Part shown: piece by piece, positions 1 to 64,000 of the stretch
How positions within the stretch are numbered: the first letter of the stretch is position 1
Layout: every line of letters starts with the position of its first letter
Notes under the pieces: generated by a model
Told to the model about the DNA's origin: nothing
The model's input: only the letters and a program-made list of their open reading frames with translations
Databases searched by the model: none
Position numbers and translations under genes: made by a program
Source: Rhodohalobacter halophilus
GTDB lineage: Bacteria > Bacteroidota > Rhodothermia > Balneolales > Balneolaceae
Assembly: GCF_001715195.1 (NCBI RefSeq)
Contig: NZ_MDWE01000007.1
Location: 62,001-126,000, forward strand
Reading direction: 5' to 3'
DNA: 64,000 bases

Positions 1-223
1 TTGACCTGACAGTGTTCGTAAAACCTAGCAGCGTCTCGCCACATTTCATCATTTGTTAAACGCTGACAGATCCGGTTGGTGCTGTCAGGTTTATTAAAAT
101 TCCGACCTGGCAGCGTAAAGCCGGCTGTCGGTTCCTGCAAACGTCCAATCTTTTTCTTCACAACGCTGTCAGATTGTATCCGGCCATGAATGGCTGGCGT
201 GTATGTTTAAGCCCAGTCCCGGA
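1..223. repeat. Non-coding stretch with clustered CTGnCAG motifs
   Basis: No convincing gene is visible here. The stretch carries about seven copies of a CTGACAG/CTGTCAG-like heptamer in both orientations (near 6, 28, 63, 82, 107, 125 and 166), some extended to CCTGACAG or CGCTGACAG. The copies are 19 to 41 bases apart, not regularly spaced, so this is not a CRISPR array. The same CCTGACAG core recurs near 48634 and 36777. It probably represents degenerate dispersed palindromes of the kind common in Bacteroidota intergenic DNA. Confidence 0.45.
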
Positions 224-246
224 CACCCCTCTCTAGGGGAGAGTGC
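224..246. repeat. Short CCCCT...AGGGG palindrome
   Basis: CCCCT, a four-base loop and AGGGG form a hairpin just after the cysE stop (cysE is on the minus strand). It belongs to the CCCCTCC/GGAGGGG palindrome family seen at several other places in the window and could help terminate cysE transcription, although no T-run follows. Confidence 0.45.
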
Positions 247-256
247 CATTAGTAAT

Positions 257-1087
257 TCATTTAAACGTAATCGTATCCGTTTCTCCTTCGGCGTTGGTCA
301 TCTTCGCCTGGTAGTAAATTTTTGAATTGGCCGGTACACTCTTGGTCAGCCACACATTTCCGCCGATGATGCTATTCTCGCCTATCACCGTTTCACCGCC
401 CAATATAGTGGCTCCGGCATAGATCACCACACCATCATTAATTGTTGGATGACGCTTTTTCTTGGCATCTTCTTTCTTTACACTCAATCCACCAAGCGTT
501 ACACCCTGATAAATTTTAACGTTTGAACCGATGACGGTTGTCTCGCCAATGACAATGCCGGTCCCGTGGTCAATACAGAAATGATCACCGATTTGAGCCC
601 CCGGGTGGATATCTACACCGGTCTGGCGGTGGGCGTGTTCTGAAATAATGCGAGGGATTAAATTTACACCGTGTGTTAATAATAGATGAGCAATTCTATA
701 TGCTGCAATCGCATAAAATCCGGGATAGGTTCGAATCACTTCACCTTTACTTTGAGCGGCCGGATCCCCCATGTAGATCGCCTCTATATCACGTAAAAGT
801 TTTTGTCGAATTTCTGGTAGTTCATTGAAAACTTTCTCCTCTAAACCATTCACGCCACTTTTTACACACTCCTTGTTGTGATCAAAAATGGTTCTCAGTC
901 TCTTTTTCAGTTCATCAAGGCGCTGAACGATTTCATCGGCATCTTCAAACCGATCCATGGCAAATTCGGGAAACAGAACTCCGAGCAGATCATCAAAAAA
1001 CTGAATTACCATCTCCGGCGGCGGGCATTTTGACGCTTCCTTATGTGATTGTAGTAACTCCTGAATAAATGAGGCTTGATTCTTCAA
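257..1087 (-). CDS. cysE: Serine O-acetyltransferase (EpsC/CysE type)
   Basis: This enzyme acetylates serine with acetyl-CoA to O-acetylserine, the first step of cysteine synthesis in the cytoplasm. The 276 residues have an N-terminal helical part (1-105), a DPAA motif at 108-111, and a left-handed beta-helix of hexapeptide repeats at about 155-250. The catalytic Asp159 and His174 lie in the DIHPGAQIG and DHGTG motifs. The C-terminus runs on past the helix in a hydrophilic tail. The start is an ATG whose upstream gap is shared with the divergent peptidase gene. No cysK is nearby, so the gene appears monocistronic. The family is clear; whether the enzyme is cysteine-sensitive cannot be read from sequence. 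Confidence 0.93.
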   Translation of the reverse strand: MKNQASFIQELLQSHKEASKCPPPEMVIQFFDDLLGVLFPEFAMDRFEDADEIVQRLDELKKRLRTIFDHNKECVKSGVNGLEEKVFNELPEIRQKLLRDIEAIYMGDPAAQSKGEVIRTYPGFYAIAAYRIAHLLLTHGVNLIPRIISEHAHRQTGVDIHPGAQIGDHFCIDHGTGIVIGETTVIGSNVKIYQGVTLGGLSVKKEDAKKKRHPTINDGVVIYAGATILGGETVIGENSIIGGNVWLTKSVPANSKIYYQAKMTNAEGETDTITFK

Positions 1088-1154
1088 TGTAATTTTTTGC
1101 TGTTAGTCTTAATTGGATAACCTCTAATTTAACAAACTGCCGGGACTTCCCGTT

Positions 1155-1164
1155 TACACGTGTA
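1155..1164. promoter_or_regulatory. Perfect 10-bp palindrome between divergent genes
   Basis: TACACGTGTA is a perfect palindrome in the 163-bp gap between cysE (minus) and the peptidase gene (plus). It is flanked by TT and CAAA, and a CGGGA-TCCCG inverted repeat lies just before it at 1141-1152. It could be an operator serving either gene. No regulator is identified. Confidence 0.25.
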
Positions 1165-1250
1165 CAAACTGTTACAAAAATATGGTTCGTATTTCGGGTT
1201 TTTTGTGTAGAATCTGACTATAACTCAAATTTCAATCGTTTCTCAATCTT

Positions 1251-2762
1251 ATGAAAGCTCAAAGTATTACATCTTTTCTTATTACATCATTACTGATGTC
1301 GGCCCTCCTGCTTATTCCATTCTCTGATGGAATGTCTCAAAACAACTGGAATACCTCAACTGAGAAGGAGGAACGCCCGCTCTTTACCGAACATTTCACT
1401 CCACAAGAGTTTGCTGATCGGCGTAATCAGGTTTATAATGAAATAGGGGGGAGTGCTTTTGCCGTCATTCAGGGCGCACCGATGCCGATGGGTTTTCAAT
1501 TTTTTCGCCAGAACAACGAGTTTTACTATCTCACCGGCATCAAATCTCCTTATGCCTACCTGATATTGGATGGAGCCTCAGGGAGTGCTACCGTTTATCT
1601 ACAGGATCGAAACGAACGACGAGAGTATGGCGAAGGGAAAGTACTCTCTTATCAGGACGCGGATTTGGTGAAAGAGCTTTCCGGAATTGATGAGGTGAAA
1701 CATATCACAGATTTGAAGCGTGATTTAGAGGAGTTGAATCAGAATTCTGCATACAGCACGGTTTATACTCATATGAGTCCGTACGAAAACCTGGGAGTTA
1801 CAAGGTCTATTGCAAACCGAACCCTCGGTGATCGCGAGAACGATCCATTTGATGAGAGACCCGGACGACACCTGGAATTTATTCGTCACCTTGAAGAAAT
1901 GACCGCAAATCTGGCAATGGAGAACCTGGACCCGATTACAGATGAGATGAGAAAAATCAAAAGTTCTGCTGAAATAGCACTGATTACAAAATCGAGTGAT
2001 TTGCAGGCGGAAGCTATTATGGAAGTAATACGCTCAACCAAAGTTGGGATTAAGGCGTATGAAATGGAAGCAATTGCCCGGTACATGTATTGGAAAAACG
2101 GGGTGGAAGGTGAGGGTTACTACGCCTTAACGCACATTGGACCTGATGCCTACATGAATCATTACCACGGCAGTGAAAGGCCTGCCCGTGACGGTGATAT
2201 GATTCTTATGGATTATGGGCCGGTTTATAACTACTACACGAGCGATATGGCCAGAATGTGGCCTGCAAATGGAACATTCAACCCCGTCCAACGGGAGCTT
2301 TATGGGTTCTATGTTGCTTGGTATGATACCATTCTGGATAATATTGAGATCGGCCTCACCCCTCAGGAGATTATGCTGAACGCCCTGGAAGAGTTTGATT
2401 CGGTGTTTGCGGAGATGGAGTTCTCAAAATCAATTTATCGGCAGGCAGCAGAAGACTTTATTGACTCATACAGGCAGAGGGCGCAAAACCCGAGAATGGG
2501 TCTGGGCCACGGAGTGGGGTTGGCCGTTCATGATGTAGGCGACTACTCGACACCTGTTGAACCGGGGATGGTTTTTGTGATAGAGCCGCAGTTCAGGGTT
2601 CCGGAGGAGAATATTTATGTTCGTCTGGAAGATATGATTGTGGTTACCGAAGACGGCGTAGAGGTGATTACAGATTTTGTACCCCGTGATATTGAGGGAA
2701 TTGAAGCACTGATGAGGGAAGAAGGTTTACTTCAGAAATTTGATTTTAAGCTGGATGAATAA
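1251..2762 (+). CDS. Secreted Xaa-Pro aminopeptidase (M24B)
   Basis: A metallopeptidase that removes N-terminal residues preceding proline. A signal peptide covers about residues 1-30, so it probably acts in the periplasm or outside the cell. An AMP_N-type domain (about 45-190) is followed by the creatinase/peptidase M24 fold (about 245-480). All five expected metal ligands are visible: Asp321, Asp332, His420, Glu445 and Glu460, plus His304/His306. The 503-residue length suits the exported branch of the family. It stands alone, with mscL 135 bp downstream on the same strand. Substrate range is not predictable; peptide scavenging is the simplest role. Confidence 0.9.
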   Translation: MKAQSITSFLITSLLMSALLLIPFSDGMSQNNWNTSTEKEERPLFTEHFTPQEFADRRNQVYNEIGGSAFAVIQGAPMPMGFQFFRQNNEFYYLTGIKSPYAYLILDGASGSATVYLQDRNERREYGEGKVLSYQDADLVKELSGIDEVKHITDLKRDLEELNQNSAYSTVYTHMSPYENLGVTRSIANRTLGDRENDPFDERPGRHLEFIRHLEEMTANLAMENLDPITDEMRKIKSSAEIALITKSSDLQAEAIMEVIRSTKVGIKAYEMEAIARYMYWKNGVEGEGYYALTHIGPDAYMNHYHGSERPARDGDMILMDYGPVYNYYTSDMARMWPANGTFNPVQRELYGFYVAWYDTILDNIEIGLTPQEIMLNALEEFDSVFAEMEFSKSIYRQAAEDFIDSYRQRAQNPRMGLGHGVGLAVHDVGDYSTPVEPGMVFVIEPQFRVPEENIYVRLEDMIVVTEDGVEVITDFVPRDIEGIEALMREEGLLQKFDFKLDE

Positions 2763-2897
2763 ATCCGATGAATCACGGCTTAAATTTTTCTTGCTGTAAT
2801 ATTTTTAAGTCGGTAAACCTGATACTATAGGAAATCACAGATTTTCGTAGAATATTGCTGTTGCAGTTAACTTTAACTTCAACAAGGAGATAAATCT

Positions 2898-3299
2898 ATG
2901 AGCCTGTTAGCCGACTTTAAAAAATTCGCCATGCGCGGAAATGTTCTGGATCTGGCCGTTGCGGTTGTGATTGGGGCCGCATTCGGGAAGATTGTGACAT
3001 CTTTTGTAAATGATGTTTTAATGCCTCCCATTGGATTGCTACTGGGCGGTATCGATTTCACCGATTTTATCATTACGCTGAAAGATGCAACCGGGGAAGC
3101 CGCGGCGGTAACCGTCAACTACGGTGTTTTTATTCAGCATATCGTTGACTTTACCATTGTAGCTTTTTCAGTTTTTATGGTGATTAAAGCCTTCGAAAGG
3201 ATGAAAAAGAAAGAAGTTGAGAAGCCTTCTGTTCCACCCAAGCCGTCAGCGGAAGAGGCACTCCTTACAGAGATTCGTGATCTGCTGAAAGCGAAGTGA
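2898..3299 (+). CDS. mscL: Large-conductance mechanosensitive channel MscL
   Basis: A pentameric inner-membrane channel that opens under membrane tension to release solutes during hypo-osmotic shock. The 133-residue protein has the usual order: a short amphipathic N-terminus, TM1 (about 15-45) with small-residue packing motifs, a periplasmic loop (about 50-75), TM2 (about 76-97) and a charged C-terminal helix (118-131). A strong Shine-Dalgarno (AAGGAG) seven bases upstream supports the ATG start. A proline-rich linker precedes the final helix. It is followed convergently by the site-2 protease gene. Confidence 0.96.
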
Positions 3300-3326
3300 T
3301 AATCTGGAGAGCGATCCGGCCGCTCA

Positions 3327-4421
3327 TTAATAGTCGTGGGCGGCACGAAAGGTCAGGAATTCATTGATATTATTCATATCAAGTACCCCTACGAGTTTGC
3401 CACTGTCTACAACCGGGAAAAAGTTTCTGTTTCCCGGTTTTAACTCCCGGTAGGCAGCGGGCAGCGGATCTTTAGCCTGAAGAGTCACGACGTTGGTTTC
3501 CATTACATCACGAACGGGAGTCTCTTTACCACGATCACGCAGGGCAGGAGCCAAGTCGGACATGAACAGAATTCCTTCAACATTCCCATTTTCTTCGACA
3601 ATAAAATCCTGTTCAGTGCTGGCCAGAATTCGGTCTATAGCGATCTGAAGTGTATCATTGGGGTTTAGAGTTGTGAAATCCGTTATCATGGCATCTTCAA
3701 TGTCATTCCCCTGAAGCAGGCTGATTTGTTGAATGACAATGTTTTCGGAATGCGCACCAAAATAGATGAATACGGCGATGATGGCCAGTATGATGTTTGA
3801 AAAGAGTCCAAACAGAAAGAAGATGAGAGCCAGGAATTTTCCGAGAGCCGTTGCCACCCGTGTTGCCTGAACCCTGCTCATTCGTGTGGAGAGAATTGCT
3901 CTGAAAACCCTCCCCCCATCCATTGGAAATGCAGGAATCATGTTGAATGCAACAAGAGCAACATTGACAGCAAAAAGATGGAAAAGGAAATTGTTAGCAG
4001 TAATACCGCTCAGTTGTTCTTCAAGCAGCTCAGGATCATCAACAAGAAACTGATCGACCGGTACAATGAGCCAGAGCAACAGCGCAATTACAACGTTGAT
4101 CATCGGCCCGGCAATGGCAATGATAAACTCCTCTTTTGGGTTCTCGGGCATATCCTTAAGGTTGGCTACACCTCCAATAGGGAGAAGGGTGATATTCCTT
4201 GTTCCAACACCGTACCGGCGTGCAGCAAGTGCATGGCCAAATTCGTGCAGAACAACACAGATAAATAGCGCTATTATGAAGATGAAATGCAAGATCAGGT
4301 CGGCAAAACTGCCGTCGTTGGCATAAACCATAAATCCGATAAAGAGAAACAGAAGCCAGAAGGTCCAGTGAATCTGAACTTTAATTCCGGCAAATCGACC
4401 TAATTGAAGGGAAGCGCTCAT
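3327..4421 (-). CDS. Site-2 protease family zinc metalloprotease with CBS pair
   Basis: A membrane-embedded M50 protease. HEFGH at 59-63 supplies the zinc histidines and catalytic Glu60, and PMDGG at 166-170 supplies Asp168. About five to six membrane segments lie within residues 15-225. Residues about 244-355 form two CBS modules, which commonly bind adenosine nucleotides and could tune activity. The protein is 364 residues, the usual length of the CBS-bearing SpoIVFB-like branch. Its substrate (for example an anti-sigma factor or pro-protein) cannot be inferred, as no candidate lies adjacent. It starts just before the terminator of the neighbouring small gene. Confidence 0.9.
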   Translation of the reverse strand: MSASLQLGRFAGIKVQIHWTFWLLFLFIGFMVYANDGSFADLILHFIFIIALFICVVLHEFGHALAARRYGVGTRNITLLPIGGVANLKDMPENPKEEFIIAIAGPMINVVIALLLWLIVPVDQFLVDDPELLEEQLSGITANNFLFHLFAVNVALVAFNMIPAFPMDGGRVFRAILSTRMSRVQATRVATALGKFLALIFFLFGLFSNIILAIIAVFIYFGAHSENIVIQQISLLQGNDIEDAMITDFTTLNPNDTLQIAIDRILASTEQDFIVEENGNVEGILFMSDLAPALRDRGKETPVRDVMETNVVTLQAKDPLPAAYRELKPGNRNFFPVVDSGKLVGVLDMNNINEFLTFRAAHDY

Positions 4422-4434
4422 GAGAACAGGATTA

Positions 4435-4475
4435 AAAATAAAAAGGCTGTCTTCCCAAGATAGAAAGACAGCCTG
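4435..4475 (-). terminator. Rho-independent terminator of the 98-residue coiled-coil gene
   Basis: AGGCTGTCTT and AAGACAGCCT form a perfect 10-bp stem with an 11-base loop. On the minus strand it is followed by TTTTATTTTT, so it terminates the small coiled-coil gene and insulates the site-2 protease gene. Confidence 0.85.
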
Positions 4476-4488
4476 AATTTAGAAAGTG

Positions 4489-4785
4489 TCAGGAGAATTT
4501 TTTTAGGGCTTTATCAAAAGCCGTTTTCATCTCTTTTCTGGATTTTTCAATCCCCTTTTTGATGTCTTCCCAGGCGTCTTCGCTTGCATCCTCAAGTTGT
4601 TCAAGCTTTCGTTTCAGCTCTTCTCTTTTCTCTCTGAGAGTGTTCAGCTCCTCTTTATATTCTGTTTCTACATCCACCTGCTTTTGACGAGCTTTTGCTT
4701 TCAGCCGGTCAATTTCGGCTTTCCATTCATCCAATTTTGCCTCGATTTTTTGGCGATATGCTTCTCTTTTTTCCATTGGTTTCAC
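4489..4785 (-). CDS. Small charged coiled-coil protein, function unknown
   Basis: I do not recognise a named family. The 98 residues are almost entirely Lys/Glu/Arg-rich heptads, predicting one long coiled coil (about 5-75) and a short basic tail. There is no signal peptide, membrane segment or cysteine. A second in-frame ATG nine bases in (4776) could be the real start. It has its own terminator, supporting real expression. Similar short coiled-coil proteins occur widely as uncharacterised genes. Confidence 0.65.
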   Translation of the reverse strand: MKPMEKREAYRQKIEAKLDEWKAEIDRLKAKARQKQVDVETEYKEELNTLREKREELKRKLEQLEDASEDAWEDIKKGIEKSRKEMKTAFDKALKKFS

Positions 4786-4865
4786 ATTTTGTTTCTCTTT
4801 CTATGTGTTTACCTAACAGTAGTTTGCGTGATTATCGTTCCAATAGTACTTGCCATAAATTTGGG

Positions 4866-4903
4866 AAACAAAAAAGGGATGCCCGAAATTGATCAGACAT
4901 CCC
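4866..4903 (-). terminator. Terminator of fabF
   Basis: GGGATG...CATCCC stem with a 16-base loop, followed on the minus strand by TTTTTTG. It lies 24 bases past the fabF stop. Confidence 0.75.
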
Positions 4904-4926
4904 ATAATGATTTTCAGGAGTAAATG

Positions 4927-6174
4927 TTACACCTTTTTGAACAACGTGATGGCGTTGTGTCCGCCAAATCCAAAGTTGTTGCTCATGGCTGTATTAACGG
5001 TTGTTTCCCGGGCTTCGCCCACCACAATATCGATGTTCTTTGGGATCTCCGGATCAATCGTTTCGGTATTGATCGTTGGAGGAATCACATTCTCCTTCAC
5101 AGCCATAACCGACAGAAATGCTTCTGCAGCTCCGGCAGCACCCAACAGGTGTCCTGTCATAGATTTGGTTGCACTGATGACCGGTTTCTTCTTGCTACCG
5201 TCGTACAGTTTAGAAACCGCCTTGGTTTCGCTGATATCACCTACGGGGGTTGAGGTGGAGTGAGTATTGATATAATCCAGCTCATCCGGAGTTATTCCGG
5301 CCTCTTCCAGGGCGAGTTTCATTCCGCGCAGGGCCCCCAATCCTTCCGGATGAGTTGCCGTCAGGTGGTAGGCATCGGCGGTCATAGCGGCACCTACAAC
5401 TTCAGCATAGATATTGGCTCCGCGCGCTTTGGCGTGCTCATACTCCTCCAGAACAAGCGCTGTTGCTCCTTCTCCCATCACAAAGCCGTCTCGGCTCGGA
5501 TCGAATGGACGGGAAGCCGTTTCGGGCTCATCATTGCGTGTACTCATCGCCTTCATGGCGGTAAATCCACCAATGGTCGCTTCAGTAATCGGAGCTTCGG
5601 ATCCGCCGGCAATAAACGCTTTGGCTTTGCCCATTTTAATATAGTTGAAGGCATCCATAATGGCAGTATTGGAGCTGGCACAAGCAGAAATAGTTGTATA
5701 GTTGATTCCCATCAGGCCGAACTTCATGGAGATCATTCCGGAAGCCATGTTCGGAATCAGGCGGGGTACAAAAAATGGGCTGAAGCGTGGCTTGTAATCA
5801 CTTTTTACATAGCTTTTAACTTCATCTTCAAACGTTCCCATGCCGCCTTGTCCGGTTCCCCAGATGACTCCGATATCGAACGGTGATTCCTTATCCAGAT
5901 CAATGCCGGCATCTTCCCACGCTTCGGCAGCCGCATAAAGTCCGTATTGGGTGAACAGGTCAGATCGTTTAATTTCGTTTCTGTCGAGCCGGCTTTTTGG
6001 ATCAAAGCCTTTCACTTCGCATGCGAAATGAGCCGGAAATCTTTCGGGATCAAATTTTGTGATGGGGGCCGCACCACTTTTTCCATTTACAGCGCTTTCC
6101 CAATATTCGGAGGCTGTATTTCCAAGGGGTGTGAGGGCGCCAAGGCCGGTTATTACAACTCTTGTGTTGTTCAT
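4927..6174 (-). CDS. fabF: 3-oxoacyl-ACP synthase II (KAS II)
   Basis: This condensing enzyme extends acyl-ACP with malonyl-ACP during fatty-acid elongation. The 415-residue thiolase-fold protein has the nucleophile Cys165 (SACASS), His305 (NTHSTSTP) and His342 (TGHLLGAAG), the Cys-His-His triad expected of FabF. It is unlinked to acpP or fabG here, although fabF often sits beside them. A terminator follows, and UPF0182 lies upstream on the same strand with an 82-bp gap. Assignment to FabF rather than a polyketide ketosynthase rests on length and the intact triad. Confidence 0.93.
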   Translation of the reverse strand: MNNTRVVITGLGALTPLGNTASEYWESAVNGKSGAAPITKFDPERFPAHFACEVKGFDPKSRLDRNEIKRSDLFTQYGLYAAAEAWEDAGIDLDKESPFDIGVIWGTGQGGMGTFEDEVKSYVKSDYKPRFSPFFVPRLIPNMASGMISMKFGLMGINYTTISACASSNTAIMDAFNYIKMGKAKAFIAGGSEAPITEATIGGFTAMKAMSTRNDEPETASRPFDPSRDGFVMGEGATALVLEEYEHAKARGANIYAEVVGAAMTADAYHLTATHPEGLGALRGMKLALEEAGITPDELDYINTHSTSTPVGDISETKAVSKLYDGSKKKPVISATKSMTGHLLGAAGAAEAFLSVMAVKENVIPPTINTETIDPEIPKNIDIVVGEARETTVNTAMSNNFGFGGHNAITLFKKV

Positions 6175-6256
6175 TCTTTATAAGTAAAGTTTTTCGTTGG
6201 TTTAAATTTGTAGGTTGATGTCCGGTCAGGTTAAAAACTTACAGGATGTTCGGAAA

Positions 6257-8977
6257 TCAGAGTTCGTTTATTTTTTCTTCAAGTTCGCTGAGCAGTTCGC
6301 CATAGCGTGCCCACTCTCCATTTTCGAGAGCTGACTTCAGGTCTTCCCAAATGGATCGTATCTGCTCAAGTGTTTGCCGATCTATCGCCATGCCTTCGGG
6401 CAGGGCATCGCCGGGGAGTCCTTCCTGTTGCTGAACAATGGGTGAAGTAGCAACAATTGGAGCTGCTTCATCACCGAAGAGTTCAAAAAGTGCCTGATCG
6501 AGAGTTGGCTGCATGGAAATAGCATCCCCAATGGCAACAATAACCCGCTGAAGCTGAGGGATATCTACACCATCGGCAAGCAGAAATACAGGCTCAACAT
6601 AGAGGAATGAATTTTTGATTGGTATTACCATCAAATTTCCTCGAATAACACGAGATCCCCGCTGATCCCACAAGGCAATCTGCCGTGAAATCTCCGGATC
6701 CTGATCTATTCTTGCTTCGATCTGTGCCGGCCCGTAAATCAGCCGCTCTTTAGGAAGCTTATAGACAACGAGGTTTCCATAGTTCCCCGGGTCGGATTTG
6801 GCCGCCATCCAGGAGATCATATTATCGCGATTTTCCGGTGTGAGCGGACTGATAAGCATAAACTCAAGCTGTTCTGCTTGGGGAAGTCGAGCCAGAACGT
6901 AATAAGGGTCCATTAAGGTCTGTCGCCCGCCGTATTTTTCATTGGGGCGTGTCCAGAGGTCTTCCTGATTGTAAAACACCTGTGGGCGCGTCATATGATA
7001 TCGGGCGAATGTTTCGATCTGAACTTCAAACAGATCCTGAGGATACCGAAACTGTTCGTCCAGCCCTTCAGGTAGTTCATCGAGTGATTTAAAAACGTCC
7101 GGAAATATTGAATCATAAACATCAAGAACAGGATCATTCTCATCCACAATATAGTAGTCTACTGTTCCTTCATACGCGTCAATCACAACTTTTACTGAGT
7201 TTCGAATGTAGTTGAAACTGTTTCGGTATCGTTGTGAGTAAGGAAAATGTTCAGATGTTGTGTAGGCATCCTGAATCCAGTAGAGTTTGCCATCATTGAG
7301 TACAAGGTATGGGTCGCGATCGAGCTGTAGGAATGGGCTAATTTTTCCGATTCGTTCCTGTACACTCCGCCAGATCTGAAGACGGCTCTCTTCTGTAATG
7401 TAGTCGGTCAAAAGTATGTTTACATCTCCCAGCTCCCAGGCAAAAAGCAGTTTTTTGAAAAAACTGTCGATCTGAATGCCTCCCTGTCCGCTGTAGTGTG
7501 TGTATACATTTTCATCTCCATCGGGGTAGTGGAGCTCCTCAACACCGGAATTTACAATGTAGTACCCGGAGCTGTTTTCTCCATAATAAATAGCCGGGTT
7601 ATCTACCCGGAGATCTTCACTGTTCCAAGCAGGCGGCAGGTTACGGATGTATAGCTGTGGTTCACCCTGACGATTGGTTTCGGTAACCGGATTCATCACC
7701 AGGCCATAGCCGTGCGTGTATTGTAAGTGCCGGTTTATCCATGTATCGGACTGGCTGGGGAGCGTCCGTGCAATTTCTCTGGCAGAGAGCATCATCTGCT
7801 TTACCTCTCCGTCTACCATGTAGCGATCATTATCAACAGAGTAGAACTCGTAGTAGGATCGAATTTCCTGAAGCTGTTTATAGGTGTTGAGCAACAGACG
7901 GGAATCCCAAAGACGGATATTATCGATAGCATCCCGGTTATTGGCGATGTCGGAAACCGTGAGAGTGTCATCGGCCAGATAATCAACCTCTTCTACATTA
8001 TGTAAGTTGTATGCGAGCCGTGTCATCTCAATATTGCGTTCCAGGTAGGGCGACTCCAGCTCCAGCTCATTTGGCTCTACACTAAACTGCTGAACGACAC
8101 TCGGGATTACACCGCGTCCAACGATCATAACTAAAACGGTTAAAATGGCCAGGCCCGGAACGGCTTTCCCGGTTTTTATCCACCGGCTGACAAGAATTAA
8201 GATTGCCAGAAACAGGGTAAGAATAAACAGAATCCAGATTGCCGGAAGCTGGTACATCACATCTGTATACCCGGCTCCAAATACAATCCCGTCTGCCTTA
8301 AACACAAGACTGTATCGATCCAGGTAGAACCCCCAGGCAAGAAGGCCCAGCCAGAGAGAGACGTTCAGTTTGATATGGTTGAAAACGGTTTTGCTGCCGC
8401 TGAACTCTGTAAAAGAGCGCATCATCAGAAGGCCGGTAAAAATGTAAGCCATCACAATAATCAGCAGTGTGATAAATACGATGGATGTAAGCGAGGATTG
8501 AACCAGGTCCCAGAATGGGAGTTCAAACATAAAAAAGCTGATGTCCCGCCCAAACATCGGATCGGTTTCGCCGAATGGTTTGCTGCTGATGAACCTCAGT
8601 GACTCATCCCAGCGAATGTAAAAGCTAAGAGCAAAAATCACCGCCATAATCAACCCGCCAAGCGTAAAAAACTGTTTGATACGTTTACCGGCAAAGTCGG
8701 AGTCGAGGTTGATGTTGGAACCCTGCAGGGGTGAGGCACTCAAATTTGCATGCTTGAGCTGACCGGCCAAGAAGCGGAAATTTGGAATGAAAAAGAGAGC
8801 TGCTACTGTAAACGCGAGCAGAGTTAGAATAACCTGCGTTCCACGCAGTGTCCAGAATATTTGAGAGTATCCCAACTCTTTCAACCACATCCACTCGAAG
8901 ATGTAGCTTGAAGAGAGGGAGAGTAGAAAGAGAGGAATCGCAATCAGAGCGATGATGCGTAATACGCGTAGATTCAT
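6257..8977 (-). CDS. UPF0182 family large membrane protein
   Basis: A conserved membrane protein of the UPF0182 (COG1615) family, with no established biochemical role. The first roughly 300 of 906 residues contain about seven hydrophobic membrane segments. They are followed by a long soluble, presumably extracytoplasmic part rich in aromatic and acidic residues, with the family's characteristic NPVTETNRQGEPQ-like and YGENSSGYYIV-like stretches. The C-terminal 40 residues are Glu-rich. It may be co-transcribed with fabF. Confidence 0.88.
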   Translation of the reverse strand: MNLRVLRIIALIAIPLFLLSLSSSYIFEWMWLKELGYSQIFWTLRGTQVILTLLAFTVAALFFIPNFRFLAGQLKHANLSASPLQGSNINLDSDFAGKRIKQFFTLGGLIMAVIFALSFYIRWDESLRFISSKPFGETDPMFGRDISFFMFELPFWDLVQSSLTSIVFITLLIIVMAYIFTGLLMMRSFTEFSGSKTVFNHIKLNVSLWLGLLAWGFYLDRYSLVFKADGIVFGAGYTDVMYQLPAIWILFILTLFLAILILVSRWIKTGKAVPGLAILTVLVMIVGRGVIPSVVQQFSVEPNELELESPYLERNIEMTRLAYNLHNVEEVDYLADDTLTVSDIANNRDAIDNIRLWDSRLLLNTYKQLQEIRSYYEFYSVDNDRYMVDGEVKQMMLSAREIARTLPSQSDTWINRHLQYTHGYGLVMNPVTETNRQGEPQLYIRNLPPAWNSEDLRVDNPAIYYGENSSGYYIVNSGVEELHYPDGDENVYTHYSGQGGIQIDSFFKKLLFAWELGDVNILLTDYITEESRLQIWRSVQERIGKISPFLQLDRDPYLVLNDGKLYWIQDAYTTSEHFPYSQRYRNSFNYIRNSVKVVIDAYEGTVDYYIVDENDPVLDVYDSIFPDVFKSLDELPEGLDEQFRYPQDLFEVQIETFARYHMTRPQVFYNQEDLWTRPNEKYGGRQTLMDPYYVLARLPQAEQLEFMLISPLTPENRDNMISWMAAKSDPGNYGNLVVYKLPKERLIYGPAQIEARIDQDPEISRQIALWDQRGSRVIRGNLMVIPIKNSFLYVEPVFLLADGVDIPQLQRVIVAIGDAISMQPTLDQALFELFGDEAAPIVATSPIVQQQEGLPGDALPEGMAIDRQTLEQIRSIWEDLKSALENGEWARYGELLSELEEKINEL

Positions 8978-9076
8978 ATTGCTTGGTTAAAGTCCACCTT
9001 TTAGGTTTGCCTGCGAAAAATACGAATTTACTTTATCAAGCCCGAAAACGATTCTTACACCGGATGGCCGGTCAGC

Positions 9077-9280
9077 TCAGGAGCGCGGTTTAAATTTTGC
9101 AGCGTCTAAAATTGACCATAAATGGATGATCCAGCCCAACAGAATAACCCATAAGGCTGCCGCCAAAACAAACATCACAACAGCCATAATGAGTCTGCCT
9201 TGAAGTAGTTGCCCCAATCCGGGGATGAATAAACTTGCGAGTGCCGCGAGTACATTTCCGCCTGATCCTTGTCCTGCCAT
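9077..9280 (-). CDS. Small two-helix membrane protein (TM2-like)
   Basis: A 67-residue protein with a Gly/Ala-rich start, a SLFIPGLGQLLQGR segment typical of TM2-like proteins, and two adjacent hydrophobic helices (about 8-28 and 30-54) ending in a basic tail. The PGLGQ motif is what makes the TM2-like label plausible. Function is unknown. It is divergent from the 52-residue zinc-ribbon gene. Confidence 0.65.
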   Translation of the reverse strand: MAGQGSGGNVLAALASLFIPGLGQLLQGRLIMAVVMFVLAAALWVILLGWIIHLWSILDAAKFKPRS

Positions 9281-9368
9281 TATTTTTATATTTTGTTGCC
9301 GTTTGTAATGAATACGAGAATAGAAGAATTTTGTTAGAGGTAAAAATAGGAATAATCCGATTTACGGT

Positions 9369-9527
9369 ATGAGCAAGAGAAAAGAGTGTCCCGGTTGCGC
9401 AATGGAGGTTGATGCAGAAGAGGAGGTGTGCCCCATTTGCGGTTACGAATTTCCCAGGCAACCGGCCGGGGTAAAGGTTGCCGTATGGCTGTTAATTATT
9501 TTAATGCTCTTGTGGGTTTTTTTCTAA
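9369..9527 (+). CDS. 52-residue zinc-ribbon membrane microprotein
   Basis: This short open frame starts at ATG 9369 and stops at TAA 9525-9527. Residues 7-24 carry two CxxC knuckles (CPGC and CPIC) 10 residues apart, typical of a small zinc ribbon. Residues 36-52 are a single hydrophobic helix (VKVAVWLLIILMLLWVFF) running to the end. It would be a cytoplasmic zinc ribbon anchored by a C-terminal helix. The clean domain plan argues that it is real despite its size. Function and partners are unknown. Confidence 0.6.
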   Translation: MSKRKECPGCAMEVDAEEEVCPICGYEFPRQPAGVKVAVWLLIILMLLWVFF

Positions 9528-9599
9528 ATGTGTTGGTGAAAGCTGATCTGTCACCCTGTTGCTCTCCAAGCCCGATTCAGATATGATGATAGGCAAGCT

Positions 9600-10712
9600 T
9601 CACTCAAATGCCTGAAACTCCTTCGGCAGATCGTGCTCAAGTTTCATTCCGGTAATCATAGTGCGGTATTCGTGTCTGAGAGCAGTTTTGGAGCGAAGTT
9701 CAGCAAAGCGGCGGCTTTTAATGTTGCTCGGTAACCCGAGGAGTTTTCGCAGCTCGGAGTCGTAATAGTTTATTTGGTTGTTTTGCCACAGCAGTTCACT
9801 GAATGAGAATTCAGGGTTAAATGTAAACTCTCCCGGTTCAAAACGTTCAGGTTCCGCTTTTGGGTTGATGTCGAGATTAAAGAAGTTCAACAATCGGGAA
9901 AGAACAATTTTAGAGGCTCTGAATTTTGACTCAACGGAGTAACCGGCAATATGGGGAGTGGCAATAAATGCTTTTTTAGCAATTCTGTCTCTGAAGTTTG
10001 GTTCATCTTCCCAAACATCCAATACATAGTTATGTATGACCTTTTGTTGATGTAGATCATGCAGTGCTGCTTCATCAATAACCCCGCCGCGGCTCGCATT
10101 TACAATTAGCTCAAACCCATGTTGCAACCACTCTCTGCCGCCAAGATGATTTGTGGGATTATTGCCGATCATAGTCAGCGGGGTATGAAAAGTGAGAATA
10201 TCTGATGTGAGCAACTCATCAACGGAAACGCTTGAAAAATTTGGGTCGATCTTGGCTTTAGGCGGATCGTAGGCCAGATAAGTTATGCCAAGGTTTTTTA
10301 ACAGTCGAATGACCGCTCCGCCAGTGTGGCCGCATCCAACAATCCCGACACTCTTTTTCATTAAATCTGTTGATGTTTTTTCAGCCCATCGGTAGAGCAC
10401 TGTTAAGACATACTCGGCAACGGCGTTGGCGTTGCATCCCTCCGACTGTGAAAATTCAATCCCCAACCTTGTCAGGTGCTCCCGGTCAACATGATCTGTA
10501 CCGGCTGTTGCGGTTCCGATAAATTGTAAATTACCGGCTTCAGGCAGTGTTGGTGGGTTGATGGGGGTGACGGTGCGAATCAGCAGGGCGTCATAACGGG
10601 TCACGTTGTCCGGAAGACCTTTTGCAGGATCGAAACGGGTAAGTTCAGCCTCTTTCGGGAGGAGCTCATCCAGGTACTTCAGATATTGATCAGCCAGAAT
10701 TTGGACGGACAT
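9600..10712 (-). CDS. pdxB: 4-phosphoerythronate dehydrogenase
   Basis: A D-2-hydroxyacid dehydrogenase that oxidises 4-phospho-D-erythronate in the DXP-dependent route to pyridoxal phosphate. The 370 residues have the catalytic Arg208 (ASRGG), a Glu in DVWEDEP (232-238) and His254 (TPHIAGYS), and an NAD-binding GCGHTGG at 126-132. The extra C-terminal part (about 285-370) distinguishes PdxB from SerA and other short dehydrogenases. It is divergent from the phosphorylase gene with a 103-bp gap. Other pyridoxine genes are not in the window. Confidence 0.88.
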   Translation of the reverse strand: MSVQILADQYLKYLDELLPKEAELTRFDPAKGLPDNVTRYDALLIRTVTPINPPTLPEAGNLQFIGTATAGTDHVDREHLTRLGIEFSQSEGCNANAVAEYVLTVLYRWAEKTSTDLMKKSVGIVGCGHTGGAVIRLLKNLGITYLAYDPPKAKIDPNFSSVSVDELLTSDILTFHTPLTMIGNNPTNHLGGREWLQHGFELIVNASRGGVIDEAALHDLHQQKVIHNYVLDVWEDEPNFRDRIAKKAFIATPHIAGYSVESKFRASKIVLSRLLNFFNLDINPKAEPERFEPGEFTFNPEFSFSELLWQNNQINYYDSELRKLLGLPSNIKSRRFAELRSKTALRHEYRTMITGMKLEHDLPKEFQAFE

Positions 10713-10815
10713 GGAATTGATTTAGATTCAGAAAGATGAACGATCAAATTATGTATATTGATGTAGTTTACAAATCGTTGAGAATAAAACAGTTTGAATA
10801 GAAATTATTGTAGTA

Positions 10816-12162
10816 ATGCCCGAACAAAGCTATAACGTTGTCACGCTGATCCGCAAAAAAAGAGACGGTAAAACTCTTTCAGAAAGTGAAATTTCCTGGT
10901 TGATCCGCGCCTATACGGATGATAAAGTGCCGGATTATCAGATGAGTTCTTTTTTAATGGCTTGCTATCTTAACGGGCTAAACACCGAGGAGGCCGCCTA
11001 TTTGACCCGCTCGATGCTGCACAGCGGAATTGTGGTTGATTTGAGTGATACCGAAGGGCTTAAAGTAGATAAACACTCTACAGGCGGAGTGGGTGATAAA
11101 CTCTCGCTGATTCTAGCTCCTATTGTTGCTTCGTGCGGAGTTCCGGTTCCCATGATTTCGGGGCGAGGGCTTGGCCATACCGGGGGAACGCTCGACAAGC
11201 TGGAGTCGATTCCGGGTTTTACGGTCGATGTAGATCTGGAACGATATAAAGAGATTTTAAAAAAGCAGAATCTGGTACTGGTTGGGCAAACTGAGGAGAT
11301 TGCCCCGGCCGATAAGCGCCTCTATGCGCTTCGGGATGTGACGGCCACCGTGGAGTCTATTCCGCTCATCGCCGGAAGTATTATGAGTAAAAAACTTGCC
11401 GAGGGAATAGACGCTTTGGTTCTGGACGTTAAGTTTGGCTCCGGTGCATTCATGAAAAAACATGAAGATGCTGCTGAGCTGGCAAAAACATTGGTTGGTA
11501 TCGGTGAAGAGTTTGGGAAGCAGACAATCGCCTATTTAACCAATATGGAGCAACCGCTCGGGTATGCGGTAGGAAACTGGCTCGAAGTAAAAGAGTCGAT
11601 CGAGTGCCTGAATGGGGAAGGACCGGAGGATGTGATGGAGATTACTCATCTTTTGGCCGGAACAATGATTTACCTCGGGAAGAGAGCCGATTCTGTTGAG
11701 GAGGGAATTAAGATGAGCCGAATAGCTGTAGAGGACGGTTCCGCTCTGAACAAGTGGATAGATATTGTTGAAGAGCAGGGTGGAGATATCAATGTTGTGA
11801 AGGATCCCGCAAGTTATCCGGAAGCAGATGTGATTGAGGATGTAAAATCTGAAAGGAGCGGATATGTGACGGAGATGGATGCTTTTGCGTTAGGGATGGT
11901 TTCGGTAGAACTTGGAGCCGGCAGAAAAGCAAAAGAGGATAATGTGGATCCCCGGGCCGGTTTTGTGTTGAAGAAAAAAATAGGTGATAAAATTGAAAAG
12001 GGTGAAACAATTGCCACCCTTCATACGAACAAGAAGGAAATGTTAGATACTGCTAAAAAAGGAATAGTTGAGGCGATAACAATTAGAGACATCGAGCCTA
12101 AACCTCTCCGCAGAATCACGCATCGGGTTGATATGGACGGAATTCATGATTATGATGGATAA
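10816..12162 (+). CDS. Pyrimidine-nucleoside / thymidine phosphorylase
   Basis: This enzyme splits thymidine or other pyrimidine nucleosides with phosphate to base and (deoxy)ribose-1-phosphate. The 448 residues match the family length. The signature SGRGLGHTGGTLDKLESIPG is at about 115-134, preceded by the phosphate-binding KHSTGGVGDK (86-95). The C-terminal domain with the GAGRKAKED motif is intact. It could be deoA or pdp; sequence alone by eye does not decide substrate breadth. It is followed at 76 bp by pspA, probably a separate unit. Confidence 0.9.
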   Translation: MPEQSYNVVTLIRKKRDGKTLSESEISWLIRAYTDDKVPDYQMSSFLMACYLNGLNTEEAAYLTRSMLHSGIVVDLSDTEGLKVDKHSTGGVGDKLSLILAPIVASCGVPVPMISGRGLGHTGGTLDKLESIPGFTVDVDLERYKEILKKQNLVLVGQTEEIAPADKRLYALRDVTATVESIPLIAGSIMSKKLAEGIDALVLDVKFGSGAFMKKHEDAAELAKTLVGIGEEFGKQTIAYLTNMEQPLGYAVGNWLEVKESIECLNGEGPEDVMEITHLLAGTMIYLGKRADSVEEGIKMSRIAVEDGSALNKWIDIVEEQGGDINVVKDPASYPEADVIEDVKSERSGYVTEMDAFALGMVSVELGAGRKAKEDNVDPRAGFVLKKKIGDKIEKGETIATLHTNKKEMLDTAKKGIVEAITIRDIEPKPLRRITHRVDMDGIHDYDG

Positions 12163-12237
12163 AACGTTGTTCAACCCGGAAAAAAGAGTACATTTATATC
12201 AATCAACCGATTCCGGCTTAAACTAAAACCCAATACC

Positions 12238-12996
12238 ATGTTTCAACGATTTATACGAGCCATCAAGTCAATGTTTGGCGGATTTGTAAGCTCAATGGAA
12301 GACCCAAAACTGATTCTTGAGCAAAATATTCGGGAACTGAATGATCAGATTCCTCAGATGAATGAAAATATTGCCACTGTTAAAGCCAATGCTGTGATGC
12401 TTCGTAAAGAGGTAGACCGGTATCAGAAGCAGATCAACGAAGTTACGGCTAAAATTAAATCTGCGATCAACGCAGATCGGGATGATCTTGCTGAAGGGTA
12501 CGCGCTGCAGCTGGAAAAAGCGCGGGAGAATTTGGAGCATTCGCGGGAGCAACTCAAGTTTGCCGATCAGGCGTATGAAAAAGCAATTAAGGTGAAGAAG
12601 GCTTTTATGCGCGAGAAAGATCGCAAAATTAAAGAGGCGCGGGAAGCCCTTCGTGCCAGCGAACGTGCAGAATGGCAGGCAAAAGTGGCCGATGCACTGG
12701 AGTCATTCGAAGCGGGCGGACTTGACCACACCCACAACGAAATGGTTAACCGCCTTAATGAGGAGACTGCACGAAATGAGGCCCGGATGGAAATTGCCCT
12801 GGAAAGTGTGGATACCGAAACCATGGAGATTGAGGCTAATGCGGAGAAGCTTCGCGCTCAGGAACTGGTAAACCAGTTTAAACAGGAGATGGGGAAAGCC
12901 CCCAAGAGCGAGGAGAAGAAGATTGGTATTGAGGAATCAGAGCAGGAAGCGACTGACTCCGGAAAAACCGTTGGTCGCGACCGTACTAAATCGTAA
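12238..12996 (+). CDS. pspA: PspA/IM30 family membrane-stress protein
   Basis: PspA/IM30 proteins coat and stabilise the inner membrane under stress by forming ESCRT-III-like assemblies. The 252-residue protein has the family's amphipathic N-terminal helix (1-20), the SMEDPKLILEQ motif (19-29) and a long coiled-coil hairpin to about residue 215, then a charged variable tail. It heads a run of seven same-strand genes with gaps of at most 38 bases. No pspF or pspBC homologue is visible. Its last residues contain KTVGR, also found at the end of the next protein. Confidence 0.88.
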   Translation: MFQRFIRAIKSMFGGFVSSMEDPKLILEQNIRELNDQIPQMNENIATVKANAVMLRKEVDRYQKQINEVTAKIKSAINADRDDLAEGYALQLEKARENLEHSREQLKFADQAYEKAIKVKKAFMREKDRKIKEAREALRASERAEWQAKVADALESFEAGGLDHTHNEMVNRLNEETARNEARMEIALESVDTETMEIEANAEKLRAQELVNQFKQEMGKAPKSEEKKIGIEESEQEATDSGKTVGRDRTKS

Positions 12997-13019
12997 CTAT
13001 TTGAATGTGGTAAACAACC

Positions 13020-13439
13020 ATGGCTTCGGAAAGTGAACAGGAGCGGGAACGGCTCAAAGAGGAGTATAAAGAGCATTACCGAAAGATTCGGGATGCGAAG
13101 GAGAAGCTGCGAAGGTCGGGCTATGTGAAAAATGTGAATGAAGCTCTGCAGCAGATGAATGCAGATGAACTGTTGGCGTCGGTAGATCAGTTTCTTGGAA
13201 AGGTGCGTACAAAAATGGCAGGACTCGAAGCGCGTCTCGATGTGGCGATGGATCACTTGATGGATGATCAGCCGGATGAAGCTGAACTGGATGAGCAGAT
13301 GAAAAAAGAGAAAGCCAAGGATACACTCAAACAGATCAAACTGGAGATGGGGCTGCTATACAGCGAAATTGAAGAGCAGGCGAATGGCCTTCATGTAGAT
13401 AAAACCGTTGGCAGAAAAACAGAGTCGCACTCTGAGTAA
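13020..13439 (+). CDS. Coiled-coil protein of the pspA operon, unknown
   Basis: A 139-residue protein with no family I recognise. It is strongly charged, predicted helical and coiled throughout, with no signal peptide or membrane helix. It starts 23 bases after pspA. Residues about 40-70 have a less charged amphipathic character. The C-terminus carries KTVGR, matching the pspA tail, which hints at a shared binding partner or shared ancestry. A role with PspA is inferred from position only. Confidence 0.7.
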   Translation: MASESEQERERLKEEYKEHYRKIRDAKEKLRRSGYVKNVNEALQQMNADELLASVDQFLGKVRTKMAGLEARLDVAMDHLMDDQPDEAELDEQMKKEKAKDTLKQIKLEMGLLYSEIEEQANGLHVDKTVGRKTESHSE

Positions 13440-13455
13440 CCGAAAGACGAGGAGA

Positions 13456-14340
13456 ATGAGTAAAGAATCGGACGAACATATTAATTTTACGAAAGAGGCA
13501 TTTCTGCACCCTGCCAATCTGGTGTGTCTTCTGGCGGGTACCATATCGGCATTTGTTTTTAACGATATCGGGTTTGTTTCAAGCACGGTGCTTACGTTTA
13601 CAATCGGGGCAGAACTATTCTATCTTGGCGTGGTTCCCAACCTTCCCTCCTACCGAAAGAATATCAGGCTGAAGAAGAAAAAAGAGCGGAATGAGGTGAA
13701 CGGAGATAAGACCCTTTTTCACGGACTTGACCCACGCTCTCAAAAGCGATTTTTAGTGTTGAAGCACATCACCAATGAAGTACAGAAAAACTTTGAGACT
13801 CTGCCATACAGCTCTCAGGGCATGCTCGAGCATATCAAAAACAAGATGGATGATTTGCTCTCTACCTATCTGACCCTGCTGGAAATGAATCGAAGATTTC
13901 AGATCTATATGAACTCTGAAGCAGAGGATGAAATCCGAAAAAAGGTGCAGGAACAAGAAGGTGAGCTGGATCAGATCGATTCGGAGAAGCTTAAGAAAAC
14001 CCGTGAGCGCCGTCTGGAGATCCTCAAAAAACGCCTGAAAAAGTTTGATGCCGCTAAAGAGAAGTTTTTAATCTGTGAAACACACCTCGAAACGATTGAG
14101 GATGCAATTCGCTATATTTACGAACAGTCGATGACGATGCCGAATGCAGAGGATGTTGGCCTGCAGCTCGATCACCTGGTCACCGAAATGGAGGAGACCA
14201 CACAGATCATCGAAGAGCTGGATCAGGATCTGTTACCCGGATTCGAAAATATCGATCACGAACTGGAACTTGCAGAGCTTAGAAAAGAGGCGGAAGCACT
14301 TCATAAAGAGACAGAACAAAAAGTAAAGACCAAAACATGA
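13456..14340 (+). CDS. Membrane-anchored coiled-coil protein of the pspA operon
   Basis: A 294-residue protein of unknown function. Two hydrophobic helices (about residues 15-60) form a hairpin anchor, and the rest is a long cytoplasmic coiled-coil region with many Glu/Lys. I chose ATG 13456 (preceded by AGGAG, though only one base away). An in-frame TTG at 13408 would overlap the upstream gene by 32 bases and is less likely. Its stop overlaps the next gene as ATGA, implying translational coupling. Position suggests a membrane partner for PspA. Confidence 0.72.
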   Translation: MSKESDEHINFTKEAFLHPANLVCLLAGTISAFVFNDIGFVSSTVLTFTIGAELFYLGVVPNLPSYRKNIRLKKKKERNEVNGDKTLFHGLDPRSQKRFLVLKHITNEVQKNFETLPYSSQGMLEHIKNKMDDLLSTYLTLLEMNRRFQIYMNSEAEDEIRKKVQEQEGELDQIDSEKLKKTRERRLEILKKRLKKFDAAKEKFLICETHLETIEDAIRYIYEQSMTMPNAEDVGLQLDHLVTEMEETTQIIEELDQDLLPGFENIDHELELAELRKEAEALHKETEQKVKTKT

Positions 14341-15122
14341 AAGACTATACATTTGACACGCTGTTGCTCGAAACGGATGAAAACGGAATTGCGGTATTGA
14401 CGATCAATCGCCCGGATAAACTGAATGCCTTGAACAATACAGTTCTGGATGAGCTGGAAGAGGCAATTGAAAACATAGAAAAGGATGATGATATTCGGGC
14501 AGTTATCGTGACCGGCGCCGGAGAGAAGGCGTTTGTAGCCGGTGCGGATATCAAAGAGCTCAACACGCTGAATAAAAAACAGGGTGAAAAGCAGTCAGAA
14601 AGAGGCCAAAAAGTGTTTTTTAAGATAGAGAACTGCTCCAAGCCGATGATTGCCGTGGTAAACGGCTATGCGTTGGGTGGCGGTTCTGAACTGGCGATGG
14701 CCTGCCATATTCGTATTGCTGAGGAGAACGCTGTTTTTGGTCTGCCGGAAGTTGGCCTCGGGTTAATTCCCGGATATGGAGGCACACAGCGGCTACCGCA
14801 GCTGGTCGGGAAATCAAAAGCGATGGAGATGATTTTGACAGGCGGACAGATGAAGGCTGAGGAGGCATATCAAACCGGGCTGGCCGGGCATATTGCAGAG
14901 CCGGGTAAGGGTGTTGGAAAGGCGAAGGAACTTGCCGTTAAAATGCTCAAAAACGGACCGGTTGCACTCGCCAAAGCGATTAAAGCGGTAAATGCAGGTT
15001 ATCGGGTGAAAGGCTTTGCCGATGAGGCGGAACAGTTTGGAGAACTCTGCGAGACGGAAGATTTCAAAGAGGGTACCTCTGCATTTCTTGAGAAACGGAA
15101 ACCAAATTTCCGGGGGCGTTAA
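14337..15122 (+). CDS. Enoyl-CoA hydratase
   Basis: A crotonase-fold enzyme that adds water to 2-enoyl-CoA during fatty-acid beta-oxidation or a related pathway. The 261 residues include the CoA/oxyanion segment AFVAGADIKEL (65-75) and both catalytic glutamates, Glu118 (GGGSELA) and Glu138 (LPEVGLG), separated by 20 residues as in crotonase. Its start overlaps the preceding stop by four bases. The lack of other beta-oxidation genes nearby leaves the physiological substrate open. Confidence 0.9.
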   Translation: MKDYTFDTLLLETDENGIAVLTINRPDKLNALNNTVLDELEEAIENIEKDDDIRAVIVTGAGEKAFVAGADIKELNTLNKKQGEKQSERGQKVFFKIENCSKPMIAVVNGYALGGGSELAMACHIRIAEENAVFGLPEVGLGLIPGYGGTQRLPQLVGKSKAMEMILTGGQMKAEEAYQTGLAGHIAEPGKGVGKAKELAVKMLKNGPVALAKAIKAVNAGYRVKGFADEAEQFGELCETEDFKEGTSAFLEKRKPNFRGR

Positions 15123-15134
15123 GGTTTTTAGAGA

Positions 15135-16418
15135 ATGCCTGAATTTATCATAATTACCATCACAATTCTCTTCAGCGGATTTTTTTCCGGGTCTGAAATG
15201 GCGTTTGTATCGGCCAACAGACTTAAGCTCGAAATAGAGTCGCGCAAGAATACGCTCACGGGGAGATCTCTAGCTTTTTTCAGTGAAAAACCGGAGACCT
15301 TTCTTACCACAACGCTGGTTGGAAATAACATCGTAAACGTGCTATATGCAACGCTGATGGCGATCTTTCTGGTGGAGCCGATTAACCGTATCTATGAAGG
15401 ATATTTTGGGGTTGAACCTTCCATTGGGATGGTGCTTTTTATTCAGACCCTGATCGCTTCGATTATCATTCTGTTGATCGGGGAAATTCTATTCAAGGCG
15501 ATATTTAGAATTCAGGCAGATTTTATGGTAAAAGTGATTGCCGTACCGCTACGGCTCATCAATTACCTATTGCGGCCACTGATTGCGATTTCCAATTCGA
15601 GCTCAAGTATATTGGTTAAATGGCTGAAGGTAGGCAACGAGCGCAGTGATAAGGTCTTTCGCCGGCAGGATGTGGAGATGATTTTTAAAGAACTGCGAGA
15701 CAGCGGAGGAAGTGAAGATATCGACCAGGATGATTCTGAGATTCTTCATAACGTGCTTGAACTCTCCAATAAACGGGTACGTGATACCATGGTTCCCCGA
15801 ACGGAGATTATTGCAATCGACAAAAATGCATCGATAGAAGAACTGAAAAATCTGTTTATCACCTCCGGGTTTTCCAAAATCCCGGTCTATCAGGATACGA
15901 TTGATGACATTATTGGAGTTGTCTTTGCGTATGATCTTTTCAGCAATCCGGAGCAGATCAGTGACATTCTACGTCCCGTAAAATTGATTCCATCCAGCAA
16001 GAAATCGAAAGATTTGCTTCAGGAGTTTCGTCAAACCAATATTTCCGTTGCCATAGTCATTGATGAGTATGGCGGAACAGCAGGGATGGTTACCATAGAA
16101 GACCTGATTGAAGAGGTTGTTGGGGATATCCAGGATGAGTATGATAAAACCGACGAGGTGATCAAAAAAATATCTGATAATACCTATGTGATCTCCGGAA
16201 ATGTAGAACTTGACGAACTGGAAGAGGCCTATTCTGAAATTCAGCTGCAAGACTCTGAGGATGAGTTTGAAACCGTTGCCGGCTATATAATAAGTCATAT
16301 TGGCCGCATCCCAAAAGTGAATGAGGAGATTCAGATCCAGGGGAACACATTTATCATCAGTAAGGCAACACCGAGCCGAATAGAAACGGTGAAACTAATT
16401 CTGGGCACTTCCGAATAG
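15135..16418 (+). CDS. CNNM/CBS/CorC-HlyC transporter-like membrane protein
   Basis: A DUF21/CNNM family integral membrane protein, in the group annotated as hemolysin C, CorC or GldE. Membrane helices lie in about residues 1-155 with a small-residue GFFSGSEMAF start. Two CBS modules follow (about 218-275 and 283-333, including MVPRTEI and DEYGGTAG), then a CorC_HlyC domain (about 340-425). Members are linked to magnesium/cobalt efflux, and in Bacteroidota to gliding/secretion accessory functions. No gliding genes are adjacent, so the efflux-type label is safer. Confidence 0.88.
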   Translation: MPEFIIITITILFSGFFSGSEMAFVSANRLKLEIESRKNTLTGRSLAFFSEKPETFLTTTLVGNNIVNVLYATLMAIFLVEPINRIYEGYFGVEPSIGMVLFIQTLIASIIILLIGEILFKAIFRIQADFMVKVIAVPLRLINYLLRPLIAISNSSSSILVKWLKVGNERSDKVFRRQDVEMIFKELRDSGGSEDIDQDDSEILHNVLELSNKRVRDTMVPRTEIIAIDKNASIEELKNLFITSGFSKIPVYQDTIDDIIGVVFAYDLFSNPEQISDILRPVKLIPSSKKSKDLLQEFRQTNISVAIVIDEYGGTAGMVTIEDLIEEVVGDIQDEYDKTDEVIKKISDNTYVISGNVELDELEEAYSEIQLQDSEDEFETVAGYIISHIGRIPKVNEEIQIQGNTFIISKATPSRIETVKLILGTSE

Positions 16419-16456
16419 TATTCTGCCAATTCCGGTGTGAACATAACCCGACAACT

Positions 16457-18169
16457 ATGCTATCTCAATATCCAGACTGGGCTCAATTTCTCGCAAAAAA
16501 ATATTTAAGCCGAACGCTCAATCAATTTATTCTGCACGGAAACGTGCACGACCTGGTGTCCGTCGGGCAAGAGAGTGATCGGCGATTTTTGCGGTTGAAA
16601 ACCTTTCTGTCTGAGGAGTTTTTCGGTGCACGCGACATCGTCATTTTTTACGATCGTTCCTCCGGAATCTATTTCAGGGATCAGGAGTCGCAAAAGGATT
16701 TTAACCGTGCAATTGCCGGCCGGGATTCATTAACAGGTACAGATTATTCCAAAAAATTACCGAAAGATCCTGTAGGAGCTTTTTCAGTACTTGAGCAGTA
16801 TTTTCGTATCCGTCTGGATCAGAAGAAAAGTATTGCCCTGATCGTGGATTATGCTGAAACGATTACCCCGGCAAATGAGGCGGGAAGCACCGGAACAGAA
16901 GATCGGAATGCATTGGTCTACCTGATGAAGTGGGCGCACGACCCGCTATTTCTGGCGTCCGATTTTACCACAGTACTTCTGACAGAAAATTTGTCTGACC
17001 TGAACCGCTCTCTGGTCCAGAACCCTTATACATCAAGCTTAAAAATTTCTCTTCCTTTTGAAGAGGATCGGCTGACCTATCTGGAGCAATTTTCCAGAGA
17101 ACACAATTTTGAAGAGATTTCGGTGGTTCCCATTCATGTAGCGGCTCAAATGACTGCAGGCCTTGGGTTCTTGAAACTGAAGGCCATCCTTTCTAATGCT
17201 GTTGAGAACAGCGAAACGATTACCTACTCATCCCTGACGAAGATTAAAAAAGAGCTGATTGAATCTGAAGCGTACGGGTTGATTGAATTTATTCCATCAA
17301 ACAGTTCACTGGATGCAGTTGCCGGCCATACGAATGTGAAGAGACATTTGAGATCTGCAGTTCAGGCTCTGAAGAATGGTCGCCGTGATGTGCTGCCCAT
17401 GGGGTATTTGGTGTGCGGGCCGGTGGGTACAGGAAAAACCTTTCTGGTCACATCCTTTGCCGGAGAGGTGGGTGTACCAATGGTGAAGCTGAAAAATTTC
17501 AGAAGTCAGTGGCAGGGAGTGACTGAGGGAAATCTCGAAAAAATCCTGTCGCTATTGAAGGCGATGTCTCCTGTTGCAGTGATGATTGATGAGGCTGATG
17601 CCTATCTCGGCGACCGATCCGCATCGGGCGACAGCGGTGTGTCGAGCCGGGTGTTTTCCCAGATTGCTACGGCTATGAGCGATACATCCAATCGCGGGAG
17701 AATTATCTGGTTTTTGATGACGGCGCGACCGGATTTGATGCCCATTGATTTGAAGCGACAAGGGCGGGCGGAAGAGCATATTTCACTTTTCCCGCCCGAT
17801 ACGGAGGAGGAAAGAACAGAGCTGTTTGAGGTAATGAAAAAGAAGACTGGATTGAATCTGCAGGAGGATTATATTCCAAAAGTGATCAAAAAAGGTCAAA
17901 ATGTTTACTCCGGCGCCGATATGGAAGCGGCCCTCACCAGGGCGAAATTTCGCGCGGCATCAGAAAATGCCGAATCCGTTTCGGCAGAGCTTATCGATGA
18001 GGTATTTGAGGATTTTATCCCTCCAACCTACCCCGAGGAAGTTGAGCTGCAAACATTGGTTGCGGTAATTGAGTGCACATCGAAGTCGCTTCTGCCCGAA
18101 CGTTTCCGTAAAATGGACAGAGAAAAAATATTGAACCGAATCGAAGAGTTAAAGCTGAGGATACGATAG
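16457..18169 (+). CDS. AAA family ATPase with degenerate N-terminal half
   Basis: A 570-residue ATPase. The C-terminal half has Walker A GPVGTGKT (321-328), Walker B VAVMIDEAD (373-381), a sensor-1-like FLMTARPDL (419-427) and arginine-finger candidates Arg434/Arg437, so it should hydrolyse ATP and probably act as a ring. The N-terminal half (1-265) repeats the fold in outline, with a Walker-B-like IALIVDYAE (126-134) and VLLTENLSDLN, but has no Walker A. This plan resembles Ycf46-like ATPases. The target is unknown. Its place after pspA and the CNNM gene may point to membrane maintenance. Confidence 0.82.
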   Translation: MLSQYPDWAQFLAKKYLSRTLNQFILHGNVHDLVSVGQESDRRFLRLKTFLSEEFFGARDIVIFYDRSSGIYFRDQESQKDFNRAIAGRDSLTGTDYSKKLPKDPVGAFSVLEQYFRIRLDQKKSIALIVDYAETITPANEAGSTGTEDRNALVYLMKWAHDPLFLASDFTTVLLTENLSDLNRSLVQNPYTSSLKISLPFEEDRLTYLEQFSREHNFEEISVVPIHVAAQMTAGLGFLKLKAILSNAVENSETITYSSLTKIKKELIESEAYGLIEFIPSNSSLDAVAGHTNVKRHLRSAVQALKNGRRDVLPMGYLVCGPVGTGKTFLVTSFAGEVGVPMVKLKNFRSQWQGVTEGNLEKILSLLKAMSPVAVMIDEADAYLGDRSASGDSGVSSRVFSQIATAMSDTSNRGRIIWFLMTARPDLMPIDLKRQGRAEEHISLFPPDTEEERTELFEVMKKKTGLNLQEDYIPKVIKKGQNVYSGADMEAALTRAKFRAASENAESVSAELIDEVFEDFIPPTYPEEVELQTLVAVIECTSKSLLPERFRKMDREKILNRIEELKLRIR

Positions 18170-18172
18170 CAG

Positions 18173-19321
18173 ATGCCTGAAGAGTCATTGGATGAGATCA
18201 GAAGAAAGATTGACCGGATCGACGAAACGATTGTAAAATCGCTGGGTGAACGGCAACGGATTGTTAAAAAAGTACTGGCTGATAAACTCAGTTCGGCCAC
18301 AAATGTGAGGGATCCCGAACGAGAGGAGAAACTGATTGAAAAGCTAAAAAGTATTGCCGCCGATGAGGGAGTGGACCCATACTTTCTGGAGCAGATGTAT
18401 CGGGAGATTATTCAGTATTCGGTTCGCTATCAGACGCACGCGCTGGTAGATCAACAAAACGAGAAAGCGGCGGACCGCCAGATCAAAGTGGCGTATCAGG
18501 GAACTGACGGTGCATACAGCCATCAGGCTGCCATGCGTCATTTCGAGCCGCGATATGATTCCGTTGTGTGTATCGGGTATAAGCGTTTTGCAGAGGCTGC
18601 GGAAGCTGTGGAGCTGGGAGATGCTGATGTTGCCTTCCTGCCGATTGAGAATACAACTGCCGGATCGATTAATGATACCTACGATCTGCTTGCCGAGAAA
18701 GAGCTTTATATTATTGGTGAAGAGGTACTGCAGGTCAATCACTGCCTGATGGCTCCTGAACAAGTGGAGGTTTCAAATATTCGAAGGATTTTATCACACC
18801 CTCAGGCCATTGCACAGTGTAATAAATTTCTGGCCGGTTTAGAGCGCTGCCATGTAGAATCCTACTTTGATACCGCAATGGCTGCACGAAAAGTGCGGGA
18901 TGATGCCGATCTATCACAGGCTGCAATTGCCGGCGCTTTTGCCGCAGAGATTTACGGATTGAAAATAATAGAGCGGGACATTGCCAATCAAAAAGGAAAT
19001 TATACTCGTTTTGTCGTGGTTTCCGGCAAACCGATCTCCTGCGACCCTCAGCTCGACTGTAAAACCTCTCTCATTTTTGCCACAGTTGATGAAAAAGGGG
19101 CCCTGCTGAAATGCCTGAACATTGTAGGGGATTCCGGAATAAACATGACCAAGCTGGAGTCGAGACCGCGGCTGGGGCACCCCTGGCAGTCTCTGTTTTA
19201 TCTCGATCTGTCCGGAAACCGGAACGATCCTCAGCTATCTGATGCATTAGACAAACTGAAACGAAAGACTCAGTTCATGAAAGTTCTTGGAAGCTATCCG
19301 GTTCGAAAAGGTAACTGGTAG
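18173..19321 (+). CDS. pheA: Bifunctional chorismate mutase / prephenate dehydratase
   Basis: This enzyme converts chorismate to prephenate and then to phenylpyruvate, the precursor of phenylalanine. The 382 residues contain an AroQ-type mutase domain (1-90), a prephenate dehydratase domain (about 105-285) with the catalytic TRF motif at 278-280, and an ACT domain (about 298-375) whose ESRP at 329-332 is the phenylalanine-binding signature. Feedback inhibition by Phe is therefore expected. It starts three bases after the AAA ATPase stop, so it is co-transcribed with the pspA run; there is no sign of a separate Phe leader. Confidence 0.94.
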   Translation: MPEESLDEIRRKIDRIDETIVKSLGERQRIVKKVLADKLSSATNVRDPEREEKLIEKLKSIAADEGVDPYFLEQMYREIIQYSVRYQTHALVDQQNEKAADRQIKVAYQGTDGAYSHQAAMRHFEPRYDSVVCIGYKRFAEAAEAVELGDADVAFLPIENTTAGSINDTYDLLAEKELYIIGEEVLQVNHCLMAPEQVEVSNIRRILSHPQAIAQCNKFLAGLERCHVESYFDTAMAARKVRDDADLSQAAIAGAFAAEIYGLKIIERDIANQKGNYTRFVVVSGKPISCDPQLDCKTSLIFATVDEKGALLKCLNIVGDSGINMTKLESRPRLGHPWQSLFYLDLSGNRNDPQLSDALDKLKRKTQFMKVLGSYPVRKGNW

Positions 19322-19340
19322 AAAACAATTCGTTTAGTTC

Positions 19341-19369
19341 TTGATTGCTTCGGTTCTATTTGGTAAAGT
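19341..19369 (+). promoter_or_regulatory. Candidate promoter of the nine-PAS kinase gene
   Basis: TTGATT, a 17-base spacer and TAAAGT precede the kinase ATG by about 25 bases. The match is moderate and was judged by eye only. Confidence 0.35.
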
Positions 19370-19393
19370 TCTGAACATTGAATCGGACCTCTT

Positions 19394-22300
19394 ATGAAAT
19401 TTACCCCGCTACGAATAACGCTGATCTACTTTGCATTTGCTGTTGTATGGATTACAACAACAGATGCATTTATTGAGTGGCTTGTTGAGGATCCGTTACT
19501 GCTCACCACGTTTCAGACGATTAAAGGTCTCTTCTACATTACATTGACGGCCATCGGGCTCTTTTTTATGATGAAGAGTTATGAACGGTATATATCGAAA
19601 AATGAACTGGAGTTGAGGCAAAAAGAGAAGAGCCTGAATCTCGCCCTCGATTCAGCAAAAATGGCTACTTGGGAGTATTCAGAAGCGAATGACAGTTATG
19701 AGGTTTCATCGAACCACAACCAGATGTTTGGCTACAGGTTGGGTTCGAAGATTACATTGGGTGATATCTACAAAAGAATTCATCCGGATGATATTGACGT
19801 ATTTAAAGAGGAAGCGGACAAGCTTTTAGAGGGTGAGGAGGAGTTTGATGTCAAGTACAGAGTGGTGCTTCCTGACGATAAGGTGAGGTGGTTGTGGACG
19901 AGGGGCGAGGTCACCAAGGCCGACAAAGGAGCGAAGAAGGTGAATGGTGTAACCATTGACATCACCGAGAACAAAGAGCTCGAACAGGAACTGGATGTAG
20001 AAAAAGAGAGACTCGAGAAACTGTTTGAACGAATTCCGGTTCTCATAAACATCTATGACGATGAACAAAACCTGATCTCAATCAACAAATACCACAGGGA
20101 TGTGCTCGGGTGGACAGAGAGTGATTTTGAAGATCAGTCTATGCTGGAATTGTGCTACCCGGACCCAGAATACCGGCAGGAAGTGATTGACGATATCGTC
20201 AATATGGATAAGGGCTGGAAAGAGTATAAGGTAACAACTAAAGAGGGCGATATTCGCCATCAGATGTGGACCAATGTGACACTTAGTGATAATACATTTG
20301 TAGGCATTGGATATGACATTACCGACCAGAAAGAGCTTGAGGGACAGATCAAAAAGGAGAGAGAGGAACTTCAGGTGATTTTTGACAACATGCCTGTTTT
20401 TATCAATCTGCACGACCGAAATGCAGATATAGGCACGGTAAATAAGTTTTTTGCTGAGCGTTTTGGATATTCAGACCAAAATGTTTCAGGGGAAAGTATT
20501 TTGAGGCTTATTACACAGGAGAAAGATTTTGAACTTGCCAAAAAGCAGATCCAGAAATCTGACGGAAGCTGGGTTGATTTTGATTTGGTGACACGGGATG
20601 GGGATATCGTGCCAACCACCTGGATTAATGTGACGATTAGTGAAAACAAATCTATAGGAATTGGATTTGATATTACTGAACGGAAACGAATGGAGGAGGA
20701 GCTGCGTCAGAATGAGGACCGGCTGCAGTTAACCACAACAAGTGCCGGTATAGGTCTGTGGGAGTGGCACCCTCAAACCGGTGTAACAAAGTTTGATGAA
20801 ATCTGGGCGAACCTGGTGGGATACTCTCTCGAGGAACTGGAACCGGTGAGTATTGAGACCTGGAATGAGTTGCTTCATCCGGATGATCATGAAATTTTTG
20901 AACGAGCGGTTGAGGATTATTTTAAAGGGGATACGCCTATTTATGAGTGTGAAATCAGAATGCGCCACAAGGATGGACACTGGGTTTGGATTTTGGATCG
21001 TGGCCGTACTGTGGAGTGGGATGAAGAGGGCAATCCAAAACGGTTGGTAGGAACCCATATCGATATTACGGAGAGGGTAAAGTATGAGAAGGAGAATCAG
21101 TTACTTGCAAATGTATTTCGTAAATCCAATACAGCGCTTGCCGTTTGTGGAAATCAGTCTAATATGATAAAACGAGTTAACCATGCCTTTTGCGACCTGT
21201 TTGGATTTCGTGAGTCGGAACTGGTAGGGTACTCTGTGAAAAATCTATACCAGGAGTCGGGTTCTGATAATTTTCAAGCTTACCTGAATGATCTGGAAGA
21301 GAACGGCTCTGTTTCTTTTGAAACCTCACTGAAGCGTAAGGATGGATCCGTATTTCACGGATTGATCAATATGTCGCTTGTTCGAGACAAAGGGCTTTCT
21401 GAACCATATCGTGTAACCACGGTTCAGGATATCTCTGAGCTGAAGAGAATTCAGAATCAACTGGCAGGCGAGCGCCAGCGGTTTGAGGTTGCAGCCAACA
21501 ATGTTTCGGATGTGGTGTGGGAGTGGAATGCTCAAAATGATGAAGTTTGGTGGGGTGAAGGGTTGGAGGCTGTGATGGGATACAGCAGAGAAGAGTTTGA
21601 GAATAGCGACCGCTTTTGGGAGTCCCATATTCATGAAGAGGATCGAAAACGGACGGTCGAAAGTTTAAGAAATGCTGTCAAGGAAAAACGAAATGAGTGG
21701 GAAGCTGAATACCGTTTCTATGCCGCCGACGGACGGGTCCGTTCAGTTACAGACTCGGCAGTGCTTTTACATGATGAAAATGGTGAAGTGCTACGGATTA
21801 TCGGTGCGATGGTAGATGTCACACTGGTTCAGGAGTACCAGGAGGTGCTGAAAGCAGAGCGAAACCGCTTTGAGCTGATTGCCAGGTCTTCGAATGATGT
21901 GTTATACGATCATAATTTTGAAACCGGAGAGGTGTGGTGGAGTGAAGGGTGGGTCCTGCGCTTTGGACATGATAAGGAGAGTGTTGAAGGTTCCATCAAT
22001 TGGTGGAGGTCGATTATTCATCCTGATGACGCGGAGTTTATCAGGCAAAGTGCAAATGAAGCTCTTGAGTCAGGCGATGAATTTTGGGTAGGCAATTATC
22101 GGGTTCTGGATGGAAACGGGGAGTACCGTATCGTATCCGATAAAGGATATTTCATCCGCAGCGATGACAACAAGACCGTGCATCTGGTTGGTACAATTTC
22201 GGATATTACGGCCGATGAAGTGGCAAAGAGAGAGCTGGAAAAATCGGAGGAGCAGTATCGGCTACTGTTTGAAAACAGTCCGCTGCCCATGTGGATTTAT

Positions 22301-23620
22301 GACCCGGAGTCGCTCTTTATCGTCAGTGTGAACCAGGCTGCAATCCGAAAGTATGGATTTAGCAGAGAGGAGTTTAAGAACCTGAAGCTTTATGAACTTC
22401 ACCGCGAAGAGGAGTTGGAGGAGATAAAAACGGAGATTCAGAAAAGTATTCAAAAGAAAAGTACCGGTTTTGATACCTGGGTTCAGGTTACAAAATCGGG
22501 TGAAGAGCTGGTTGTGGATCTTTCGGGCTCAGAGATATTTTATGAGGACAAAATTCATCGGTTGGTGATTGCAAATGACATCACCGAAAAGAAAAAAGCA
22601 GAGGTTCAGCTTAAGCAGTCTGAAGAGCAGTATCGTCTCCTGTTTGAGCAGAATCCTATTCCGATGTGGATTTACGATCCGGATTCATACCGGTTTACAG
22701 AGGTAAATCAGGCAGCGATAGAAAAGTATGGCTATTCGCAAGAAGAGTTTCATGAACTCACAATTCTGGATATTCACCCCGGAGAGGATAAAAAGAATGT
22801 GAAAACTGAAGTAGACCAGAATCGGGGCCGGGGTCCGTCCTTTTTTAAGGAGTGGACGCATTTCATCAAAAATGGAGATAAGCTAAAGGTGATGGTGTCA
22901 GCCTCAGATATTTATTATCAGGGTAAAGATCAGCGCCTGGTAATTGTAAACGATATTACAGAGCAGCGAAAAGCTGAAGAGCGTGCAATCAGTGCAATTA
23001 TTGAGGGTGAAGAGCGGGAGCGCCAGCGGGTAGCCAAAGAGCTGCACGATGGACTTGGCCAATATCTTTCTGCAGCCAATATGAACCTGAAATCGGTTTA
23101 CGAAGATGCAGAGGGACTCTCAAAAAAGTTGTCGGATACATTTGAGAATGGTTTACAGCTTTTGAATTATGCAATATCTGAAACCAGAAATATCTCCCAG
23201 AACCTGCTGCCTAAAGCGATTCAGGATTACGGGCTTGAACTTGCGATAGAGTCACTGGTTAATCAGCTAAAAAAATCAACCGGTATTACGTTCTATCTGT
23301 ACAGTAATCTAGACGGATTGGAACTGCCGGAAAATTTACAAATAAACCTTTACCGAATTACTCAGGAAGCACTCAGTAATGCTATACGGCATGGAACCCC
23401 AAAGACCATAAACGTTCAGCTGATCTACTCGATGGATGAGATTTTACTTACAATTGAAGATGATGGAATCGGCTTTAATGTGAAAGATAAGGAGGGTAAA
23501 GGGCTTGGTTTAAGAAGTATGAAAACCAGAGTTGGTGCTATGTCTGCAAATTTAGATATTATCAGTACTTTAGGGAGAGGAACAATTATATCTGTTGTCG
23601 TACCAATTAACCCAGATTAA
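19394..23620 (+). CDS. Multi-PAS sensor histidine kinase (HisKA_3 type)
   Basis: A 1408-residue sensor kinase. Two membrane helices near the N-terminus (about 7-25 and 42-60) are followed by nine consecutive PAS domains starting near 75, 206, 324, 444, 569, 695, 825, 955 and 1078. A NarX-type dimerisation domain carries the phospho-acceptor His1218 (KELHDGLGQ). An ATPase domain follows (about 1310-1405) with the N box (ALSNAIRHG), a DDGIGF loop and GKGLGLRSM. The NarL-type regulator starts six bases downstream and is the obvious partner. The last two PAS copies are very alike (YRLLFE...PMWIYDP), indicating recent tandem duplication. The signals sensed are unknown. Confidence 0.92.
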   Translation: MKFTPLRITLIYFAFAVVWITTTDAFIEWLVEDPLLLTTFQTIKGLFYITLTAIGLFFMMKSYERYISKNELELRQKEKSLNLALDSAKMATWEYSEANDSYEVSSNHNQMFGYRLGSKITLGDIYKRIHPDDIDVFKEEADKLLEGEEEFDVKYRVVLPDDKVRWLWTRGEVTKADKGAKKVNGVTIDITENKELEQELDVEKERLEKLFERIPVLINIYDDEQNLISINKYHRDVLGWTESDFEDQSMLELCYPDPEYRQEVIDDIVNMDKGWKEYKVTTKEGDIRHQMWTNVTLSDNTFVGIGYDITDQKELEGQIKKEREELQVIFDNMPVFINLHDRNADIGTVNKFFAERFGYSDQNVSGESILRLITQEKDFELAKKQIQKSDGSWVDFDLVTRDGDIVPTTWINVTISENKSIGIGFDITERKRMEEELRQNEDRLQLTTTSAGIGLWEWHPQTGVTKFDEIWANLVGYSLEELEPVSIETWNELLHPDDHEIFERAVEDYFKGDTPIYECEIRMRHKDGHWVWILDRGRTVEWDEEGNPKRLVGTHIDITERVKYEKENQLLANVFRKSNTALAVCGNQSNMIKRVNHAFCDLFGFRESELVGYSVKNLYQESGSDNFQAYLNDLEENGSVSFETSLKRKDGSVFHGLINMSLVRDKGLSEPYRVTTVQDISELKRIQNQLAGERQRFEVAANNVSDVVWEWNAQNDEVWWGEGLEAVMGYSREEFENSDRFWESHIHEEDRKRTVESLRNAVKEKRNEWEAEYRFYAADGRVRSVTDSAVLLHDENGEVLRIIGAMVDVTLVQEYQEVLKAERNRFELIARSSNDVLYDHNFETGEVWWSEGWVLRFGHDKESVEGSINWWRSIIHPDDAEFIRQSANEALESGDEFWVGNYRVLDGNGEYRIVSDKGYFIRSDDNKTVHLVGTISDITADEVAKRELEKSEEQYRLLFENSPLPMWIYDPESLFIVSVNQAAIRKYGFSREEFKNLKLYELHREEELEEIKTEIQKSIQKKSTGFDTWVQVTKSGEELVVDLSGSEIFYEDKIHRLVIANDITEKKKAEVQLKQSEEQYRLLFEQNPIPMWIYDPDSYRFTEVNQAAIEKYGYSQEEFHELTILDIHPGEDKKNVKTEVDQNRGRGPSFFKEWTHFIKNGDKLKVMVSASDIYYQGKDQRLVIVNDITEQRKAEERAISAIIEGEERERQRVAKELHDGLGQYLSAANMNLKSVYEDAEGLSKKLSDTFENGLQLLNYAISETRNISQNLLPKAIQDYGLELAIESLVNQLKKSTGITFYLYSNLDGLELPENLQINLYRITQEALSNAIRHGTPKTINVQLIYSMDEILLTIEDDGIGFNVKDKEGKGLGLRSMKTRVGAMSANLDIISTLGRGTIISVVVPINPD

Positions 23621-23626
23621 CTCGAT

Positions 23627-24295
23627 ATGGCGAATATAAAAATACTGCTGGCTGACGATCATAAAATTGTCCGTGATGGAATCAAACTGATGCTTGAGCC
23701 CCAGGCGGGCGTTGATGTGGTGGATGAGGCTCAGAATGGGAAAGAGGTGCTGGAGAAATTAAAAAAGCACGTGGTGGATATTGTGGTGATGGATATCAAC
23801 ATGCCCGAAATGGATGGAATTACGGCAACGCGAAAAGTAAAAGAGGATTTTCCGGATGTTAAAGTTCTGGCTTTGACCATGAGTAATGACGATCTGCACA
23901 TTCGGCAGATGATTCAGGCGGGAGCTTCAGGTTACATTATGAAAAGTGCAGGACGGAAAGAGTTACGCGATGCCATTGACTCTATTATGGAGGGTAAGCA
24001 CTACTTTAGCGACGAGGCTACCGAAAGTATTATGATGGATCTGGTAAAAGGAAAAGGAAAATCCACCGCCCCAGATCCAATCCACATAACTGACAGGGAG
24101 AAAGAGATTCTGGAGTTGATTGTTCAGGAGCATACCAACCAGGAGATTGCGGAGAAACTTTACATCAGCTCTCGTACTGTGGATGCCCACCGGCGAAACC
24201 TGCTTCAAAAAACAGGAGCCAGAAATACGGCCGGACTTGTGAAGTATGCATTTCAGCACAATTTAATCTCTTCAGGAAAGGACGGTAAATCATAA
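23627..24295 (+). CDS. NarL/LuxR family response regulator
   Basis: A DNA-binding response regulator, probably phosphorylated by the upstream nine-PAS kinase, whose stop is six bases away. The receiver (1-120) has Asp10/Asp11, phospho-acceptor Asp56 (VVMDINMP), Thr84 and Lys106. A LuxR-type helix-turn-helix lies at about 155-212 (TDREKEILELI, then SSRTVDAHRRNL). All key residues are present. The 222-residue length is slightly long because of a Gly/Lys linker. Target genes are unknown. Confidence 0.93.
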   Translation: MANIKILLADDHKIVRDGIKLMLEPQAGVDVVDEAQNGKEVLEKLKKHVVDIVVMDINMPEMDGITATRKVKEDFPDVKVLALTMSNDDLHIRQMIQAGASGYIMKSAGRKELRDAIDSIMEGKHYFSDEATESIMMDLVKGKGKSTAPDPIHITDREKEILELIVQEHTNQEIAEKLYISSRTVDAHRRNLLQKTGARNTAGLVKYAFQHNLISSGKDGKS

Positions 24296-24387
24296 TTTAT
24301 TTAGGCGTTTTTACGGATGGTTCACTGTTCATTTTAAGCTTATGTACCGATACCGCCTTTGCCATACTCTCAATAGATTGATGTTAA

Positions 24388-24792
24388 ATGAAGTTGGCAA
24401 ATATAAATATCATCATCGTCGCTGAGGAGACGCCAAGATCGAAGTACTTTCGAGATCTTCTGGTAGCGGAGTTTGACGCAGATCAACCTGTTGATGTTGT
24501 CTCTTATGAGGAGATTCTGAGTTCCGATAAAACAAATGAACCGGCACTTTTCATCATTGATTTGATGGATTTTGACCGATCGGCATATGATGCAGTTGAA
24601 GAGCTAAAACAGACGTATTCATCATCAAAGATCATAGCGCTGCACATCTATCAATCAGAGGAGTTGGTAAAGCCGTTATTTGAAAGAGGTGCAGATGGCT
24701 ATATATCAAGTGATCCAACACGCAAGGAATTTTTCGCGGCCGTTACAAAAGTTCTGGACGGCCAAAAATATTTTCCCGATTTGACGGTCTAA
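24388..24792 (+). CDS. Receiver-like protein with incomplete active site
   Basis: A 134-residue stand-alone protein with the receiver fold pattern. Glu13/Glu14 stand where the acidic pair belongs, and Asp58 (FIIDLMDFD) sits at the phospho-acceptor place. The conserved strand-5 lysine-proline is missing: the segment reads GYISSDP, and the strand-4 Thr/Ser is His86. The terminal GQKYFPDLTV resembles the end of NarL receivers. Phosphorylation may be slow or absent, so a decoy or constitutive role is possible. It lies between two signalling genes with gaps of 92 and about 130 bases. Confidence 0.75.
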   Translation: MKLANINIIIVAEETPRSKYFRDLLVAEFDADQPVDVVSYEEILSSDKTNEPALFIIDLMDFDRSAYDAVEELKQTYSSSKIIALHIYQSEELVKPLFERGADGYISSDPTRKEFFAAVTKVLDGQKYFPDLTV

Positions 24793-24952
24793 GTTATTTA
24801 CCGTAAGCTAATTTAGAGCTAACTCTACGTTATTTGTGCAGATTAAAAAATAAGTGTTCTACGTCTACCCAAAAGATAGGTTTTATAATAGTTTACACTT
24901 CTTTTCGACAGAATAGATTAGCTTGAGGGTAGAGATCAATAGTTTTCAAGAC

Positions 24953-27127
24953 ATGGAAAAATTTACAGATGCCATATTTAACGCACTTCCGGGTGCGGCT
25001 GCGGTTGTCGATCAAAATGGAGAAATTCTTGTAACAAACCGGAAGTGGGAGGCCGGACTCTATACGCATGGTTATTCCGAAACGCCGGTTACAGGCGGTA
25101 ACTACTTTACAATCTGTCAAAAAGCAGTTGAAAAAGGGGACGACTACGCCTTAAAAATCATTATCGGGCTTCGTGAACTGTTTGAAGGTGAGAGAGAAAA
25201 CTTTGAACTTACAATGCCTTGCCCGGAAATTGATGCCCAAAGAGTAAAAGAGTGGTGTAAAGTCACAATATCCCGACTTGAAAGTGATGACTCCAAAGCG
25301 TTGATATTTTTTGAGGATGTTACTAAAAACATGGCTGTGGTGAGGGCTCTTAGAGAATCTGAAGAGAGGTATTCACAGCAGTTCCGGCATTCATTGGCTG
25401 GTATTTTAATTTCTTCGCCGGATGGTAGAATATTTGATGTAAATCCGGCAGCGTGTCGTATTGTGGGGTATTCGCGGGAAGAGATTATTAAAGGAGGGAG
25501 AACGTTACTCTTGAATCCCGAACACCCGAAAAACAAAAAGGCCATCAAGTTTAGAGGTGAAAAGTCCGTATTTGAGGGAGAGATGGTGTTTTTACACAAA
25601 ACCGGAAAAGAGATTCATGTTGAACTCTCCTCAGTTGTCTATAAAAATGAAGAAGGAGAACTCCGGTCCCTCAATACGTTTCGTGATATCTCAGACCAAA
25701 AAGATACCCTGCTGAAATTGAAGCAGGAGAAGGTGTTTACTGAAGCAATTATAAACAGCATACCGGGTACATTTTATGTGATCAACCGGGAAATGAACCT
25801 GGTTCGCTATAATGATGTGTTTACGGAAGAACTTGGTTATTCAAAAGAGGAAATTGAGGGTAGCGATGCACTGATCTACTTTCCGGAAGAGGAGCATGAA
25901 AAGGTTCGGAATTCATTTTCAGAAGCATTTGAAACAGGGTCGACTCACATTGTTGCAAAAGTAATTTCAAAAAGTGGCGGTGAAAAAGTCTATCACCTAA
26001 CAGCTAACAAATTTGAAATTGGAGGGGAGGATTACCTTGTTGGAGCAGGGACGGATGTTACCGACATGATGATGATTGAAAAAGAGAAAGACAGGAATTA
26101 TGAAATGCTGTCTCAGCTTTTTGAGAGCTCTCCCCTTGCCATGGCCATGTTCTCGCCCGATGATAAGACCATCAAAATTAACAACAGCTTTACCGAGCTG
26201 TATGGTTTTACCAAATTAGAGGCTGTCGGTGAAAATGTACACGAACTGCTTGTGAGAGATGGGCAGTTAGACAGCGCAGAGGGAATTAGTGACCATGTTT
26301 TTTCAGGACAAACCTATACAGAAGAGGTGACCCGAATTACAAAATCGGGTGATGAACTCTCAATTCTGATGAACGCCATTCCAATTATTCACGATCACAA
26401 AGTTGTTGCTGCCTATGTGATTTATGTGAATTTGACCGATCAGAAACAGCTTGAGAAGGATCTCCAGAAATCGCTGGGTGAAAAAGAGGTGTTGCTGCAG
26501 GAAGTGCACCACAGGGTGAAAAATAATCTGGCAATTATGGCCGGACTGATCGACCTGCAGATTATGGAAGAGCCGGACCCTAATGTTGAAATGAAACTTA
26601 ACGACATCCGCAGCCGTATTTTCTCCATTGCCAAGATTCACGAAAATCTCTACAGCAGTGAAAATATGGTCAGTATTCGGTTTGATGAATATCTGAGGAC
26701 TGTGATGGAGGCCCTGCCACAAAAAGGGATTACCGAGTCTGATGAACTTGAGGTTTCGTTAGATACGATTGGTCTGCAGATGAATTTGAACCAGGCGGTT
26801 CCATTTGGGCTGGCAGTAAACGAAATGATGAATATCCTCTTTTCAGAAAAGTTAAAGGGGAACAACCTACTGTTAAAACTAGACCGTAAAGATGAGATGA
26901 TCAGACTCATTTTTGAAGGTGACGCCCTCAATACAAAACTGTTTGATCGGAATGGTCAGTCAGAATCTTTTCCTAGTCTGCTTATCAGCATTTTCCTGTC
27001 GCAGATCAAAGGAGAGATGAAAATCGAAAATAATCAGCAGAACCGACTCACTTTGGAGTTTGAGCAGAAGGACGTAAAAGGGTCTAGCAGCTCATTAACA
27101 TCAACCCAAAGTTCATTATTAAATTAG
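24953..27127 (+). CDS. PAS histidine-kinase-like protein with decayed ATPase
   Basis: Four PAS domains begin at about residues 3, 139, 261 and 385 (counted from ATG 24953; a TTG at 24923 would add ten residues). They lead to a HisKA_2 dimerisation segment HHRVKNNLAIMAGLIDLQ, whose second His is residue 520. The C-terminal ATP-binding region keeps a trace of the N box (FGLAVNEMMN) but lacks a DxGxG loop and a GxGLG lid; the equivalents read EGDALNTK and ESFPSLLIS. Autophosphorylation is therefore doubtful. The CheY-like gene follows after 19 bases. It may be a pseudokinase, phosphotransfer protein or scaffold. Confidence 0.85.
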   Translation: MEKFTDAIFNALPGAAAVVDQNGEILVTNRKWEAGLYTHGYSETPVTGGNYFTICQKAVEKGDDYALKIIIGLRELFEGERENFELTMPCPEIDAQRVKEWCKVTISRLESDDSKALIFFEDVTKNMAVVRALRESEERYSQQFRHSLAGILISSPDGRIFDVNPAACRIVGYSREEIIKGGRTLLLNPEHPKNKKAIKFRGEKSVFEGEMVFLHKTGKEIHVELSSVVYKNEEGELRSLNTFRDISDQKDTLLKLKQEKVFTEAIINSIPGTFYVINREMNLVRYNDVFTEELGYSKEEIEGSDALIYFPEEEHEKVRNSFSEAFETGSTHIVAKVISKSGGEKVYHLTANKFEIGGEDYLVGAGTDVTDMMMIEKEKDRNYEMLSQLFESSPLAMAMFSPDDKTIKINNSFTELYGFTKLEAVGENVHELLVRDGQLDSAEGISDHVFSGQTYTEEVTRITKSGDELSILMNAIPIIHDHKVVAAYVIYVNLTDQKQLEKDLQKSLGEKEVLLQEVHHRVKNNLAIMAGLIDLQIMEEPDPNVEMKLNDIRSRIFSIAKIHENLYSSENMVSIRFDEYLRTVMEALPQKGITESDELEVSLDTIGLQMNLNQAVPFGLAVNEMMNILFSEKLKGNNLLLKLDRKDEMIRLIFEGDALNTKLFDRNGQSESFPSLLISIFLSQIKGEMKIENNQQNRLTLEFEQKDVKGSSSSLTSTQSSLLN

Positions 27128-27146
27128 ACGAAACTCAATACGATAT

Positions 27147-27506
27147 ATGCGCGTTTTAATTATCGAAGACGATATGATTTTAGCCCTCAGCCTGGAAATT
27201 ATGCTCAAGAAAATGGGCTATTCAGAGATCAGGAAAGCACACACCGGCGAGAAGGCACTTGAAACGATTGTGGATTTTGAGCCCGATTTAATGCTCGTGG
27301 ATATATTTCTGGGCACCGGGATTTCCGGAATTGATGTGGTGAAGAAAGTGCAGGAAAGAAAGAAAGTGGATGTAATTTACATAACAGGAAATTCAGATGA
27401 ATATCATCGAAAACAGGCCGGGGAAACCGACTATTTAAGCTACCTAGTAAAACCGATTACCTATACCGAATTGAAAAAAGTACTCGAAAAAGATAACGCT
27501 CAATAA
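27147..27506 (+). CDS. CheY-like single-domain response regulator
   Basis: A 119-residue receiver with no output domain. Asp8/Asp9, phospho-acceptor Asp52 (LMLVDIFLG), Thr80 and Lys102 (VKP) are all present, so it should accept phosphate. It lies between the HisKA_2 protein and the GAF kinase with gaps of 19 and 12 bases, which suggests a phosphorelay intermediate rather than a transcription factor. HisKA_2 kinases are commonly paired with such single-domain receivers. Confidence 0.9.
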   Translation: MRVLIIEDDMILALSLEIMLKKMGYSEIRKAHTGEKALETIVDFEPDLMLVDIFLGTGISGIDVVKKVQERKKVDVIYITGNSDEYHRKQAGETDYLSYLVKPITYTELKKVLEKDNAQ

Positions 27507-27518
27507 ACCCGATATACC

Positions 27519-28718
27519 GTGGCAGAGACTCCGACCCCAGCAATTGAAAAAAAACGACTGCAAAAACTATACTCATACGATGTGCTCGATACATCGCCGG
27601 AGAAGGAGTTTGACGATTTAACAAAATTGGCTGCTGAGATCTGTGAGGCACCTATTGCCCGCGTTAATCTTATTGATAAGGATAGGCAGTGGTCGAAATC
27701 GATTTTTGGAATAGACGAAAGCTCCAGGGAAGTTCCAAGGGATATTACGGTGTGCCAATATACTATTCTAAAAGAGCAAACACTTGAAATTCCAAATCTT
27801 GCCAAAGACCCACGGTTTAAAAACTTCGACTATGTTCAGCATGAACCTCACCTGAGATACTATTTAGGGGCTCCGTTACTGAGTCCCGATGGATACGCAG
27901 TGGGAGCACTCTGTGTTCTGGATTACAAAGAGAGAAAAATGTCGGATAAACAGAGAGGTCAGCTTCAGATTTTGGCAAATGAAGTGGTGGCACGCCTTGA
28001 GCTTAGAAAGCAAAATGAGGAGTTAAAAAGGCTCAATGACCATAAACTGAAACTGATGAAGATGCTCAGCCACGATATGCGATCTCCTCTGAACGGGATT
28101 ATTGGCGTTGGAAGTCTTCTCAGCGAAATTATTGAAGGGGATGAAGAACAAGAGATGCTCAGCTTAATGGAGCAAAGTGCCATTCAGCTGAATCAGATGA
28201 TTGATGAGATTTTGAGTTTCTCCCTGATTGAATCGGAAGGATTTACTCTAAACAGGTCAGAAGTTAATCCGGTTCAGATGACCGATTCAATGAAGCGGCT
28301 CTATGTGCCGGTTTCGAGGTCGAAAGGGGTTGATTTGAAGATGGAGGTCGAATCTGATCGGAATGTGTACATCGATAAAGAGAAGTTTGAGCAGGTTTAT
28401 GGCAACCTTCTATCCAACGCCATCAAATTTACAAAACCGGGCGGTGAGGTTAGCAGCAAGATCTCCATCGACGGTAACAGGCTTCTGTTAAGGGTTGAGG
28501 ATAGTGGCGTGGGCATGGATGACGTGACTGTGACTCAGCTCTTTTCGAATGGCGAATCCTCTCATGAAGTAGGAACCTCCGGTGAAAAAAGTACCGGATT
28601 GGGTTTGGCGATCGTTAAATATTTTGTGGATCTTCACAACGGATCGATTGATGTGACCAGCTCCAAAGGAGAGGGTACACGGTTTACAATATCGATCCCA
28701 ATAAATGAAGATGAATAA
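27519..28718 (+). CDS. GAF-domain sensor histidine kinase
   Basis: A soluble 399-residue kinase starting at GTG. A GAF domain occupies about 22-165 and has no membrane helix, so the signal is cytoplasmic. A HisKA domain follows with phospho-acceptor His185 (LSHDMRSPLNG) and a complete HATPase domain: Asn300 (NLLSNAIKF), DSGVG (328-332) and GLGL (360-363). It is the only kinase in the 24.9-28.7 kb cluster with an intact ATP site, so it is the likely phosphate source for the adjacent CheY-like protein. Confidence 0.9.
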   Translation: MAETPTPAIEKKRLQKLYSYDVLDTSPEKEFDDLTKLAAEICEAPIARVNLIDKDRQWSKSIFGIDESSREVPRDITVCQYTILKEQTLEIPNLAKDPRFKNFDYVQHEPHLRYYLGAPLLSPDGYAVGALCVLDYKERKMSDKQRGQLQILANEVVARLELRKQNEELKRLNDHKLKLMKMLSHDMRSPLNGIIGVGSLLSEIIEGDEEQEMLSLMEQSAIQLNQMIDEILSFSLIESEGFTLNRSEVNPVQMTDSMKRLYVPVSRSKGVDLKMEVESDRNVYIDKEKFEQVYGNLLSNAIKFTKPGGEVSSKISIDGNRLLLRVEDSGVGMDDVTVTQLFSNGESSHEVGTSGEKSTGLGLAIVKYFVDLHNGSIDVTSSKGEGTRFTISIPINEDE

Positions 28719-28729
28719 AAATTGGTGCA

Positions 28730-29242
28730 TTGAGTAACTCAGACAATTCCATCAACAAAAAGAGTGTTTTCTCCAAAGCCAAGGCGCTGCTTGACAAGCA
28801 GAACCTGATCATCACCGATTCCGATCGCGAGCGTCCCTGGGGCGGTTTCTATGTTATTCATGAAGATCAGGCTGAAGCGTTTATAGAGGAGTTTTTCCCG
28901 GGGCTGAATCTGAAAGATTTTGCTCAGTTTGATAAGCTGAGTCCGAAATTGCTGATGGTTGCACCTCAAAAGAGACTGAGCTGGCAGTATCACCATCGCC
29001 GTTCTGAAATTTGGCGTGTAATTGACGGTGAGGCAGGCGTTGTTGTCAGCGAAACAGACGAGCAAACACCAATGCGGATTCTCAAAACCGGTGATACAAT
29101 TCGCTTAAAGCAGGGTGAGCGTCACCGACTGGTTGGGTTAGATGACTGGGCAATCATTGCTGAAATCTGGCAGCACACGGATGCTGATAATCCATCCGAT
29201 GAACAGGATATTGTACGCCTGGAAGACGATTTCGGCAGATAA
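28730..29242 (+). CDS. Cupin, type II phosphomannose-isomerase-like
   Basis: A 170-residue cupin resembling the C-terminal isomerase half of ManC-type proteins. RPWGGFYVI (35-43) is the family entry motif, and HHRRSEIW (about 90-97) plus ERHRL provide the metal-binding His/Glu set. A TTG start is used because the frame before it is closed; no ATG fits the conserved N-terminus. It starts 11 bases after the GAF kinase and may be co-transcribed. It could isomerise mannose-6-phosphate, but small cupins of this kind are often non-catalytic sugar binders. Confidence 0.75.
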   Translation: MSNSDNSINKKSVFSKAKALLDKQNLIITDSDRERPWGGFYVIHEDQAEAFIEEFFPGLNLKDFAQFDKLSPKLLMVAPQKRLSWQYHHRRSEIWRVIDGEAGVVVSETDEQTPMRILKTGDTIRLKQGERHRLVGLDDWAIIAEIWQHTDADNPSDEQDIVRLEDDFGR

Positions 29243-29345
29243 GCGCTACTTTAGCTAATCGATACATCGTTTAAAGATGATTGTTTAGAGAGTCCATTTT
29301 CCTTTCCTTACAAAGAGATTACTCCCTTTTTACAGACGATTTATT

Positions 29346-29924
29346 ATGAGGATTCCTGCAATAATACTTTACACGGCTCTTTTGTTGCTGTTTATGAGCT
29401 TCTCTTCTCCGGATGATGGCTATGCTCAGGTTGGGATTGGCGGTGGATTGGATATTCGAAGTGAAGAGCTAACAAACGGGTATGGAGTTCGGCTTGAGTA
29501 CACATTTTTTAAACTGCCGCCGATTGCAGATTTTCGGTTTCGACTTCACGGAAGTTACTTCTATGAAGAGAGTGCAATTCAATCCGAAGTAAACGGCCTC
29601 AGGTCAACCGTCACGCAAAGCAGTTCAGCCTTTGATGTAGGGGTGGCAGTGTTGGCGGGTGTCAATATAGGGATGATAGGCCCATACGCCGGAGTAGGGT
29701 TGGGCGTAGATAGCTCCGAAATAAATCCAAGGCAGGGAATTACGCAATACAGCCGTATCAAAGAAGAAAATATCTTCTGGAACGTTCTCTTTGGAGCGGA
29801 GCTGGAGATGATTCCCTATGTAAAACCCTTCTTTGAATATCGCTTTATGCACCTGTTTCAAACCGGAAACATTGACTTTAAAGAGAGTGAGAGGCTGTCT
29901 TTGGGAGTTGTTTTTCGCTTTTGA
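29346..29924 (+). CDS. Outer-membrane beta-barrel-like protein
   Basis: A 192-residue exported protein with a signal peptide of about 27 residues ending in DGYA. The mature part has alternating hydrophobic/aromatic strands, a GVGLGVDSSEI turn, and a C-terminal strand ending in phenylalanine (LSLGVVFRF), the usual barrel-sorting end. The size suits a small eight-strand barrel of the OmpW/OprF-N type. I cannot assign a specific family or substrate. It lies alone between the signalling cluster and relA. Confidence 0.72.
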   Translation: MRIPAIILYTALLLLFMSFSSPDDGYAQVGIGGGLDIRSEELTNGYGVRLEYTFFKLPPIADFRFRLHGSYFYEESAIQSEVNGLRSTVTQSSSAFDVGVAVLAGVNIGMIGPYAGVGLGVDSSEINPRQGITQYSRIKEENIFWNVLFGAELEMIPYVKPFFEYRFMHLFQTGNIDFKESERLSLGVVFRF

Positions 29925-30036
29925 CGTGATTGTAAAACGAAATAATCTGTTTTAATAATTTGTGTATTTTGAATGATGAACTGTTTTATAATCTCCAATG
30001 TTTATCGTTAACATAACTGAAGTAGTGTAACCGTTT

Positions 30037-32277
30037 ATGGCAAAAGTGGATACAGATATCCGCGAGCAGATTGATATGTTCGAACTTGAGAAGCAGCAGC
30101 AAGCTGTGCTGACTGAGCTGCTTGAGCTGTGCCGTGCCTCACTGGATGAGGTGGATGAAGATCATATCACAAAAGCGTTTAAGCTCTGTTGTCTTTCACA
30201 TGAGGGTGTGCAGCGGGCATCCGGTGAGCCCTACTATCTCCATCCGGTTGAGGTTGCCAAAATTATGGCCGGAGATTTTAACATTGATGATGAATCAGTG
30301 ATTGCCGCTCTTTTGCACGATACGGTTGAAGATACCTCCGTAACACTCGATCAGGCTGAAGAAGTTTTTGGCCCGGTGGTTCGGCATTTAATTGACGGTG
30401 TGACCAAAATATCCGGTGTGTTTGAAAGCCGGGATACGAAACAGGCCGAGACTTTTATGAAGCTGATCCTCTCAATGGCGGAGGATATTCGTGTGGTGCT
30501 GATTAAATTTGCAGACCGGCTGCACAATATGCGAACGATATCGGCCCTTCCCCGGCAGAAACAGCTAAAAAAAGCCACAGAAACGATGGAGCTCTACGCT
30601 CCCCTGGCTCACCGGTTTGGACTGTTCAAGATCAAGAATGAGTTTGAAGACCTTTGCTTTAAAGTAATCGACCCGAACTCCTATAAGTTTATTGTTCGGA
30701 AGCTTCGCGAGAAGAAGAAGGCGAGGGAGGAATTTATTAATCAGTTTATGCAGCCAATCCAAGAGGAGCTGAAGGAACTGAGTTTTAAGTTTGAGATTAA
30801 AGGGCGGCCTAAACATATCTACTCCATTTACAGAAAAATGCAGCGTCAACAGAAGCCGTTTGAGGAGATTTATGACCTTTTTGCCATTCGAATTATTCTG
30901 GAAGACCCTCACAAAAAAGAGGATTGCTGGAGGGTCTACTCGATTATTACCGACAAATACACGCCTATTCCGAAACGGTTTCGCGATTTTATCTCCGTAC
31001 CTAAAGCAAACGGATATCAATCACTCCATACAACGGTAATTACCAAACAGGGCCGGAAAGTTGAGGTTCAGATCCGTACCCGAAAAATGGATGATATAGC
31101 AGAGCACGGTGTGGCAGCACACTGGAAATATAAAGAGGGGAAAAGTGGGGGCAGCGATACGCTGGATAAATTTGTTCACTGGGTGCGAGATGTACTCGAC
31201 AGCCCGCGCCCGGATGCAGCAACGGAGTTTGTGAAAGATTTTCAATTGAACCTCTACCAGGATGAGATTTATGTATTTACCCCTCAGGGCGAGCTGAAAA
31301 CATTGCCGAAGGGTGCTTCCTGTATCGACTTTGCGTTTGAAATTCATAGTGAGATCGGCGAGCGTGCTGTGGCGGCTAAAGTAAATGGGAAGATGGTTCC
31401 GCTCCGGCAAAAACTGCACAGCGGTGACCAGGTTGAAATTATCACCGGTAATAAAATAAATCTCAATGCAGACTGGATAGAGGATGTTGTAACACACAAG
31501 GCAAAAGCCCGTCTGCGGCAGTTTATCAAGCAGAAAGAGCTGAAAGTTGCCGATGAGGGTCGGGAGCTTTGGGAGAAAAAATCTTCGAAAGGAAAGTTTG
31601 AGGTCTCCGATCAGGAGCTGATGAAGGTTGCGCACCGGTTTAAGTTTGAGAACACCCAGGAGATGTTTTATGAGATTGGGGCCGGCGCTTTCGATGTCAA
31701 CAAACTTTACAAGGTAGTTAAAGAGCTGAAGAGCAAAGGCCGGTTTGACACTGAGGAGCAGGACGATAAAGTCTCCGGTGATGATATTCAGGAAAAATAT
31801 ATTTCTACGGCCAGGGCTGTCGGAGACACGAAAGCACTGCTTGTTGAGGGCGAGTTGAGTGGGGTTAAATACTCCTACGCCAACTGCTGTAACCCGATTC
31901 CGGGTGATGAAGTCATCGGTTTTATAAGCAGGGATGGGGATGTGAAGGTGCACCGGTCGAACTGTAAAAATGCCCACCATCTGATCCGTACCGACGGCGA
32001 GCGTATTATTGATGTGAGCTGGGCGAAAAACATCGAGTCTCAATTCCTGGGTGCTGTGAAAGTGATTGGAGAAGATCGTGTGGGTCTGGTAAATGATATT
32101 ACGGAGGTTCTTTCCAAGTCGCTGAAGACAAATATGAAGAGTATAAATGTAAGCAGCGAGGGTGGAATGTTTGAGGGAATTCTCACGCTCTATATAAGCG
32201 ACCTGAAACACCTTGAAGAGATTATCAACCGGCTGGAGCGTATAGAGGGTGTTAAAAACGTATTGCGTTACGAGTAA
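30037..32277 (+). CDS. relA/spoT: Bifunctional (p)ppGpp synthetase/hydrolase
   Basis: This enzyme makes and degrades the stringent-response alarmone. The 746 residues contain an HD hydrolase domain with His69, His94, Asp95 and Asp160 intact, a synthetase domain with GRPKHIYSIYRKM (256-268) and VEVQIRT (342-348), a TGS domain (about 408-470), a Cys-Cys helical/zinc-finger region near 617 and an ACT domain (about 670-745). With both active sites intact it is probably the bifunctional Rel/SpoT. It appears monocistronic, with an HU-like gene 158 bp downstream. Confidence 0.94.
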   Translation: MAKVDTDIREQIDMFELEKQQQAVLTELLELCRASLDEVDEDHITKAFKLCCLSHEGVQRASGEPYYLHPVEVAKIMAGDFNIDDESVIAALLHDTVEDTSVTLDQAEEVFGPVVRHLIDGVTKISGVFESRDTKQAETFMKLILSMAEDIRVVLIKFADRLHNMRTISALPRQKQLKKATETMELYAPLAHRFGLFKIKNEFEDLCFKVIDPNSYKFIVRKLREKKKAREEFINQFMQPIQEELKELSFKFEIKGRPKHIYSIYRKMQRQQKPFEEIYDLFAIRIILEDPHKKEDCWRVYSIITDKYTPIPKRFRDFISVPKANGYQSLHTTVITKQGRKVEVQIRTRKMDDIAEHGVAAHWKYKEGKSGGSDTLDKFVHWVRDVLDSPRPDAATEFVKDFQLNLYQDEIYVFTPQGELKTLPKGASCIDFAFEIHSEIGERAVAAKVNGKMVPLRQKLHSGDQVEIITGNKINLNADWIEDVVTHKAKARLRQFIKQKELKVADEGRELWEKKSSKGKFEVSDQELMKVAHRFKFENTQEMFYEIGAGAFDVNKLYKVVKELKSKGRFDTEEQDDKVSGDDIQEKYISTARAVGDTKALLVEGELSGVKYSYANCCNPIPGDEVIGFISRDGDVKVHRSNCKNAHHLIRTDGERIIDVSWAKNIESQFLGAVKVIGEDRVGLVNDITEVLSKSLKTNMKSINVSSEGGMFEGILTLYISDLKHLEEIINRLERIEGVKNVLRYE

Positions 32278-32366
32278 AGTGCTTAGCCGGGCTGCCGTAT
32301 AGGCGTTTTTACTTATATAAATTTGTTTGATTCACCTATTTTTATTTTCAAATCTTTTATTAATAA

Positions 32367-32395
32367 TTGCTTGTAGATAGAATGCATTAATTTAG
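32367..32395 (+). promoter_or_regulatory. Candidate promoter of the HU-ruvX-def-fmt unit
   Basis: TTG, 18 bases, then TAATTTAG, one mismatch from the Bacteroidota -7 consensus TAnnTTTG. It lies about 40 bases before the HU-like gene. Confidence 0.4.
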
Positions 32396-32435
32396 ATGTG
32401 TTTGGAGTGAAAACCATAAAATCAAAAACAAGAAG

Positions 32436-32768
32436 ATGGTGACTTATACAAAACGTGATATCGTGCGAACAGTAGCAGACCAAATGGACGTACCGCTCAA
32501 TCAGTCCGAGCCATGGGTAGATGCTGTTATTGATGCTCTTCGAAGTAAAATGCTTGCTGCAGACCCAACTTGCAGAATTGAACTGCGGGATTTTGGTGTA
32601 TTCGAAGTGAAAGAGACAAAAGCCAAACCAAAGGCTCGTAATCCCAAGACCAATGAAGTTATCTATGTGCCTGCTCACCGAAAAACTCATTTCAAACCAA
32701 GTAAACGTTTGAAGAAGTTTTTGAAGCAGCCGCTTGAGGAAGTGAAGAAGAAAAGCAACAAAAAGTAA
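32436..32768 (+). CDS. HU/IHF-family DNA-binding protein
   Basis: A 110-residue nucleoid protein of the HU/IHF fold. An N-terminal helical dimerisation part (1-45) precedes the beta-arm region with GVFEVKETKAKPKARNPKTN, where the arm-tip RNP(K) motif is intact. It is about 20 residues longer than HU because of a basic C-terminal extension (LKQPLEEVKKKSNKK). It starts a tight run with ruvX (3-base gap), def and fmt. The extension may add nonspecific DNA affinity. Confidence 0.88.
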   Translation: MVTYTKRDIVRTVADQMDVPLNQSEPWVDAVIDALRSKMLAADPTCRIELRDFGVFEVKETKAKPKARNPKTNEVIYVPAHRKTHFKPSKRLKKFLKQPLEEVKKKSNKK

Positions 32769-32771
32769 CTT

Positions 32772-33203
32772 TTGGCTGAATTTGGCAGAATCCTCGGGGT
32801 TGACGTTGGCGGGAAGCGAGTTGGCCTTGCGCGAACCGATCTTTTAAGAACGGCCGCAAACCCTGTTGGTACGTTTTCGCCCGAGGAATCTTTTATCGAA
32901 GTTGAACGACAAATCAGAGAGGAAGGCCCCTACAAGGCAATTGTTGTTGGCTGGCCGCTCACCCCGGACGGGGACCCCACCAATGCTACCCCGCTTGCCG
33001 AGGATTATTTTCGGCACCTTCAAAAGAAATATAAACAGCTCTCCGTTCATAAAATGGACGAGCGCTTTTCATCAAAGCGGGCAATGGAAGCGATGCGCAA
33101 CTCCGGAGTATCCAAAAAACGAAGAGAGGAGAAAGGCAGGTTGGATCAGGCTGCGGCAGCCCTTATTTTACAACAGTTTTTAGAAGCGCACCCAGAAATT
33201 TAG
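32772..33203 (+). CDS. ruvX: Holliday junction resolvase-like RuvX (YqgF)
   Basis: A 143-residue RNase H-like nuclease family protein implicated in pre-16S rRNA 5' end processing and proposed as a junction resolvase. The first strand has the catalytic Asp in GVDVGGKRVG (9-18), and the conserved GWPL (about 57-60) and DERFSSKRA (about 97-105) motifs follow, with the later acidic cluster near 118-122. The TTG start, three bases after the HU-like stop, is required by the conserved N-terminus. It is co-transcribed with def and fmt. Confidence 0.9.
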   Translation: MAEFGRILGVDVGGKRVGLARTDLLRTAANPVGTFSPEESFIEVERQIREEGPYKAIVVGWPLTPDGDPTNATPLAEDYFRHLQKKYKQLSVHKMDERFSSKRAMEAMRNSGVSKKRREEKGRLDQAAAALILQQFLEAHPEI

Positions 33204-33207
33204 ATAT

Positions 33208-33768
33208 ATGTCCGTACTACCTATTGTAACCTATAACGACCCGGTTTTAAAACAGAAAACCCAACCCATTGATGAGAATTCCCCAGAGTTGCAGAAGCTG
33301 ATCGATGATATGTTCGATACGATGTACAACTCGAGCGGGGTGGGACTTGCTGCTCCACAAATCGGTAAGCTGATTCAGCTTTTTGTGATGGATGCCGATG
33401 CGGTCACAGAAGAAATGGAAGGTGAAAAAAGTTTAGGTCCGCTGGTTCTGATCAATCCCGAAATTGTAGAAACAGCCGGTGACAAAGTGAAAATGGAGGA
33501 GGGGTGCTTGAGTATACCGGATGTTCGGGATGATGTGGTACGCCCTGAAAAAGTGAAGATCGACTATCTGGATCGGAATTTTGAGAAGAAAACGCTGGAA
33601 GCGGATGGCTGGGTTTCGAGAGTAATTCAGCACGAGTATGACCACCTTCAGGGAGTTCTGTTTCTGGACTACCTTAGTGCGTTCAGGAGACGGCTCCATA
33701 AATCTTTACTGAAAAAGATTGACAAAGGAACGCTGAAAGTTGAATATCCCGTGGTTCCAAAAGGTTGA
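33208..33768 (+). CDS. def: Peptide deformylase
   Basis: Removes the formyl group from nascent N-terminal formyl-methionine. The three family motifs are complete: GVGLAAPQ (44-51), EGCLSIP (98-104) with metal ligand Cys100, and QHEYDH (141-146) with His142, catalytic Glu143 and His146. At 186 residues it is standard length with a short basic tail. It lies between ruvX (4-base gap) and fmt (11-base gap), the usual pairing of deformylase with the formyltransferase. Confidence 0.96.
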   Translation: MSVLPIVTYNDPVLKQKTQPIDENSPELQKLIDDMFDTMYNSSGVGLAAPQIGKLIQLFVMDADAVTEEMEGEKSLGPLVLINPEIVETAGDKVKMEEGCLSIPDVRDDVVRPEKVKIDYLDRNFEKKTLEADGWVSRVIQHEYDHLQGVLFLDYLSAFRRRLHKSLLKKIDKGTLKVEYPVVPKG

Positions 33769-33779
33769 GTTGATTCGTT

Positions 33780-34706
33780 ATGAAAACGTTGAGGATTGTT
33801 TTTATGGGCTCGCCGGATTTTGCGATCCCATCTCTTGAGGCGATTCACCAATCCGGTCATGAAATTGTGGCGGTTGCCAGCAACCCCGATAAGCGCAGGG
33901 GGCGTGGCGGCAAGCCTCGTCCAACGGTGGTTAAAAAACGGGCCATGGAGCTGGGTTATCCAACGATTGATGTGGAAACCCCCAAAAGCCCGGAGTTTTC
34001 TGCACAGCTTAAAGAGCTCAAGCCGGACCTTCTTGTGGTAGTTGCTTTCAGGATTCTCCCGCCGGAGGTACTCGAGATACCGGCCATCGGTTCAATTAAC
34101 CTGCACGCTTCACTTCTTCCCAAATATCGCGGAGCTGCACCGATACACTGGGCGATTATCAACGGAGAGAAGGAGACCGGATGCACGGTATTTTTCCTGA
34201 ATGAAAAGGTAGATACGGGTAAGATCATCAAACAGGCAAAAACGGATATTGGGCCGATGGAGACTACAGGTGATCTGTATGAAAGGTTGAAAACAGAGGG
34301 AGCAACACTTCTGACTGAATCCATTGATGAGATTGCCGCCGGTGAACTTGAGCTTCAGGAGCAGAACGACTCCGAAGCAACTCCGGCACCCAAACTTTAT
34401 AATGAGAATACAAAAGTAGACTTCAATCAGCCGGTTCAAAAAGTACACAATTTGATCAGGGGGCTGAATCCTTTTCCGGTTGCATGGTGCGAATACGGGG
34501 ATAAAAAGTTAAACCTCTATCGATCCAAGCCCGGCGCCGAGACATTAAACGCCAATCCGGGCCAATTTGTTGAGGAGGATGACAAACTGTTTGTTCAGTG
34601 CAGCGACGGATTGCTGGAACTCACGGAACTTCAACTGCCGGGTACGAAACGACTGAGCGGGATTGAGTTTAAAAACGGTTACGATACCACGGTAGTTTTA
34701 ACCTGA
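33780..34706 (+). CDS. fmt: Methionyl-tRNA formyltransferase
   Basis: Formylates initiator Met-tRNA using 10-formyl-tetrahydrofolate. The 308-residue protein has the N-terminal transferase domain with catalytic Asn107, His109 (INLHASLLPKYRGAAP) and Asp145 (VDTGKI), and a C-terminal tRNA-binding beta-barrel (about 205-300). The enlarged basic loop near 38-48 (KRRGRGGKPR) matches the tRNA-acceptor-stem loop of the family. It closes the HU-ruvX-def-fmt run. Confidence 0.96.
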   Translation: MKTLRIVFMGSPDFAIPSLEAIHQSGHEIVAVASNPDKRRGRGGKPRPTVVKKRAMELGYPTIDVETPKSPEFSAQLKELKPDLLVVVAFRILPPEVLEIPAIGSINLHASLLPKYRGAAPIHWAIINGEKETGCTVFFLNEKVDTGKIIKQAKTDIGPMETTGDLYERLKTEGATLLTESIDEIAAGELELQEQNDSEATPAPKLYNENTKVDFNQPVQKVHNLIRGLNPFPVAWCEYGDKKLNLYRSKPGAETLNANPGQFVEEDDKLFVQCSDGLLELTELQLPGTKRLSGIEFKNGYDTTVVLT

Positions 34707-34846
34707 ACGTTGAGGTGGGAATAAAATCTGGCCGGAACAGTAAAAACTGTTGCTTTAATTCGATTAATTTGAGATATACCCTTCAGAAATTATCGGGACA
34801 TAATATTTTCAGAAAATCACATTTTTAATTCAATCTATACGTCATT

Positions 34847-35533
34847 ATGGAGCTTTCGCCACTTTTAGAAGCCGCAAAAAATGGAAAATTGGAACAGGTG
34901 CAGTCCCTTCACGAAAAAGGAGCTGATCTTAATGAAACCCATAAAAATGGGAGTACGGCTTTGATCTATGCAGCCGAAGGTGGCCACATGGATGTTGTTA
35001 AATATCTGATAGAGAATGGTGCGGACCCGGCTGTTCAGACCAAAATGGGAGGAACGGCACTGAACCGGGCGGCAGAAAACGGCCGCATCGACATGATGAA
35101 ATACCTGCTTGAAAACGGAACTCCGATTGGAGATCTGGCACTGATTGTTGCATCACGTGAAGGGAACCTGAAGGCGGTGAAACTGCTGATTGAGAAGGGA
35201 GCGAATGTAAATGCTCAGCAACGATGGGGGCAAACCGCACTGATGCTCGCTGCGAGAGAAGGGAATGCGGACGTGGTAAAACTTCTGATAGACAGCGGTG
35301 CAAATGTTCGATTGAAAGACAAAAATGGGGATACAGCTCTCAACATAGCTTTGGATAATGACAACGCGGATATTGCCATGCAGCTTCGGCGCGCAGGTGC
35401 AAAAGCTCATGTTAAGAAAGTTGCCCCGGCGATTGAGGAGGACGAGGATGACGATACAGATGTTGAGGATGTGGACGATCTGATCTCCGGCGACGATGAG
35501 GACATCCCGGATGACGTTGACCTGGATGAGTAA
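34847..35533 (+). CDS. Ankyrin-repeat protein
   Basis: A 228-residue protein of about five to six ankyrin repeats (residues 4-190). Each follows the G-x-T-x-L-x-x-A-A-x-x-G-H pattern, for example GSTALIYAAEGGHMDVVKYL (33-52). A very acidic Asp/Glu-rich tail (about 200-228) ends the protein. There is no signal peptide, so it should be a cytoplasmic protein-binding scaffold. Partners are unknown. It has its own terminator and stands apart from fmt (140-bp gap). Confidence 0.88.
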   Translation: MELSPLLEAAKNGKLEQVQSLHEKGADLNETHKNGSTALIYAAEGGHMDVVKYLIENGADPAVQTKMGGTALNRAAENGRIDMMKYLLENGTPIGDLALIVASREGNLKAVKLLIEKGANVNAQQRWGQTALMLAAREGNADVVKLLIDSGANVRLKDKNGDTALNIALDNDNADIAMQLRRAGAKAHVKKVAPAIEEDEDDDTDVEDVDDLISGDDEDIPDDVDLDE

Positions 35534-35567
35534 GTCAATGGTATCAACTTAAGGGTATTTAACCATT

Positions 35568-35596
35568 AGCTCCGGCCATAAACCGGAGCTTTTTTT
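35568..35596 (+). terminator. Terminator of the ankyrin gene
   Basis: AGCTCCGG and CCGGAGCT form a perfect 8-bp stem with a 7-base loop, followed by a run of T. It is a textbook intrinsic terminator. Confidence 0.88.
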
Positions 35597-35663
35597 ATGC
35601 GGCCACTGAACCATATAAAATGGAAAAAGCGCTACCACTCCAAATGATTGGAATTTAAGTGTG

Positions 35664-35671
35664 TAACTTTG
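35664..35671 (+). promoter_or_regulatory. Candidate gapA promoter -7 element
   Basis: TAACTTTG matches the Bacteroidota -7 consensus TAnnTTTG exactly, about 100 bases before the gapA start. A TTG is present 13 bases upstream, shorter than the usual spacing, so the upstream element is uncertain. Confidence 0.35.
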
Positions 35672-35767
35672 ATGAATTAATGGATTGAGTGAATCCAAAC
35701 CGTTATTTTATTGTTAGAAACAGTGAAAACTGCGCATTTAATTAAAATTGAAAAGGAGCAAATTTTT

Positions 35768-36766
35768 ATGGCTAAAGTAAAAGTTGGAATTAACGGATTT
35801 GGACGCATTGGCCGGCTTGTAATGCGATCTATCCTGAAGTATCAGAGTGACGATGTTGAAGTAGTTGGTATTAACGATTTGACCGATACCAAAACTCTTG
35901 CACATCTGTTTAAGTATGATTCAGTGCACGGGAAATTTGACGGCGATGTACATGCAGATGGCAATAACCTGGTGATTAATGGAAGTAAAATTGGTGTAAC
36001 GGCCGAACGCGACCCTGCGAATCTGAAATGGGGAGAAAGAGGCGCTGAAGTAATTGTTGAGTCAACAGGTATTTTCCGCGATGATAAAGGAGCTTCCAAA
36101 CATATTGAAGCGGGTGCTAAAAAAGTGATTATTTCTGCACCGGGTAAAGGAGATTTACAGACTATCGTTATTGGTGTGAATGACAATGAACTGGATAAGA
36201 GCCGAACGGTATACTCCAACGCGAGCTGTACCACAAACTGCCTTGCACCAATGGTAAAAGTTCTTGACGAAGCATTTGGTGTTGAGAAGGGATTTATGAC
36301 AACCATTCACGCATACACAGGCGATCAGCAAATTGTTGACGGCCCGCACAAAGATCTTCGCAGAGCACGTGCTGCCGCTGCCAACATTGTACCGACTACA
36401 ACCGGAGCTGCTGCAGCTGTTGGGCTTGTTCTGCCACACCTAGACGGTAAACTGGACGGAATGGCTGTTCGGGTTCCGGTGCCAGACGGATCACTGACCG
36501 ACTTTACCGCGGTTGTGAGTAAAGATGTTACCGAAGAGCAGGTGCAGGAAGCGTTTAAGAAAGCTGCCGAAGGCGAATTGAACGGAGTACTTGAATTTAG
36601 TGATGAACCTCTGGTATCTACCGATATTATTGGGAATCCACACTCCTGCATTTACGACAGCTTGTCTACGAAAGTAGACGGCAAGCTGGTGAAAATCGTT
36701 GGCTGGTACGATAACGAGGCCGGATATTCCGCAAGAACTGCTGAGCTGATTACAAAAATTGTATAA
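35768..36766 (+). CDS. gapA: Glyceraldehyde-3-phosphate dehydrogenase, type I
   Basis: Oxidises glyceraldehyde-3-phosphate with NAD to 1,3-bisphosphoglycerate in glycolysis. The ATG at 35768 is chosen because AAAAGGAGC lies at Shine-Dalgarno distance and the protein then begins KVKVGINGFGRIGR as usual; an upstream in-frame start at 35711 would add 19 unrelated residues. The 332-residue enzyme has nucleophile Cys154 (NASCTTNCLAP) and His181. NDLTD at 36-40 favours NAD. It is monocistronic, with a strong terminator. Confidence 0.96.
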   Translation: MAKVKVGINGFGRIGRLVMRSILKYQSDDVEVVGINDLTDTKTLAHLFKYDSVHGKFDGDVHADGNNLVINGSKIGVTAERDPANLKWGERGAEVIVESTGIFRDDKGASKHIEAGAKKVIISAPGKGDLQTIVIGVNDNELDKSRTVYSNASCTTNCLAPMVKVLDEAFGVEKGFMTTIHAYTGDQQIVDGPHKDLRRARAAAANIVPTTTGAAAAVGLVLPHLDGKLDGMAVRVPVPDGSLTDFTAVVSKDVTEEQVQEAFKKAAEGELNGVLEFSDEPLVSTDIIGNPHSCIYDSLSTKVDGKLVKIVGWYDNEAGYSARTAELITKIV

Positions 36767-36799
36767 GCTGAAGCAGCCTGACAGGCAATGAAACAGATG

Positions 36800-36833
36800 A
36801 AAGCCCGTATGTAAAAAGTGCGGGCTTTTTTTT
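36800..36833 (+). terminator. Terminator of gapA
   Basis: AAGCCCG and CGGGCTT form a 7-bp stem around a 13-base loop, followed by eight T. Confidence 0.9.
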
Positions 36834-36884
36834 AAATCTCCGACGGGAGGATATTTTTAAAAATTTTATTTAAACCATTTAGCT

Positions 36885-38759
36885 ATGAAAAAAATATCGG
36901 CTATATCATCAATTCTGATTCTATTTTTCTCTATTACGACACTTGTTGCACAACCGGTTGCGATAGATCGCGTTGAACCCGACAACTGGTGGATTGGCTT
37001 TCAGGAGCCGGACGTGCAGCTACTTGTTTACGGTGAGGGAATTCAGTCGGCCACTCCTTCCGTCGACTACCCGGGTGTTACCATTGAACGAGTAACACTG
37101 GTTGAAAATCCAAACTACCAGTTTGTAACTCTTCGGATTCATGAAGAGGCCAAAGCCGGTACTGTTGAACTGACATTTGAGCGTGGTGAACACTCTGCAA
37201 CTGTTCCTTATGAATTGAGGGAGCGGAGTTCAGACTCAAACCGAAATCAAGGATTTGATTCAACAGACTTGATCTACCTTCTGATGCCCGACCGTTTTGC
37301 CAATGGCAACCCTGAGAATGATAATATTTCCGGAATGCTGGAAGGTGTGGATCGGTCCAATCCAAATGCACGCCACGGCGGGGACATTCAGGGAATTATT
37401 GACAACCTGAACTATATCAAAGATCTGGGAATGACCGCGGTTTGGTTCACCCCGATCCTGGAGAATGATATGCCGCCAGAGTATGGGGCGTATCACGGTT
37501 ATGCAGCTACGGATCTGTATCGCGTTGATCGGCGATTCGGAACCAATGAAAAATATCTCGAGCTAATCGACAAAGCCCATGACATGGGACTAAAAGTGAT
37601 CATGGATATGATTCACAACCACGTTGGAACGGAGCACTGGTTTATCAAAGATCAGCCCACATCAGACTGGGTGCACGACCTTGAAGAGGTGGGAACTACC
37701 AATTATAGAGCGTCTACCGTAATGGATCCATATGCATCCGATTACGATTACGACGCCATGGTGAAAGGGTGGTTTGTTGTGGATATGCCCGACATGGATC
37801 AGCGGAATGAGCTGGTTGCAAACTACCTGATCCAAAATACACTCTGGTGGATTGAATACTCCGGTATTGACGGAATTCGAATGGATACGCATCCATACCC
37901 GTACAAAGAGTATATGGCTGAGTGGAGCCGACGCGTGCTCGAGGAGTTTCCCGATTTTAATATGGTGGGAGAAGCGTGGATGTCCAACTCCCCGTCAACG
38001 GCCTACTGGCAGACAGGTTTTCCAAGCTCAGACGGCTATGAGAGCTATCTGCCAAGTGTGACCGATTTCCCCCTCTATGATGCGATTGCATCTGGTCTGA
38101 ATGAAGACATCGCGTGGGATCGCGGAATCTACAGACTTTACGATATTCTGAGCCAGGATTTTCTTTTCCCTGATCCAAATATGAATGTGATTTTTCCCGG
38201 AAACCACGATCTGGACCGTATCTTCACTGTGGTGGGCGAAGATTACGGAAAGTTCAAAATTGCGCTCAGTTTTGTACTCACCACACGCGGAATTCCGCAA
38301 CTCTACTACGGTGATGAAATCCTGATGACCGGTGGTGGTCCGGATGGCCTGAAACGGAAAGATTTCCCCGGCGGATGGGAAGAGGACCCCATTGATGCAT
38401 TTACTCCCGAAGGTCGAAAAGAACTGGCCGAGGAGACAGGATTCCCGGTTGTGGAAGCTCATGACTTCTTAACGCGCGTGGCAACCTGGCGCCAGGACAA
38501 AGATGTAATCCACAACGGTAACCTGACTCACTTCATCCCGGAAAATAATGTGTACGTCTATTTCCGCCACAATCATGATGAAAAGGTGATGGTTGTTCTG
38601 AACGCGAACGAAGAAACTCAGGAACTGGATATGAGCCGTTTCTCAGAACTTCTGAATGGAACCAATTCCGCCTATGATGTAGTAAGTGATCAAAATGTTC
38701 AGATCGGGGAGGTACTTGAAGTAGCCGGTTTGGATGCAATGATCCTTGAGCTTGAGTAA
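36885..38759 (+). CDS. Exported GH13 alpha-amylase family enzyme
   Basis: A secreted alpha-glucan hydrolase. A signal peptide (about 1-22) is followed by an immunoglobulin-like N-terminal domain (about 25-112) of the cyclomaltodextrinase type. The barrel follows with all four GH13 regions: DMIHNH (241-246), GIRMD with nucleophile Asp334, GEAW with acid/base Glu363, and NHD with Asp442. A short C-terminal beta domain ends the 624 residues. The N-terminal domain suggests neopullulanase/cyclomaltodextrinase-like (SusA-like) specificity. No susC/susD pair is adjacent, so it is not in a classical polysaccharide locus here. Confidence 0.92.
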   Translation: MKKISAISSILILFFSITTLVAQPVAIDRVEPDNWWIGFQEPDVQLLVYGEGIQSATPSVDYPGVTIERVTLVENPNYQFVTLRIHEEAKAGTVELTFERGEHSATVPYELRERSSDSNRNQGFDSTDLIYLLMPDRFANGNPENDNISGMLEGVDRSNPNARHGGDIQGIIDNLNYIKDLGMTAVWFTPILENDMPPEYGAYHGYAATDLYRVDRRFGTNEKYLELIDKAHDMGLKVIMDMIHNHVGTEHWFIKDQPTSDWVHDLEEVGTTNYRASTVMDPYASDYDYDAMVKGWFVVDMPDMDQRNELVANYLIQNTLWWIEYSGIDGIRMDTHPYPYKEYMAEWSRRVLEEFPDFNMVGEAWMSNSPSTAYWQTGFPSSDGYESYLPSVTDFPLYDAIASGLNEDIAWDRGIYRLYDILSQDFLFPDPNMNVIFPGNHDLDRIFTVVGEDYGKFKIALSFVLTTRGIPQLYYGDEILMTGGGPDGLKRKDFPGGWEEDPIDAFTPEGRKELAEETGFPVVEAHDFLTRVATWRQDKDVIHNGNLTHFIPENNVYVYFRHNHDEKVMVVLNANEETQELDMSRFSELLNGTNSAYDVVSDQNVQIGEVLEVAGLDAMILELE

Positions 38760-38793
38760 GGCGACGTAAGTTCGACATAAGAAACATAGAGAT

Positions 38794-38824
38794 AATTCTC
38801 CCCTCCTTGCGCAGGAGGGGAATT
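38794..38824. terminator. Bidirectional terminator-like CCCCTCCT palindrome
   Basis: CCCCTCCT and AGGAGGGG with a five-base loop, flanked by AATT on both sides and followed by TTTT. It lies between convergent genes (amylase, plus; metZ, minus) and can serve both. It belongs to the palindrome family also found in the leu/ilv operon. Confidence 0.65.
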
Positions 38825-38838
38825 TTCATTTCGAATTT

Positions 38839-40011
38839 CTACCCCAAAGCCTGCTGCACATCCCGGATGATATCATCGACGTGTTCCAGGCCAACAGCAA
38901 TTCGTATGAGTCCCGGAGTGATACCAACAGCCTCGCGTTCTTCTTCCGTTAGTTTAGAGTGTGTGGTAGATGCAGGGTGAGTAACAATGGTTCTTGTATC
39001 TCCGAGGTTGGCTGAACGAGAGAGAAGTTTAATCCGATCAATGAATGACTTAGCTTTCTCAAATCCCCCGGCAATTTCAAAACAAACCACTCCGCCGCCA
39101 CGCTTCATCTGCTTTTTTGCAAGCTCAAATTGAGGGTGATCTTTGTGGTGCGGATACTTCACAAAATTTACATTTTTGTGATCACCCAGAAATTTAGCCA
39201 GTTTCTCTGCATTATCGCAATGCCGATCCATACGAACAGAGAGAGTTTCCAGGCTTTTACTGAAAAGCCAAGCGTTAAACGGTGACATCGAAGGACCAGT
39301 ATGGCGCGCAAAAAACTGAATTTTCTCCATAGGCTCTTCTGAACCGACAATAATACCGCCGATGGCACGTCCTTGCCCGTCAATGAACTTAGTGGCAGAA
39401 TGTGTGACGATATCGGCGCCATGCTCCATTGGCCGCTGCAGGTAGGGTGTGGCAAAGCAGTTATCAACCACGTAGATCAGGTTGTGTGCTTTGGCGAGTG
39501 TACCCGCCCAGTTCAGATCGATCAGGTCGAGACCCGGATTGGAGGGAGTTTCAAGGAACAGCACTTTTGTGTTGGGCCGGATCAGAGATTCCCAGCTTTC
39601 CAGCTTGTTCGTATCGGCGTAGGTGAAACTGATTCCCCAGCGCGGTAATATCTGGCTGAGTATCTGGTGTGATGACCCGAACAGAGATCGGGAAGCCAAG
39701 ATATGGTCACCTTGATTAAGCAGCCCCGCGAGTGTTGTAAAAATCCCTGCCATCCCTGATGCTGTTGCCACACCCGCTTCTGTACCCTCCAGCCGACACA
39801 CTTTGGTGATGAACTCGTCCGTATTCGGATTGGAATACCGGCTGTAGATATTTCCTTCCATCTCGCTGGCAAATATGGCTCGTGCATGCTCGGCCGATTC
39901 AAACGTGAAACTGGATGTCATGTAGAGAGGATAGGAGTGCTCGCACTGGTCCGATGATGGCGTTTGAGTACGGATGGCATCCGTTTCGAAATGTCTGTTT
40001 TTGGGCATCAT
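38839..40011 (-). CDS. metZ: O-succinylhomoserine sulfhydrylase
   Basis: A PLP enzyme of the Cys/Met metabolism family that makes homocysteine from activated homoserine and sulfide. The 390 residues have the PLP lysine at 208 in HSATKFIDGQGRAIGG, a form typical of MetZ rather than of cystathionine gamma-synthase, plus SRYSNPN (58-64) and the phosphate-binding SGMAG (85-89). Its substrate could instead be O-acetylhomoserine. The OsmC-like gene lies 65 bp upstream on the same strand. No SAM riboswitch is visible in that gap. Confidence 0.85.
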   Translation of the reverse strand: MMPKNRHFETDAIRTQTPSSDQCEHSYPLYMTSSFTFESAEHARAIFASEMEGNIYSRYSNPNTDEFITKVCRLEGTEAGVATASGMAGIFTTLAGLLNQGDHILASRSLFGSSHQILSQILPRWGISFTYADTNKLESWESLIRPNTKVLFLETPSNPGLDLIDLNWAGTLAKAHNLIYVVDNCFATPYLQRPMEHGADIVTHSATKFIDGQGRAIGGIIVGSEEPMEKIQFFARHTGPSMSPFNAWLFSKSLETLSVRMDRHCDNAEKLAKFLGDHKNVNFVKYPHHKDHPQFELAKKQMKRGGGVVCFEIAGGFEKAKSFIDRIKLLSRSANLGDTRTIVTHPASTTHSKLTEEEREAVGITPGLIRIAVGLEHVDDIIRDVQQALG

Positions 40012-40076
40012 TGTTTGGTATTGGCTATCGGATATTAAGTAGTAAAGTATTAGAAGACAGGCCTCAAATCTCAGGG

Positions 40077-40493
40077 CTATTCCACAATCTCAAAACTGCT
40101 GGTCACTTTTGCTGTCTTCTCCAGGGTTTTGGTCACGGAGCAGTATTTACCGAGCGAGAGGTCAATTGCTTTTTCAATCTGCTTGGGATCCAGGTCACCT
40201 TTAAAAATATAGTGCAGGTGAATTTCTGAAAACTCGGTGTAGGTTTCTTTTTTGATGCGCTCGCCGGTTACCTCGATCTGAACGTCGTCCGGGTTCTGCC
40301 GCTTCTTTTTCAGGATACCGATGATGTCAATTGTTGAACATCCTCCTGCGGCTGCTAAGAGCATCTGCATCGGCCTGAAACCACCGTTAATGCCACCAAT
40401 GTCATCCGAGCCATCCATTTGAATAGAGACTCCGTCTTCGTTTGTGGCTTCCATGTGGACGTCATCATTCAGTCGCTGAATCGTAATTTTCAT
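40077..40493 (-). CDS. OsmC/Ohr family protein
   Basis: A 138-residue OsmC-fold protein. The two conserved cysteines of the family are present, Cys52 (AAGGCSTID) and Cys118 (KYCSVTK), so a thiol peroxidase activity against organic hydroperoxides is possible. The sequence looks more like the YhfA branch, whose role is less clear. It lies upstream of metZ and could share its transcript, which would fit sulfur/redox metabolism, but the link is only positional. Confidence 0.85.
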   Translation of the reverse strand: MKITIQRLNDDVHMEATNEDGVSIQMDGSDDIGGINGGFRPMQMLLAAAGGCSTIDIIGILKKKRQNPDDVQIEVTGERIKKETYTEFSEIHLHYIFKGDLDPKQIEKAIDLSLGKYCSVTKTLEKTAKVTSSFEIVE

Positions 40494-40675
40494 ACTGTTT
40501 TGGAATAGGTTTGATTTAAAAATTTAATGATCTGAAAATAACGAATATTCGGGAGGGATGGCAGAGAGATCGTGTGGGATTTTAGCGGGGAATTTGGTAA
40601 GGTCTGCTCTAATACAATGTCTGACAATTAAAAGATATAAGGACGCTACAGAAAAATTCGAACCAAAAGTAAGAT

Positions 40676-41722
40676 CTACGTCACTGCCCCGCCACAACTG
40701 CTTCCCGCTCCGGCCGTGCAGCCAAAGCAGTGCTGATCAGTCACGATCTCCCGGTTGTTCAGCTTTTCAAGGTTCCAGTCTTTGATATGATCCGGTGCGC
40801 CGTGATTGGTTTTCATTTGCAGCATCTGGTTGAAGTCACAGTCGTACAATGAGCCATCCCAACCAATCGAAATCGTATTTCGGCACATGACGCCCTTCGC
40901 GGCTGATGGGTTAAACGCATTGATCAGCTTCTCCATGTACTCCTCCAGGTTTCCGCTCTGCATCAGAAAATTGAGATAGCGGCTGATCGGGAGGTTGGTA
41001 ATCGTGAACAGATCATTGAAAACAATGTCTTGGTCTTTCCAAAGACGCTCTTTGTACTGTTTTTTGAGACTCTCTTGGTCGCCCGGCAAAAATGCACCCA
41101 CGGGATTGTACACGAGGTTAAGTTGCAATCCGGAATCTTCTTTACCGTAACCGATTTTATTCAGCATTTTTAGCACCTTCATCGATTTGTCGTAAGTCCC
41201 TTCGCCTCGCTGTATATCGGTTCGTCGCTTGCTGTAAAATGGAAGGGAGCATGTGATCTCCACGCCGTGATCGGCCATAAATTGCGGAAGATTTTCAAAC
41301 TTGCGGGTATCCAGAATGGTTAGGTTTGAGCGAACGATAATATGTTTTCCCAGTTTTGACACTTCATCCACAAACCAGCGGAAGTGTGGATTCATTTCGG
41401 GTGCGCCGCCGGTGAGATCTACCGTTTCGATATCAGTTCCCTTCAGTGCATCCAGGCAATATTGAAGCGTCTCTTTCGTCATGATCTCCTTTCGATCCGG
41501 CCCGGCATCCACATGGCAGTGTTTGCAGGTCATATTGCACATGTACCCCACGTTGATCTGGAAGATCTCAATTCCGGTCGGCTTGAGCGGAAGGAGTCCG
41601 ATCTCCTCAAGTTTATTTTCAAACTTGTCGAGAGATTTGACCTTCTCATTATGGTTATTGATCACATCCAGCTGAACGGCCGGATCAGATAGCGAATGAC
41701 TCTGTGCAATTAGGGACTTCAT
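40676..41722 (-). CDS. arsS: Arsenosugar biosynthesis radical SAM protein ArsS
   Basis: A radical S-adenosylmethionine enzyme thought to attach the 5'-deoxyadenosyl group to methylated arsenic during arsenosugar formation. The 348 residues have the [4Fe-4S] motif CNMTCKHC (Cys62, Cys66, Cys69). A Cys-rich C-terminal domain (DUF3641-like) carries GVMCRN, SLYDCDFNQ and the terminal HCFGCTAGAGSSCGG. This C-terminus is the hallmark of the ArsS branch. The small CPYC protein upstream on the same strand is its usual partner. No arsM is in the window. Confidence 0.87.
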   Translation of the reverse strand: MKSLIAQSHSLSDPAVQLDVINNHNEKVKSLDKFENKLEEIGLLPLKPTGIEIFQINVGYMCNMTCKHCHVDAGPDRKEIMTKETLQYCLDALKGTDIETVDLTGGAPEMNPHFRWFVDEVSKLGKHIIVRSNLTILDTRKFENLPQFMADHGVEITCSLPFYSKRRTDIQRGEGTYDKSMKVLKMLNKIGYGKEDSGLQLNLVYNPVGAFLPGDQESLKKQYKERLWKDQDIVFNDLFTITNLPISRYLNFLMQSGNLEEYMEKLINAFNPSAAKGVMCRNTISIGWDGSLYDCDFNQMLQMKTNHGAPDHIKDWNLEKLNNREIVTDQHCFGCTAGAGSSCGGAVT

Positions 41723-41759
41723 AGTTCTTTGGGAAATAAGTAAAAAAGCAAATGTGAAA

Positions 41760-41783
41760 AACTCTCCCCTTATTAGGGGAGAA
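41760..41783. repeat. CTCCCC...GGGGAG palindrome
   Basis: TCTCCCCT, TATT and AGGGGAGA form a stem-loop between the two arsenosugar genes. It belongs to the dispersed palindrome family. Confidence 0.55.
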
Positions 41784-41826
41784 TTATTGGTTGATTAAGT
41801 AATTCGTTGTAACTCATATCTGAACT

Positions 41827-42162
41827 CTACATACTCAGTTTATCCACTTTATTTATCATCTGAACACTGTGAACGAGTGAGGCTCCTCCGCGAATGGCAG
41901 TTGCCACATGAACGGCTTCCATCATCTGCTCTTCAGAACAGCCTTTCTCGAGTGTGTCTTCAGTATAGGCATCAATGCAGTATGGGCACTGAACGGCATG
42001 GGCTACGGCCAGGGCAATCAGGGATTTTTCACGGGCTGTGAGTGCACCTTCTTCAAAAACCGATCCATAGTAGTCAAAAAATTTCTTCCCCAGCTTCTCC
42101 TGGAAATCGGTGACGTTCTCAAATTTTTTTAGGTCTTCGGGGTTGTAGTAGGTTTTATCCAT
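41827..42162 (-). CDS. Arsenosugar-associated AhpD-like protein
   Basis: A 111-residue carboxymuconolactone-decarboxylase/AhpD-fold protein. The redox pair Cys59-Cys62 (CPYC) sits before the conserved D-A-Y-T helix, and Glu47-Lys (REKSLIALAVAHA) is the family proton-relay region. Proteins of this kind are regularly encoded next to ArsS and annotated as arsenosugar-biosynthesis peroxidase-like proteins. Here it lies 104 bp upstream of arsS on the same strand, with a palindrome between. The actual reaction is unproven. Confidence 0.82.
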   Translation of the reverse strand: MDKTYYNPEDLKKFENVTDFQEKLGKKFFDYYGSVFEEGALTAREKSLIALAVAHAVQCPYCIDAYTEDTLEKGCSEEQMMEAVHVATAIRGGASLVHSVQMINKVDKLSM

Positions 42163-42296
42163 AATAATTCATTCAGATTGTAATCTTTCAATAGAGGTGA
42201 CGAATAGAAGTAAGCACAATTATTTTGTCCTTACAATTCAATTCTTTTGAAAATAATCAAGATAAAGGGTTTCAATAAATTCCTGATACCCGATAA

Positions 42297-42338
42297 ATAA
42301 AAAAACCGATGCTACATTCGGGTAACACCGGTTTTTTC
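42297..42338. terminator. Terminator after leuB
   Basis: AAAAAACCG and CGGTTTTTT frame an imperfect GATG...CACC stem. T-runs occur on both strands. It ends the ilv-leu operon 21 bases past the leuB stop and could also act on plus-strand transcription. Confidence 0.8.
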
Positions 42339-42358
42339 AATTTTTGAAATGAGTGACA

Positions 42359-43450
42359 TCAGGTTGCGGGTACGGTGAGATACTCCAGAAGTTTTTGCTC
42401 CATTTCTTTTGTGCCGGCTAGCGTGGTTCCGGGCTCTTCACTGTAGATATCCGGAGTACGGTAACCTGCATCCAAAACAGCATGGATAGCCGTTTCAATG
42501 TTATTTGCGGCTTCTTCCATATCTAGAGAGTACCTGCACAAAAGAGCGGCAGAAGCAACAGCAGCCAGTGGATTAGCCTCTCCTTTCCCGGCAATATCGG
42601 GGGCAGAGCCGTGTACCGGCTCGTAGAGGCCGTTGCCGTCACCCAGGCTGGCCGAGGGCAGCATGCCAATGGAGCCGGTGAGCATGGCGGCTTCATCACT
42701 GAGGATGTCACCAAACAAGTTGCCGGTTACCATCACATCGAACTGTTTGGGGTTACGAATGAGCTGCATGGCGCAGTTGTCGACCAGCATGTGGGTTAGC
42801 TCTACATCCGGATACTCTGCGGCGACCTCTTCAACAGACTTTCTCCACAATCGCGAGCTCTCGAGTACATTGGCTTTATCAACCGAGCAGACTCGCTTAT
42901 CACGAAGCCGGGCCGCTTCAAACGCTTTGCGTGAAATGCGCTGCACCTCACTTCGGCTATAACTCATCGTGTCGAGGGAGTAGGGGTCACCATTCCCGGC
43001 ACCGTTGGTGCGGGGCCTGCCGAAGTAGATTCCGCCGGTAAGTTCTCGCATGATGAGGATATCGGTTTCTGTTATCACCTCCTTTTTCAGGGTGGAAGCG
43101 CCGGCAAGTGACGGATGCACCCGGATGGGGCGCAGGTTGGCGTAAACCCCCAGCTCTTTCCGAAGTTTTAAAAGAGCAGCTTCCGGGCGCTTTTCAGCGC
43201 TGAGGTCATCCCATTTCGGACCGCCGACAGCGCCCAGAAGCACGAATTTGTGTTGTTTGCAGAGCTCCAGAGTCTCTTGCGTTACCGGTTCACCGTCACG
43301 GTCGTACCCGGCACCCCCAAACGGCCTTTCGATGGTTTCAATCTCTGTTCCGAATGAGCTGCATGCAGCTTTCAGAACGGTTACGGCTGCAGTTGTGACT
43401 TCCGGCCCGATTCCGTCGCCGGGCAGGGTGATGATGGTTTGTTTGGTCAT
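42359..43450 (-). CDS. leuB: 3-isopropylmalate dehydrogenase
   Basis: Oxidatively decarboxylates 3-isopropylmalate in leucine synthesis. In a CimA pathway it also oxidises 3-methylmalate to 2-oxobutyrate for isoleucine. The 363 residues carry GDGIGPEV (10-17), [12 protein letters not shown] (70-81), the substrate-binding ELTGGIYFG (135-143) and [12 protein letters not shown] (about 279-290). It is the last gene of the ilvBN-ilvC-cimA-leuACDB run and is followed by a terminator. Confidence 0.94.
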
Positions 43451-43492
43451 GATGTTGGTTTAATTGGATAAATTTTCTATTTGGCAGCATCT

Positions 43493-43519
43493 AAGCCTCC
43501 TCGTAGATAAGGAGGGGAA
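43493..43519. repeat. CCTCCT...AGGAGG palindrome, leuD-leuB gap
   Basis: CCTCCT, an eight-base loop and AGGAGG, extended by GGAAATTT. It is one of five operon gaps carrying such an element. Confidence 0.55.
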
Positions 43520-43536
43520 ATTTTGGCCATTTCAAT

Positions 43537-44103
43537 CTACCTGGGCACCATTCCGTTTTCGCGGGCGTAGGCAAAGATGCCGCCGGCGTGTACGATGTCG
43601 GCCACACTGCCCAGCGGATTCAGTTTGTAGGTTTCGCCCCGGGTATGGTTGATCAGAGCCGGCACTTCCGAATCGATCTCCAGTTCGTCGCCGGTTCGGA
43701 TCTTCTTGCTGAGGTCCTCCTCACTTTCGTAGGGGGTTAAAAACCCGCCGTCGACCGAATTTCGATAAAAAATCCGTGCATACGAGGGCGAGACAATCGC
43801 CTTGATGCCTGCAATCTCGAGACACGCCGGAGCGTGTTCACGCGAAGAGCCGCACCCAAAATTGTCGCTCGCCACAATGATACTGAACTCGCTTTCGGTC
43901 TCATCTTCACGGGTGAGGGGAATGTTTCCCTGAGGTAATCCCGACTCCTCTGCAGGCACCCCTGACAGGGCGTATTTGCCGTAAAGCTTTCGCTCTTCCG
44001 GATCACTCAGGCTGTAGACCAGGTGGGCGGCCGGTATGATCTGATCGGTGTCTATATTCTTTCCAAGCACAAAGGCTTTGCCTGTTATTGGTTTTGTTTT
44101 CAT
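43537..44103 (-). CDS. leuD: Isopropylmalate isomerase small subunit
   Basis: The small subunit of the aconitase-like isomerase that converts 2- to 3-isopropylmalate (and citramalate to 3-methylmalate) with LeuC. I start it at ATG 44103 (188 residues, normal length). An upstream in-frame ATG at 44157 would add 18 unconserved residues. Conserved features are LGKNIDTDQIIPA (about 13-25), FGCGSSREHAP (about 77-87) and the YARIFYRNS segment. It lies after leuC across a 209-bp gap with a large inverted repeat. Confidence 0.92.
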   Translation of the reverse strand: MKTKPITGKAFVLGKNIDTDQIIPAAHLVYSLSDPEERKLYGKYALSGVPAEESGLPQGNIPLTREDETESEFSIIVASDNFGCGSSREHAPACLEIAGIKAIVSPSYARIFYRNSVDGGFLTPYESEEDLSKKIRTGDELEIDSEVPALINHTRGETYKLNPLGSVADIVHAGGIFAYARENGMVPR

Positions 44104-44142
44104 GGTATAAAAGTAGTTTACATTATTTATGGTCAGTGAAAG

Positions 44143-44257
44143 TCCCCTCCCATTCAAGGAGGGGATTTAGGGGTGGTTAGTTAAAGGCTCAGAATTAAAT
44201 TTCAAATCAAAGCTTCAAAAGAACCACCCCCGGCCCCTCCTTAAAAAGGAGGGGAGG
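44143..44257. repeat. Inverted pair of 34-36-nt palindromic elements, leuC-leuD gap
   Basis: A left unit (44143-44178: TCCCCTCC...AAGGAGGGGATTTAGGGGTGGTT) and a right unit (44222-44257) are inverted copies of each other. Each contains its own CCCCTCC-GGAGGGG hairpin. Together they form a long imperfect stem around a 43-base centre. The unit with the GGGGTGGTT extension is the fullest version of the dispersed element in this window. Confidence 0.7.
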
Positions 44258-44312
44258 ATCTTGTCCATTGCAAAATCGTTACTACATGCTACATCCTGTG
44301 CCTTGAATCTAG

Positions 44313-45626
44313 TCAAATCACCGTCTCCTGGATAAAGATCCTTGGATCGGTAATGACTCCGGTTACGGCCGAGGCGGCAACGGTATAGGGGGAGGCCAGG
44401 TAGACCTGTGCGGCTTTCGAGCCCATCCGTCCCGGGTAGTTCCGGTTGGTGGAGGAGATGCAGACCTCCTCTTTGTTCAGCCGGCCAAAGGTGTCTGACG
44501 GGCCTCCCAGGCAGGCCGCACACGATGCATTGCCGATCTTGCATCCCGCCTCGCGAAAGATGTCGATCAGCGGAGTGCCCAGCAGCGTTTCGGTTTCGAG
44601 TCCGCGTGCAATTTCTGTGGTTGCCGGCACAATGTAGGTGTCAATTTTCAGCTTGTGTCCGCGTATAATCTCTGCGGCCGCAACAAAATCGGAAAGCTTC
44701 CCACCCGTACACGACCCGATATAAGCCCGGTCAAGCTTTACGCCTTCCAGCTCTTCGGCAGTGGCTTTATTGTCGGGGCTGTGTGGCTTGGCCACCATGG
44801 GAACCAACTCTTCCAGGTTGTAAAAGTGCTCACTGTGGTACTCTGCATCGGGATCACTATAGAATTTTTCAAATGGTTTGTCGGTTCGTGCCCGGACGTA
44901 CTCTTCGGTCACGCCATCGGGCTCTACAACACCATTTTTACCACCGGCTTCAATCGCCATATTGGTCAGGGTCATCCGGTCTTCCATGGTCAGAGCCTGG
45001 ATTCCGGGGCCTGCAAACTCCATGGTGCGATAGGTCGCGCCGTCTACGCCGATATCGCCGATAATTTTCAGGATGATATCTTTGGCCATCAGGTAGGGGG
45101 GCAGTGAACCGCCCTCGAAAACGAAACGCATTGTCTCGGGCACCTTCACCCAGAGCTTGCCCGTTCCCATGATAAACGCGGCATCAGTATTGCCGATTCC
45201 GGTGGCAAACTGTCCGAATGCACCGGCGGTACATGTATGCGAATCGGTGCCAAACAGAACTTCACCCGGACGGGTAAACCCCTCTTCGGGAAGAGCGACG
45301 TGACAAACGCCTTTGTAGCGGTCGGTTCCCACATCATAAAAGTGGGGCAGATCCTGTTCGGCGGCAAACGCACGCAGCACATCTACATTTCGGTTGGCAT
45401 ATTTATCTTTGGTGAAGATGTAGTGGTCGGGGATGATGACCAGTTTATCTTTGTCCCACACTTTGGCATCATCGCCAAATTCGCGGTGAAAGATAGAGAT
45501 TGCCGGCGGACCGCAAACATCGTGCGTCATCAGTACATCCACGTTGACCCACACGTTATCGCCCGGTTTTACCCGGTCGCGTCCGCTGTGTTTGGCAAGT
45601 ATTTTTTCGGTAAGTGTCATTCCCAT
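44313..45626 (-). CDS. leuC: Isopropylmalate isomerase large subunit
   Basis: The [4Fe-4S] subunit of isopropylmalate isomerase. The three cluster cysteines are visible: one in GSCTGGK (about 303) and two in NASCAACLGG (about 366 and 369). LFGTDSHTCTAGAFGQ near 123-138 is the conserved substrate region. The protein is 437 residues, shorter than the enterobacterial LeuC (about 466) but typical of the archaeal/Bacteroidota-like branch, which often accepts citramalate; this fits the adjacent cimA. Downstream leuD supplies the partner. Confidence 0.93.
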   Translation of the reverse strand: MGMTLTEKILAKHSGRDRVKPGDNVWVNVDVLMTHDVCGPPAISIFHREFGDDAKVWDKDKLVIIPDHYIFTKDKYANRNVDVLRAFAAEQDLPHFYDVGTDRYKGVCHVALPEEGFTRPGEVLFGTDSHTCTAGAFGQFATGIGNTDAAFIMGTGKLWVKVPETMRFVFEGGSLPPYLMAKDIILKIIGDIGVDGATYRTMEFAGPGIQALTMEDRMTLTNMAIEAGGKNGVVEPDGVTEEYVRARTDKPFEKFYSDPDAEYHSEHFYNLEELVPMVAKPHSPDNKATAEELEGVKLDRAYIGSCTGGKLSDFVAAAEIIRGHKLKIDTYIVPATTEIARGLETETLLGTPLIDIFREAGCKIGNASCAACLGGPSDTFGRLNKEEVCISSTNRNYPGRMGSKAAQVYLASPYTVAASAVTGVITDPRIFIQETVI

Positions 45627-45679
45627 GATTATGGTGTTGTTTTTTAGGTTTTATTTTAAAAAATGTTTGGTGTCAAAAG

Positions 45680-45702
45680 TCTCCCCTTGAGAGGGGAATT
45701 TC
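45680..45702. repeat. CTCCCCT...AGGGGAA palindrome, leuA-leuC gap
   Basis: CTCCCCTTGAGAGGGGAA forms a compact hairpin between leuA and leuC, another copy of the operon-gap palindrome. Confidence 0.55.
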
Positions 45703-45710
45703 TTTCCCTA

Positions 45711-46904
45711 TCAGCCAGAAGGTGCAACCCTCCCATGAACCTGCGCGGAAAGATCAATCATCATCGACATAATTGAGATTAAATCGTGATCCTCTACGGT
45801 TTTCTGTTCATCAGCCAGTTTGGTAACCTCGCTGTAGACCCGGTTCAGGTCCTCTTTATTGAGATTGTAGCCAAGCTCCTCCAGTTTTTTGCAGAGGGCA
45901 TGGCGGCCGGAGTGTTTGCCGATCACAAGCCGGTTGCAGTTCAATCCGACCGATTCGGGGGTCATAATTTCATAGGTGAGCGGGTTTTTCAGCACACCGT
46001 GCTGGTGGATTCCCGCTTCGTGGGCAAATGCATTTTCGCCGACAATCGCCTTGTTGGGCTGCACTCCTTTTCCGGTGATCTCCGTGAGCATCCGGCTCGA
46101 GGGACAGATCTGAGAGGTGTTCACGGAGGTGTCAAAATTCATATCGCCTAGACGGGTTTTCATCGCCATAACCACCTCTTCGAGTGATGCGTTGCCCGCC
46201 CGTTCGCCGATGCCGTTGATGGTGCACTCAACCTGCCGGGCTCCGTTCCGAACGGCCATAAGCGAGTTGGCAACGGCCAGACCGAGGTCGTTGTGGCAGT
46301 GTACGCTGATCACCGCTTTGTCGATATTGGGGATCTTCTCATGGAGGGTCCGGATCAGTTCGCCGTACTCCCAGGGAAGGGCGTAGCCTACGGTATCGGG
46401 TACGTTAATGGTGGTGGCTCCGGCCTCGATCACCGCCGTAAAGATGTCGGTCAGGAATGTCGGATCGCTCCTGGAAGCATCTTCGGCAGAGAACTCCACA
46501 TCGTCGCAGTGCGACTTCGCATACTCAACCGCTTTGACGGCCGATTCAAGCACCTCTTCGCGTGTCATCTGCAGTTTGTGTTTCATGTGGATGTCGCTGG
46601 TTGCGATGAAGGTGTGAACCCTTGGCTTTGCGGCAAACTCGAGGGCTGAAACGGCCCGCTCCAGATCCTCCTTGCGGGTCCGGCAGAGCGCTGCAACACG
46701 GCTCTCTTTTACGGTTTTGCCGATTTCGCGTACGGTTTGGTAATCTCCTTCGGATGCGATCGGAAACCCGGCCTCAATCACATCGGCACCCAGTAGTTCC
46801 AGCTGTAGGGCAAGGCGCAGCTTTTCACTGCGGTTCATGCTGTAGCCGGGACTCTGCTCTCCATCCCGGAGAGTCGTATCGAAGATGGTGATGTGATTGT
46901 TCAT
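45711..46904 (-). CDS. leuA: 2-isopropylmalate synthase lacking the regulatory domain
   Basis: Condenses acetyl-CoA with 2-oxoisovalerate, the committed step to leucine. The catalytic barrel is complete: [12 protein letters not shown] (9-20), HCHNDLGLA (about 204-212) and [14 protein letters not shown]. The linker with [16 protein letters not shown] is also present. The protein ends at residue 397, just where the leucine-binding C-terminal dimer domain of about 110 residues should begin. The 84-bp gap to leuC holds no remnant of it. It may therefore be insensitive to leucine. A homocitrate synthase/NifV-like identity is excluded mainly by operon context. Confidence 0.88.
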
Positions 46905-46931
46905 TGGATTATGATTGTTTGGTTTGCGTTA

Positions 46932-46953
46932 AGCTCCCTCTCAAGGAGGGGAG
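46932..46953. repeat. CTCCCTC...GGAGGGGAG palindrome, cimA-leuA gap
   Basis: A short CTCCCTCTCAAGGAGGGGAG hairpin lies in the 53-bp gap. It is the same family as the other operon-gap palindromes. Confidence 0.55.
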
Positions 46954-46957
46954 GTTT

Positions 46958-48574
<1,617 letters not shown>

Positions 48575-48614
48575 GTGGTTGGTTTGCTGTTGTGTGATTG
48601 ATAAATGGGTTTGA

Positions 48615-48640
48615 CGCGCCCCCCAATGGGGGCTGTCAGG
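48615..48640. repeat. CCCCC-GGGGG palindrome with CTGTCAGG, ilvC-cimA gap
   Basis: GCCCCCCAATGGGGGC forms a tight hairpin, followed by CTGTCAGG, the heptamer that is clustered at the window start. It sits between the 12-codon mini-ORF and cimA. Confidence 0.5.
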
Positions 48641-48641
48641 T

Positions 48642-48680
48642 TTATGGAGTCATTAGGAGAAGAGTGGATTGAGCTTTCAT
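48642..48680 (-). CDS. Possible 12-residue leader peptide before cimA
   Basis: A 12-codon frame (MKAQSTLLLMTP) starts at ATG 48680 and stops at TAA 48644-48642, in the 126-bp ilvC-cimA gap. It has an unusually good Shine-Dalgarno for this genome, GAGGAG seven bases before the ATG, and contains three consecutive Leu codons (CTT CTC CTA). A CCCCC-GGGGG hairpin follows. It could be a translated regulatory leader for cimA-leu or a chance frame. The case rests on the Shine-Dalgarno and the Leu run only. Confidence 0.3.
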   Translation of the reverse strand: MKAQSTLLLMTP

Positions 48681-48700
48681 GCGCTATCTCCTCTGATTCA

Positions 48701-49732
48701 TCACTCTGCGGGTTCAGGTTCGGGCTGGGAATTCTGGTTGCCCGGAATCCAGTTCATCATCGAGCGGAGCTCTTTTCCAACCTTCTCGATCTTGTGATTG
48801 CCAAGATTGTCGCGCATCCTGTTCAGGTTGGGGAGCTCGTTTTTGTTCTCGGCCATCCACTCATCGGCAAATGCCCCGCTTTGCACCTCTTCGAGAATAT
48901 TCTTCATCCGCTTTTTGGTGTCTGCGTCAATCACACGGCTTCCGCGGGTCAGTCCGCCAAACTCGGCCGTATCACTCACTGAGTAGTACATCCGCTCGAT
49001 CCCGCCTTCATACATCAGGTCGACAATCAGCTTCAGTTCATGAAGGCACTCGAAATAGGCGATTTCAGGCTGGTAACCGGCTTCCACAAGCACTTCAAAT
49101 CCGGCCTTGACCAGTTCGGATGCGCCTCCGCAGAGAACGGCTTGCTCGCCAAACAGGTCGGTCTCCGTCTCCTCTTTGAAGGTGGTTTCAAGAACGCCTG
49201 CACGGGTGCCTCCGATGGCCCTCGCATAGGCCAGTGCGGTGTCTTTGGCCGATCCCGATGCATCGTGGTGCACGGCAAACAGGCAGGGCACGCCCGATCC
49301 CTCGGTAAAGACGCGGCGGACCAGGTGTCCCGGCCCCTTGGGGGCAACCATAAAGACGTCAACGCCTTCAGGCGGCACAATTTGTCCGAACTGGATATTG
49401 AATCCGTGTGCAAACATCAGTGCATTTCCGGGTTCCAGGTGGGGTTCGATACTCTCTTTGTAGACACTGCCCTGATGCTGATCGGGGATCAGGACCATGA
49501 CGATGTCGCCCGCTTTCGCTGCTTCGGCGGTCTCCATGACGGTGAGTCCTTCCTGTTCGGCATCGCTCCATGAGGAGCTCTCCTTTCTGAGGCCGACAAC
49601 GACGCTGACCCCGCTGTCTTTCAGGTTCAGTGCATGTGCGTGCCCCTGGCTTCCGTAGCCGATAACGGCTACCGTTTTATCATTCAAAAGGTCGGGATTT
49701 GCATCTCCGTTGTAATATGTTTTTGCTTTCAT
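48701..49732 (-). CDS. ilvC: Ketol-acid reductoisomerase, class I
   Basis: Isomerises and reduces acetolactate or acetohydroxybutyrate in valine/isoleucine synthesis. The 343 residues are the short class I form. The nucleotide-binding [13 protein letters not shown] is at 25-37, and the GLRKESSSW loop (47-55) suggests NADPH. Metal-binding acidic residues lie in [12 protein letters not shown] (about 191-202) and [11 protein letters not shown] short Pro/Glu-rich tail ends the protein. It lies between ilvN (47-bp gap) and cimA. Confidence 0.95.
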
Positions 49733-49779
49733 TGGGTTGAGTTGTTGTTGGGGTGTGTGATTAAAAATGGTTGTACAAG

Positions 49780-50304
49780 TCAGTTGATATTCACCGCTCC
49801 CTGAAACTCCCGTTTCAGCGCCACGCTTCCGGTACGCGACATCTCGGTGATGCCGTACGGTTTCAGGACCTTGATCATGGCATCCACCTTATCGGTATTG
49901 CCGGTCACCTCAAGGGCCAGTTTGTCGTCTGTGATGTCGATCACCTTCGCTTTAAAAGCCTGGGCAATGAGCATAATTTCGGGCCTGCCCGCCTTGGCAG
50001 TTGAAACTTTCACGATGGCCAGCTCGCGTTCGATACACTTTTTGTGAGTCAGGTCGGTCACTTTCACCACATCGATCACATTGTGAAGGTGCTTGCTGAT
50101 CTGCTCTACGGTCGATTCATCGCCATAGGTGGTGATGGTGATTCGTGCCATTCCCTGTTCAGCCTCTGAGGCAAAGGTGACGCTTTCCAGTTCAAACCCC
50201 TTTCCGCTGAAGATCCCGAGGATCCTCGAAAAGGTGTTCAGGTTGTGCTTTACCAGCACCGACAGGGTGTGCCGGGAGTCTTTAGTTACGATTTGGGTAC
50301 TCAT
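49780..50304 (-). CDS. ilvN: Acetolactate synthase small (regulatory) subunit
   Basis: The regulatory subunit that binds valine and activates IlvB. I start it at ATG 50304, whose ATGA overlaps the ilvB stop; an upstream in-frame start at 50313 adds three residues. The 174-residue protein has an N-terminal ACT domain ([21 protein letters not shown]) and the C-terminal ALS_ss_C domain. Full-length architecture indicates normal valine feedback. The ATGA overlap implies translational coupling to ilvB. The IlvH-type label would be equally correct. Confidence 0.93.
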
Positions 50305-52085
50305 TGGCCACACTCCTCATCTGATTCTACCATTTCGTTCAGGGCTGCGCCGGCCGGCACCATCGGATAGCAGTTTTCAGTTTCAACAACCCGCAGGTCC
50401 ATCAGCACGGGTTTGTCTTTGATCTTCATCGCATCGTTGAGCACCTGCTGCATTTCAGCCGGGGTGGTGGCTCTCATGCCGACGGCACCATAGCACTCGG
50501 CCATTTTGACGAAATCGGGGTTGTTGGATCCGAAGACGGAATAGCTGGTTCGGTTGCCGTAGAAGAGCTGCTGCCACTGGCGCACCATGCCGAGGCAGTT
50601 GTTGTTCATCAGTGCGATCTTGACGGGGATGTTGTACTCAACGGCTGTGGCCAGCTCGCAAGAGAGCATCTGAAAGCCGCCGTCGCCGGTAATGCAGACC
50701 ACTTCGCGATCGGGACAGGCCAGGGCTGCGCCCATAGCTGCCGGAAATCCGAAGCCCATCGTGCCGAGCCCGCCCGAAGAGATCCACGATCGGGGATGGT
50801 TGAATCTGTAGTGCTGGGCCGCCCACATCTGGTGCTGGCCTACATCGGTTACCACAATGGCATTGCCTCCGGTTACTTCGGAGATCATTTTTACCATATG
50901 CTGCGGGTAGATGCAGTTGTCAGCTTTGGGAACCTTGAGCGGGTGCTCCCTTTGCCAAGTGTGGATGGTATCCCACCAATCTGTGGTATCGGGCGGGCCG
51001 GCTAGTTTATCGATGGCCGGAATCACATGTTTGACATCACCCACGATCGGTACCTCAACGGGTACGTTTTTGCCGATACAGGAGGGGTCAATGTCGATAT
51101 GGATTTTCCGGGATTTTTGAGAAAAACCGTCGAGGCGTCCGGTGACACGGTCGTCGAACCGGGCCCCCACGGCAAGCAGTACGTCGCATTCGGTCATGGC
51201 CATGTTGGCCGCCCAGGTGCCGTGCATCCCCAGCATGCCGAGCGACTGGGGCTTGCTTTCGGGAAATGCACCCAGTCCCATCAGGGTGGTAGTCACCGGG
51301 ATATTCAGGCGCTCGGCAAATGCGGTCACCTCTTCCCACGCTTCACCCAGAATGGCACCGCCACCCACATAGATGAGTGGCTTTTTGGCCTCACTGAGCA
51401 TTTCTGCCGCTTTGGCAATCTGGGTTCCATGGCCCTGAATGTGTGGTTTGAAACTGGGGATCTCCACCTTCTTCATTCCGGAGTAGCGCGCAGGGGTGTT
51501 CAGCATATCCTTCGGTAGATCGACCAAAACCGGACCCGGACGGCCGTTGGTGGCAATATGAAACGCTTCGCGTATGACATGTTCCAGTTCATCCACATCC
51601 CTGACCAGGTAGTTCTGTTTGGTGATTGGGCGGGTGATCCCCACGATGTCGGCCTCCTGAAAAGCGTCGTTGCCGATCACTCCGGTGGGTACCTGTCCGG
51701 TAAAGACGACCAGCGGAATCGAATCCATCATTGCCGTGGCGATACCGGTTACCGTGTTGGTGCCTCCGGGCCCCGAGGTGGCCAGCACCACGCCGGGTTT
51801 ACCGGTTGCCCGCGCATACCCGTCGGCTGCATGGGTGCCCGACTGTTCATGGCGAATCAGTACGTGGTTCAGGTCGTGATTGTCAAAAAGGGTGTCGTAT
51901 ACCGGGAGAACCGCACCGCCCGGATATCCGAAAATCGTCTCGACTCCCAGGTCGGCCAGGGTTTTGATAAGGATTTCCGCTCCGTTATGCGGACAATCTT
52001 CCGGTTTTTCTATTGCCTGGAGTGAAGAGGGCTGAGCGTTCTTTTTTGCTGTGGAAGTGGGTTGGTTTGATTTCATTTGCCTCAT
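50301..52085 (-). CDS. ilvB: Acetolactate synthase large subunit
   Basis: A thiamine-diphosphate enzyme that makes 2-acetolactate or 2-aceto-2-hydroxybutyrate, the first shared step to Val, Leu and Ile. The 594 residues show the catalytic Glu80 (IRHEQSGTHAA) and the TPP-binding GDGGF near 465 with NNN about 27 residues later. An in-frame ATG at 52076 may be the true start; GAGGC just upstream could serve as its Shine-Dalgarno. It is the first structural gene of the operon and begins 12 bases after the 3' arm of the leader stem at 52097-52110. Confidence 0.95.
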   Translation of the reverse strand: MRQMKSNQPTSTAKKNAQPSSLQAIEKPEDCPHNGAEILIKTLADLGVETIFGYPGGAVLPVYDTLFDNHDLNHVLIRHEQSGTHAADGYARATGKPGVVLATSGPGGTNTVTGIATAMMDSIPLVVFTGQVPTGVIGNDAFQEADIVGITRPITKQNYLVRDVDELEHVIREAFHIATNGRPGPVLVDLPKDMLNTPARYSGMKKVEIPSFKPHIQGHGTQIAKAAEMLSEAKKPLIYVGGGAILGEAWEEVTAFAERLNIPVTTTLMGLGAFPESKPQSLGMLGMHGTWAANMAMTECDVLLAVGARFDDRVTGRLDGFSQKSRKIHIDIDPSCIGKNVPVEVPIVGDVKHVIPAIDKLAGPPDTTDWWDTIHTWQREHPLKVPKADNCIYPQHMVKMISEVTGGNAIVVTDVGQHQMWAAQHYRFNHPRSWISSGGLGTMGFGFPAAMGAALACPDREVVCITGDGGFQMLSCELATAVEYNIPVKIALMNNNCLGMVRQWQQLFYGNRTSYSVFGSNNPDFVKMAECYGAVGMRATTPAEMQQVLNDAMKIKDKPVLMDLRVVETENCYPMVPAGAALNEMVESDEECGQ

Positions 52086-52096
52086 GGGTATAGATT

Positions 52097-52170
52097 ACCC
52101 GCCAGAGGTTGTCAGTTGAAATCGCAATGTTAAGAAGGGAAAGGATTTTGGCTTTTAACCTCTGGCGGGT
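52097..52170 (-). promoter_or_regulatory. ilv leader stem: perfect 14-bp arms before ilvB
   Basis: On the transcript, the 5' arm ACCCGCCAGAGGTT (52170-52157) and the 3' arm AACCTCTGGCGGGT (52110-52097) are perfectly complementary across a 46-base pyrimidine-rich loop. The 5' arm begins four bases after the leader-peptide stop, and the 3' arm ends 11 bases before the first ilvB ATG. There is no U-run after it. It is therefore unlikely to be an intrinsic terminator and would more probably block ilvB initiation or expose a Rho site. Confidence 0.65.
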
Positions 52171-52174
52171 GGGA

Positions 52175-52351
52175 TTATCTAATAATTAGGTTTAGAATTA
52201 GAATGCCAGAGATTAGAGATAGAATTAGAATATCAATAATAATACTGATGTCAATAATGACGTCAGAAATTAGAATTCCAATTCCCGCGATAATAGAGAG
52301 TGATGCAAAAAGAACCTGAATCAGGCAGGCAGCAGACAGAGCATGAGCCAT
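52175..52351 (-). CDS. ilv operon leader peptide, Ile/Leu/Val-rich
   Basis: A 58-residue frame starts at ATG 52351 and stops at TAA 52177-52175, ahead of ilvB. It contains 19 Ile, 11 Leu and 2 Val. Of the last 40 residues, 26 are Ile, Leu or Val, largely ATT and CTA codons in runs such as SIIIDILILSLISGILILNL. This matches the logic of leader peptides that sense charged tRNA for branched-chain amino acids. The frame is AT-rich, unlike the GC-rich structural genes. A GGAG lies two bases from the ATG, short for a Shine-Dalgarno. No role beyond regulation is suggested. Confidence 0.72.
   Translation of the reverse strand: MAHALSAACLIQVLFASLSIIAGIGILISDVIIDISIIIDILILSLISGILILNLIIR
52205..52214 (-). 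promoter_or_regulatory. Alternative pairing segment inside the ilv leader
   Basis: On the transcript, AATCTCTGGC spans leader codons 46-49. It can pair over 10 bp (one G-U) with GCCAGAGGTT, which is the 5' arm of the leader stem (52166-52157). That pairing excludes the 14-bp stem. The segment is therefore the anti-blocking partner expected of an attenuator. Confidence 0.55.
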
Positions 52352-52363
52352 CTCTCCGGAGAG
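52352..52363. promoter_or_regulatory. 12-bp palindrome before the ilv leader start
   Basis: CTCTCCGGAGAG is a perfect palindrome directly abutting the leader ATG on the transcript. It contains the only Shine-Dalgarno-like GGAG. It could be an operator or a hairpin that tempers leader translation. Confidence 0.35.
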
Positions 52364-52440
52364 GAGATCGGCTGAGCAGATGCTATGTGAAATGGCTGTT
52401 GTCAAGCTGCGCTTTTGGTTTGTTGTTTATCGCTTCAAAA

Positions 52441-52469
52441 AAGCTATACAATGGATTTTGTCATGTCAA
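52441..52469 (-). promoter_or_regulatory. Probable promoter of the ilv-leu operon
   Basis: On the minus strand TTGACA, 17 bases, TAGCTT. Read as a Bacteroidota promoter it is TTG, 20 bases, TAGCTTTT, one mismatch from TAnnTTTG. Transcription would begin near 52434, about 80 bases before the leader ATG. A second TTGACA at 52405-52400 has a poor -10. Confidence 0.55.
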
Positions 52470-52549
52470 GATTTTTTTTAAAAAAATGTTTGAATATCAT
52501 TAAGACGAAATCATGAATTTATAAAAAGCGCTTCCATTGAAATTAAAAT

Positions 52550-52565
52550 AGATGGCTAACCATCT
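52550..52565. promoter_or_regulatory. Inverted repeat AGATGG-CTAA-CCATCT before ilvD
   Basis: A perfect 6-bp inverted repeat with a four-base centre lies 31 bases before the ilvD start. It may be an operator or a small hairpin in the ilvD leader. No leader peptide is seen on this side. Confidence 0.35.
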
Positions 52566-52596
52566 GTAAAGAAACGACTAAACCCCGACATCTGAA

Positions 52597-54276
52597 ATGA
52601 CTGCAAAAATCAATAAATTTAGCTCAAGATTAACTGAAAGTGAATCACAAGTTGGATCCCGGGCAATGCTCTACGCTACCGGCCTGAGCGAGGATGACAT
52701 GAAAAAGGCCCAGGTGGGCATTGCAAGTACCGGCTGGGATGGCAATCCGTGCAACATGCACCTGAACGGATTGGCCGGTGTAGTCAAGAAGGGAGTATGG
52801 GAGGAGGGGATGGTTGGTTTTGTCTTCCACTCGATCGGGGTGAGCGACGGGATTTCAATGGGTACCCAGGGAATGAAATACTCCCTGCCATCGAGGGATA
52901 TCATTGCCGATTCGATCGAGACGGTGATGCGGGCACAGTGGTACGATGCCAACATCTCGGTGGTTGGCTGCGACAAGAACATGCCCGGATCGGTGATGGC
53001 GATGGCCCGGGTGAACCGTCCGTCGATTATGGTGTATGGGGGCACCATCAGCCCGGGCGAGCTTGACGGACAGAAACTGGATATTGTCTCGGCGTTTGAG
53101 TCGTACGGGCAGTACCTCTCAGAAGAGATTACCAAAGAGCAGATGCACCGGGTGCTGAAGCACGCCTGTCCTACAGCCGGCGCGTGCGGCGGGATGTATA
53201 CGGCCAATACGATGGCGTCTGCTATCGAGACACTCGGTATGAGCCTGCCGTTCAGTTCCTCCATCCCCGCAGTGAACCGGGAGAAGCAGAAAGAGTGTGA
53301 GCGGGCCGGCAAGGCGATCCGCCGGCTGCTCGAAGAGGATATTAAACCGCTCGATATCATCACCAGAACCTCGCTCGAGAATGCGGTGGCGATGATCATT
53401 GCACTGGGCGGGTCGACTAACGCCGTCATGCACATGCTGGCGATTGCCCATGCGGCCGGAGTCGATTTTACGATCGACGATTTCCAGGCGGTGAGCGACC
53501 GGGCCCCGTTTCTGGCCGACCTGAAGCCGAGCGGAAAGTATGTGATGGAAGATCTCTACAATGTGGGCGGGGTGCCTGCGGTTCAGAAGCTGCTGCTTGA
53601 GGAGGGGCTCCTCAGCGGCGACTGCCTCACCGTTACGGGCAAGACCCTGGCCGAGAATGTAGCCGATGTACCGGGCCTGTTTGAAGAGCAGAATATTATC
53701 CATCCGGTCAGTAGCCCCGTCAAGAAGACCGGCCACCTGCAGATCCTCTACGGCAACCTGTCGCCCGAAGGGAGTGTGGCCAAGATCACGGGCAAGGAGG
53801 GGACACGGTTCACCGGCCCGGCCGTTGTGTTTGAATCGGAAGAGGATGCCCTGAAAGGCATTCAGGCCGGAAAAGTGAAAAAAGGAAATGTGGTGGTAAT
53901 TCGCTATGAAGGCCCCAAAGGCGGCCCGGGCATGCGCGAGATGCTGTCGATCACCTCGGCCATTATGGGGGCCGGGCTTGGCAACGATGTGGCGCTGATT
54001 ACCGACGGACGCTTTTCGGGCGGCACCCATGGGTTTGTGATCGGCCACGTTACCCCCGAGGCGCAGCTGGGCGGTGCGATCGCGCTGATTCAGAACGGCG
54101 ACACCATCACCATCGACGCCGATGAGCGGATCCTGAATGTAGGCCTGACCGAAGAGGAGCTCGACACCCGCCGCAAACAGTGGACGGCCCCGGAGCTCAA
54201 GATCAAAAGCGGTTCACTCTACAAATACGCACAGCTGGTTTCAACCGCGAGTAAAGGGTGCGTGACGGATGGGTAG
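52597..54276 (+). CDS. ilvD: Dihydroxy-acid dehydratase
   Basis: An iron-sulfur enzyme that dehydrates dihydroxy-isovalerate/-methylvalerate to the 2-oxo acids for Val, Leu and Ile. The 559 residues show the three cluster-region cysteines: one in [10 protein letters not shown] (about 126) and two in CPTAGACGG (about 191 and 197). The catalytic-loop RFSGGTHG lies near 472-479. It is transcribed divergently from the ilvB operon across a 511-bp gap. By eye it is one of the most GC-rich genes in the window. Confidence 0.95.
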
Positions 54277-54516
54277 GAAGGGTTAAGTGTAAGAGGTACA
54301 TACGGATGGGGGTGGATCTTGTGATAAGTTAAAAACTGTCTCCACTCATCCGATCTCACAAAATAGCTTTTGTGGTTTTGGAGCATTTATTTTAAAGTCA
54401 GTTTGTACGGACTGATTTTAAGTTGTACCGAATGTACCCGATCCGATTGTAGATGGATAAAACTTAACAGATATAAAGAAGTTGATTAATATCGATGTAA
54501 AGCATGTGAGTGCCAA
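54277..54516. other. 240-bp gap between ilvD and the DinB-like gene
   Basis: No gene is seen. TCAGT (54398-54402) and ACTGA (54411-54415) form a weak hairpin followed by TTTT that could end ilvD transcription. TTGTAC is repeated on both sides of it. Nothing else stands out. Confidence 0.35.
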
Positions 54517-54960
54517 TTACCCTTCTAGTACTCGTCTCAAGTAGTTGATCTGTCCAAGATGATACATCAGATGACCTGAAAGATGATTCAGGAAAAAGCC
54601 GAGTGTCATCGGGTGGCCAAAAAGTGCCTCGGGGAACTCTTCATTCAACTCTTCATCTGATATATTATTCAAAACGGTAGAAACCAATTGTTGTGTCTCC
54701 TCAATATCACGGAGAATCCGATCGCGAGGTACATTTTTTTGACTGAACTCTGCAGGACGATCCCGTTTATATTCTGTATCACCGATTTTTGTCCCGACAT
54801 AGTAGTTAAGATTTCCAATCAAATGGATTGCCAAATTACCCGCACTGTTGGTGACTGCCCCGGTGGTTTTCCAGAGATTCTCTTCTGCTTCAAATAAAGA
54901 GATCTCCCGGCTTAATTTGCCGAGATCCCGTACAAGTATTTTTTTGATGTCCTTAACCAT
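54517..54960 (-). CDS. DinB-like / DUF1572 four-helix protein
   Basis: A 147-residue protein with the DinB/YfiT helical-bundle pattern. The expected metal-binding histidines appear as His46 (NLAIHLIGN) and a His cluster in HLSGHLMYHLGQINYLRR near the C-terminus. Members of this superfamily are often thiol- or metal-dependent transferases of unknown substrate. It lies between ilvD and the AbgT gene and shares no obvious operon. Confidence 0.78.
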   Translation of the reverse strand: MVKDIKKILVRDLGKLSREISLFEAEENLWKTTGAVTNSAGNLAIHLIGNLNYYVGTKIGDTEYKRDRPAEFSQKNVPRDRILRDIEETQQLVSTVLNNISDEELNEEFPEALFGHPMTLGFFLNHLSGHLMYHLGQINYLRRVLEG

Positions 54961-55120
54961 TGTCGGAATGCCGAATTGCCTTATAGTTGACGATAAATTA
55001 AAACATACTCTTTAGGGTAATCATAAAAAGTGAGGAATCAATCCATTTCTTCTTGCATAGAGGTTCGAATCTCGTATTTTCTTCAACGGATGTTGATAAC
55101 ATTAACCAAAATGAGTTAAC

Positions 55121-56716
55121 GTGGCTGAAGAAAAGAATAAAAACGAGGACGAAGTCCCCGAGTCAGAAGGCAGGGGATCTTTTTTTGATAAATTTCTAAA
55201 CATTATTGAAAACGCAGGGAATAAGCTTCCCGACCCTGCAATGCTCTTCTTTCTGTTGTTGGTTATCGTATGGGTGTTTTCTGCAATTTTATCTCCCATC
55301 GATTTTGGTGAAGTTCACCCCCGAACGGGTGAAGCGCTGAATGTACAGAATATGCTGACCGGAAATAATCTGGCGGATTTTTTGGCCAATATGATTGAAA
55401 CATTTGTGCTTTTTGCCCCGCTTGGCATTGTACTGGTTGCCATGCTGGGTGTGGGGGTTGCCGAGCACTCCGGTTGGATTGACGCCGGCCTGAAGAAACT
55501 TCTCGGATTTACACCCAAGTCATTTTTAACCCCGATGCTGATTTTAATCGCTATCGTGAGTCACACCGCTGCCGATGCAGGGTATGTCCTTGTAATTCCG
55601 CTTGGAGGCGTCATTTTCTATGCGGCCGGCAGGCATCCGCTGGCCGGTATCGCTGCCGCATTTGCTGGTGTGAGTGGCGGGTTTTCCGCAAACTTTATCC
55701 CGTCGGCGATCGATCCGCTCCTGATGAGTTTTACGCTTGAAGCCGCACGAATTCTTGATCCGGAAATAGCGCTCAACCCACTCAATAACATATACTTTAC
55801 CGCGCTTTCCAGTGTATTGATTGTATCCGTTGGCTGGTACATTACCGATAAAATTGTGGAACCGAGGCTGGAGGGAATTGAAGTGGATGGCGATGAAGAT
55901 GAGATGCCTCAAATGGAGGAAGTTACGGATAAAGAGAGCCGGGCATTCTGGTTCGGTTTCGGTGCTATGATTCTCGGACTGATCGGACTCTTTATCTGGG
56001 CGTGGCCTGAAGGTTCTGCACTGCGGGACCCAAACTGGAACAACCCGGAAGTGAGTTCGCTGTTTTCGTTCAACGCTCCGCTGATGCAGGCGATTGTACC
56101 CCTTATTTTTATCCTGCTGCTGATTCCGGGCGTAGTTTACGGATATGCATCCGGGAAGTATAAGAGCTCCAAAGATATGATCGACAACATGACCAAGTCG
56201 ATGGAGAGTATGGGTTATTACGTTGTGATGGCTTTCTTCTGTGCACTTTTTATTGATGCGTTTGCGAAATCAAATATCGGCTTGTTGATTGCCCTGAAGG
56301 GAGCCAATTTCCTTCAGTCTCTGGCTCTGCCGGGACAGGTTACCATTGTAGGGATCGTGTTTTTGAGTGCGTTTGTAAATATCCTGGTGGGTTCTGCTTC
56401 GGCCAAGTGGGCGCTGATAGCTCCAATCTTTGTGCCGATGCTGATGCAGTTGGGTATCTCTCCAGACTTAACCCAGGCCGCTTATCGTGTGGGAGACTCC
56501 GTCTCAAACATTATCACACCGCTGCTGCCTTACTTCCCATTAGTGGTTGTATTCTGTCAGAGGTATGTGAAGAAAACGGGAATTGGAACACTCATCTCAA
56601 TGATGCTTCCATACTCGATCATCTTCCTGGTTACATGGACAATTTTTCTGCTGATCTACTGGTGGATCGGAATCCCGCTCAGTTTTGAAGCGAATTACGT
56701 TTATCCTGCACCTTGA
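55121..56716 (+). CDS. AbgT family transporter
   Basis: An inner-membrane transporter of the AbgT (p-aminobenzoyl-glutamate/antimetabolite) family. The 531 residues begin with a charged cytoplasmic tail and contain roughly 11-13 hydrophobic segments. Family-typical stretches include SHTAADAGYVLVIPLGG, GVSGGFSANFIPSAIDPLL and NILVGSASAKWALIAPIFVPM. The start is a GTG within a region lacking any better ATG. No abgA/abgB hydrolase is nearby, so import of folate breakdown products or drug efflux are both open. Confidence 0.88.
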   Translation: MAEEKNKNEDEVPESEGRGSFFDKFLNIIENAGNKLPDPAMLFFLLLVIVWVFSAILSPIDFGEVHPRTGEALNVQNMLTGNNLADFLANMIETFVLFAPLGIVLVAMLGVGVAEHSGWIDAGLKKLLGFTPKSFLTPMLILIAIVSHTAADAGYVLVIPLGGVIFYAAGRHPLAGIAAAFAGVSGGFSANFIPSAIDPLLMSFTLEAARILDPEIALNPLNNIYFTALSSVLIVSVGWYITDKIVEPRLEGIEVDGDEDEMPQMEEVTDKESRAFWFGFGAMILGLIGLFIWAWPEGSALRDPNWNNPEVSSLFSFNAPLMQAIVPLIFILLLIPGVVYGYASGKYKSSKDMIDNMTKSMESMGYYVVMAFFCALFIDAFAKSNIGLLIALKGANFLQSLALPGQVTIVGIVFLSAFVNILVGSASAKWALIAPIFVPMLMQLGISPDLTQAAYRVGDSVSNIITPLLPYFPLVVVFCQRYVKKTGIGTLISMMLPYSIIFLVTWTIFLLIYWWIGIPLSFEANYVYPAP

Positions 56717-56723
56717 TAGAGTT

Positions 56724-56778
56724 GAGATTTGAGTCTTGAGTCGTGGTTAACTTCTCACATCTCAAGACTCAACACTCT
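56724..56778. terminator. Inverted repeat between abgT and hisE
   Basis: TTGAGTCTTGAG (56730-56741) and CTCAAGACTCAA (56762-56773) form a perfect 12-bp stem with a 20-base loop. It lies between convergent genes and may terminate both, though no long T-run follows. TTGAGTCTTGAG-type repeats look like a dispersed family. Confidence 0.5.
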
Positions 56779-56781
56779 TAA

Positions 56782-57078
56782 CTATTTCTTACTTCTCACA
56801 ATCAATTCCTGAAGAACGGTGTCGAGAGGGATATCTCTTTCTACAAGAAGAACCATTAAGTGATAGATGAGATCTGCAGATTCATAGATTACTTCAGAAT
56901 CTTTTTTGTTCTTGGATGCGATAATAGTTTCTACAGCCTCTTCGCCAAGCTTTTGAGCAATTTTATCGATTCCCTTCTTGAATAGCCGCGTTGAGTAGGA
57001 GCCCTTTGGCAAATCCTTTTTCCGTTCAATCAACACTCGTTCCAGGTCGTATAAAAAATCTACTTCTTGTTTTCCCAT
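56782..57078 (-). CDS. hisE: Phosphoribosyl-ATP pyrophosphatase (HisE only)
   Basis: Hydrolyses phosphoribosyl-ATP to phosphoribosyl-AMP, the second histidine step. The 98-residue MazG-like protein has GEEAVETIIASK (about 45-56) and the ESADLIYHL motif (about 66-74) that bind magnesium. It is a stand-alone HisE, not the HisIE fusion common in Bacteroidota, and no hisI lies in the window. It is the last gene of the operon, 12 bases after hisF. Confidence 0.92.
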   Translation of the reverse strand: MGKQEVDFLYDLERVLIERKKDLPKGSYSTRLFKKGIDKIAQKLGEEAVETIIASKNKKDSEVIYESADLIYHLMVLLVERDIPLDTVLQELIVRSKK

Positions 57079-57090
57079 TGTATCTATTAT

Positions 57091-57855
57091 TTAAGTCGTC
57101 AGTAGTCTTACGTCAATTCCACTCTCAGCCATTTTCTTTTTCAGGTCTGAGATTTCAATTTCCCGAAAGTGAAAGATGCTGGCAGCCAATACGGCATCAG
57201 CATTCCCAATATTTACAGCATCGACGCAGTGCTGAATAGTTCCGGCACCGCCACTGGCAATAACCGGTATCGTTACGGTTTCATTTACAATTTTAAGGAG
57301 TTCGTTGTCAAAGCCGGATTTGGTCCCGTCTCGGTCCATGCTGGTAAGTAAAATTTCGCCGGAGCCAAGGTGTTCTGTTTTTTTGATCCAATCCAGGGCG
57401 TCAAGACCGGTCGCTTCTGAACCTCCTTTCACAAAAACTTCCCAATGATCCCCCACTCGTTTGGCATCAACGGCAGCCACAACGGCCTGCGAACCGAATG
57501 CGTCGGATGCGCGAGAAATTAGTTCCGGGTCACGCACAATGGCGCTGTTCAGTGATACTTTGTCGGCACCTGCTTTCAGTATTTCCTCAATCTCATCCAC
57601 AGATTTGATTCCGCCGCCAACTGTAAACGGTATATTGATGTGAGCGGCAATCTCTTCAACGAGATGAACCAGTGTGCGGCGTTTTTCTTTTGTAGCGGTT
57701 ATATCCAGGAAAACAAGTTCATCGGCTCCCTCTTCGGTATACCTTTGTGCAAGTTCCACCGGGTCGCCGGCATCCCGCAGCCCAACAAATTTGACCCCCT
57801 TCACGGTTCGGCCGTCTTTGATATCTAAACAGGGGATAATTCGTTTTGTAAGCAT
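57091..57855 (-). CDS. hisF: Imidazole glycerol phosphate synthase cyclase subunit
   Basis: With HisH it forms imidazole glycerol phosphate and AICAR from PRFAR. The 254-residue beta-alpha barrel has catalytic Asp11 (CLDIKDGR) and the second acid in VVAAVDAKR (about 130), plus the phosphate-binding GGGIKS and GGAGT loops. It lies between hisA (55-bp gap) and hisE. Confidence 0.95.
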
Positions 57856-57910
57856 ATCTGTTTCAAGAGGTTATTCAACAAAAAATAGTAAAATTGACGC
57901 GTATTATTTG

Positions 57911-58642
57911 CTACGGTTTTTGTAAATGTAGCTGTTTGAGATTGTTCAGTGTAATGTGTCCCTCGTAGTAAGCTTTGCCCACTACAACCCCGTAAAGGCC
58001 AATATTTTTCAGTTCGATCAAATCCTTCGGCTTCGAAACACCGCCCGAGGCAATCCAGTTGAGGGCAGGGAAACGTTCCTGTAAATCTCTGTACATGTCA
58101 ATATTTGGGCCGCTTAACATGCCGTCACGGGCAATATCGGTACTCAGTACGGTTTGAAGTCCGGCTTCAACCATTGGGTTTAAAAACTCCTCGATAGAAC
58201 GGTCAGATGTTTCAAGCCAGCCTCCATAAGCCATTTTGCCATCTTTCAGATCCAGCCCAAGAATGATCTCTTCTGGGTTTGATGAAATTGCCTTTAGAAA
58301 TTCATCCGGTTTTTTTACAGCCATTGATGAACATATAATACCACTTAGCCCGGCGTCCAGCAGTTTCCGAATATCCTCAGAAGATCGAACACCGCCACCG
58401 GTTTGAACTGAAAGCCCGGTCTCTTTCATGATGGATCGGATGATCGGCAGATTTTCAAATGAGCCGCTTTTTGCCCCGTTTAAATCTACAACGTGGATGT
58501 GGCTGAACCCGGCTGCTTTAAATTTGGCAGCTTCTTCAAGTGGGTTGTGATTGTAAACAGTTTTCTTATTGTAGTCACCTTTTTGCAATCGCACAACTTG
58601 TCCGTCCAGCAGATCGATTGCAGGAATGATATTCATATGCAA
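57911..58642 (-). CDS. hisA: ProFAR isomerase
   Basis: Isomerises 5'-ProFAR to PRFAR, the fourth histidine step. The 243-residue barrel has catalytic Asp9 (IPAIDLLDGQVVRL) and the second acid in STDIARDG (about 168-175), with phosphate loops QTGGGVRS and ASGGVS. Two half-barrel repeats are visible, as in HisF. Start and length are standard. It is preceded by hisH across 71 bp. Confidence 0.94.
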   Translation of the reverse strand: MHMNIIPAIDLLDGQVVRLQKGDYNKKTVYNHNPLEEAAKFKAAGFSHIHVVDLNGAKSGSFENLPIIRSIMKETGLSVQTGGGVRSSEDIRKLLDAGLSGIICSSMAVKKPDEFLKAISSNPEEIILGLDLKDGKMAYGGWLETSDRSIEEFLNPMVEAGLQTVLSTDIARDGMLSGPNIDMYRDLQERFPALNWIASGGVSKPKDLIELKNIGLYGVVVGKAYYEGHITLNNLKQLHLQKP

Positions 58643-58713
58643 AGTGAGATTTTGTTGTCTAAGAGTTTCCCCAAAGATAGTGAATTTAAAGCCCGCTCCT
58701 GTACCCGATTATT

Positions 58714-59328
58714 TTAGGCAGACTTTTTATTGGAGGCTTGTTTTACAATATCCAGGAAGTTCTGAAGCAGTAGCGAACCGACCGCCCCCGATTTTTCCGG
58801 ATGGAACTGAACTCCCATAAAATTATCTTTTGCAACCACCGCGCAAAAGTCTTTGATATATTTGCATGTAGCCAGGGTAAATTCGTTGGCAGGTGCGTAG
58901 TAACCGTGCACGTAATACAGAAACTGTTTATTATCGATGCCGTGGATCAGCGGGTGATCGACTTTGGGTTCAAAACGGTTCCAGCCCATGTGCGGGACTT
59001 TGGCTTTGGTGGCGTCAAATTTTTTCAGTTTGCCGGGGATGATTCCGAGTGTGTCGCTATTGCCCTCTTCTGAAGATTCATACAGTAGCTGCATTCCTAA
59101 ACAGATTCCCAGAACCGGCTTTTTTGTATTTTTTAGCCAGACGTCCAGGTCGCGCGACCGAAGGTCGTCCATGGCCGCCCCGGCATGACCTACGCCCGGA
59201 AAGATAATCCCATCCGCATTATTTAAAGTATCCGGGTCATCGGAAACGAAATAGTCGGCGTTGAGTCGGTTGAGTGCATTTGCAACAGAAGCCAGGTTAC
59301 CGGCCTGATATTTAATAATTCCTATCAA
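58714..59328 (-). CDS. hisH: Imidazole glycerol phosphate synthase glutaminase subunit
   Basis: A class I glutamine amidotransferase that supplies ammonia to HisF. The catalytic triad is complete: nucleophile Cys76 (LGICLGMQLL), His176 and Glu178 (VQFHPEKSG). An oxyanion-strand PGVGHAG at 44-50 is also present. The 204 residues match the family. It follows hisB by 27 bases. Confidence 0.95.
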   Translation of the reverse strand: MIGIIKYQAGNLASVANALNRLNADYFVSDDPDTLNNADGIIFPGVGHAGAAMDDLRSRDLDVWLKNTKKPVLGICLGMQLLYESSEEGNSDTLGIIPGKLKKFDATKAKVPHMGWNRFEPKVDHPLIHGIDNKQFLYYVHGYYAPANEFTLATCKYIKDFCAVVAKDNFMGVQFHPEKSGAVGSLLLQNFLDIVKQASNKKSA

Positions 59329-59355
59329 TTTTCTGGTTGCTTCTAAATGGTTAGA

Positions 59356-60240
59356 TCAAATAGTGCCTTTGGTAGAAGGGAGAATTCCCCTTGTCCGTTC
59401 ACTTCGGGAGATGGCAAAACGCAACGCTTTGGCAAACCCTTTGAACGTAGATTCTATGATATGATGATCATTTTTTCCGATAGCGCTAACATGGAGGGTT
59501 GCCTTTGCGTTCATGGCAAGGGTGTAATAAAAGTGTTCTAACATTTCAGTAGGGAAATCGCCTACGTATTCACGCTTCATTTCAACTTCCCACCGGAGGT
59601 ATGGGCGATCTGATAGATCGATAGCCACGGTGGCCTGTGATTCATCCATCGGAAGCACAAAACCGTAGCGCTGAATGCCGGCTTTGTTTTCAGATACTGC
59701 TTTGTGAATAGCCTGCCCCAGGGCAATTGCCACATCTTCGATCGTGTGATGTTCATCAACGTCAAGATCCCCCTCACACTGAATATCCAGATCGATCAGT
59801 CCATGACGTGCGATCTGGTCGAGCATGTGATCGAAAAAGTTCAATCCGGTTTTGATGTTGCTCTCACCGCTGCCGTCCAGGTTAAGTGAAAGGTCGATAT
59901 CGGTTTCTCCAGTCGTTCGCTTTATCTCCGCCTTTCTTGTAGGAAAGAGGATTGAACGCACAAGTTCAGGCCAGTTTTCCGCACGGTTTAATGTCTTTTC
60001 ACTGCTCTTAAAAAGGTAAAGGCCGTTTTCATATGTGATAAACGCATCAGCTTCACTACGCTTTTCAAAAGTTGATATGGACTCATTTTGAAGTGCATTG
60101 AGCTGATTTTCGGATAGTTCAGTGTTCCACATTATTTCATGGCCGTGCTCCGAAAGTGTTCCGAGCGCATACAATGCTCCCGGTTTAAGAAGGTTGTTGT
60201 TGCTGCCGGAAAGTGCCGATGATTCAACAAATAATTTCAT
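59356..60240 (-). CDS. hisB: Imidazoleglycerol-phosphate dehydratase with inert N-terminal extension
   Basis: Dehydrates imidazole glycerol phosphate to imidazole acetol phosphate. The dehydratase domain (about 104-294) is intact, with FFDHMLDQIARHG (135-147), DEHHTIEDVA (162-171) and KNDHHIIES (256-264) providing the metal ligands. Residues 1-103 stand where bifunctional HisB carries a HAD-type histidinol phosphatase. They retain only a trace: KPGALYALGTLSEHGHEI resembles the motif following the nucleophile. LFVESSAL replaces the DxDGT nucleophile motif. The phosphatase activity is probably lost. Confidence 0.88.
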   Translation of the reverse strand: MKLFVESSALSGSNNNLLKPGALYALGTLSEHGHEIMWNTELSENQLNALQNESISTFEKRSEADAFITYENGLYLFKSSEKTLNRAENWPELVRSILFPTRKAEIKRTTGETDIDLSLNLDGSGESNIKTGLNFFDHMLDQIARHGLIDLDIQCEGDLDVDEHHTIEDVAIALGQAIHKAVSENKAGIQRYGFVLPMDESQATVAIDLSDRPYLRWEVEMKREYVGDFPTEMLEHFYYTLAMNAKATLHVSAIGKNDHHIIESTFKGFAKALRFAISRSERTRGILPSTKGTI

Positions 60241-60275
60241 AATTCATGGTTTAAATCAGTTCATAGGAAATTTTA

Positions 60276-61334
60276 CTAACCGATGATCTCTTTTAGTGCT
60301 TTCAGAAATTTTACATTCTCATCGGGCATGCCCACCGTTACTCGCAGGCAATCCTCACAGTGCGGTTCATTACCCCGATATCGAACAATGATACCGCGGT
60401 CGGCCAGTTTCTGATAGACCTCTTTGGCGTTATCAACCCTGAACAGGATGAAGTTGGAATTGGATGGAAATACCTTTTTTACAGATTCACTATGGTTTAA
60501 CTGCTCCGCAACGTAATCTCGCTCACCTTTAATCGCTTTGATGTTGAATTTTGCCAGTTCCAGATTTTCAAAAACTTGCAAGGCAGTGTCAGCCGTAAGC
60601 TTATTGATGTTGTAGGGAGCCTTTACGCTCAGCATAAAGTTGATGATTTCCGGATTTGATATTGCAATTCCCAATCGGATACCCGCCATACCAAACGCTT
60701 TTGAAAATGTTTGAAGCACGACAAGGTTTGGGTACTGCTGAACCATTTGCGCCATCGATTCCTGCCGGCTGAAATCGATGTATGCTTCATCGACGACCAC
60801 AATTCCTTTAAATCTGGTGACCAGTTTCAGCAGATCCGTACGCTTCAGATCGTTTCCGGTGGGGTTGTTGGGGGAGCAGAGAAACAGGATTTTTGTCGAC
60901 TCGTCGGCAGCGTCAATAATTTCATCCGGTTTTAACTGAAATTTTTCAGTCAGTTCCACCTTCTTTACGTTAACATTGTTTATGTCGGCAGCGACCATGT
61001 ACATCCCGTAGGTAGGCGGAGTTATCAGGATAGAGTCTTGGCCTGGTTCGCAAAAAATCCGCATTAACAGATCTATCGGTTCATCACTCCCCACGCCCAG
61101 AAAGATATTCTCTCGCTCTACATCCCGGTACTCTGCAATTTTATCCCGAAGCACATCGTGCGTGGGCGAGGGGTATCGATGCAAATTCAGTGGATTTCGA
61201 ACAGGTGAACCGTAGCTGTTTTCATTTGCGTCGAGCAGGATTCCACTGTCGAAATCGTCCCGGGCGCTTCGGTATGGAACGAGGTTACGTATGTTTTCGC
61301 GAACAAGTGATTCAATATTCACAGAGGTTGACAT
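60276..61334 (-). CDS. hisC: Histidinol-phosphate aminotransferase
   Basis: A PLP enzyme that transaminates imidazole acetol phosphate with glutamate. The 352 residues have the PLP lysine near 210 (TFSKAFGMAGIRLG), substrate/cofactor motifs SPNNPTGN (about 153-160) and VVDEAYIDF, and the C-terminal RVTVG. Length and operon position between hisD and hisB (gaps of 33 and 35 bases) make the assignment firm. Confidence 0.95.
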   Translation of the reverse strand: MSTSVNIESLVRENIRNLVPYRSARDDFDSGILLDANENSYGSPVRNPLNLHRYPSPTHDVLRDKIAEYRDVERENIFLGVGSDEPIDLLMRIFCEPGQDSILITPPTYGMYMVAADINNVNVKKVELTEKFQLKPDEIIDAADESTKILFLCSPNNPTGNDLKRTDLLKLVTRFKGIVVVDEAYIDFSRQESMAQMVQQYPNLVVLQTFSKAFGMAGIRLGIAISNPEIINFMLSVKAPYNINKLTADTALQVFENLELAKFNIKAIKGERDYVAEQLNHSESVKKVFPSNSNFILFRVDNAKEVYQKLADRGIIVRYRGNEPHCEDCLRVTVGMPDENVKFLKALKEIIG

Positions 61335-61367
61335 TTTATTAGATGAACTGATGTTAGTTGATTGAAT

Positions 61368-62675
61368 TTACGAATTGTAAGGTTTGGATTTCTTCAGCTT
61401 ATGAAGCCTGAGGGTGACAGCGTTTTTATGAGCCTGAAGTCCTTCAACTTCTGCCAGGGTTTCTACGGCCGGCCCTAAACGTTGAAGCCCCTCTTCGGTT
61501 AGGGTTTGCAGAGTGATGAATTTTTGAAAACTCTGCAATGAAACACCGCTGTACATTTTTGCATATCCGTAAGTGGGCAGTGTATGGTTGGTTCCGGATG
61601 CATAATCCCCCATGCTTTCAGGAGTCCACGGGCCGATGAACACTGATCCGGCGTTAACCACTTTTTCGGCAAGTTCATCAGCAGATTGTGTGTTGATGAT
61701 GAGGTGTTCGGGGGCGTAACGGTTGGAGAATTCCATGGCTTCATCTCTGTTTTTGACAACCAGTGAGAAACTTTTACCCAGTGCGTTTGATGCAAATTCC
61801 TGACGTGGAAGCTGCTCAAGCTGTACCTGAACTTGCTGTTCAATTGCGGCCAGATCAGCGGATTCGGTTACAACTAAAACAACCTGGCTGTCCGACCCGT
61901 GCTCAGCCTGAGAAAGGAGATCAGAGGCGATAAATGCAGGATCCGCTGTTTCATCAGCAATTACCAATACTTCTGAAGGGCCTGCCGGCATGTCGATGGA
62001 GACCATCGCATCACTGTTCTGAAGAATCATTTTTGCAGCAGTCACATACTGGTTTCCGGGGCCAAAAATTTTATCAACTTTTGGAATCGTTTCCGTTCCA
62101 AATGCCATTCCGGCAATGGCTTGAGCACCTCCGGCTTTCACAATTTTTTCGGCACCGATCTTCTGGGCGATGTAAACTATGGAGTCCGGCACATTTCCGT
62201 TTTCATCGGGAGGTGTTGCAATGACGATCGTCGAACATCCGGCAATCAGTGCCGGAATACCCAACATCATAGTTGTTGAAGGGAGCGGTGCTGTACCGCC
62301 GGGAATATAAAGGCCCACACGCTCAATCGGTTTTGCCGTTCGTTTGCAGATCACTCCTGGCATGGTTTCCACCTCCAGGTCTATCGGCATTTGCTGCTGG
62401 TGGAACAGATAAATGTTCTGCATAGCCTGATCGATCGCGGCCTGAACGTTTGGATTTAGTTCAACAGAGGTTTCAGCCGGGTTGATGGTCAGGCCCTCTA
62501 ATGTGATTCCATCAAACTTCTGGGTGTAGGACTTAATTGCATCATCTCCGCCGGATTCCACATCATCCAGGATTGGCTGCACCTGACTGAAGACAGCTCC
62601 AAAATCCATTTTGGGACGCTTGCAGAGCGAGTCAATTTCTGCTTCAGACAGCTTTTTAAGTATGTAATTTTTCAT
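61368..62675 (-). CDS. hisD: Histidinol dehydrogenase
   Basis: Carries out the final two oxidations from histidinol to histidine using NAD and zinc. The 435 residues contain the signature [11 protein letters not shown], the zinc-binding Gln/His in [11 protein letters not shown] (about 253-263) and YAPEHL, and GTNHTLPT near the end. It starts 34 bases after hisG. The length is normal. Confidence 0.95.
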
Positions 62676-62709
62676 GCTTTTATAGTCGGTTTCTCAAATC
62701 TCAAATTCA

Positions 62710-63588
62710 TTACATAATCATCGATTCTATTGGCAGAACCACTATACCTGTTGCCCCGGCCTCTTTCAGTTTCTCCATAAGATCCCAGAAGGTCGATATT
62801 GTAATAACGGTGTGAATGGCTACCATTCCGTTGTCGGCCAACGGCATTACGGTGGGGCTCTTCAGTGAAGGGATGATATTTTTAATCTCTTCAACTGAGT
62901 CCTGAGGTGCGTTCATCATGATGTATCGGCTTTTCTCTGCTTTTTGATATCCCTCAATTCGCTGAAGGAATTTATCTATCAAGGCCTGTTTCCCTTTTGA
63001 GAGAGGCTGGTTTGTTTTTACCAACTGCGTTTCAGAATCAAAAATATTTTCAATCTCTTTCAGTCCGTTGGCTTTCAGTGTTCCCCCGGTAGATACTAAA
63101 TCCGTGATGGCATCAGCAATTTCAAGTCGGGGCGCAATTTCTACAGAGCCGGAGAGCGTGATGATATCTGTTTTTACGCCTTTACTTTCCAGGAATTTCC
63201 GGGTTAATACCGGATAACTTGTTGCAATCCGTTTCCCGTTCAAATCCTTGGCAGACCGGATATCACCGTCTTTGGGTACGGCAATGGAGAGCCGGCATAC
63301 ACCGTAATCCAATCCCTTGAGGATGGTAACATCCGCCTCATCCTCGGCTACGGTATTGGCACCTACAAATCCAAGGTCGCAGACGCCATCTTCAACATAT
63401 TCAGGAATATCGTCATCCCGGATGAGAAGAAGTTCAACATCAAAGTTACGGCATTTCACCAATAAGCTGCGCTTGTAGTCATCAAACCTGAGCCCGATAC
63501 CTTCGAGCAGATTGAGAGTTTTATCGGTCAGTCGTCCGCTCTTTTGGACGGCAATTCTCAGTGAGGTGGAAGAATCCAGAGTTCTCAT
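62710..63588 (-). CDS. hisG: ATP phosphoribosyltransferase, long form
   Basis: Catalyses the first committed histidine step, joining ATP and PRPP. The 292 residues are the long HisG form: two catalytic subdomains (1-215) with the GFVGANTVAE and LVSTGGTLKANGL (PRPP loop) motifs, and a C-terminal ACT-like regulatory domain (about 218-290) that binds histidine. Feedback inhibition is therefore expected in addition to the leader control upstream. It is the first structural gene of the his operon, about 80 bases downstream of the leader-peptide stop. Confidence 0.95.
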   Translation of the reverse strand: MRTLDSSTSLRIAVQKSGRLTDKTLNLLEGIGLRFDDYKRSLLVKCRNFDVELLLIRDDDIPEYVEDGVCDLGFVGANTVAEDEADVTILKGLDYGVCRLSIAVPKDGDIRSAKDLNGKRIATSYPVLTRKFLESKGVKTDIITLSGSVEIAPRLEIADAITDLVSTGGTLKANGLKEIENIFDSETQLVKTNQPLSKGKQALIDKFLQRIEGYQKAEKSRYIMMNAPQDSVEEIKNIIPSLKSPTVMPLADNGMVAIHTVITISTFWDLMEKLKEAGATGIVVLPIESMIM

Positions 63589-63612
63589 ATAATTCAGTAA
63601 GTTGTTAATTAA

Positions 63613-63655
63613 TAAGTGTGGTAGTGTGAAAGTCGGTGGTGATGTCTGTGCGAAA
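63613..63655 (-). promoter_or_regulatory. C-rich, G-poor stretch in the his leader RNA
   Basis: On the transcript, between the leader-peptide stop and hisG, a run of about 40 bases has many C and few G (CACAGACATCACCACCGACT and CACACTACCACACTT). Such composition is typical of Rho utilisation sites. GCACAGA at its start can pair with TCTGTGC in the leader (7 bp). No intrinsic terminator is visible here. Confidence 0.35.
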
Positions 63656-63669
63656 CTCGAGGGAAAAGC

Positions 63670-63753
63670 TTAATGGTGATGATGCACAGAATTCCCGAGA
63701 TCTCCGTGATGGGAGTGGTGAGAAAAGGAGATGTATGGATTTGTAAATTTCAC
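63670..63753 (-). CDS. his operon leader peptide, His-rich
   Basis: A 27-codon frame starts at GTG 63753 and stops at TAA 63672-63670, 81 bases before hisG. It contains eight histidines in its last 16 residues, as HHSHH and a terminal HHHH (CAT CAT CAC CAT before the stop). This is the pattern of histidine-operon leader peptides known from enterobacteria, although the surrounding residues differ. An in-frame TGA lies two codons upstream, fixing the N-terminal limit. There is no Shine-Dalgarno, and a consensus promoter is nearly adjacent. Confidence 0.72.
   Translation of the reverse strand: MKFTNPYISFSHHSHHGDLGNSVHHHH
63673..63699 (-). promoter_or_regulatory. Competing hairpins around the his leader end
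   Basis: CTCGGGAA in leader codons 19-21 can pair with TTCCC(T)CGAG just after the stop, with the HHHH codons in the loop. TCTGTGC in the same region can instead pair with downstream GCACAGA. The two pairings cross, so they are alternatives. Further upstream, ATCTCC and GGAGAT flank the HHSHH codons. Confidence 0.35.
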
Positions 63754-63757
63754 GTGT

Positions 63758-63789
63758 CAAAATTATGAATTAAAAAGTTAGGATGCCAA
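63758..63789 (-). promoter_or_regulatory. Probable promoter of the his operon
   Basis: On the minus strand TTG (63789-63787), a 21-base spacer, then TAATTTTG (63765-63758), an exact match to the Bacteroidota -7 consensus TAnnTTTG. It lies only four bases before the leader GTG, so transcription may begin at or near the start codon. Confidence 0.6.
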
Positions 63790-63837
63790 GGAAGTTTAAA
63801 CAGTCATTGCACGCACTATTATTCCTGTAAAAATAAA

Positions 63838-63869
63838 AACAGCCCGACTCTGTGAGGAGCCGGGCTGTT
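63838..63869 (-). terminator. Terminator of the gene at the window end
   Basis: AACAGCCCG and CGGGCTGTT with CTC/GAG form a long stem. On the minus strand it is followed by TTTTATTTTTAC. It lies 22 bases after the stop at 63892 and separates that gene from the his promoter. Confidence 0.88.
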
Positions 63870-63891
63870 AAATTCTGCGAAAGTGTACTGA

Positions 63892-64000
63892 TTATTCGCC
63901 GCTACCGTTTACAGCTGTGAGTGACACTGTATCTATAACGGTTGTGTCGGGTGCCATCACTTCAATTCCTGAAATCACTTCAATATTGTATTCAGTTGTG
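63892..64000 (-). CDS. Partial CDS, C-terminal 35 residues, unidentified
   Basis: The minus strand is open from the window edge to a TAA at 63894-63892, followed by a good terminator, so this is the end of a real gene. The 35 visible residues are Thr/Val/Ile-rich with beta character (NIEVISGIEVMAPDTTVIDT) and end in a short Gly/Ser tail. Too little is present to name a family; an extracytoplasmic beta-rich protein is possible. Confidence 0.6.
   Translation of the reverse strand, partial: TTEYNIEVISGIEVMAPDTTVIDTVSLTAVNGSGE

Follow-up and report, generated by a model that had tools for sequence, protein, structure and literature searches.

Ribosome-mediated attenuation of amino-acid operons has been described mostly as a choice between a terminator and an antiterminator. 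The ilvL and leuL leaders of E. coli are transcription attenuators of this kind, and leuL uses rare Leu CUA codons. The attenuator survey of Vitreschak et al. (2004) may extend to Bacteroidetes/Chlorobi.

Upstream ORFs of ilvB are known in Corynebacterium and other bacteria (PMC10272879), and for Flavobacterium psychrophilum, also a member of the Bacteroidota, there are hints of leader peptides in front of amino-acid operons (PMC9723704). For the actinobacterial LEU element and for translational T-boxes, the RNA upstream of leuA or ileS has been proposed to mask the Shine-Dalgarno sequence (PMC1262725). LEU folds into a pseudoknot whose Shine-Dalgarno box is paired to the Leu codons themselves, and it is thought to act independently of leader translation, while T-boxes bind tRNA directly (PMC1262725).

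Here we describe an element upstream of ilvB in the window (the whole 64-kb stretch of DNA analysed) and in related genomes of the order Balneolales. It combines a leader ORF with four RNA strands, which we call A, B, C and D. Like ilvL, leuL and the Corynebacterium ilvB-II motif (PMC10272879), it has a short Ile/Leu/Val-rich ORF upstream of ilv genes and mutually exclusive RNA pairings around the leader stop codon. Unlike those systems, which end in a U-tract intrinsic terminator, it is without one; its last pairing is predicted to mask the ilvB start codon, and its leader is longer (about 76 codons) and TTG-started. The ilvB-OMG and ilvB motifs (PMC10272879) share with it the uORFs rich in branched-chain codons, but a transcriptional output is assumed for them, and no Rfam model matched the Balneolales element. 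With LEU it shares a run of Leu codons and a proposed Shine-Dalgarno masking, although here it is the untranslated strand C that pairs with the start site, and neither LEU nor the T-box has the A-B-C-D arrangement. In the ermC and ermB translational attenuators (PMC8274638 for ermB), stalling of a ribosome in the leader rearranges hairpins so that the following gene's ribosome-binding site becomes accessible, which is what our model predicts here; erm stalling is drug-induced, whereas the signal here would be scarce charged Ile/Leu tRNA, acting on a biosynthetic operon.

Leader peptide and promoter upstream of ilvB

On the minus strand, TTGACA (52469-52464), a 17-nt spacer and TAGCTT (52446-52441) precede a frame running from ATG 52351 to TAA 52177-52175, which has 58 codons with 19 Ile, 11 Leu and 2 Val (16 ATT and 7 CTA codons among them). 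The preliminary description of this DNA had reported this promoter-like sequence, the content of the frame and the position of the stem behind it, all of which agree with ours base for base, and had proposed that ilvB is preceded by an unannotated leader peptide rich in Ile/Leu/Val. The Ile/Leu/Val richness is far beyond chance: the densest 40-codon stretch of the leader region holds 27 such codons, and the maximum on either strand was 22 per 40 codons in 4,000 sequences simulated from this region with first- or second-order Markov models.

We collected the ilvB upstream regions of congeners, sister genera and other Balneolales families. It turned out that the leader frame precedes ilvB in all congeners having upstream DNA (20 of 20), and a leader, 70-80 codons long in Balneolales, was found before ilvB at 57 examined loci from different families of the order and in a single genome beyond it. 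In congeners the frame ends in SILISGILILNLIIR or close variants directly before the stop, and the tails in other families of the order read GIIILIIDLLIGIL, ILSGILLISLIILS or SGLLILIK. An alignment of such upstream regions had been put forward earlier as a check on the leader; in it the frame is conserved and third positions vary most in the tail, where differences over the last 14 codons are about three times as frequent at third positions as at first or second ones. Within these last 14 codons, CTA accounts for 209 of 228 Leu codons over the 57 loci, against a share of 1.6% of Leu codons in the ilvB genes of the same loci and 4.4% in the genes of the window. The leader proposed earlier is upheld, with its strong preference for ATT and the rare CTA kept in relatives, and the comparison identifies the frame as a conserved leader peptide.

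The length of 58 codons given in the preliminary description has to be corrected. ATG 52351 is missing in nearly all relatives, and the ORF extends further 5' to an in-frame TTG at 52405, which gives 76 codons. The corresponding TTG is invariant (20 of 20 congeners) and is followed in most of them by a conserved start like M(S/T)TAITHT. The pattern TTG-N18..22-TAnnTTT also occurs in the region upstream of ilvB in all 20 congeners, lying 31-34 nt upstream of the invariant TTG in 18 of them and 48 and 59 nt in the other two. Because of this invariance and this spacing from a conserved promoter, the sequences place the leader start at TTG 52405 and not at ATG 52351, with a length of about 76 codons. 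A stronger-looking promoter match inside the ORF (52254-52227) is likely due to chance, and that stretch of the ORF is not conserved.

The ORF could also encode a functional small hydrophobic (membrane) protein, with the downstream structure unrelated to it. Its about 76 very hydrophobic residues, the kept frame and the conserved N-terminal M(S/T)TAITHT would suit such a protein; yet the middle of the leader evolves fast (45-59% differences per codon position) with only the Ile/Leu/Val content kept, the conserved residues fall on strand A, the CTA bias has no function in a protein, and no Pfam match was found for the leader peptide. We regard a membrane protein as very unlikely.

Table 1. Features of the ilvB leader region and of the neighbouring genes in the window
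Feature	Position	Strand	Remarks
Promoter TTGACA-N17-TAGCTT	52441..52469	-	Also matches the Bacteroidota form TTG-N20-TAnnTTT
ilvL-like leader peptide ORF, 76 codons, TTG start, MTTAISHSICSADLLSGEMAHALSAACLIQVLFASLSIIAGIGILISDVIIDISIIIDILILSLISGILILNLIIR	52175..52405	-	Frame open in all congeners and in other families
Strand A, CTAATCTCTGGC, within leader codons ..L-I-S-G..	52205..52216	-	Partner: B
Strand B, ACCCGCCAGAGGTT, after leader stop	52157..52170	-	Partner: A or C
Strand C, AACCTCTGGCGGGT (52110-52097) and 5' extension containing GATTTCA	52097..52124	-	Partner: B or D
Strand D, TATACCCATGAGGCAAATGAAATC	52069..52092	-	Partner: C; predicted hairpin and covariation
ilvB, acetolactate synthase large subunit	50301..52076	-	TIGR00118 equivalog
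ilvN, acetolactate synthase small subunit	49780..50313	-	TIGR00119 / NF008864
ilvC, ketol-acid reductoisomerase	48701..49732	-	TIGR00465
cimA, citramalate synthase	46958..48574	-	TIGR00977 equivalog
leuA, 2-isopropylmalate synthase	45711..46904	-	TIGR00973 above cut-off
leuC, isopropylmalate isomerase large subunit	44313..45626	-	NF001614 and TIGR01343 subfamily matches above cut-off; function by context
leuD, isopropylmalate isomerase small subunit	43537..44106	-	TIGR02084/TIGR02087 below cut-off; function by context
leuB, 3-isopropylmalate dehydrogenase	42359..43450	-	TIGR00169
ilvD, divergent, shares intergenic region with ilvB leader	52597..54276	+	TIGR00110

Competing pairings around the leader stop codon

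Strand B and the core of strand C form a perfect 14-bp inverted repeat, which starts 4-5 nt past the leader stop and ends shortly before two possible ilvB start codons, ATG 52085, found in the window only, and ATG 52076, which is conserved among relatives. The stem had been noted before; it is indeed perfect and conserved, but it is only one of three competing pairings. Both A and C match B, and C matches D too, so that the pairings share strands and are mutually exclusive. Strand D contains the Shine-Dalgarno-like GAG(G) of ilvB, the start codon (52076-52074) and codons 2-3, and the C:D hairpin predicted in the window (GAUUUCA..CCUC..GGGUA / UACCC..GAGG..UGAAAUC) includes the ilvB AUG.

All three pairings are recurrent. 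Strand B lies 8-16 nt past the first base of the leader stop in nearly all of the 57 loci, and folding of nearly every locus predicts the B:C hairpin. Tested against dinucleotide shuffles, the A:B duplex pairs better (p<=0.05) in 16 of 21 congeners; C:D does so against shuffled downstream DNA, again in 16 of 21. In register controls, 96% of cells are paired for A:B and 93% for B:C, against at most 51% when either is slid, and 77.5% for C:D against at most 44%.

Strands A, B and C are nearly invariant within the genus, and covariation comes from other genera. Because A and B are too constant within the genus to co-vary, we exchanged strands between seven groups and scored all 5,040 assignments; the groups' own pairing was the best of the 5,040 permutations for A:B and likewise for B:C. 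For instance, A:B is UCAGGAAU/AUUCCUGA in genomes of family f5 and UUGACCU/AGGUCAA in those of family f3. For C:D, 12 both-side changes were found over 34 sequences of the window's family (e.g. GGCGG/CCGC versus GGUAG/CUACC), and none of 500 shuffles reached either the covariation score or this number of both-side changes. A first count of C:D had covered the 21 congeners alone, and the result became decisive once sister genera were added. RNAalifold on a cross-family alignment gave 4 pairs only, as neither the loops nor the strand registers are constant from family to family, and this analysis was superseded by the strand-swap permutation and the family-level alignment. Sequence and comparison together show a leader, its start, its codon bias and three co-varying, competing pairings.

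A strongly conserved, structured 5' region before a biosynthetic operon might also be a riboswitch, a T-box or a protein-bound RNA carrying an incidental frame. But Rfam gave no match at gathering score in the 64-kb window and only unrelated chance matches at E<=10 for the leader, and the codons and the three pairings already explain the conserved elements. Such an RNA is extremely improbable.

To search for the element more widely, a covariance model was built from the leader tail and B:C and run against 129 genomes of the order. It matches 57 of them (20 of 39 genera), and the examined matches with E below 1e-3 all lie before ilvB, except for antisense echoes of the same place. Some weak matches at other places in the genome or phylum (G000:C59, G000:C8, G004:C44, G064 and G117) are without an ilv gene or an Ile/Leu-rich frame and were taken as chance. 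Outside the order, the weak match in L187 lies upstream of ilvB, with a leader MSDKLHIQ...LRGILSLILS and B/C of CUUCAGAGGUU/CGACCUCUGAAG. Before ilvB of a Rhodothermus MAG (L140) there is a frame rich in Leu and Ile, together with a GGUCAAUCCC/GGGGAUUGACC hairpin, perhaps a distant version of the element. Besides, an Ile/Leu-rich frame lies about 197 nt before ilvB in an Ignavibacteriae MAG (L114), with a hairpin and a T8 run behind it; it may be related to this leader but of the terminator type.

Termination versus translation initiation

The leader ORF, the hairpin close to its stop and the competing strands have the geometry of a classical transcription attenuator, as in E. coli ilvGMEDA and leu, in which B:C (or C:D) would be the terminator hairpin and leader stalling would prevent its formation. 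Related Balneolales do have a leader with a U-tract terminator before ilvD. We read four members of the order with a different ilv layout. Three of them, which have an ilvD-ilvB operon (L216, L218 and L219; two of the window's family and one of another), carry an E. coli-like leader, for example MLSVIISLVIIQIIGIPYHPGKAL, and a U-tract hairpin directly before ilvD; in the fourth the terminator is present. The order therefore harbours ilv attenuators of two kinds.

None of the three stems (B:C, A:B and C:D) has a U-tract behind it, either in the window or in the relatives read. Since canonical U-tract terminators occur in this genome and order, the lack is meaningful; a strong one in the window (63869-63838, minus strand, upstream of hisG) has a 13-bp stem and a T-rich tail, TTTATTTTTA. 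As a U-tract is missing in every relative read, we rejected B:C as a terminator, and the 14-bp stem is instead one state of the proposed four-strand switch. A terminator-like match inside the ORF (52330-52314) is at chance level, with 5 pairs in the unconserved ORF body. Hence the full analogy with enterobacterial attenuators, drawn in the preliminary description, is not supported: of the hallmarks of ilvL/leuL/trpL-type leaders, the enrichment of end-product codons and exclusive pairings among which a ribosome could select are present, and the U-tract terminator is not. We consider a classical attenuator quite unlikely here, and the output is likely translation initiation.

As in erm-type attenuators, the C:D hairpin covers the Shine-Dalgarno-like site and the AUG of the next gene, and it is supported by covariation; erm-type stalling in the leader with derepression is predicted. 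In our judgement the element is probably a ribosome-mediated attenuator acting mainly on translation initiation of ilvB. The mRNA would start about 25 nt before the TTG-initiated leader of ~76 codons, rich in Ile and Leu (the latter as rare CTA). When charged Ile and Leu tRNAs are plentiful, ribosomes would run to the leader stop, where B is covered or paired with A; with B unavailable, C:D would pair and bury the ilvB Shine-Dalgarno-like site, AUG and codons 2-3 (OFF). When either tRNA is scarce, a ribosome would stall on the terminal ATT/CTA codons and cover A but not B, and the uncovered B would capture C and free the ilvB start (ON). We had also considered A:B as the ON state, and gave this up when C:D was found to cover the ilvB AUG. 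Stalling, the direction of the response and polarity on ilvN-ilvC-cimA-leuACDB are what we infer from this arrangement.

We modelled the switch by masking a ribosome footprint codon by codon and computing the unpaired fraction of the ilvB start region. With C:D alone the start is mostly paired, and it opens with B free and A masked. In the window, a ribosome stalled at any of codons -16 to -4 leaves 0.62-0.70 of the start region unpaired, and one placed from codon -3 to the stop leaves 0.32-0.42 (for example, 0.69 at codon -5 versus 0.33 at the stop). With no ribosome the region is about 0.53-0.58 unpaired, i.e. only half closed, and B:C is the most stable fold of the window sequence, the folding being at equilibrium and not co-transcriptional. 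Over 34 genomes, the difference between stall and stop is +0.18 on average and exceeds 0.05 in 26 of 34, and it falls to +0.01 with B shuffled (Wilcoxon p=3.6e-6). Several sister genomes (L078, L079, L082, L087 and L088) show no modelled effect or the reverse. The predicted behaviour is that scarce charged Ile/Leu tRNA exposes the ilvB start and plenty hides it.

In families f3 and f5, the distance from C to the ilvB start is 70-230 nt, and a second small ORF has its beginning at the place that ilvB takes in the window; direct masking of the ilvB start therefore cannot be the full explanation in these families. Second short ORFs were seen 36-66 nt past the start of C in L024, L025, L026, L028, L029, L031, L033 and L036 (f3/f4/f5); they often have Cys pairs (e.g. 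MNHPYTKQHARKPQACDCFIYGCCI, VNKIKQHNKKISCCSRNRLKRIHCDSLPFIPKQTT) and are alike between some relatives.

An alternative output is Rho-dependent: leader structures would decide Rho loading on untranslated leader RNA, and polarity would follow from translational masking, either of ilvB itself or, in other families, of the second small ORF. This would fit f3 and f5, whose hairpin, at that distance from ilvB, lies in untranslated or short-ORF RNA without terminators, and translational masking would normally entail Rho polarity. In the window's family, though, C keeps a nearly constant distance of 32-36 nt from the ilvB AUG and is paired with it, and Rho loading would need neither. A Rho-dependent attenuator seems unlikely, and we favour control of translation initiation.

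Putative operon genes and neighbours

The identities of ilvB, ilvN, ilvC, cimA, leuA, leuB and ilvD were assigned by NCBIfam. The divergent ilvD start lies opposite ilvB in 11 of the 13 sister-genus loci reaching that far. It is from co-directional gene order that leader control would extend to cimA and leuACDB. LeuA (397 aa) is without the C-terminal LeuA_dimer allosteric domain, Pfam giving only HMGL-like and HCS_D2, and the domain is present in CimA, its neighbour. Judged from these domains, LeuA may escape feedback by leucine. With the regulatory domain missing, a large share of leucine control may fall to the leader.

Another candidate leader was observed upstream of hisG (ATG 63588) in the window. 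It is a putative histidine leader peptide, MKFTNPYISFSHHSHHGDLGNSVHHHH, on the minus strand at 63753-63670, with a GTG start, 8 His in 27 and a stop 84 nt before hisG. No terminator was found between this candidate and hisG. His-rich frames, ending for example in HHHHGSHGHFVH before the stop, were seen at roughly this position in the other congeners read, and some further families have them too.

Significance

The preliminary description had regarded such a device controlling cimA and leu genes in a Balneolota-like genome as new. Leader peptides had already been suggested (PMC9723704) and ilvB uORFs were known (PMC10272879) elsewhere, and it is the translational four-strand version in Balneolales that looks new. 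Reading the frame as a leader accounts for a conserved unannotated ORF. The analysis gives comparative support for a codon-stalling sensor that acts on translation initiation, in a phylum that has hardly been studied. As relatives have the terminator version, the evolution of transcriptional and of translational attenuation can be compared directly within one pathway. The chances seem about even that Balneolales evolved a distinct class of amino-acid attenuator beside their terminator-keeping relatives, in which leader stalling would rearrange A-B-C-D and thereby act on translation initiation of the first gene, and which elsewhere stands before a Cys-containing small ORF, suggesting a leader-ORF relay.
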